Below, in pieces: positions 1 through 32,902 of a DNA stretch of 32,902 nucleotides; position 1 is the stretch's first letter, and each line of letters begins with the position of its first letter. The translations under genes and the position numbers were made by a program. This stretch comes from Sedimentisphaerales bacterium. Its GTDB lineage: Bacteria; Planctomycetota; Phycisphaerae; Sedimentisphaerales; Anaerobacaceae. The DNA is taken from positions 1 to 32,902 of the forward strand of contig JAFGTG010000285.1 of the NCBI GenBank assembly GCA_016934255.1, in the 5' to 3' direction. Under the pieces are notes generated by a model. That model had not been told where the DNA came from and ran no database searches. It saw nothing but the letters and a program-made list of their open reading frames with translations.

Positions 1-1365
1 AAAGGCGTGCTCCTTAGCGAAGGCCGGGGCATCAGCACGCTGATTGACGAATGTATGGTTGACAATCAGAAAGAGGCGGGGCAAATCGCGGCCAAGGCCG
101 GCGTGGATGTGGGCATATCAATGGAGGACGCTTACTTATCGGATTTGATAACCAGTGTGCGCGAAGGCATGGTACCCATGCAGGTCATCGACAGAGCGGT
201 TCGGCGAATTCTGAGACTCAAGTTTATGCTGGGGCTTTTCGAGAATGCGGCCGTGGATGTGGAGCGTGCAGTGAGTACGGTGCATTGCCAGTCGCATCGC
301 GACCTTGCCCTGCAGGCCGCGCGGGAAGGGATTGTGCTTCTTAAGAATGAGAACGGATTACTGCCTTTGCAAAAAGACATCAAAACTATTGCCGTGATCG
401 GACCGAACGCCGACGCCTCCAGAGACCAACTCGGCGATTATTCACCCTTTCATATTATCACTGACATTGTCACCGTTCTCGATGGTATCAAAAAGAAGGT
501 GTCGCCTGACACCAGGATCATTCATGTAAAGGGCTGCGAAATCCAGGGGATAAAGCACAATGAGATCGACAAGGCCAAACAAGCCGCCCAGGAGGCCGAT
601 ATTGCCGTTGTCGTAGTGGGTGAGAGCAGGAACACTGATGGAGAAGGCCGGGATGTCGGCGATTTAAACCTCACGGGACTCCAGCAGGCTCTCGTGCAGG
701 CGGTTTGTGCCACCGGAACGCCGACCGTTGTGGTTCTTATTAACGGGCGACCTTTATCCACCGTCTGGACCGCAGAGAACGCGGATGCCGTAGTGGAAGC
801 CTGGAACTGTGGAGAAAGAGGGGGAGAGGCCGTGGCGGATGTGCTTTTTGGCGATTATAATCCCAGCGGGAGGCTTTCGATCACGATCCCCCGCCACGTC
901 GGCCAGCTCCCTGTGTATTATAACCATTCACCCTCAAAGAAGGGAAAGGTTTACAGAAATTTGGATGCAAAGCCTTTATACGAGTTTGGCTATGGTCTCA
1001 GCTACACGGAATTTACTTACAGCAATCTCACGATGAGTTCGCGGAACATCGGGATCGCCGACACGATTCAGATTTCTGTGGATGTTAAAAACAGCGGTCA
1101 ACGACCGGGCGAAGAAGTCGTGCAACTCTATGTCAACGATGTTCTGAGTTCGGTGACCACGCCGATAATGGATCTCAGGGCGTTTAAGAAAATAAAGCTT
1201 GAGCCCGATCAGAGTAAAACTGTCCGCTTTACCCTGATGCCGGAGCATCTCATGCTGTTGGACCGAAATCTCCGGTGGACCGTTGAACCGGGAGAATTTG
1301 TCGTGATGATTGGTCATTCGTCTCAAGACATTCGACTTAAAGATCGTTTCAATGTCACTCGCTAA
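1..1365 (+). CDS. Glycoside hydrolase family 3 (beta-glucosidase/xylosidase-like), 5' end outside window
   Basis: This is the C-terminal 454 residues of a GH3 enzyme that would remove terminal beta-linked sugars from oligosaccharides. The reading frame is open from base 1, so the N-terminal barrel is missing because of the window edge. Numbering from the GTG at base 7, a stretch LLSEGRG (2-8) sits where family members carry the nucleophile loop, usually S-D-W/G. It is followed by QKEAGQIAAKAGVDVGIS, by the GH3_C entry EGIVLLKNENGLLPL (108-122), by GEGRD (212-216) containing a candidate acid/base glutamate, by CGERGGEAVADVLFGDYNPSG (268-288), and by the Fn3-like domain starting at YEFGYGLSYTEF. 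The ceramidase-like gene begins 14 bases after the stop, behind a strong ribosome binding site, so the two are probably cotranscribed. Family assignment is firm; the substrate cannot be told. Confidence 0.93.
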   Translation, partial: KGVLLSEGRGISTLIDECMVDNQKEAGQIAAKAGVDVGISMEDAYLSDLITSVREGMVPMQVIDRAVRRILRLKFMLGLFENAAVDVERAVSTVHCQSHRDLALQAAREGIVLLKNENGLLPLQKDIKTIAVIGPNADASRDQLGDYSPFHIITDIVTVLDGIKKKVSPDTRIIHVKGCEIQGIKHNEIDKAKQAAQEADIAVVVVGESRNTDGEGRDVGDLNLTGLQQALVQAVCATGTPTVVVLINGRPLSTVWTAENADAVVEAWNCGERGGEAVADVLFGDYNPSGRLSITIPRHVGQLPVYYNHSPSKKGKVYRNLDAKPLYEFGYGLSYTEFTYSNLTMSSRNIGIADTIQISVDVKNSGQRPGEEVVQLYVNDVLSSVTTPIMDLRAFKKIKLEPDQSKTVRFTLMPEHLMLLDRNLRWTVEPGEFVVMIGHSSQDIRLKDRFNVTR

Positions 1366-1379
1366 AAAGGAGGTGAACC

Positions 1380-2726
1380 ATGCAGGAAAAAAGAGAATGG
1401 TCAGAGGTATTTCGGATCGTCAAAGAGAGGACAGGGGTATTTTTATATCCCAAAGGCATCGTCACTCTTCTTGTCATCATCATCTGGTTTGTCTGTTTCT
1501 CCGAGGTATTGATAGCGGGAAGTGACGGCTTTACCGTTGGGAGTGCAAAAATCAATATTACGCCGAAAAAGCCCATTCCCATGAGCGGTTATGGGAGCAG
1601 GAAAGACCCTTTTAAAGGCGTCCATGACGAACTATTTGCCCGTGCGATTGTGATCGGTGACGGAACAAGAAAGGCGGCCATTGTAAGCGTAGATGTCATT
1701 GGATTGTCCCATGACGCCTTTCAAAAAGTCACTGACCGCATTAAAGAAGTAAGTGGGATTGAGCCGGACCATGTCTTACTTTGCCCGGCTCACAATCACG
1801 GCGGCCCTGTAACGAACGTATATAACAAGACAAAATCTCGTGATGTTGAGGCGTACGTGGCCGAACTGCACGAGAATATCGCGACCGTGGTAAAAGAGGC
1901 GTCCGGCCGACTTGAATCCGCACGTATCGGGGTAGGACGGGGCGAATGCTTGATGAACATTAACCGCAGGGCGCGACATCCCCAACAGGGAATAACGCTC
2001 GGTCGGAATCCCTACGGGCCATGCGACCATGAAGTGGCAGTGGTTTTGATTGCCGACGCCCAGGGTAACCCGGTTACCGTTCTTTTTAACTGGGCCTGTC
2101 ACGGCACGGTCATGGGACCTCAGAATTATTTGATCACCGGCGACTGGCCCGGCGCGGCCGCTCGTTTTATCGAGACAACGATGGGGGGACGCGTCATTGC
2201 CCCGGTAATCATCGGGGCCTCAGGTGACATCAATGCCATTTACGGTCCGCATATTGATTTCAAATCGGTCTACAGCTCCTATTCCTACGGCGTTGACTCG
2301 ATCGGCATGATTCTCGGCGAGGAAGTTATCCGGGTTGCTCGTGACATACCCCTTGACTGTACCGGTCCGCTCCGCGCCGCACAGCGGGTTATTGAATTGC
2401 CAAGGAAGAAACAGGAATCGAATCTTAAGTCGCCCGGTACAGACTCGGATGACTTTTTGAAAGTGCGTCTTTCTGTCTTGAAAATCGGAACGATCATCCT
2501 GGCGGGTGTATCCGGTGAAGTGTTTACAGAAATCGGTATGCAACTGAAGGACCAATCTCCTTACAAAAACACGTTTATGGTCACTCACTGTAACGGCAGC
2601 AGCGGATACCTCATTACGGATGACGCCTATGAAGCAGGCGGATATGAAGCACGAGTAACGAGAGTTCAGTCCGGCGCTCAAAAAGCGATCGTCTCCACTC
2701 TGCTCGACATGATAAACAGTATATAG
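1380..2726 (+). CDS. Neutral/alkaline ceramidase-like secreted protein
   Basis: This is a 448-residue protein of the neutral/alkaline non-lysosomal ceramidase N-domain family. The start is fixed by an AAGGAGGTG box 3 bases before the ATG. Residues 27-47 form one hydrophobic segment (signal peptide or anchor), so the body is periplasmic or outside. The family opening VGSAKINITPKKPIPMSGYG (53-72) is present. Candidate zinc ligands are H138 and H140 in PAHNHGGP, H241 in WACHGT, and E380 in GEVFTEIG, with tyrosines in GYLITDDAYEAGGYE (409-423). The serine nucleophile of true ceramidases, which lies in a G-D-V-S-P motif, is replaced by GDINAI (282-287). The protein lacks the C-terminal Ig-like domain of the bacterial enzymes. 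Members like this are frequent in planctomycete and lentisphaerote sugar-degradation loci, and true ceramide hydrolysis is doubtful. It sits between GH3 and DegT genes in one apparent operon. Confidence 0.87.
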   Translation: MQEKREWSEVFRIVKERTGVFLYPKGIVTLLVIIIWFVCFSEVLIAGSDGFTVGSAKINITPKKPIPMSGYGSRKDPFKGVHDELFARAIVIGDGTRKAAIVSVDVIGLSHDAFQKVTDRIKEVSGIEPDHVLLCPAHNHGGPVTNVYNKTKSRDVEAYVAELHENIATVVKEASGRLESARIGVGRGECLMNINRRARHPQQGITLGRNPYGPCDHEVAVVLIADAQGNPVTVLFNWACHGTVMGPQNYLITGDWPGAAARFIETTMGGRVIAPVIIGASGDINAIYGPHIDFKSVYSSYSYGVDSIGMILGEEVIRVARDIPLDCTGPLRAAQRVIELPRKKQESNLKSPGTDSDDFLKVRLSVLKIGTIILAGVSGEVFTEIGMQLKDQSPYKNTFMVTHCNGSSGYLITDDAYEAGGYEARVTRVQSGAQKAIVSTLLDMINSI

Positions 2727-2867
2727 ATCAAGCCAAACGCAAGGCCGCATTTTGGTGAGATACATGAAGTTAACACCATAAGAAACAGGAATGTTAGTGA
2801 TATACGTCTCCTCTTAGTGGTGCAAGTGACTCAAAACATCAACACATCGAGGAAAGGATGGTTTGAC

Positions 2868-4055
2868 ATGGCAGGTCCCGGATCGTACTGGATTGGTGCA
2901 GAGGAAAAGAAGCAAGTGATGGACGTTATGGAGTCGGGTTATCTTTTTCGCTATGGCGATATGGAAGATGCGAATTTTCAGCACAAAGTCTATACCCTGG
3001 AAAAGGAATTCGCCGCTTATTGCGGTGTTGATTATGCCCTGGCCACGAGTTCCGGCACCAGTTCTCTGTTCGTATCGCTGCTGGCGATGGGGATTCAACC
3101 TGGGGACGAGATCATTGTACCGGCCTATACCTTTGTGGCTACCTATAGTGCCGTGATCTACGCGGGGGCGATCCCGGTTCTGGCGGAGATAGACGAAAGC
3201 CTTTGTATCGATCCGCGGGATATCGAGGCCCGTATCACGCCCAAAACCAAGGCCATCATCCCCGTACACATGCTTGGCAATCCCTGCGCTATGGAGTCGA
3301 TCCTTGACATTGCCGATCGGCATGGTCTTGCCGTCCTTGAGGATGCCTGTCAGGCCGCCGGTGGATCGTACCAGGGGAAAAAACTCGGCTCCATAGGTCG
3401 CATGGGCGCTTTTTCACTCAATGTTTTCAAGACGATAACCGCCGGGGACGGCGGTATGATTGCAACCCGTGACAAAGATCTGTACGAACGGGCCTTTGCG
3501 ATCCACGATCAGGGACACACGCCACACCGTGCAGGCGTCCAGGTAGGCAGCCGCCAAATTTTAGGCTTGAATTTCCGAGTCAACGAACTCCTCGGCGCGT
3601 TGGCGCTGGCCCAGTTAAGGAAAATCGATAGAATTGTCGGGACTCTAAGAGAAAAGAAGACAAGACTAAAAGAGCTCATTTCTGATAGCCCCGGATTCAG
3701 ATTCCGAACCTTAAATGACCCTGATGGTGAGTGTGGAACCCTCTGTACGGTCATTTTTGACAGTTCTGAAAAGGCGGCGCAAGTTAGTCGAAGCCTGGGA
3801 ACAACGACCGTGGATCATAGCGGCTGGCACGTTTATGCAAACATGGAACACGTCAACAAATACCTCAAGGAAAACAATCGGCCTCATGGTTTGGGGGCTT
3901 ATCCGCGTACGGATGACATTTTAAGTCGCGCCGTCAATATCAGTGTTGGAGTCGTTGATGCCGGGCTCGGGTCCGGATTTGGTATCAATATTAACTCTTC
4001 AGACGAGGAAATCGCCATTGCGGCTGAAACTTTCCGCAATGCCTGTCTTGGTTGA
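2868..4055 (+). CDS. DegT/DnrJ/EryC1/StrS-family PLP aminotransferase
   Basis: This is a fold-type I PLP enzyme of the DegT/StrS group, 395 residues from the ATG at 2868. That ATG is preceded by GAGGAAAGG at 2849-2857. A GTG at 2817 in the same frame would add 17 residues but lacks a comparable ribosome site. Visible landmarks are SSGTSSLFVSLLAMG near 61-75, the PLP-nitrogen aspartate in LEDACQAAGG (D159), the Schiff-base lysine in NVFKTITAGDGG (K188), and the quinonamine-site region FRVNELLGALALAQL. Most members transfer an amino group to nucleotide-linked keto-sugars, but the opening GPGSYWIG...ESGYLFRYG marks a subgroup often found beside glycoside hydrolases with no proven substrate. It follows the ceramidase-like gene by 141 bases and is probably in the same operon. 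It converges on the esterase pseudogene. Confidence 0.92.
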   Translation: MAGPGSYWIGAEEKKQVMDVMESGYLFRYGDMEDANFQHKVYTLEKEFAAYCGVDYALATSSGTSSLFVSLLAMGIQPGDEIIVPAYTFVATYSAVIYAGAIPVLAEIDESLCIDPRDIEARITPKTKAIIPVHMLGNPCAMESILDIADRHGLAVLEDACQAAGGSYQGKKLGSIGRMGAFSLNVFKTITAGDGGMIATRDKDLYERAFAIHDQGHTPHRAGVQVGSRQILGLNFRVNELLGALALAQLRKIDRIVGTLREKKTRLKELISDSPGFRFRTLNDPDGECGTLCTVIFDSSEKAAQVSRSLGTTTVDHSGWHVYANMEHVNKYLKENNRPHGLGAYPRTDDILSRAVNISVGVVDAGLGSGFGININSSDEEIAIAAETFRNACLG

Positions 4056-4110
4056 TAGAGTACCCGAGTGCCCGTTACACCCGCACATTATTCGCCCGAT
4101 CCGGTTTTGT

Positions 4111-5418
4111 TCACGGCTTCAAATGCAACTGCATGAATTTTAGGATCACGTCCCAGTCGGATGGGTGGGGGCCGTGTCCACCATCGTGCATGTAAAAACC
4201 GATATCATTCAGGATGGGCTTTCCCGCCGGCGGCAAATCGTTTGTCCCCAGTCCCTGTTTACACAGCAAGTCATAGACCGGTCCGGCGGCAACCGCGCTA
4301 AGGAATGTACCTTTGGGGTCGGCCCATTTGTCTTTGTTGCCGGTTATAAGCAGTACCGGACGCGGCGCTATCAATGTCAGCAGCAGGTGAGCGTCCACCG
4401 GGAATTGACCCACATGGTCGCCGTATTTCTGGTAATTGGGACAGAACCAATAGGGATATCTCGATGGCTCCACCAGGTGGGCGATGGTCTCTCCATAATT
4501 TCGACGGCTCAAAGCCGAGCCGCCTTCGCCCGAACAACTGTCAATGACCATCGCGAAACGTTGATCTATCGCGCCGGCCCACAGTACGGTCTTGCCCAAA
4601 CGCGAGACACCCATGATGGCCACACGTTTGGCATCCACGGATTCATCGGTTTCGAGGTAGTCCAGGGCGCGGCTCAAACCCCAGCTCCACGCTCCGATCG
4701 CGCCCCAGTCATTCGGCGCGCGTTCGGTTTGTCCGGGCCTGAGATAGAGACTTCGCACACCGTACGGCAAGCCGCCCTTGAAATCAGGATCGATGTCGCC
4801 GTAGTAAACGGTTGCGATGCCGAATCCTTTCTCCAGAACCGGTACGACATTCAACGAACCGAAGCGAAAGCCCTGGCTGGCCGGTACCCTTTGCTTCTGA
4901 CGGTTCCATATTGTGCCTTCTTTAACGCCCGGATCATCAACGGTCAACGAATTTGCAGTAAAGGAAATATTAAGCAACATCGGCACGGGCTTATCTTTCT
5001 TCACAGGCAAATAGATCAACAAGTCCATCTTCGGTCCGCTCTTTTCCTTTGAGAAGTAAATCGTTACCTATCGGCGAATAGCTTTCCCCTCGTAGGCCGG
5101 TGTTCCTTTATCGAATACCTCGAAACTCAACTCTTCCGGACGACCCGGACTCCGTCCATATTGGTTTTCCTCGAACAGATTCACAATCTCCGGCCGACGT
5201 TTTTGGGTCCAGGTCTCGATGTTGCTGACCTTTTGACCGTTGGCAAGCACTAAAGGATCCGGAAGCACGTAGTCTCCGACATGGGCCTCCGTATAATTGA
5301 CCGGAATGCCGGCGACGCTTTCGTCGGGCGAATCCGCGATTTGTCCTTGAGCGGTATAAGAGACCAATACGATCATTAAAACCGTCGATACCATAGTGAG
5401 AAGATGTTTGAATGACAT
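4111..5418 (-). pseudogene. CE15-like carbohydrate esterase (glucuronoyl/acetylxylan esterase type) with in-frame amber stop
   Basis: This is a 435-codon alpha/beta-hydrolase gene interrupted by one TAG at 5070-5068 (codon 117). Both parts are in the same frame, and the 13 codons between the stop and the next ATG (V-T-I-Y-F-S-K-E-K-S-G-P-K) read naturally into MDLLIYLP, so the lesion looks like CAG (Gln) changed to TAG. The first part has a signal peptide (residues 1-25). The second holds the nucleophile motif GVSRLGKTVLWAGA (Ser272), PRPVLLITGNKDKWADPKG, and the histidine motif HDGGHGPHPSDW (H415), with spacing like known CE15 enzymes. The family cleaves ester bonds to glucuronate or acetyl groups in hemicellulose. 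An AGGAGGTAACT ribosome site precedes the ATG, and the gene lies 32 bases downstream of the rhamnosidase in one operon. It could be a recent nonsense allele, a sequencing error or a readthrough product. Confidence 0.88.
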
Positions 5419-5450
5419 AGTTACCTCCTATCAAACTCGCTGTATATGGT

Positions 5451-8400
5451 TTATTGGTTTACTACTGAAACTATGCTTACCGGACCGATCAGACCCGACT
5501 CGGACAAAGGCGGCGTGCCTCCGAAGAAAACCATAAAGCCCACGGGGCTTAACACTTTCTTGTCCTCGGGCGCAGACTGATCTCCTATCAGTCGATTCAT
5601 CCACTGGTTGGTAACCTCGATTTGAATTTTATTTTCTCCGGGCTTTAGTGCGCCGGTGACGTCCATCCGATAAGGTGGTTTCCATACGATCCCCAGCCTC
5701 TTGCCGTTGACTGCGATCTCAGCGATGTCTCGGACGAGACCGAGATCGAGGAAGAGTTTCGTTTGGTCCTGGAACCAGCTCTGTTCTGCCTGGATTGTCC
5801 GGGTATAGGTTGCTGTGCCTGAGAAATACTTTATGCCGTCATTTTCGTTTTCCGTCCAGGATTGCAGCTTGGGTAGTTCGATCTTTTCCGGTGCACCCAG
5901 ATTCGGTGGAAAATTGACATCCCATGGCCCGTCAATGTTTACAAGTGTTTCGCTTTTCGTTGTGGATAACGAATGGGACGGCGCCGACGCCATCTTACGG
6001 AAAACAACGAACACGGATTCCCGCTGGTCCAAATCCAGGCTCACGGTCGTACGATCACTGGTGATGGAATACTGAGCGGGTTCGATTTCTCCCGTGTCGG
6101 GATGCCAGAGCTCGGCTTCCTTATCGCTAATACGGAATCGGACGTCAATAGCGTGAGGACGGTCGGTTAAGTTGGCAATGAAGTAGATATCTGCATTGTC
6201 CGTACGGCGATGAATCCAGGCGATTTCCGCATCCAGAGGCCGGCTATATTCAACATCCTTAGGTACGTCCAGCGAATCGAGCACATCTTCGAGCGGAAGG
6301 CCCCAGACGACCCTACCCTTTCCGAAGGCGCGTTTCGTGCGGCTGATACCATCGAGATCGCCCCATAGATCTTGTGCGCGCGCCCGGATTTCATTATTGG
6401 CCTCCGGATATTCGGTAAGAGAAGGAGACTTGTTGGGTCTGGGACCGACGACGGTTGCGCCGTCTTTGACAAGTTTACAAATCTTTCGCAAAACCGGTAC
6501 AGTCATACGGTCGATCTGAGGCAGGACCAGAATGCGATACGTCATGCCGTTCGGTAGAGCGAGCCGACCGTCTGCGCGAACCGACATTCGATTGATCAGG
6601 ACGTCGGCGTTCACGTAATCGTAGTCATAACCGTCCGGCGGCCTGGGCGTAAGCCCCTCTCCCCAAATGGGCATGGTCGATGGGGCGCCATCGTTTAATA
6701 AGTATGCGATGTCCGCCACGAAACGACCCTGCTGAAGCAGATAAGAAATTCGAGCCAGATAGGTCATAAAAGGACCGGCTTGTTCGGCCCATGTTATGTT
6801 TCGGTTGATGTGTGTCCCCACCATGGTGTTGCCGGGTCTGGTATCGAGCGGCTGGTGTGCGGAAGTGTGAAAGACCAGCCTGTTGACGCCCTGGGCAAAC
6901 CAGTAATCGCTGACCTTTTTGAGCGTATATGGCGCTTCGTAGCTTCCCCCTGTGAACGCTTCAGCCGCTACCAGGGTCTTGCCGTAAATATGGGACGCCG
7001 AAGCCGCACCGCGAACGTCTTGGTAATACATCAGTTCCGGATGGAGCGCCCGCACCCAGAACTCCCCCATTGGGATGGTCACTTTGCTCTTGTTGAGGAG
7101 CGTATCCTCCGGGACCTCCAAAGACACCCCGGCAGCTTCTGCATACGTGCCGACGCCCCGCTTCGCAAGCAGGTCGGTCAAAGCGCCGTAATGATAATCG
7201 GCGTACAGATCGGCCAGTGTTCGGCGGAAATCCCAGAGAAAACAATCACTGACCTCGGCGCTCTCCACCACCCGGCCGGTCAAAACCGGCAGATAGCCGG
7301 TCGGATCGTAGCCGCGTCGTTTTTGGAACTCGCTTATTATTTCGTCGGTCCAGTTTTGCATACCGGCTTCCCAGCTATCCATCAGCACGTATCGGAGCGA
7401 CTTGCCGAAAAGCGGTCCAAGGGTGTTTGCGATGGGATCGAAGTAGCCGTGATAATACGATTCGATGTATTCGGCGCTGAGTTTATCGACCTCGTAACCA
7501 AGCCCTGCGGGAGTGGCCGGGCGATTTTTGGCTCCCGTCAAAGAATAACCCATCCGAAGGATCGTCCATCGACCCGGCGGGACATCCCAGCGTAAACGAC
7601 CGTTGCGATCCATCTTCGAGGTTAAATCGATGATTTCCGAACGACGTATTGCCGCTGTAGAGGGTATCGAGGGAGTCGGCACCGATTCGTATTCGAACAG
7701 GAAACTAAAACCCGCCTTTTCCTCCCAACGATGTACGCGCGGGTCCGAATGGAGAATGGCTTCCGTGAGCTCATATTCACGTACCGGTTTGGCTGGTTCC
7801 TGGCTCATCGTTTCAGCGGGCCCTAAGGGGGCGCCCGTCAACTCGATTCGAAAGAATTTTGCAGTCGTTTCGGCAAATGCAAAGGTCCGCACCCTGCCCT
7901 GACGGTAGAGTTGAGCACCGGGCAGTGTCACCAGGGTCCGGAAGTCCGTCCCGTTGTCGCTTGCCGATACACGACCGACTGGGATGCCGCGACGTCCGGC
8001 GATAGTGATCGCCCGCGCCGTGAAGGGCTCTTTGAACTCGAACAATACCTGCGCGGAACCGCCGGATTCGGGGGCCGGGATAATCAGGGCTGAATTTAGA
8101 TCGTCATCAAGCGGTGCGGCCGCGTCGATGGCGTTTCCATTGACCGTTACCTTCGGATTGAGTTTGGCCATATTGATGTGTGCCATCGGAGTACGGAACG
8201 CAATGACCTTGCTGTCGCCGTAATAGATCGGATCCGACTGGGCGTCGCGTCCCCCGCGCTGCAGGTTTCGGATCGGCCCGTTATTCGAAGGGGGCTGCGC
8301 CAGCACGCCGGAAAAGGATTGCGGACCTTCAACCACGGTTTGACTCCAGACAAGCTTTTTCATGGCTTGCTCGGGTTTAACCCATGGACCTCCGGTCAAA

Positions 8401-8783
8401 CTCCAGCCCGCCGAGCTGAAGATGGCCATCTCCAGTCCCAACCGATCGGCCTCCGACGCGGCGTGACGGACGGCATCCAACCACTCCGGACTTGCGAACT
8501 CGATCTTATTTGCGACGTTTTGGCCGCCGCCGAAACTGACATCGGCCAACTGCATGCCGGCAATGCCGATGCGTTTCATCCACTCGAGATCTTTTGTGAT
8601 CCCTGCTTTGGTGATATTGCCTCCCGTCCAGTGCCACCACGTCCGCGGTTTGGCGGAGTCCGGCGGATCCCTAAAATTTTGTTCGAGTGAATTGGAATAA
8701 TTTTGGGCAAATGACAAACTTACAGACGCCGACAACAAAAACATGGATGTGACTGTGATGATAGCCTTATACTTCCGAATCAT
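5451..8783 (-). CDS. Glycoside hydrolase family 106, alpha-L-rhamnosidase
   Basis: This is an 1110-residue secreted enzyme expected to release terminal alpha-L-rhamnose from pectic or algal polysaccharides. A signal peptide ends near FAQ (26). The N-terminal GH106 signature is clear: PRTWWHWTGGNITKAGITKDL near 46-66, IGIAGMQLADVSFGGG, FASPEWLDAV, then SSAGWSLTGGPWVKPEQAM. Candidate catalytic glutamates are E472 in LMDSWEAGMQNW and E608 in VAAEAFTGG; their spacing resembles that of characterised GH106 enzymes. The C-terminus (about 930-1110) is a galactose-binding-like beta-sandwich with VNGKRLGIVWKPPYRMDVTG and PGENKIQIEVTNQW. I chose the ATG at 8783. A TTG at 8795 is in frame, but it sits only about 10 bases from the predicted transcription start. 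The gene is first in a minus-strand operon with the CE15-like pseudogene and is divergent from the LamG gene. Confidence 0.93.
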   Translation of the reverse strand: MIRKYKAIITVTSMFLLSASVSLSFAQNYSNSLEQNFRDPPDSAKPRTWWHWTGGNITKAGITKDLEWMKRIGIAGMQLADVSFGGGQNVANKIEFASPEWLDAVRHAASEADRLGLEMAIFSSAGWSLTGGPWVKPEQAMKKLVWSQTVVEGPQSFSGVLAQPPSNNGPIRNLQRGGRDAQSDPIYYGDSKVIAFRTPMAHINMAKLNPKVTVNGNAIDAAAPLDDDLNSALIIPAPESGGSAQVLFEFKEPFTARAITIAGRRGIPVGRVSASDNGTDFRTLVTLPGAQLYRQGRVRTFAFAETTAKFFRIELTGAPLGPAETMSQEPAKPVREYELTEAILHSDPRVHRWEEKAGFSFLFEYESVPTPSIPSTAAIRRSEIIDLTSKMDRNGRLRWDVPPGRWTILRMGYSLTGAKNRPATPAGLGYEVDKLSAEYIESYYHGYFDPIANTLGPLFGKSLRYVLMDSWEAGMQNWTDEIISEFQKRRGYDPTGYLPVLTGRVVESAEVSDCFLWDFRRTLADLYADYHYGALTDLLAKRGVGTYAEAAGVSLEVPEDTLLNKSKVTIPMGEFWVRALHPELMYYQDVRGAASASHIYGKTLVAAEAFTGGSYEAPYTLKKVSDYWFAQGVNRLVFHTSAHQPLDTRPGNTMVGTHINRNITWAEQAGPFMTYLARISYLLQQGRFVADIAYLLNDGAPSTMPIWGEGLTPRPPDGYDYDYVNADVLINRMSVRADGRLALPNGMTYRILVLPQIDRMTVPVLRKICKLVKDGATVVGPRPNKSPSLTEYPEANNEIRARAQDLWGDLDGISRTKRAFGKGRVVWGLPLEDVLDSLDVPKDVEYSRPLDAEIAWIHRRTDNADIYFIANLTDRPHAIDVRFRISDKEAELWHPDTGEIEPAQYSITSDRTTVSLDLDQRESVFVVFRKMASAPSHSLSTTKSETLVNIDGPWDVNFPPNLGAPEKIELPKLQSWTENENDGIKYFSGTATYTRTIQAEQSWFQDQTKLFLDLGLVRDIAEIAVNGKRLGIVWKPPYRMDVTGALKPGENKIQIEVTNQWMNRLIGDQSAPEDKKVLSPVGFMVFFGGTPPLSESGLIGPVSIVSVVNQ

Positions 8784-8811
8784 AATTCGACCCAATTAAT
8801 ATATTATAGAT

Positions 8812-8840
8812 ATCATAGCATTTTGAGGATGTGGATTCAA
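8812..8840 (-). promoter_or_regulatory. Sigma70-like promoter of the GH106 operon
   Basis: Read on the minus strand, TTGAAT (8840-8835) and TATGAT (8817-8812) are separated by exactly 17 bases. Transcription would begin near 8805, about 22 bases before the GH106 ATG. The fit to consensus is 4/6 and 5/6. Confidence 0.6.
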
Positions 8841-8851
8841 GGATGGAATCC
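8833..8851. promoter_or_regulatory. Palindrome overlapping the GH106 -35 box (candidate operator)
   Basis: GGATTC (8833-8838) and GAATCC (8846-8851) form a perfect 6-base inverted repeat around a 7-base centre. The left arm overlaps the -35 element of the GH106 promoter, as a repressor site would. No regulator gene for it is visible in the window. Confidence 0.4.
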
Positions 8852-9087
8852 TCTTATAGGCTATTATGCCGGCTGTGGAGAAGGTAAGAACTTAGAACTG
8901 ATTTCAACAGGGATATGGAACCGCAACGCTCACCGATGATGAGCTCAAAGTCAAATATTATAGTCATTGTTGCCACAAAATATTTTCTTCGGGGCATCCT
9001 TGTTGCAATGTATCAGCCACGCTTCATCGCTTACCGGATTTCGTTAATATTTTTACAAGAAAACTTGCTGATTCCGTCTGAACGTTA

Positions 9088-9116
9088 TTGATATCGAGAT
9101 GGAATTATGGTATGAT
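9088..9116 (+). promoter_or_regulatory. Sigma70-like promoter of the first LamG gene
   Basis: TTGATA (9088-9093) and TATGAT (9111-9116) lie 17 bases apart. The implied start near 9123 gives an untranslated leader of about 120 bases before the AGGAGG box and ATG at 9246. Confidence 0.62.
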
Positions 9117-9245
9117 TTAACATAAAGCTTGCAGACGTGTTTCGGTAAAATCTAAATCGAAAGTTCCGTTTGGTAAAATGATTCATAGTTTGCATTACAT
9201 TAGCTTATCACAATTCCATGAACAAAGCAGTAGGAGGATCTGACA

Positions 9246-11417
9246 ATGTCAATGACCAGACAACAATTTACAGCCTGCGTGATTTCCATAATTACAGCCC
9301 TGTTATGGACATCTTACAGTAACGGTCAAGTTGATCCAAAATCCGTCGTAGGGCTTTGGCGTTTCGATGAAGCCTCGGGTAATATTGCTAAGGACAGCTC
9401 CGGGCATGATTATGATGCCGACCTCAAAAAAAATCCTATATGGGTGGAGGGAAAATTCGGCCATGCTCTCGAATTTCAGAACGGAAGCTATCTTGAAGTT
9501 CGTAATTCGAGTCAAAACCTGTCATTCGGTGGAGCCAAGCCGTTCAGTATCACCGCCTGGGTAAGGAATCAGGGCGGGGGAACTCTCATGGGTAAGTTTA
9601 ACGGGGGCATCATAGGCGCCTACATCGTCTCAATCAGCGGAAGCGGCACAGTCTCATTTCACAGAGAAGTCGATCCCTGGTCATTTTCCGGCGCCAAGAC
9701 CCTGCCGGACAATGATTTTGGGCATGTGGCCGTCACGTACGACGGGGCTATAATGAAGATATATGTCAACGGGGAATTCGATGCCGAACAGGAGCGAGGT
9801 CCTCAAAATACGGACACCGCCACTCCGGTTCTCATCGGCGCCCGATTTACGAATAACGAGCCCAGCGAATTCTTTAACGGCGTGCTCGATGACGTCGCTC
9901 TTTTCGATGTAGCCCTTACAGAGCAGCAGATCAGAGACGTCATGTCCGATCTCACCTTCCCCAAAGCCTACAATCCCATTCCGGAGGATGGGGCCATCCA
10001 TGAGGATACGTGGGTGAGCCTAAGCTGGTCGCCGGGCGATTTCGCTGCTTCTCACGACGTGTATCTGGGGGATAACTTCGGCGATGTGTCTAATGCCACT
10101 CATGATTCACCATTTTACTGGGGCAATCAGGCATCCGCGTTTTATATGGCTGGTTTTCCGGGATTCGCTTATCCGGAAGGCCTGATCCCGGGCGCGACAT
10201 ACTATTGGCGAATTGATGAGGTTAATGACGCCCATTCGAATAGTCCGTGGAAAGGTGATGTCTGGAGTTTCTCGATTCCCCCCAAGACGGCTTTTCATCC
10301 GGATCCGGCGGATGGAGACGCGGTATCGAATACGGATAATGTGAAGTTACGCTGGATGGCGGGCTATGGAGCCAAATTACACACCGTGTATATTGGCAAC
10401 GATTACGACGAGGTGAGTAACGCCGTCGGTGGGATGATGCAAGATTCAACGACTTACAACGCCGGAACACTTGAAATCGAGAACGTGTATTATTGGCGAG
10501 TCGATGAGTTTGACGCTGTCGAGACCTATAAAGGCGACGTGTGGACCTTTACGACGCCGGGCGCCGTGGGAAGTCCACAGCCGGCCAATGGAGCTACCGA
10601 TGTACCGATGGTAACGGTTCTTAGCTGGAGAGCGGCAGACAACGCTACATCGCATCAGGTGTACTTCGGACTGGATAAGGACACTGTACGTAGTGCCGAT
10701 ACCGGCTCGCCCGAATACAAAGGATCGAAGGCATTGGGTGATGAAAACTATGATCCCGGACTGCTTGAACTGGGTATAACGTACTATTGGCGTGTGGATG
10801 AGGTTTATAATGGAAATCCGGCGAAAGGCCCCGTTTGGAGCTTCACAGTCGGTGATTATCTTGTGGTCGATGATTTCGAGAGCTACACCGATGATGAAAC
10901 CTCCGGTGAAGCCATCTGGCAAACGTGGATTGACGGCTTCGGTGTCGCGGATAACGGCGCGCAGGTTGGTTATCTGATGCCTCCGTATTGTGAGCGGATT
11001 ATCGTGCATGGCGGCGTCCAATCCATGCCGCTTTTTTACACCAACGAGACCGGTGTGACAAACTCGAAAGGCGTGATGACCTTAACAACACTGCGCGACT
11101 GGACACAGGCAGGCGTTACAGAATTGTCGCTTTGGTTCCGGGGTGTTTCAGGAAATGCAGCCGAGCCTCTGTATGTGGCGCTTTCCAACAGCGTCGGCTC
11201 GCTGGCGGTCGTGGCCCACGATGATCCGAGTGCGGCAACAATCCGCTCTTGGGTGCAGTGGCGTATCCCATTACAAAGCTTTGCCGATCAGGGGATCAAT
11301 CTCACCAATGTAGATAAGCTTGTGGTGGGTCTGGGCAGCGAATCCGGTATGGCAACCGCTGGCGGCTCGGGTACGATATACATCGATAACATAAGGCTAT
11401 ATCGGCCTACTCCATAG
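9246..11417 (+). CDS. Secreted LamG/Fn3-like modular protein, paralogue 1
   Basis: This is a 723-residue exported protein with no enzymatic motif, probably a glycan-binding or adhesive surface protein. Domains in order are: signal peptide 1-27; a concanavalin-like LamG domain about 33-238 (VVGLWRFDEASG, FSITAWVRNQ, YVNGEFD, GVLDDVALFDVALTEQQI); three Fn3-like repeats at about 241-346, 347-439 and 440-535, each ending in YYWR(I/V)DE plus GDVW or GPVW; then a 190-residue C-terminal module that starts at DDFESYTDD and ends in TIYIDNIRLY. An AGGAGG box lies 8 bases before the ATG. There is no PEP-CTERM, LPXTG or terminal membrane helix, so the anchoring mode is unknown. It is a paralogue of the genes at 19348 and 21470 and is more diverged from both than they are from each other. 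The function is inferred from domains only. Confidence 0.85.
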   Translation: MSMTRQQFTACVISIITALLWTSYSNGQVDPKSVVGLWRFDEASGNIAKDSSGHDYDADLKKNPIWVEGKFGHALEFQNGSYLEVRNSSQNLSFGGAKPFSITAWVRNQGGGTLMGKFNGGIIGAYIVSISGSGTVSFHREVDPWSFSGAKTLPDNDFGHVAVTYDGAIMKIYVNGEFDAEQERGPQNTDTATPVLIGARFTNNEPSEFFNGVLDDVALFDVALTEQQIRDVMSDLTFPKAYNPIPEDGAIHEDTWVSLSWSPGDFAASHDVYLGDNFGDVSNATHDSPFYWGNQASAFYMAGFPGFAYPEGLIPGATYYWRIDEVNDAHSNSPWKGDVWSFSIPPKTAFHPDPADGDAVSNTDNVKLRWMAGYGAKLHTVYIGNDYDEVSNAVGGMMQDSTTYNAGTLEIENVYYWRVDEFDAVETYKGDVWTFTTPGAVGSPQPANGATDVPMVTVLSWRAADNATSHQVYFGLDKDTVRSADTGSPEYKGSKALGDENYDPGLLELGITYYWRVDEVYNGNPAKGPVWSFTVGDYLVVDDFESYTDDETSGEAIWQTWIDGFGVADNGAQVGYLMPPYCERIIVHGGVQSMPLFYTNETGVTNSKGVMTLTTLRDWTQAGVTELSLWFRGVSGNAAEPLYVALSNSVGSLAVVAHDDPSAATIRSWVQWRIPLQSFADQGINLTNVDKLVVGLGSESGMATAGGSGTIYIDNIRLYRPTP

Positions 11418-11858
11418 ACAGGGGTATAGGATGACTGTATTGAGTTAGTCGTCGGTTCTTCCTTATATTGAACAAGTTCATTGAAGACGATGACGCCCGA
11501 TAATTTATTTAAAATTGTGTCTCTGGCCTAACAACTTACATTTTTTTGGGCTCGATTTGAAAAAACAAGCTGGCGTGGAGACATTTCGGTGACACGTTCT
11601 GCCAAGGAAATCTGACGTTTTTTCGGTCGATAAATTGAAGCTGTTTAAATGGTGACATATCACTATTTAAAATCTTCTTTTTGTGTCAATCCTGCTCGTC
11701 AATCTTTAGTTTTTTCTTGTTTGTTCCAGGCTTCGCAGAGGTCAATTTAGGTTATTCATAGACTCTATTGTGTGTGGGTGAGTGTCACCGAGTTTGAGGC
11801 GATGGCCTTGTTTTGAAATTCAAGTTTGTTGTTATCACTCTTTTTCTGTGGTTACAAG
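11418..11858. other. Non-coding, AT-rich spacer after the first LamG gene
   Basis: No ORF of note was found. The stretch contains one copy of a diverged 250-base repeat (11479-11731, listed separately). No clear intrinsic terminator was seen directly after the LamG stop codon. Confidence 0.5.
11479..11731 (+). repeat. Dispersed about 250-bp repeat, copy 1 (3' flank of LamG paralogue 1)
   Basis: This segment resembles 23681-23927, downstream of paralogue 3. Shared blocks in the same order are CATTGAAGACG, CCCGATAA, TGGCCT, AACATTTTTT-like, GGCTGGCGTGGAGACA or its AGCTGGCGTGGAGACA form, a GACAC box, AAAATCTTC with TTTGTG, and a closing TTCCAG. Similarity is patchy, so the copies are old. Whether it is a relic gene end, an RNA or a mobile-element scar is open. 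Confidence 0.55.
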
Positions 11859-12273
11859 CTACTTGAGTTTCTCAAACCTGTTGGTGACGACTTGCATTTC
11901 CCGGACTTGTGAGTCATCGTACTGAGGCTTCAAGATCAACAAACGCTTGCCATCAGGTGCAGAATCATAAGATAAACCACCCACGTTTATATACGGCCCT
12001 TCAAAAAGCAATCGATGTGGACCCGCTTTAAACTCAAGTTTTGTTGAGATAGAGATAACCATCCATTTATTGTTGCTGCGATAAAACAATTCATTCCCCT
12101 TGTAACGACCAGATTGGTTCTTCTGCCCAATCATGTGAAATCTGTCACACCTTATCCATAGAGGGATATGGCCGTATGTACACCATCAATCCGCCTTCCC
12201 TGCTTGACATATACACCATCCACCGATCTTCTGGTGAGAACGCTGGGAAATTTTCATGGTCTAACGATATCAT
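11859..12273 (-). pseudogene. Decayed C-terminus of a PD40/TolB-like beta-propeller protein
   Basis: On the minus strand the last 91 codons (12134-11859) read ELFYRSNNKWMVISIST, then PHRLLFEGPY, YDSAPDGKRLLILKP and a closing NRFEKLK. This is the typical end of WD40-like PD40 propellers found in TolB relatives and some Ser/Thr kinases. Upstream, another frame gives HENFPAFSPEDRWMVYMSS then VYIRPYPSMDKV, a TGA where a tryptophan is expected, and QISHDWAEEPIWSLQG. It therefore needs both a nonsense change and a frameshift near 12100 to join the final segment. The rest of the propeller and any N-terminal domain are gone. No promoter or ribosome site was seen. It is isolated between the LamG gene and the TetR relic. 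Confidence 0.75.
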
Positions 12274-12436
12274 TCTTTATTTCGCTACTGGCATGCATCG
12301 TAAGTGATCTGTTGCGTACATAGCTCACAACCTATCCCGATCTGGACTATGTCCGCTTTTACGGAAGGACGAAATATTCTATTCGCGAGTTGAAATAAAA
12401 ATTTAAAATATACGTCTTATTTCTTAGGATGGCATT

Positions 12437-12950
12437 ATGGCGAATAGAGAAGACGGCAAGAAAACGCGTGAAAAGTTGCTAAAGGCGGCATCTGAGGTCT
12501 TTTCGACAAAAGGCTATTGGAATGCTACGATTGCAGAAATATGCCGGAAAGCCGGGAGTAACATTGCGGCAGTGAACTACCACTTCGGCAGCAAGGATGC
12601 CCTGTATATGGCCGTCTGGAACAATGCCTTTGACCAAGCCACAAGGGTCTATCCCTTAGATGGAGGCATTTCACCCGACGCTCCTGCGGAAGAACATCTA
12701 CGAGCTTTGATTCATAACGCAATTATTGGGATCGAAAGCGAGCGATTGGGAGATAGGATTTTGTGAAATGAGCGTGATTAGCCAGTTCTTAGCTTTGGGA
12801 TTTCGACGGGGCAACCTTACCTCAAGTTTAGTGAAAAATAAAGCTAAACTCACCACAGAGTATATAGATGCTCTTGTTGAACATATTACGCGTTTTTCAT
12901 TGGCGGGAATCAAAGTCGTCCGCGAGAATGTCGGATTTAGTAAAGTATAA
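12437..12950 (+). pseudogene. Broken TetR/AcrR-family regulator (CecR/DUF1956-like), likely former repressor of the efflux operon
   Basis: The first 109 codons encode an intact TetR DNA-binding domain: TREKLLKAASEVFSTKGYWNATIAEICRKAG with the recognition helix followed by SNIAAVNYHFGSKDALY. After IGIESERLGDRIL the frame ends at a TGA (12764-12766). The neighbouring frame continues with family-like sequence, CEMSVISQFLALGFRRG and YIDALVEHITRFSLAGIKVVRE, to a stop at 12950. The two parts together cover about 170 codons, whereas relatives are near 210-225 residues, so a deletion of roughly 40-50 codons combined with a shift of frame is the simplest reading. The ligand-binding and dimer core is thus lost. 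The gene lies 227 bases upstream of an RND operon in the same direction, the usual position for a local repressor. The short N-terminal product could still be made and bind DNA weakly. Confidence 0.8.
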
Positions 12951-12994
12951 ATCCATTTGGAGTCTCAACAAAGCGCAAACACAATGCAATATAT

Positions 12995-13011
12995 GACTTA
13001 GAACTAAAGTC
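12995..13011. promoter_or_regulatory. Imperfect palindrome upstream of the efflux operon
   Basis: GACTT (12995-12999) and AAGTC (13007-13011) form a short inverted repeat with a 7-base centre, about 90 bases before the efflux promoter. It could be a relic operator for the TetR-type regulator, but the arms are short enough to occur by chance. Confidence 0.22.
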
Positions 13012-13098
13012 CGCATGATATGATAAGACAATCACAGGAGGCTTTTCTCATCTGCATTATAAGAAACCATGAAATTAATAGTACTTAACAGGACGAAG

Positions 13099-13127
13099 TT
13101 GGCTAATGGAAATATAATAAGTATAAT
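13099..13127 (+). promoter_or_regulatory. Sigma70-like promoter of the RND efflux operon
   Basis: TTGGCT (13099-13104) and a perfect TATAAT (13122-13127) are spaced by 17 bases. The implied start near 13134 leaves a leader of about 44 bases before the adaptor ATG at 13178. Confidence 0.62.
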
Positions 13128-13177
13128 GATCGAGTTTAGAGTGATTTTATTTTAGTACAAGGTATTTAGGTAAAACG

Positions 13178-14347
13178 ATGAAAAAGCTATTACTATTGCT
13201 GCTTATCGTGGCAATCGCTGTATTGGCAGGTTGGCAGTTATACCAATGGCTCACCAGTTCGGACGTGACAAAAAAGCCTGATCGTTCCAAAGTTGCAGTA
13301 CCTGTTGAGACGACACCCATCCAGATCGGCCCTATTCATGATGTCGGTGTCTTTACGGGTTCCTTGGAACCAAAGTCACAGTTCGTCGTCGCGCCAAAGG
13401 TCGCCGGCTGGTTGAGGGAATTGCTCGTCGATGTTGGCGACACGGTGAACCGCCGGCAAATTATTGCGGTCCTGGACGACGAAGAATTCACACAGGAAGT
13501 GGAGCAAGCTCGGGCCGAGCTACAGGTGGCCACGGCGAACGCGGCCAATTGCGCCAGCGATCTTGATATCGCCAAACGCGAATACGAGAGGGCCAAAGCG
13601 CTCCGCGAAAAGCAGATCGCGTCGGCTTCAGAATTAGATGTCTCGGAGGCGTCGTTCAACGCCTGCCAGACGAGACACAAGGTCTCACTGGCCCACGTGG
13701 CCCAGAAGGAGGCAGCCCTGAAGACCGCACTTGTTCGGCTTTCCTACACGAAGGTTCAGGTCTTCTGGGAAGAGGGGGATCAAACACGCGTTGTGGGTGA
13801 GCGATTTGTGGATGAAGGAGCCCTTCTGCAGGTGAATCAGCCCATCGTTTCTATTCTCCAAATCAATCCGCTGACGGCCGTGGTTTACGTCATTGAGAGG
13901 GACTATCCAAAAGTCAAAATAGGCCAACAGGCCGTTGTGACGACTGATGCTTACCCCGGCAAGACGTTTACCGGTGGTATTACCCGTATCGCGCCGCTGC
14001 TGAAGGAAAGCAGCCGCCAGGCAAGGATGGAAGTCGAGGTCCCGAATCCCGACCTTATACTCAAGCCGGGAATGTTTATCAGAGCGAAGATCGAGTTTAC
14101 CAAACATGAAGAGGCCACACTGGTTCCTCTGGCGGCGCTGGTCAGAAGAAATGACCAGGAGGGGATTTTTATCGCCGACCCACAGCATCTCAAGGCCCGT
14201 TTCGTCCCCGTGACGACCGGTATCCTCGGCGACGAGATGGTCGAAATCATAAAGCCGGCGATTTCGGGTCTGGCGGTCACAATGGGTAATCATCTCCTGG
14301 AGGACGGCTCCAATATTACGATGCCCGGATCAGGAGATTCCCAATGA
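13178..14347 (+). CDS. RND efflux periplasmic adaptor (HlyD/MFP family)
   Basis: This 389-residue membrane-fusion protein links an inner-membrane RND pump to an outer-membrane channel. An N-terminal hydrophobic segment (3-25) anchors or exports it. The lipoyl-like half-motif FVVAPKVAGWLRELLVDVGDTV (about 67-88) is followed by a long alanine- and glutamate-rich coiled-coil hairpin (about 100-185), a second lipoyl half (VDEGALLQVNQPIV), a beta-barrel region with VKIGQQAVVTTDAYPGKTF, and the family closing region LKPGMFIRAKIEF then VPLAALVRR. Its stop overlaps the pump start (ATGA at 14344-14347), so translation is probably coupled. The three genes form one operon behind the promoter at 13099. 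The exported substrate is not evident. Confidence 0.93.
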   Translation: MKKLLLLLLIVAIAVLAGWQLYQWLTSSDVTKKPDRSKVAVPVETTPIQIGPIHDVGVFTGSLEPKSQFVVAPKVAGWLRELLVDVGDTVNRRQIIAVLDDEEFTQEVEQARAELQVATANAANCASDLDIAKREYERAKALREKQIASASELDVSEASFNACQTRHKVSLAHVAQKEAALKTALVRLSYTKVQVFWEEGDQTRVVGERFVDEGALLQVNQPIVSILQINPLTAVVYVIERDYPKVKIGQQAVVTTDAYPGKTFTGGITRIAPLLKESSRQARMEVEVPNPDLILKPGMFIRAKIEFTKHEEATLVPLAALVRRNDQEGIFIADPQHLKARFVPVTTGILGDEMVEIIKPAISGLAVTMGNHLLEDGSNITMPGSGDSQ

Positions 14348-17300
14348 AAGTTTCGCGTTTTGCCGTGCACCGTCCCATTTTTACGATCATGGTGGTCTTG
14401 ATGGTCTTGCTTCTGGGCATTATTTCATTGCTGCGGCTGCCTATCGATCTGATGCCTGACATTTCCTACCCAACATTGAGCATCTCCTGCGCGTATGAAA
14501 ACGCCGGTCCCGAGGAAATTGAGGAGCTCATCGCCCGGCCGATCGAACAGGCCGTTAGTGCCGTGCCAGGGGTCGATGAGCTGACTTCGACTTCCGTTGA
14601 GGGCCAGGGCACAGTTCGTGTGACGTTTGCCTGGGGGACGGATCTGGACGCCGCCGCGAATGACATCCGCGATCGACTGGACCGGATTATCGACAACTTG
14701 CCCGAAGACGCGGAGCGGCCTTCGCTTCGAAAATACGATCTGGCCAGCTTCTCGATATTGAGCCTCGGCGCTTCGAGCAATCTGGATCCCGTCCAAACCC
14801 GACAAATTATCGAAGACCAGGTGCAGTACCGTCTCGAGCGTGTTCCAGGCGTGGCGGCCGTTCTTATTCGGGGAGGTCTGGACCGCGAGATACACGTCAG
14901 TCTCGACCCGGCCAAGATTAACGCGCTGGGGATACCGCTCGAATCTATTCTGGCACGCATCCGGGAGGGAAACGTCAACATCCCGGCCGGTACAATCGAA
15001 CAAGGCAACTTTGAGATTACCGTCCGAACGCCCGGCGAATACACCGACCTCAAGCAACTTCAGGATACGGTGATCGCCATCCGGCATGGCGCGCCCATCC
15101 AATTAAAAGAAATCGCCCTCGTGGAGGACTCGTGGCAAAAAATCACTCGAATCGTCCGTATTAACGACGTACCGGGAATATGGCTCTCTGTGTACAAGCA
15201 ATCCGGTAAGAACACCGTAGAAGTCGCACGTGCTGCGCTGGCTGAGCTCGAGCGCATCAACCGCGATATCCCACAAATAGACATTATACCCATCATCGAC
15301 ACATCGGATTATATCATGCGTTCCATCACGAACGTCGGCACATCCGCGATCTACGGGGGTTTGCTGGCCGTCTTGGTGCTTTTACTGTTTCTTCGCAATC
15401 TCCGCAGCACTATCGTCATCGCCACGGCGATTCCCGTCTCGATCATTGCGACCTTTGCCCTGTTGTACTTCGGTCACGCTACCCTCAATATCATGACGCT
15501 CGGTGGCCTAGCTCTGGGAATCGGTATGCTGGTCGATAATTCGATTGTCGTTCTCGAGAATATCTTTCGTATGAGGGAATCAGGCGATCCGCTGGAGCAT
15601 GCGGCCGTCCACGGCGCTGAAGAAGTCACCTCAGCGGTCATCGCCAGCACGTTAACGACGCTGGTGGTTTTCCTGCCGCTGGTCTTCATCAAAGGAATGT
15701 CCGGCGTCATGTTCAAGCAGCTTTCTCTGGTCGTGAGCTTCTCGCTGCTATGCTCTCTTGCCGTAGCCCTGACGGTCGTGCCGACGCTTTCCGCCCGCAT
15801 CCTTCATCGTGAGTCGAGTGCTGAAAGATCGAAACATACGCTTCGCGGCAGTATCTTCGAGCTGAGCGGCCGATCTCTCAAAGCCCTTGAGAACCGCTAT
15901 AAGCAACTGCTGCACTTCTCTTTGGCCAATCGAGCCTTTGTTGTAACTCTTGCCATTCTGCTTCTGATTGCCAGCCTCCTGCTCACACCGTATGTTGGCG
16001 TCGAGTTGATGCCCGCTACGGACGAAGGTGTGGTTCGCGTCGAGGGCGAGATGGCGGTTGGGACCCGGCTGGGTCTGCTGGATGAAAAATTCAAGGTTAT
16101 CGAGAACATCGTCAATGAGTCGGTGCCTGAAATAAGGTGCACGAGAACAAACGTCGGGGGCTCCCGATGGCACGGATCAGGTGGCCATACGGGTGATGTC
16201 CGCATCTCGCTGAAACCTCAGTCTGAAAGAAACAGATCGAGCGAGCAGATCGCCGTGGACTTGCGAAACAAACTGAGCAATATGCCTGGAATGATTGTCC
16301 GAACCCGCGCCGACCAGGGACTGTTTGTCTTTCGTATGATGACGCAAGGGGCAGATAAGGTGCAGGTTGAAGTTCGGGGCCATGACCTTCAGATGGCGGA
16401 TCACCTGGCGGCCCAGGTCAAAGATATCGTCGAATCCGTCGATGGGATTACGGACGCCCGGGTCAGCCGGGAGTCGGGCAACCCCGAAGAGCTGGTCCTC
16501 ATCGACCGACAGAAAGCTGCCGACATGAACCTGACCGTCTCCAAGATAGCCAATGCACTCCAGACGATCCTCTCTGGAACAAGGGCCGGCTATTATCGTC
16601 AGGGCGGCGACGAATACGCCATCCTCGTGAAACTCCGAGACGCCGAGCAGATGGACCTGCGGGACATTCTCGATCTGACGATAACCAACTCTGAAGGTGA
16701 GCCCGTCGTTCTCAGAAATGTGGTGACCGTCGGACCTCGGAGAGGCCCCGTGCTGATCGAGCGAAAGGACCAGGAGCGCATCGTCACGGTCTCGGCGGAA
16801 ATAAGCGGAAGGGACATGGGCTCCATTCTTTCGGATATTCGAGAACAACTGCAAAAAGTCCCCGTTCCGCCTGAATTCACCATTGGCTTTGGCGGCGATT
16901 ACGAAGAGCAGCAGAAATCGTTTCGCGAGCTTCTGCTCAGTTGCATTTTGGCGATTGTGCTGGTTTATATGGTCATGGCGTGCCAGTACGAATCCCTGCG
17001 TGATCCTTTTGTCGTGATGTTTTCCGTGCCGCTGGCCGCGATCGGCGTGGTCCTGATGCTCTTCCTGACGCGGACGACTTTCAATGTACAGTCCTTCATA
17101 GGGTGTATCATGCTGGAAGGTATCGTCGTTAATAACGCCATTCTCCTGGTGGACCATACGAACCTGCTTCGTCGCAAGGCCGGCCTGCCCCTTCGGGAGG
17201 CTATCGAGGAGGCTGGCCGAAGACGCTTACGACCTATTCTCATGACGGCCATGACGACGGTGATCGGTCTGATGCCGCTGGCGCTCGGGCTCGGTGAAGG

Positions 17301-17457
17301 GGGGGAAGCGCAGGCCCCCATGGCCAGGGCCGTCATAGGGGGGTTACTCAGCTCAACCCTCATTACGCTCGTGTTTGTTCCCGTTGTCTATTCCGTTTTC
17401 GAACGTCTCAAACCCGGGTCAACTTCCGATGGCAGTATTAGCGCGGCCACAAGTTGA
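14344..17457 (+). CDS. RND family multidrug/solute efflux pump, AcrB-like inner-membrane transporter
   Basis: This is a 1037-residue pump of normal length for the hydrophobe/amphiphile efflux (HAE) RND family, driven by proton flow across the inner membrane. It opens with the family signature FAVHRPIFTIMVVLMVLLLG, then LPIDLMPDISYPT, and shows the expected two large periplasmic loops and two clusters of membrane helices. The proton-relay region is ALGIGMLVDNSIVVLENIFR, with D398 matching the first aspartate of AcrB TM4. The second is Asn, as is common in this subgroup. TM10 carries EGIVVNNAILLVDH, with Asn930 at the AcrB lysine position. Both overlaps (with the adaptor by 4 bases, with the outer-membrane factor at TTGA) argue for a stoichiometric complex. 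Drug, lipid or signal export are all possible. Confidence 0.94.
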   Translation: MKVSRFAVHRPIFTIMVVLMVLLLGIISLLRLPIDLMPDISYPTLSISCAYENAGPEEIEELIARPIEQAVSAVPGVDELTSTSVEGQGTVRVTFAWGTDLDAAANDIRDRLDRIIDNLPEDAERPSLRKYDLASFSILSLGASSNLDPVQTRQIIEDQVQYRLERVPGVAAVLIRGGLDREIHVSLDPAKINALGIPLESILARIREGNVNIPAGTIEQGNFEITVRTPGEYTDLKQLQDTVIAIRHGAPIQLKEIALVEDSWQKITRIVRINDVPGIWLSVYKQSGKNTVEVARAALAELERINRDIPQIDIIPIIDTSDYIMRSITNVGTSAIYGGLLAVLVLLLFLRNLRSTIVIATAIPVSIIATFALLYFGHATLNIMTLGGLALGIGMLVDNSIVVLENIFRMRESGDPLEHAAVHGAEEVTSAVIASTLTTLVVFLPLVFIKGMSGVMFKQLSLVVSFSLLCSLAVALTVVPTLSARILHRESSAERSKHTLRGSIFELSGRSLKALENRYKQLLHFSLANRAFVVTLAILLLIASLLLTPYVGVELMPATDEGVVRVEGEMAVGTRLGLLDEKFKVIENIVNESVPEIRCTRTNVGGSRWHGSGGHTGDVRISLKPQSERNRSSEQIAVDLRNKLSNMPGMIVRTRADQGLFVFRMMTQGADKVQVEVRGHDLQMADHLAAQVKDIVESVDGITDARVSRESGNPEELVLIDRQKAADMNLTVSKIANALQTILSGTRAGYYRQGGDEYAILVKLRDAEQMDLRDILDLTITNSEGEPVVLRNVVTVGPRRGPVLIERKDQERIVTVSAEISGRDMGSILSDIREQLQKVPVPPEFTIGFGGDYEEQQKSFRELLLSCILAIVLVYMVMACQYESLRDPFVVMFSVPLAAIGVVLMLFLTRTTFNVQSFIGCIMLEGIVVNNAILLVDHTNLLRRKAGLPLREAIEEAGRRRLRPILMTAMTTVIGLMPLALGLGEGGEAQAPMARAVIGGLLSSTLITLVFVPVVYSVFERLKPGSTSDGSISAATS

Positions 17458-19112
17458 GAAATATCGTAGAAATGCTTATGTCCCTTAGAAAAGCAGTCAC
17501 CACAACCTATAGCACCGTGTTAGTTTTCCAGGCATTCCTGCTGTCCTCGTGTATCTGGCCGCATCAACAGACTCGCGTCAACAAGTTCTCGCCTGAGACC
17601 AAGATTGATTCCTCACGGAACCAGCCGAAGACCGATTCCGTTAAAGTGGCTGATGCAAACGAGGTTGCCACATCCAAAGGTCCTTTGAGAATTGGAGTTC
17701 AGGAAGCGATTCTGCTGGCCATGGAGAATAACCAATCGCTCCTCATTGAAAGAATGAATCCGCAGATACAACGCACATTCGAGCAGGAGGAGCTTGCCGT
17801 TTTTGATCCATTATTGAGCCCGGAAGTTTCCAACAGAAGGACCGTCGCCGACCGACTTTCCCGGGCCGGCTCCAGTACCGAAAGCTCCAAGGTGGACTCC
17901 ATTACCGGCTCAGTTTCTCTGGCAAAGCTGTTTGCGACCGGCACGGCCCTTGACCTGGAGGCCAGCACAAACTATACGGACTCATCCCTGTACAGTGATA
18001 CCTTCACCGCCAATCGTATCGGATTAACGGTCACCCAGGCTCTTTTACGAGGGATGGATCTCAAAGCCAATCTGGCCCGCGTCAATCAGGCCAGATTGGA
18101 TACCCTCATCTCTCAGTATGAGCTTCGAGGCTTCACGGAGATTCTTATCGAACAGGTGGAGTCGAAGTTCTGGGATTATGCGCTGGCCAACAGACAGATC
18201 GAAATCTACACGAACTCGTTAAACCTGGCCGAGAAACAGATGACCGAAACGCAGGAGCGCATCAAGATAGGAGACCTGGCCGAGACGGAGTTGGCCGCCG
18301 CTCAAGCGGAGATGGCCCTCCGAAGGGAAAATCTGATCAATGCCCGAAGTACTCTTGCCCAGGAACGCCTCGATTTATTGCGGCTACTGAATCCATCCGG
18401 GAACATCGATTGGAACCGAGATGTCATTCTTGAGTATGACGCATCCTTGCCGGACGTCAAGCTCGATGATGTTGCAGAACACGTTCAGGTTGCGCTACGA
18501 ATGCGGCCGGACCTGAATCAAGCCAGGCTCGAGATACAGCGTGGCGATCTCGATGTCGTACGAACCAAAAACGGGCTGCTACCCAAGATGGATATGTTTA
18601 TTTCTCTTGGCAAGACAGGCTATGCTGATACGTTCAACAGAGCCTTGGATGATTTGGACGGGGATAGTTACGATGTTACCTGGGGCTTGGTTTTCGAAGG
18701 GGCTCCAATCAACCGAAGCGCCCGGGCGCAGTACGCACGCGCCGTGGCCACCAAGCAGCAGCTTCACCAGGCCCTTGAAAACCTTACGCAACTCATACAG
18801 GTCGATGTGCGCTCGGCCTATATCGAGGTAAACCGGGCCCTGGAGCAGATCTCTGCAACCACCGCAACCCGCAATTTTCAGGAGGAGAAACTCCGTGCCG
18901 AGACCGAAAAATTCCATGTCGGCAAATCCACCTCGCTGCTGGTCGGCCAGGCCCAGCGGGATTTTGTTGCCAGTCAAATCGCCGAGATTCAGGCGGTTGC
19001 AAATTATCTTAAGGCTTTGGTGGACCTGTACAGACTCGAAGGATCTCTTCTGCATCGTCGAGGGCTTGTCATCCCGGGCGGAGAGCCTGGGACACTCGAT
19101 CTGCAGAAATGA
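17454..19112 (+). CDS. Outer-membrane efflux factor (TolC/OprM-like lipoprotein)
   Basis: This is a 552-residue outer-membrane channel of the RND system. Translation may start at the TTG at 17454 overlapping the pump stop, or at ATG 17478 (MSLRK). Neither has a strong ribosome site, so coupling to the pump is likely. From either start a lipobox LLSSC follows the hydrophobic segment, implying acylation at Cys33 (Cys25 from the later ATG). Two OEP repeats follow, with typical helices such as LAVFDPLLSPEVS, VTQALLRGMDLKANLARVNQARLD, LNLAEKQMTETQERIKIGDLAETELAAAQAEMALR, and in the second half ALRMRPDLNQARLEIQRG and KFHVGKSTSLLVGQAQRDFV. It completes the tripartite operon. The 235 bases that follow contain no further efflux gene. 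Confidence 0.92.
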   Translation: MRNIVEMLMSLRKAVTTTYSTVLVFQAFLLSSCIWPHQQTRVNKFSPETKIDSSRNQPKTDSVKVADANEVATSKGPLRIGVQEAILLAMENNQSLLIERMNPQIQRTFEQEELAVFDPLLSPEVSNRRTVADRLSRAGSSTESSKVDSITGSVSLAKLFATGTALDLEASTNYTDSSLYSDTFTANRIGLTVTQALLRGMDLKANLARVNQARLDTLISQYELRGFTEILIEQVESKFWDYALANRQIEIYTNSLNLAEKQMTETQERIKIGDLAETELAAAQAEMALRRENLINARSTLAQERLDLLRLLNPSGNIDWNRDVILEYDASLPDVKLDDVAEHVQVALRMRPDLNQARLEIQRGDLDVVRTKNGLLPKMDMFISLGKTGYADTFNRALDDLDGDSYDVTWGLVFEGAPINRSARAQYARAVATKQQLHQALENLTQLIQVDVRSAYIEVNRALEQISATTATRNFQEEKLRAETEKFHVGKSTSLLVGQAQRDFVASQIAEIQAVANYLKALVDLYRLEGSLLHRRGLVIPGGEPGTLDLQK

Positions 19113-19212
19113 CTGTTACTCTATATAGTATGAATAAGTCAATTCTTCGCTCAATTACATGGCTCTTCTTTTGTTTAATGCCACATGGAGTGTTGCATCT
19201 TGAAGAAACTCA

Positions 19213-19241
19213 TTGAAATGACGATATAGTCTTGATATTAT
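19213..19241 (+). promoter_or_regulatory. Sigma70-like promoter of LamG/Fn3 paralogue 2
   Basis: TTGAAA (19213-19218) and TATTAT (19236-19241) are 17 bases apart. This gives a leader of about 100 bases before the ATG at 19348, similar to the arrangement in front of paralogue 1. Confidence 0.58.
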
Positions 19242-19347
19242 AGAGTTAGAATTATACAGGAGTCTCTCAGGAAAAATTTAAAGCTGCGCAGGAGCACCTT
19301 TTCTGAAGTTAAATGCGAAGTCCCGTTCAGAATAAAGGAGGCGTACT

Positions 19348-21354
19348 ATGTGTAAGAAATTAATGTCAATATGTATGGCGTTGGCTGCGGTGTTTGGATT
19401 TTTTCAGACCTGTTCCTTTGCTGCGGATGAAGAGCCGCCCAAAAACAGGTTTGTCTTTTCCAAAAAATTCGAAAATATAGCAGATAACTCATGGTCGAAT
19501 CTCGAATTTCCCGAGGATGTACAACCGCCCGGATTGTACTACATTGAATTGACCGAACTGGAAGGAACAGTAGGCTGCTGGGGTTCAAAAAAGAACCCTT
19601 ATGAAGATGGTCCCAACGGTGAGCTCCTGATAGCCTGGAGAGACGGAGAACCGATGGAAGGCAACAACGATTCCGATTTCAGGCTACAGTATCGTCCGAC
19701 CGAAGGCACATGGGTGGAACTCATCATCATCGCTCCACAAGGGGCTATCGGCGACGACTGGTATCCGTTCGGTTTACAGGAGGCCCAGGAATCCATCGGG
19801 CAGACCTTTATTGCGCTGGAAGCGTTCACTGGCGTCGGACTTCAGACACCAACATGGGTCACAAATGACAGCGGGTGCGCCATATCGCTCTACTCGGCGG
19901 CGCCGGAGAAAGCTGAGCTGGCCTCTGATCCCACCCCGAAGGATGGCACCCTTCACGAGGACACATGGGTGACCCTGAGTTGGAGGGCCGGAGCTTTGGC
20001 AGTCTCACATGATGTGTATCTCGGTGACAGTTTTAATGACGTCAGCGAAGCTACGCGAGATTCGGATGTTTTCCGCGCCAACCAAACGACAACGTTTTAT
20101 GTCGCCGGCTTTCCGGGATATGCTTATCCGGAGGGTTTGGTTCCGGGCACGACGTATCATTGGCGAATTGACGAGGTTAACGACGCACATCCGGACAGTC
20201 CGTGGAAGGGTGATGTCTGGAGTTTTTCGATCCCGCCCAAAACAGCCTACAATCCCGATCCGGCCGATGGAGCCGACTCAGTGGCCGCAGATAAACGACT
20301 GAGCTGGACACCTGGCCTCGGGGCAAAATTGCATACCGTCTATTTCGGTAAGGACTTTGAAACCATCGCCAATGCGACTGGAGGAGTCCCCTCAGGCCCA
20401 GCGACCTACAATCCCGGCTCGCTTGAACAAGAAAAGGTTTACTACTGGCGAATTGATGAATTTGACGGCCTCGCGACGTACAAAGGCGATGTTTGGGCCT
20501 TTGCGACACTCGGCGCGGTCGGCAATCCACAGCCAGCCAACGGGGCGACCGATGTAGGGATGACCACGATCTTAAGCTGGACGCCAGCGGATAACGCCGC
20601 TTCACATCAGGTGTACCTCGGACGGGACAAGGACATGGTGCGCATCGCTGATACTGGCTCGCCCGAGTACAAAGGAGCCAAGATGTTGGGGGATGAAAAT
20701 TACGATCCCGGATTACTCGAACTAGGTACCACGTATTATTGGCGCGTGGACGAGGTGTATAGTGGGGATCCCGTCAAAGGCCCCATATGGAGCTTCACGG
20801 TAGGTGATTATCTTCTGATCGAGGATTTCGAGAGCTATACCGACAATGACGCCAATGGTGAAGCAATCTGGCAAACGTGGATTGACGGCTTCGGTGTTGC
20901 CGATAATGGAGCGCAGGTGGGTTATCTGGTGCCTCCATATTGTGAGCAAACGATTGTTCATGGCGGCGCCCAATCCATGCCGCTGTTGTACACTAACGAA
21001 ACCGGTGTTTTAAACTCGGAAGCATCGCTGACTTTAACCGCAATGCGCGGCTGGACGATCGCCGGTGTCGCAGAATTGTCGCTGTGGTTCCGGGGAGTTT
21101 CAGGAAATGCAGCCGAGCCCTTGTATGTGGCAATTTCCAACAGCGCTGGCTCGCCGGCGGTTGTGGCTCACGATGATTCGGATGCTGCTACGGGCGGCAC
21201 CTGGAGCCAGTGGCGTATTTCGCTATCGGCCTTTGCCGATCTGGGCATTAACCTGAGCAACGTGGATAAGATTGTAATTGGCCTGGGCAGCAAAGGTGGT
21301 GCGGCAGCCGGCGGTACAGGTATAATATACATCGACGACATCCGCTTGTATTAA
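19348..21354 (+). CDS. Secreted Fn3-like modular protein, paralogue 2, with a distinct N-terminal domain
   Basis: This is a 668-residue exported protein. A ribosome site AAAGGAGG precedes the ATG, and MCKKLMSICMALAAVFGFFQ starts a signal peptide ending near SFAAD. Residues about 25-188 are a domain unlike LamG, containing FENIADNSWSNLEFPEDVQP, GLYYIELTELEGTVGCWGS, ELLIAWRDGEP and TWVELIIIAPQGAIG. I do not recognise it; it is probably a beta-sandwich of the carbohydrate-binding type. From about 190 the protein matches paralogues 1 and 3: three Fn3-like repeats, each with YYWR/YHWRIDE plus GDVW/GPIW, and the FESYTD C-terminal module ending YIDDIRLY. Its C-terminal half is very close to that of paralogue 3, even at the DNA level (20460-21350 against 22690-23580), which points to recent duplication or gene conversion. 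The role is inferred to be glycan binding or adhesion. Confidence 0.83.
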   Translation: MCKKLMSICMALAAVFGFFQTCSFAADEEPPKNRFVFSKKFENIADNSWSNLEFPEDVQPPGLYYIELTELEGTVGCWGSKKNPYEDGPNGELLIAWRDGEPMEGNNDSDFRLQYRPTEGTWVELIIIAPQGAIGDDWYPFGLQEAQESIGQTFIALEAFTGVGLQTPTWVTNDSGCAISLYSAAPEKAELASDPTPKDGTLHEDTWVTLSWRAGALAVSHDVYLGDSFNDVSEATRDSDVFRANQTTTFYVAGFPGYAYPEGLVPGTTYHWRIDEVNDAHPDSPWKGDVWSFSIPPKTAYNPDPADGADSVAADKRLSWTPGLGAKLHTVYFGKDFETIANATGGVPSGPATYNPGSLEQEKVYYWRIDEFDGLATYKGDVWAFATLGAVGNPQPANGATDVGMTTILSWTPADNAASHQVYLGRDKDMVRIADTGSPEYKGAKMLGDENYDPGLLELGTTYYWRVDEVYSGDPVKGPIWSFTVGDYLLIEDFESYTDNDANGEAIWQTWIDGFGVADNGAQVGYLVPPYCEQTIVHGGAQSMPLLYTNETGVLNSEASLTLTAMRGWTIAGVAELSLWFRGVSGNAAEPLYVAISNSAGSPAVVAHDDSDAATGGTWSQWRISLSAFADLGINLSNVDKIVIGLGSKGGAAAGGTGIIYIDDIRLY

Positions 21355-21469
21355 CCGAGTGACTTTGATGCAAAATAAAAAGCAGCTCTCACTTACAGTA
21401 ACATCAGGATTGATAAGTTTGTTAGGTATGAGCCTCAAGACTATTAGCTCTGCAGTGAGGAGGATTATC

Positions 21470-23584
21470 ATGTGTAAGAAACTAAATGGCCTGGTTGCCT
21501 TTGTCCTAGTGCTGAGTATGGTACGGAATGTTCCTGCGGATCTACTCGTTCACTGGAGGTTAGACGAGGGTTCCGGTACCATCACCGCCGACACGTCCGG
21601 CAATGGTAGAGATGGTACATTCACCGGTGATCCGCAGTGGGTGACTGGACACAACAACCCCGGTGCGCTGCATTTCGACGGCGTCGATGATTTTGTTTCC
21701 CATGTCTTGCCTGGAGACCAAGCGTATGCAGCTTTCACTATCGCAGTGTGGGCTAAGGCTGATGACGTTGATCAGGCCCAATTGGCGGCCGTATTTGCCA
21801 GCCGTTTCCCTGGTGGAGCCACTGGCGCAGGTTTCCAGTTGGATATAGATACCCAGGTTACCCCCCAAGTCTACCAGATTCGTCCTAATAATGATAGTGG
21901 GATATTCGGGAATGCTACCACGGACTGGGTACATCTTGCCGTAGTCTGTGAAGGTGTCTCCGCGCAACTCTACTACCAGGGTGTTCCGACCAATCAAGCG
22001 ACTCTCGTCAGTAACCTCTTTAACGAGTTCACGATAGGTGTGAACAGGGCGAGAAGCCGGTTCTTCGCCGGGGCGATTGATGATCTTCGCGTATATGACC
22101 ACGCGCTGACCGATGCTGAGATTCTACGTACCATGGAAGGTGAACCTTTCCCGTTTGCGTTAAACCCGACTCCCGCCGATGGTGCCCTGCACGAAGATAC
22201 CTGGGCGAATCTGTCCTGGTCGCCGGGCGCTCTGGCCGTCTCTCATGACGTATATCTGGGCGACAATTTCGACGACGTCAACGACGGCGTCGGAGACACC
22301 TTCCGGGGCAATCAGGAGGGAACTTTCCTCGTTATCGGCTTACCCGGCTTCCCTTATCCTGACGGCCTTGTTCCGGGAACAACCTATTACTGGCGAATTG
22401 ACGAGGTCAATGACGTCGATCCGAATAGCCCCTGGAAAGGCGATGTCTGGAGCTTCTCAATTCCACCCAAAACCGCATACGATCCCGATCCGGCTAATGG
22501 AGCCGACTCAGTGGCTACAGATGCGCGATTGAGCTGGACGCCTGGCTTCGGGGCGAAATTGCATACCGTCTATCTCGGTGATGACCTTGAAACTATCGCC
22601 AATGCAACTGTGGGAATCTCCTCCGGCCCTGCGAGCTACACCCCCGGTTCGCTTGAACAAGAAAAGGTTTACTACTGGCGGATTGATGAATTTGACGGCC
22701 TCGGGACGTACAAAGGCGATGTTTGGGCTTTTGCGACACTCGGCGCGGTCGGCAATCCACAACCGGCTAACGGAGCGACCGACATGGGAATGGCCACGAT
22801 CTTAAGCTGGACGCCGGCGGATAACGCAACCTCACATCAAGTGTACCTTGGACTGGACAAAGACACGGTGCGCAGCGCCGATACCGGCTCGCCCGAGTAC
22901 AAAGGTTCCAAGGCGCTGGGGGGTGAAAGCTACGATCCCGGATTACTCGAGCCGGGCACCACATATTATTGGCGTGTGGACGCGGTGTATAATGGGAATC
23001 CCGTCAAAGGCCTCGTCTGGAGCTTCACGGTAGGTGATTATATTCTGATCGAAGATTTCGAGAGCTATACCGATGATGACCCGAACAACGAAGCGATCTG
23101 GCAGACATGGATCGATGGCTTCGGTGTTGCTGATAATGGCGCGCAGGTGGGTAATTTAATTCCCCCGTATTGCGAGCTAACGATTGTGCATGGCGGCTCT
23201 CAGTCGATGCCGCTTCTGTACACCAATGAAGCCGGAGTAACGAACTCCGAGGCTTCTCTGACGCTAGCGGCCTTACGAGACTGGACCCAAGCGGGCGTTG
23301 CGGAGTTGTCACTGTGGTTCAGGGGTACTTCGGGCAATGCGGTTGAGCCGCTATATGTAGCTGTATATAACAGCGTCGGCGTTCCTGGGATTATAACGCA
23401 CGATGACCCGAGCGCGGCCACAGTTCGCTCTTGGGTGCAGTGGCGTGTTCCACTACAGGCCTTTGCCGTTCAGGGAATCAATCTGACCAGCGTAGATAAA
23501 ATTGCCATTGGCCTGGGCAGCAAAGGAGGCGTAGCTGCAGGGGGTACAGGTACGGTGTACATTGACGATATTCGGTTGTATTAG
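21470..23584 (+). CDS. Secreted LamG/Fn3-like modular protein, paralogue 3
   Basis: This is a 704-residue exported protein. The frame is open from 21359, but the true start is the ATG at 21470: AGGAGG lies just upstream, and MCKKLNGLVAFVLVLSM forms a signal peptide parallel to that of paralogue 2. Residues about 20-222 are a LamG domain (LLVHWRLDEGSG, DTSGNGRDGTF, LHFDGVDDFV, TIAVWAKADDV, FAGAIDDLRVYDHALTDAEI). Three Fn3-like repeats and the FESYTD C-terminal module follow as in the other two paralogues. The gap to paralogue 2 is 115 bases. A weak promoter (TTGTTA 21419, TATTAG 21442, 17-base spacer) may lie in it, or the pair may be cotranscribed. A stem-loop terminator follows the gene. No catalytic residues or sorting signal were found; it is likely a surface glycan-binding protein. 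Confidence 0.85.
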   Translation: MCKKLNGLVAFVLVLSMVRNVPADLLVHWRLDEGSGTITADTSGNGRDGTFTGDPQWVTGHNNPGALHFDGVDDFVSHVLPGDQAYAAFTIAVWAKADDVDQAQLAAVFASRFPGGATGAGFQLDIDTQVTPQVYQIRPNNDSGIFGNATTDWVHLAVVCEGVSAQLYYQGVPTNQATLVSNLFNEFTIGVNRARSRFFAGAIDDLRVYDHALTDAEILRTMEGEPFPFALNPTPADGALHEDTWANLSWSPGALAVSHDVYLGDNFDDVNDGVGDTFRGNQEGTFLVIGLPGFPYPDGLVPGTTYYWRIDEVNDVDPNSPWKGDVWSFSIPPKTAYDPDPANGADSVATDARLSWTPGFGAKLHTVYLGDDLETIANATVGISSGPASYTPGSLEQEKVYYWRIDEFDGLGTYKGDVWAFATLGAVGNPQPANGATDMGMATILSWTPADNATSHQVYLGLDKDTVRSADTGSPEYKGSKALGGESYDPGLLEPGTTYYWRVDAVYNGNPVKGLVWSFTVGDYILIEDFESYTDDDPNNEAIWQTWIDGFGVADNGAQVGNLIPPYCELTIVHGGSQSMPLLYTNEAGVTNSEASLTLAALRDWTQAGVAELSLWFRGTSGNAVEPLYVAVYNSVGVPGIITHDDPSAATVRSWVQWRVPLQAFAVQGINLTSVDKIAIGLGSKGGVAAGGTGTVYIDDIRLY

Positions 23585-23627
23585 ACCACTCCATAGCTGC
23601 AAATAGAATGGACTATCAAGGATACTC

Positions 23628-23671
23628 AAAAAGAGCTGGCGACTTGAGCAAGTTACCAGCTTTTTGTTTTT
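23628..23671. terminator. Stem-loop terminator, probably bidirectional
   Basis: AGCTGG (23634-23639) pairs with CCAGCT (23656-23661), and ACTT with AAGT pairs inside. The right side runs into TTTTGTTTTT, and the left side (read on the minus strand) into CTCTTTTT. It would end transcription of paralogue 3 and could also stop transcripts of the converging autotransporter gene. Confidence 0.75.
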
Positions 23672-23680
23672 GACCCTGTA

Positions 23681-23927
23681 CATTGAAGACGTTCCCGCCC
23701 GATAAATTTTTTCAAATTTTGTCTTTGGCCTTTAAAATAACATTTTTTAGAACCCGATTCGAAAAAAAAGGCTGGCGTGGAGACACAATGGCGACACGAT
23801 GTCACTGTGTCTTCACGGCTCTTTTTGAGCCTCAGAAAGATGTAACTTTGAATGCGTTGCGTCACTACTCAAAATCTTCAATTTGTGCTTGTTTTGCCAG
23901 CCACTCCTTGGCTTTTTTCCAGATGGC
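23681..23927 (+). repeat. Dispersed about 250-bp repeat, copy 2 (between paralogue 3 and the autotransporter)
   Basis: This is the partner of 11479-11731, with the same ordered blocks (CATTGAAGACG, CCCGATAAA, TTGGCCT, AACATTTTTT, GGCTGGCGTGGAGACAC, GCGACAC, CAAAATCTTCAATTTGTG, TTCCAG). It occupies nearly all of the space between the terminator and the autotransporter stop. On the minus strand one frame ends ...KEWLAKQAQIEDFE-stop, so it might be the remains of a gene 3' end. Copy 1 shows a matching but broken ending. Confidence 0.55.
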
Positions 23928-23932
23928 TTAGC

Positions 23933-26900
23933 TCAGAATTCGAAACGAAGTCCACCTAAGAGCTGATGAGCGTCATAATCGCTTCGAAACTCGCCGCTGT
24001 ATTTGACGTTCACGCTTATACCTTTCTTACTCAATAATGTCATATTACAGCCTACGATCAGCCCGTCCCGAGCTATATCACCACCTTCAGTCTTAAAACT
24101 TACGTTGGACGCACCTTCGAACGCGGCCACGATATGATTATCGTCAATATCGAAATCATGACGCCACGCCACAGTCAGTTCCGGGACGCAAGTGTCCGAT
24201 TTCCTCCCGAACGGCAGATAAAGCCGCAGTCCCAAATCAGACATCAGCGAATCCGTATGCCGATCATCAACCAGAAGATTTATGACCCCGGCACCGGATT
24301 CGCGGTAACTTTCTTCATCCAGATACGTGTACCTCAAAGCTGCAAAGGGCTGAAGAAGGTAAGCGGGAAAATCGAGATTGCGTCCGGTTTCTACGTACGC
24401 GGAGTACACATCGCCGTCATGGTCGCTCTTGGCGAGCCTGGTCAGTCCGCCGATCTGAACTCGCCGGCTGTTGTCGAACGCCTGATAGCCGTACGAAAAC
24501 GCCGTATCCAAATATTGACGCTCATTGAACCAGCTGCCATAGACGGAGCCGAATGAGCTCTTGATGTCACCGTTCCCCATAGTGTCGTCGAGTTTAATAT
24601 TGGTGTTGGACTGGCCGAAACTGACGCCGCCGAGAAAATCGTCCTTGAAAAGCCAATCTAATCCGACTCCGACACCCCCGAGACTGTATTCATAGCCGGC
24701 CAATTCATCATTGTCCTGGTCGCCCCACTGACCGAAACTCTCAATCCACCCGGCGTGTGCGTCTTTCTGTGCGGCACCGGGTACTCTGCCCGTGGCCTCC
24801 AGGTTGGAGCGTACGCTGTGCATACGCTTGACAAGCGTTTGGGCGTATTGAGATATTATATCAAATGTGATGGTGGTTGCCGAGTTATACAGGGCCGGGC
24901 TTAGGCTGGAAAACGCCGTACTCAATTCATTAGATGAGAGCGCCTGAAACGTACCGAGGACGGTGGAAAGATCTCCCGTCGCCTGGGGCATGATTCTATC
25001 CAGATATTCGCCGATACTTCTTTCCACTTTGTTCGACGCCACTGAAGCGTAGTTGTGCGGGCTGGCAGAGATGCGTACACGGTCTGATGCTTGCTCCATC
25101 GAGAATTCCAGAAGCGGCTTGGACTCTGGTAGGATGACCTCTGAGAATGATCCATACAATGCGTCAGCTGTAATGATGTCGTAGGTCATGTGTTCCCGGT
25201 AGAGCCCCTGTTCTCGTTCCACCGCAAGTGTTCCATCCAGATCGCCCCTCCCATTGATCTTCAACTGACCGTAGCCCCCAAGAGGACGGGCAACTGTCGT
25301 AAACAGGCCCGTCTCATGAAACGGATAATCACTGTCAATTTCGAGGATTCCCTCCCTGACGTCTAATTCTGTTACTGGCGTGAGTTCTGAAATTGTATAT
25401 GTTCCGACTCCCTGCTTCGTTGCATGGTCGAATCCCTCGATGCTACTACCAATGGATCCGTCGCCGTCCAATAGAAGTGTATCCGTACCCTCTCCGGCAA
25501 GGATCTGGCCATGAATGACTGAATTGCCGGTGAGTGTGAGCGTATCGTCACCCGGACCGAGAATTACATCACCTGTGATCATTGATCCGCCTGTAAGAAT
25601 AATGGTATCGTTTCCGTCAGCGGCATCAATACTGTATCCCGGACGAGTAGGTGCCAAAGCATCATCACTAAAATAAGCACCCGAATACATGGCAGTCGTA
25701 ATCCGCCCTTCATTAATAATAATATCATCTCCATCGCCTCCGAGGATACCGATGGCGCTAACTCCGTGCGTTGGTGCGCCGTTGATATAATAGGCCAGGG
25801 CACGTACATCGATAGTGCCGGTGTTGCGGATATAACTACCGCCATCACCCCCCATGATACCTGTGGCGGAAGCTGTTGATTTTGTCGAGGCGGTGACACT
25901 CGCATGACCACCGCCAGCATAAACCCGGGCCAGTGCTTTGGCGCTTACGTCGAGAGTCCCCGTATTTTCAATATCATTGTGACCCGCGCCTCCGTGAATG
26001 CCTACGGCTATCGCTTCGCTCGTGGCCCTCGATGTCTCGTATTCATCGGCAAGATTGTTATCACGTGTATCCGCATAGGCATACGAGTGTGCATCTGAAA
26101 AGGAGGTAACTGTGAGTGAACCGTCATTAAAGATGTTATCATTGCCCGCCCCCATCAGGATACCCCGGCCTGTCGCGTTTGCATGTGTTTCTGCCTTTGA
26201 ATAGCAGGTGCTCCAGCTCGAATAGGAATCGCTCCAGGCATAGACATCCCGGGTCTGGGCCTGTACGTCTATGATGCCTAAGTTGAGAACGTAATTCTCT
26301 CCGCCCGCGGCTAATATCCCGGTGGCCTGGGCGACGCCCGTGGCGTATGAATTGGCTTCCGGGTTGTAGTAATAGGAGCGTGCGTAGGTATGAGCGCCGC
26401 CGGCCGTGGTCAGGTCTGCGCGTGCCCGACCGAGTACATTCAGGATGCCGATATTCGTGATCTGCTTCAAACCATCACCGACCCGGATTCCCGCCGCATC
26501 AACGGTTGAGGTGCCGTTACAATTGGCCGTCGAATCCCGTGTGGTGATATTCGTGTTCACCCAGGCGATCTGTTGGGGATTCCCGCTGGCATCTTCACCA
26601 GCCAAGGCACGGACCGTCGTAATGCCTTCATTGGTAATTTGCTGCAGAGCTGTCAGACCGGTATCCGAAAAAGTCGTGAAACCCGTGGCAGTGGCACTCA
26701 GGACGGCTGTTGCATTGGCGAATTCCGAATTGGTGGGTGTATTGGCCCAACTTGTTGTACGTGCCGTCACGTCCAAAACGCCTTGAAGAGAATTAGTTAC
26801 AGTGCCGTCCGCTTCTATGCCTACAGCGACGGCATTAGAATCGCCATAGGCATTGGCCGTTGCCTGATAGTCCCGCGACCAGGCATAACCCTTGGGCGCG

Positions 26901-29900
26901 GCATAACTCGAGGCGTTCACAGTAATTGTTCCATTGTTGGTGACGTTGTTGGAACCCTTGCCCGCCTCTATGCCCTTAGCCTCTCCAAGCACAACAGACC
27001 GCGCTGTAGAATAAGGATACCTTGTCCATGTATAAGTGCGCGCATAGACAGATCCGTTGGCCAGGGAAGAAACTGTGATAGCGCCGTCATTGATCACTAT
27101 GTCATGATCCCCTGCCCCTTCCAGCTCAATGCCATATGCCTTGGCGCTGAGTGGGATCCATTGTCCGGTACTGGGATTGTAATAGCCGGCGTCAATATCT
27201 GCATCCTCATCACTGTCAATATAGCCGGTGTTGCCCAACGGGTCATAGGTTCCTGCCAGGGCGCTAACACTAATGATTCCGGTCTCGTGATTCGTTACGG
27301 TATTGAGCACATTTTTTGAGGTGATGCCATAGGCCGTTGACTCGGCCAATCCATAGCCTTCACCATGCGTTCTCATCAAATCAGATTCAGAAAAGGCATA
27401 GGGTCGTGCGCCGGCATTGGCAACGGCAACAATCGAACCATAATTGCTGAGTACTTTGCTGCCCGCGGATCCGCCGTCTATACCGGCCGCACGGGCTGTG
27501 GATCGGGCCTTGCTCTCGGCATGGGGATCTGAAAAGACATCGACCACAGCGTCTGTAGCGGCATCCGCGACAGTCAAGGCATCCACGGTGATCGTTCCCA
27601 GGTTTGAAATCGTGTCCCATCCGTCGCCGCCGTATATGCCTGTGGCCTGTGCATCACTGCGTGCGTCTGACTGAGCCAAAGAATCTAATAGTCCGAAGGG
27701 AATAAATGTTTCACAGTCAACATCCGCATAGGAGCGAGCTTTCACAGTAATGTCCCCGGAATTTCTAAGAAAATCATCCCCGGAGCCCCCGTCAATTCCA
27801 AAGGAAGAGGTTCGCGCCGAGGATCCGGCAAAGGCAAAGGTCGCCCCTGCGATCTGGCCGCCAAAACCGAACGATCGGCCAATAACCATACATCGAGCCG
27901 TCGTACAAGAATCATTGGCCGTGTCGTCGCCGATAAAGATCGTACCGTTGTTGAAGACGATATCATGACCGCTGCCGCCTTCGATACCGGCGATGGTCGC
28001 ACTGGCACCGAGTGATGACGATACGAAGGAAAGAAAATCGAAAGCCACGGCTGTGGTGTCCGCCTTAACCAGATAGCTATCGCCCGCATGGATCGCACCG
28101 GCAGTAATCGTGCCGGCGTTGGTGATCCAATCGTTGCCCCCTCCTGCATGGATGCCGTCGATATCCGCCGAGGCCAGGGCATGGACGAGGCTCATGGAGA
28201 TTAGGCCGATCGACCCGCCGCCCGCTTCGCCGAGCGAATGGCCTGTGGCGTTGATCGCGCCCCGGTTATTGATGCTGTCGGCATCCACACCGCCCAGAAT
28301 ACCGTGGGAAAAGGCATGTGCCGTGACGCCGGAGTGGACAAATTGGGCGCCGATGCTCGCTTCCGTATTCAAGGCCGTAGTGCTCAGATCAGCGTATGTA
28401 TGGATCTGTCCATTCGTGCTATTGGTGAGAGTATTCATACCAGCCCCCCCGTCCATACCGATGGCCGTGCCCAGTGCATTGACTCCCACACTGCCGGCTT
28501 GAACGCCAAATAATTGAAAGTTGAAGTTGCTTGCCCTTATCTCAGACTGGGCGATGGAGGCCAACGTGCCATCATTGTACAAGGTATCCCCCAAAGCACC
28601 TCCCGCCATGGCCGCAGATCGGGCGTCGGTCTTGGAGCCGACCTTGGCAAACTGGACGCCGCCGCCCTGAATCACATAGTTTTCCGCATAGGCATTCGCG
28701 GTTGACACCACGGTAATAGTACCTCCTGATGCATTGGTCAGCGTATCACCGGCGGTTTCGCCGTCCGTCCCGTCTCCCCCGCTCATGCCGATGGCTGCGG
28801 CTGACGAGGTGGATTCGATATCCCCGCTCGCATAACCCGCCAAATTGGCCGAGGCATTCGTGTCGTCGGAGACGGACACGGCGGTCGTAATAAGCACGCC
28901 GGAGTTCGTCAGTGCATCGACACCCTCTGCGCCCGTAACGCCGATCGATGCCGCGTTGGCATCGGATGACACATCCGCGATAGCCGCACCGGCCTCGGCG
29001 AAGTTGATGGCAATCGTCTCAGTCTGGGTCGTGGCCGACGATGACGTCAACATCACGGACGTATTGGTCACCGTATCGTTGCCATTCCCGGCGTTTACCC
29101 CAACGGCCTGGGCGGCGGAATTGGTCGCGGTCTCGGAAAAGGCCACGCCGGCACTAAATCCCTTGGGCGCCACCGCCGCGGTAATGGCAATACTCTCGGA
29201 TGAAACTTTGGCCGTCGATGAGGTAGTGACCTGTGCATTGTTGGTAACGATATCATTGGCATCGCCGGATTCGATCCCCACGGCGCCTGCGGTGGCTTTG
29301 GTATTTGCCTCTGCAAAGGAAGCTCCCATGGCCACGCCCGTCCAATCAGCACTGACCGCGACAGAGATGCTGTTACTGGAGCTCTCCGCCGTCGCCATCG
29401 CGTCAATAATCCCTGATCCTTCATTTTGGACAGTATCTTCTCCGATACCGGTCCTGATCCCGGTGGCATACGCCTCGGACGCGACATCGGTCTCGGCCAA
29501 TGCAACGGATACGGATATCCCCTTCAGTGATGCGGCGAAGGAAATCCCGACTGCATCGGCGTCTGCGGTGGAGGCGGCCGTTGACGATATCTGACCCTCA
29601 TTTGTAACGACATCGCTCTGCGAAGGCACGCTGGAAGTCTCGTCCCCACCGGCATTCTCACCGTCGATACCAAAACTATACGACGAAGCGCGACTAACGG
29701 CATCCGCCAGTGTGACACCCGCAGCGACACCGACCTTATCGCCGGCCACAGTCACGCTAACACTGGTTGAATCATCCCGGGATGTAGCTTTCGAGGTAAC
29801 AGTACCCATGTTGGTAATGGTATCGCCGCCTGTACCACCGACAATCCCCTTGGCGGCAGTCACAGCCGTCGATGACGCATCCGTCACCGAAACACCGGCG

Positions 29901-31522
29901 GATAATCCTTCCACACTTCCACTTATCGTGGTGGCAATTCCCAGAGAATCTGCATCAGCAGTGGCATAGGCGTTTATATCAGATGTATTGTTAATCATAT
30001 CCGTGCCCGTGCCGCCGTCGATACCACTGGATATAGAGATTGCCGTGGTGGAGGCATTGGCTACGGCGGCCCCCGGCAGCGGGATCAAATTCGTTTTACT
30101 CAGGCTAACGTCAACACTGAGCGTCAGGTTACTTGCTGAGGATTCAGCGCGCGATGTTAAGCCGACGTTGTTGGTGAGCGTATCATTTCCTTCAGCCCCC
30201 ATCATACCGAACGTGTTAGATGACGCCACTGTGCTGGCGTTACCATAAGCGGTGGACGATGCACCTGACGACGTTCCATAGACCGTTGTCGCCGCCGATA
30301 ACTCTGTTAGCGACAGCCCTCCCATCATCAGGGCCCCGGCCGCTTGTCCACTTTCACCGCCACCAAGGGGAGGCCAGATCGAAAATGTATAAATCTGTGA
30401 GTCTGCTTCGGCCTTACCATAGACATCGATCAAGCTCATACCAACCGTACCCGTATTGGTAATCATATCGTTCCCTGCATTACCGGCAATGCCCACGGCC
30501 ACGGCATCCGCAGAGGTCTTAAATGTGCCCACATCGAGACCCAACAGATCAAACAAAGGCTTGATCATGAGACCCTTCATTTTTACCTCAACGGAAGTCA
30601 TGTCCGCTGAGGAGGTAGCCGCAGCATAAAGGGTTTGATAATTGGTGATATAGCTGTCGTTCGCCCCTCCCAGGATTCCCACCGCATACGCATTGGCTAT
30701 CGTGGAATCATCCACGCGGGCCGCCCCAAGAAGCTCGACCATACCCTGTTCCGTCGTTGACGTCGCGTTGGCAATAGCAGACAATGATCCATGATTGGAT
30801 AGTATCTCTGTGCCCCCTGTTATGGCAGATAATGGGCCTGTTTGCATGTCGCCGCTGATTCCGATAGCAGTGGATTGGGCTGACGTTTTCCCATCACCAA
30901 AGACGGACATATCCAAAGGTAATTCAACGGCACTGATCCGAGCCTCTTTAACAAGTGTGTCCGAGACGGCATTCACATTGAGAATACCGTCGTTGGCTAT
31001 ATCATCCACTCCGTTGCCACCCTCAAGACCGATACTTAAAGCTGTTGATGTTGTCGGCCAGCCTGTTACCCCCAGATCGATCTGCATGATAACTCCCGCG
31101 AACTCAGTATAAGCGGCAGAACTCGAAAGGATCGATGCCATGTTCAAGAGTGTATCGGTTCCATCTGAACCACATATGCCCCAACTCGAGGATTCGGATG
31201 CCGTACCTCCCAATCGCATCGGAACATAGGGCGCGTCGATTGTGGAAGAGGTAATCGACGTGATATTTGCTATTCCGGTAACTTGGTCATTGCCGGCAAG
31301 ACTATTGATGCCTGTGGTGCTTGTTGTCACATCTTCATCGGAAGTTGTCTTTAGGATTGCATTGACGTTTACGGGTTGGGTACTGTTGATGATGTCGTCG
31401 CCGGTGGTTCCGGTGATTCCGGTTTTGATATCCTCTATGCCGGAAAATGCAACAGGACTCGCAATCAGCAGAAAGATCGTAAGAGTAAGAAACGCCGTGA
31501 ATAGATTGTTTACATATTTCAT
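23933..31522 (-). CDS. Giant repeat-containing autotransporter (type Va secretion)
   Basis: This 2529-residue protein is predicted to thread its own passenger through the outer membrane. The signal peptide covers about 1-28 (ends VAFSG). The passenger (about 29-2200) consists of about 35 degenerate units of 50-90 residues built around GIxGGxGxDxIxNxGxI followed by alanine-, serine- and threonine-rich strands, as expected for a long beta-helix. The last units tighten into GDVILGPGDDTLTLTG-like 20-residue coils. A helical linker (about 2150-2250, containing SNELSTAFSSLSPALYNSA) leads to a 276-residue barrel starting at HAGWIESFGQWG and ending in the terminal phenylalanine GLRFEF typical of outer-membrane barrels. 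No protease triad or cleavage motif was recognised. A GAAGGGAT ribosome site precedes the ATG. It stands alone on the minus strand, converging on paralogue 3. The adhesive role is inferred. Confidence 0.92.
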   Translation of the reverse strand: MKYVNNLFTAFLTLTIFLLIASPVAFSGIEDIKTGITGTTGDDIINSTQPVNVNAILKTTSDEDVTTSTTGINSLAGNDQVTGIANITSITSSTIDAPYVPMRLGGTASESSSWGICGSDGTDTLLNMASILSSSAAYTEFAGVIMQIDLGVTGWPTTSTALSIGLEGGNGVDDIANDGILNVNAVSDTLVKEARISAVELPLDMSVFGDGKTSAQSTAIGISGDMQTGPLSAITGGTEILSNHGSLSAIANATSTTEQGMVELLGAARVDDSTIANAYAVGILGGANDSYITNYQTLYAAATSSADMTSVEVKMKGLMIKPLFDLLGLDVGTFKTSADAVAVGIAGNAGNDMITNTGTVGMSLIDVYGKAEADSQIYTFSIWPPLGGGESGQAAGALMMGGLSLTELSAATTVYGTSSGASSTAYGNASTVASSNTFGMMGAEGNDTLTNNVGLTSRAESSASNLTLSVDVSLSKTNLIPLPGAAVANASTTAISISSGIDGGTGTDMINNTSDINAYATADADSLGIATTISGSVEGLSAGVSVTDASSTAVTAAKGIVGGTGGDTITNMGTVTSKATSRDDSTSVSVTVAGDKVGVAAGVTLADAVSRASSYSFGIDGENAGGDETSSVPSQSDVVTNEGQISSTAASTADADAVGISFAASLKGISVSVALAETDVASEAYATGIRTGIGEDTVQNEGSGIIDAMATAESSSNSISVAVSADWTGVAMGASFAEANTKATAGAVGIESGDANDIVTNNAQVTTSSTAKVSSESIAITAAVAPKGFSAGVAFSETATNSAAQAVGVNAGNGNDTVTNTSVMLTSSSATTQTETIAINFAEAGAAIADVSSDANAASIGVTGAEGVDALTNSGVLITTAVSVSDDTNASANLAGYASGDIESTSSAAAIGMSGGDGTDGETAGDTLTNASGGTITVVSTANAYAENYVIQGGGVQFAKVGSKTDARSAAMAGGALGDTLYNDGTLASIAQSEIRASNFNFQLFGVQAGSVGVNALGTAIGMDGGAGMNTLTNSTNGQIHTYADLSTTALNTEASIGAQFVHSGVTAHAFSHGILGGVDADSINNRGAINATGHSLGEAGGGSIGLISMSLVHALASADIDGIHAGGGNDWITNAGTITAGAIHAGDSYLVKADTTAVAFDFLSFVSSSLGASATIAGIEGGSGHDIVFNNGTIFIGDDTANDSCTTARCMVIGRSFGFGGQIAGATFAFAGSSARTSSFGIDGGSGDDFLRNSGDITVKARSYADVDCETFIPFGLLDSLAQSDARSDAQATGIYGGDGWDTISNLGTITVDALTVADAATDAVVDVFSDPHAESKARSTARAAGIDGGSAGSKVLSNYGSIVAVANAGARPYAFSESDLMRTHGEGYGLAESTAYGITSKNVLNTVTNHETGIISVSALAGTYDPLGNTGYIDSDEDADIDAGYYNPSTGQWIPLSAKAYGIELEGAGDHDIVINDGAITVSSLANGSVYARTYTWTRYPYSTARSVVLGEAKGIEAGKGSNNVTNNGTITVNASSYAAPKGYAWSRDYQATANAYGDSNAVAVGIEADGTVTNSLQGVLDVTARTTSWANTPTNSEFANATAVLSATATGFTTFSDTGLTALQQITNEGITTVRALAGEDASGNPQQIAWVNTNITTRDSTANCNGTSTVDAAGIRVGDGLKQITNIGILNVLGRARADLTTAGGAHTYARSYYYNPEANSYATGVAQATGILAAGGENYVLNLGIIDVQAQTRDVYAWSDSYSSWSTCYSKAETHANATGRGILMGAGNDNIFNDGSLTVTSFSDAHSYAYADTRDNNLADEYETSRATSEAIAVGIHGGAGHNDIENTGTLDVSAKALARVYAGGGHASVTASTKSTASATGIMGGDGGSYIRNTGTIDVRALAYYINGAPTHGVSAIGILGGDGDDIIINEGRITTAMYSGAYFSDDALAPTRPGYSIDAADGNDTIILTGGSMITGDVILGPGDDTLTLTGNSVIHGQILAGEGTDTLLLDGDGSIGSSIEGFDHATKQGVGTYTISELTPVTELDVREGILEIDSDYPFHETGLFTTVARPLGGYGQLKINGRGDLDGTLAVEREQGLYREHMTYDIITADALYGSFSEVILPESKPLLEFSMEQASDRVRISASPHNYASVASNKVERSIGEYLDRIMPQATGDLSTVLGTFQALSSNELSTAFSSLSPALYNSATTITFDIISQYAQTLVKRMHSVRSNLEATGRVPGAAQKDAHAGWIESFGQWGDQDNDELAGYEYSLGGVGVGLDWLFKDDFLGGVSFGQSNTNIKLDDTMGNGDIKSSFGSVYGSWFNERQYLDTAFSYGYQAFDNSRRVQIGGLTRLAKSDHDGDVYSAYVETGRNLDFPAYLLQPFAALRYTYLDEESYRESGAGVINLLVDDRHTDSLMSDLGLRLYLPFGRKSDTCVPELTVAWRHDFDIDDNHIVAAFEGASNVSFKTEGGDIARDGLIVGCNMTLLSKKGISVNVKYSGEFRSDYDAHQLLGGLRFEF

Positions 31523-31534
31523 CGACGGATCCCT

Positions 31535-31729
31535 TCAAGAAAAAAGCTTGACGCAAATCAATACAGGGCTCAAGACCGCAAAATAGAATGATAGTCGCTG
31601 ATTACTATCAAATAGAAAATCCTGGAACCTTGCCGTGGTCTCCTTATTATGGCTCTCGACAGCATGGATAATGCCTGAGCTGATGCTTTCTTCGCAATTC
31701 CCCCTGCTGTCTATTGCAATTCCGTGCAT
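31535..31729 (-). CDS. Small leader ORF in frame with the autotransporter (hypothetical)
   Basis: This 64-codon ORF begins at an ATG preceded by GAGAGGAG and ends in a TGA 12 bases before the autotransporter ATG, inside its ribosome site. It is in the same frame as the autotransporter, separated only by that TGA and four codons. It starts MHGIAIDSRGNCEESISSG and ends in a hydrophobic segment FYFAVLSPVLICVKLF. I do not recognise it. It could be a translationally coupled leader peptide, a relic of an extended N-terminus, or chance. Confidence 0.28.
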   Translation of the reverse strand: MHGIAIDSRGNCEESISSGIIHAVESHNKETTARFQDFLFDSNQRLSFYFAVLSPVLICVKLFS

Positions 31730-31754
31730 GTGTTTTTCTCCTCTCGTTATCGCC

Positions 31755-31791
31755 CCTCCCTTAGAAAATGGTACGCTACCTCGCAGGGAGG
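31755..31791. promoter_or_regulatory. GC-rich inverted repeat in the autotransporter leader
   Basis: CCTCCC (31755-31760) and GGGAGG (31786-31791) are perfectly complementary across a 25-base loop. It lies between the predicted promoter and the leader ORF, in otherwise AT-rich DNA, and could form an RNA hairpin. No known riboswitch pattern was recognised. Confidence 0.3.
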
Positions 31792-31811
31792 TTTCCCCCC
31801 AAAACTCATCA

Positions 31812-31841
31812 ATTATGAACAGGTTTATTAACAGAAGTCAA
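31812..31841 (-). promoter_or_regulatory. Sigma70-like promoter for the autotransporter
   Basis: On the minus strand, TTGACT (31841-31836) and CATAAT (31817-31812) match consensus at 5/6 each with an 18-base spacer. The implied leader before the autotransporter ATG is about 280 bases long and includes the inverted repeat and the small ORF. From 31842 to 32071 I see nothing else assignable. Confidence 0.55.
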
Positions 31842-32071
31842 ACATAATTACGGACGGCAAGTAGATAAAAGGCTTACGAACGGTTACCAAATTCCGCAAA
31901 TCTGAACAGATGGCGACCGCATGTTCCAGCGGCTATCTTATAAAAAACCAGTCAACTTGAGTAAAATACTACTACCTTATATTCCTTTTTGGCTGTTCTA
32001 CGGTTGCTGATAGAGACTTTTGCCAAAACTGAAGTTGCCGCTCTTTCAAATATTGAACCTATCGGCGGTGC

Positions 32072-32680
32072 TTACGCTCCATTTATTACTGGAATTGTCT
32101 TCGAGTAATCTTGAACTTCGTGAGGATCAAATGTAACAGACAATCCTTCGATTGGATTGCCATCACCGTCCAAAAACCAGATAGATCCTTTCCACTGCCC
32201 TTCTCCGTTTGCTATCTTAAACACAATGACATTCAGTCCAACCTTCAGAGTGACTTCCGCCACGGTATCCGGAATGCCACCATGACTTCTGCCCACAGCA
32301 AACTCGTATATCAGTTCGCCATTGAGATATACTCGTGAAGAATAGTTACTATCAACATGCATATCCACTCCGCTCTTCGTGGCACGCATTTTGACATAGC
32401 AAACCGCATAGCTGATACTATGCGTGCAGGTCCATCCCAAGTATTTGTCAAAGTCAATGACTCCATCGTTGAAACGAACTTTTTTCCAAGTTAGTGCATC
32501 GCCGTTTATGGATACCACCTCTCCGTGCAAACGGTGTCCCAAAGTGCGAATGTCCGTACGGCGATGCTCCGCCAGGTTGAAAGATTCATTCCTCCGGACA
32601 GCGCTTAGTCTTCAATGTACTACGCGGAACAAGGTAAGTGACATCAGAGCATGATATCTGTGAAGGCTTATATTCCTCAT
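32072..32680 (-). pseudogene. Decayed C-terminal module of a secreted carbohydrate-binding-like protein
   Basis: The intact frame (32611-32072) has no good start codon before a TTG at 32542. It encodes a beta-rich module with DKYLGWTCTHSISYAVCYVKMRA, SSRVYLNGELIYEF, VTLKVGLNVIVFKIANGEGQW and GSIWFLDGDGNPIEGLSVTFDP. This resembles galactose-binding or NPCBM-like ends of planctomycete hydrolases: a NG loop with evenly spaced strands. Upstream the same frame runs through RRNESFNLAEHRRTDIRTLGH to a TGA (32614-32612). A second frame, with YEEYKPSQISCSDVTYLVP and STLKTKRCPEE, reads naturally up to the MITE edge at 32680. The gene thus looks frameshifted and cut by the element. The N-terminal part, if it survives, would lie beyond the window. 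The function of the whole protein is unknown. Confidence 0.6.
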
Positions 32681-32899
32681 AAGACTTTTGCACAATTGGA
32701 GGTTAGGCATATATTATTTCAGAAAATCTGTTTCAGGATTTTCTGAAAATAATCAACAATCTTGAGATAAGGCATTACCAAGTAAGATGTTAGATAGTGT
32801 GCACTCTACCGCGTTCTTCGGATTTTAGAAAGAAAAAATCAAGAGAACAGATTTTTTCTTTCCAAAAGTATGCCTAACCTCCAATTTTGCAAAAGTCTT
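32681..32899. mobile_element. MITE-like element with 31-bp terminal inverted repeats
   Basis: The left end (32681-32711, beginning AAGACTTTTGCACAATTGG) and right end (32869-32899, ending AATTTTGCAAAAGTCTT) are inverted repeats matching at 30 of 31 positions. The 157 bases between hold two hairpins: TTATTTCAGAAAATC (32714-32728) with its complement at 32737-32752 (one bulge), and a perfect 13-base stem 32828-32840 with 32850-32862. There is no room for a transposase. It looks like a non-autonomous derivative of an insertion sequence. The window ends 3 bases after the right repeat, so target-site duplication cannot be judged. Confidence 0.82.
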
Positions 32900-32902
32900 G
32901 TT

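Follow-up and report, generated by a model that had tools for sequence, protein, structure and literature searches.

The window analyzed here is the whole 32,902-nucleotide stretch of contig JAFGTG010000285.1 from a Sedimentisphaerales bacterium, and its right-hand end is occupied by a 221-bp element built of two terminal inverted repeats (TIRs), two subterminal hairpins (HP1 and HP2), and a variable middle. To the left lies a 2529-codon open reading frame (23933-31522, reverse strand), with repeated units and, judged by eye, an autotransporter-like C-terminus, which is unusual for a planctomycete. The features of the element are as follows:

32680-32900, no strand assigned: whole element, its outer limits taken from the duplicated target sites around sister copies, e.g., TTATTGA-TAAGACTTTTGC ... 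GCAAAAGTCTTG-TTATTGA in copy L002
32681-32711, forward strand: left TIR, 31 nt, AAGACTTTTGCACAATTGGAGGTTAGGCATA; its C, an A in most other copies, is the sole mismatch with the right arm
32687-32715, forward strand: weak resemblance to a promoter along the inner edge of the left TIR, TTTGCA-17-TATATT, which agrees with the consensus at 9 of 12 bases; such matches are no commoner in this region than in shuffles
32713-32753, no strand assigned: subterminal hairpin HP1, ATTATTTCAGAAAATC / GATTTTCTGAAAATAAT, with paired changes conserved across genera
32754-32822, no strand assigned: variable middle, common to the young subfamily; copies from different genera cannot be aligned here
32823-32867, no strand assigned: subterminal hairpin HP2, TTTTAGAAAGAAAAAATC / GATTTTTTCTTTCCAAAA, with paired changes conserved
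32869-32899, reverse strand: right TIR, 31 nt, TATGCCTAACCTCCAATTTTGCAAAAGTCTT, the reverse complement of the left arm bar 1 of 31 positions

An earlier note on this DNA had described a MITE with 31-bp near-perfect ends, two internal hairpins, and no coding capacity. The repeats and hairpins are present as described, with true ends that sister-copy duplications place one base farther out on each side than the 32681-32899 first proposed, and the longest open frame is 34 codons. Arm pairing extends beyond the TIRs (46 nt at 83%), the HP1 stem arms (32717-32728 and 32737-32748) are 100% paired, and those of HP2 (32823-32840 and 32850-32867) are 94% paired. The stems are almost wholly A-T, and the GC content of the element is 33% versus 52% for the window. 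At least one perfect 12-bp inverted repeat arose in 17 of 200 mononucleotide shuffles of the element region; the predicted fold reached −84.3 kcal/mol (z −11.6) on one strand and −88.1 kcal/mol (z −11.7) on the other, and none of 200 shuffles equaled it on either strand. Rfam models gave 0 matches in the window. The contig stops two bases past the element (32902), so its right flank and its own target duplication are unreadable.

The element belongs to a family. In the 6.3-Mb draft genome that carries it, 80 half-sites of the TIR core were found at up to 3 mismatches (0 for a reversed-pattern control), falling at ~57 places by our count, in which half-copies at contig ends may count twice, i.e., about 50-60 copies. 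Fifteen of these are full or near full and 91-97% identical, and further, older subfamilies stand at 73-78%. Contig ends fall inside many other copies too, because repeats break assembly, and the family thereby accounts for break points in these planctomycete assemblies. Within the same bacterial family, 12 of 89 genomes contained the TIR core; in a sample spanning the class, 4 of 397 did, all 4 from that family, and none was found in the viral contigs searched. Related copies occur in five or more further genera of the family, with half-sites in G008 (181), G012, G064/65, and G066/68, and in G017, where 62 half-sites have an altered TIR (TTTTGCAAAAATGAGAAAAGGCATA) and unchanged hairpins. Named matches were metagenome-assembled genomes (MAGs) of Planctomycetota and Sedimentisphaerales, e.g., CSMAG_2034, CSMAG_1215, RS_18_13, and UBA9295, with half-sites most numerous in CSMAG_2034.

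Evidence of transposition came from flanks and from uninterrupted sites. Comparison of insertion sites, as the earlier note had proposed, revealed target duplications of ~6-13 bp, variable in length but with fixed boundaries, in about half of 58 copies, which is above shuffled pairings; in the other half, no duplication was seen. Ten-base-pair repeats at offsets 11/11 occurred in 4 copies, whereas shuffled pairs would yield 0.04, and perfect flanking repeats of 10-13 bp were found at L072, L081, L125, L137, and L016. For three insertions in one species (L127, L139, and L186 in G065), the orthologous site is uninterrupted in the congener G064; flanks are 79-82% identical, so insertion boundaries were read by alignment. 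At L186, CTCTCAAAT[C]ATAAACA-element-[A]ATAAACAAAAAAGG corresponds to CTCTCAAATGATAAACAAAAAAGG in G064, with ATAAACA as the flanking repeat. None of 95 scored copies was intragenic, with an intergenic share of the sequence of ~12%, which also speaks for a MITE. Multiple copies, TIRs, target duplications, and uninterrupted orthologous sites together bear out the identification as a MITE. The spread in duplication length is unusual and, like the copies that show no duplication, counts against this reading.

The earlier note would have given up its proposal for a single-copy element with neither empty sites in relatives nor a related full-length transposon; further copies and empty sites were found, while the full-length transposon was not, in draft assemblies. 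No autonomous insertion sequence (IS) with the element ends ATGAGTTCTGCAAAATTGCAGG / AAGGCTTCTGC was present in the drafts searched, which counts against the MITE reading, and none of the DDE_Tnp_1, IS1595, IS1, and ISL3 transposases in these genomes bears these ends; all are draft MAGs, whose contigs tend to break at multi-copy ISs. Nor did an autonomous partner appear among the TIR half-sites read in the element's own genome and in G017 (every G017 half-site read was a MITE or a remnant), or when 1.4 Mb of loci were scanned with shorter TIR motifs.

The two arms of each stem change together. Where both partners changed on one branch of a 93-copy tree, they went from one Watson-Crick pair to another in 16 of 16 cases in the TIRs, 6 of 9 in HP1, and 5 of 5 in HP2, and controls with partners slid by 1-3 columns gave compensated counts of 0 (TIR), 0 (HP1), and 0-2 (HP2). 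Some paired changes are confined to a single copy, e.g., GGTTGGGC in both arms of L004. Two causes fit this co-variation: (i) selection on structure or (ii) template switching, a documented route of stem maintenance that makes and repairs stems in one event (PMC8794818). We favor template switching plus end recognition as the likelier cause. The earlier note had taken the matching ends as a sign of youth; this does not hold, since the arms co-vary and the TIRs are still matched in copies 24-27% different elsewhere, and matched TIRs therefore do not date an element. Likewise, compensatory pairing in a mobile palindrome does not by itself prove RNA function.

Many copies have decayed. L269 is reduced to bare ends with its duplication retained (TTGACGGAAAT-AAGACTTCTGCAAGATTGCAGAACTCAT-TGACGGAAAT), a collapse for which the term is near-precise excision, and L157 and L159 have collapsed to near-perfect 32-bp core palindromes. 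One-ended copies are common, with truncation at either end, and in L237 and L242 the duplication abuts the break itself. The junctions are as expected of slippage at short arm repeats such as TTGCAG. Solo TIRs were considered as a separate promoter-like motif and rejected as the main reading: many retain part of a hairpin and their break points vary, consistent with truncated copies. With dozens of copies in each genome across several genera, arms that change together, loops that host palindromes, and near-precise excision footprints, the family amounts to a natural palindrome experiment.

Taken as a whole, the family is very probably one of non-autonomous, type II-like DNA transposons (MITEs), moved in trans by a putative transposase and with arms homogenized by template switching; within Planctomycetota it represents a new and well-supported MITE family, of a kind already known. 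The blocks that match across genera are the end modules, TIR plus HP1 and TIR plus HP2 (82-88%), with unrelated middles, and because these modules are kept while the middle is not, HP1 and HP2 look like parts of the transposon ends themselves rather than, as the earlier note had it, structure beyond what transposition needs. Each end would then be a module of ~75 bp, a TIR plus its subterminal hairpin, recognized by a DDE-type transposase that may be encoded elsewhere or lost, with the hairpin perhaps contributing to recognition. A staggered cut in an intergenic target would leave duplications of 6-13 bp. Once in place, the inverted repeats would act as replication palindromes, in which template switching could copy an arm onto its partner and keep the stems perfect, and slippage at short repeats within the arms would yield collapsed or truncated copies and footprints.

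The main alternative, considered unlikely, is that the copies are transcribed within operons and that selection keeps the TIR stem and hairpins for RNase processing or mRNA stabilization, as in Correia and ERIC elements. Many copies occupy tight gaps between genes of the same direction, a median of 33 bp from the next start (copies were read from contig stretches, and genes were called as greedy open reading frames of at least 100 codons), and in such tandem gaps HP1 comes first in 39 copies and second in 20 (binomial estimate, P ~ 0.02, one of several comparisons). This placement, the RNase III processing known for Correia elements (PMC10969869), a fold far better than that of shuffles, and compensated changes in all three helices would agree with a role as RNA. 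However, template switching produces identical compensated changes with no need for selection (PMC8794818), the window is without an Rfam match, and the rare G-U deviations counted along the transcribed strand in tandem copies (23) are hardly more numerous than the A-C ones (16), with HP1 and HP2 leaning in opposite directions, so that no clear RNA-strand signal emerges.

We know of no DDE transposase that needs co-varying hairpins inside its ends, and this counts against the MITE explanation. The co-varying hairpins could instead be essential, structure-read ends, and the mover an undescribed recombinase or a reverse transcriptase that works on a folded strand and leaves duplications of 6-13 bp, which we consider improbable. 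Movement of a selfish element by another route, through an RNA intermediate with target-primed insertion or as a folded single strand, seems highly improbable. It would account for the missing transposase, the variable duplications, the structure kept in both ends, and the many one-ended copies, including L237 and L242 with a duplication at the break; however, either end is truncated, as for palindrome slippage and unlike 5' truncation, the collapse products match short direct repeats within the TIRs, and variable duplications have their precedents among DNA transposons. That the copies act as terminators, as the earlier note suggested, or as bidirectional insulators can be given almost no credence, since, despite a strong predicted fold on both strands, 32680-32900 has no terminator-like site (a GC-rich stem followed by a T run), the stems are nearly all A-T, only 7 of 92 copies versus ~15 expected lie in convergent gaps, the proper place for terminators, L138 lies within one base of each neighboring gene in an apparent operon, and the RNA strand has no clear signature.

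Among described families, the type II MITEs Chunjie (Geobacter uraniireducens) and QMITE1/QMITE2 (Coxiella) are closest in kind, being <500 bp, AT-rich, and intergenic, with TIRs, target duplications, dozens of copies, a stable fold, and many truncated or collapsed copies (PMC10969869). The present family differs from them in sequence and host, in the cross-genus hairpin beside each TIR, in the palindromes nested in hairpin loops, and in a partner IS not found in drafts. Correia repeat enclosed elements and ERIC are intergenic and MITE-like, with RNA-level effects (PMC10969869), and share with our element an imperfect palindrome, insertion beside genes, and a would-be mRNA stem; however, their ends differ. 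REP/REPIN sequences are likewise short palindromic intergenic repeats, but REP hairpins are mobilized by RAYT (Y1) and have no TIR or target duplication. Such an identity was rejected for the present family, which has long TIRs, duplications, and uninterrupted sites and lacks paired REP-type hairpins; the only REP-like palindromes are separate insertions carried by some copies.

Several copies have further peculiarities. In the one-ended copies L093, L103, L145, L181, L247, L293, L302, and L314, the broken end closely precedes a start codon and the TIR points away from it; these are possibly selected deletions or promoter donors. Other palindromes (GTGTCGAGGGCGTCTCGCCCTCGAATCGCGGGCAGGATGCCCGCGACAC, TCCGCCGNCGGCGGA, and AATCCCGATTTATCGGG) lie in hairpin loops of L014 and L015 (C99 and C144 of the element's own genome) and L100, and, in other genomes, of L112, L125, L088, L115, and L180, and seem to land in or replace the loops. 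Copies L237, L255, and L263 of CSMAG_2034 contain, nested within them, another inverted-repeat element, whose ends are GTAACCGTTCACAGGG / CCCTGTGAACGGTTAC. In the same assembly, two copies at contig ends, L144 and L147, are both interrupted by the identical start GGGCATGGTTCAA, probably an insertion sequence that landed in the MITE.
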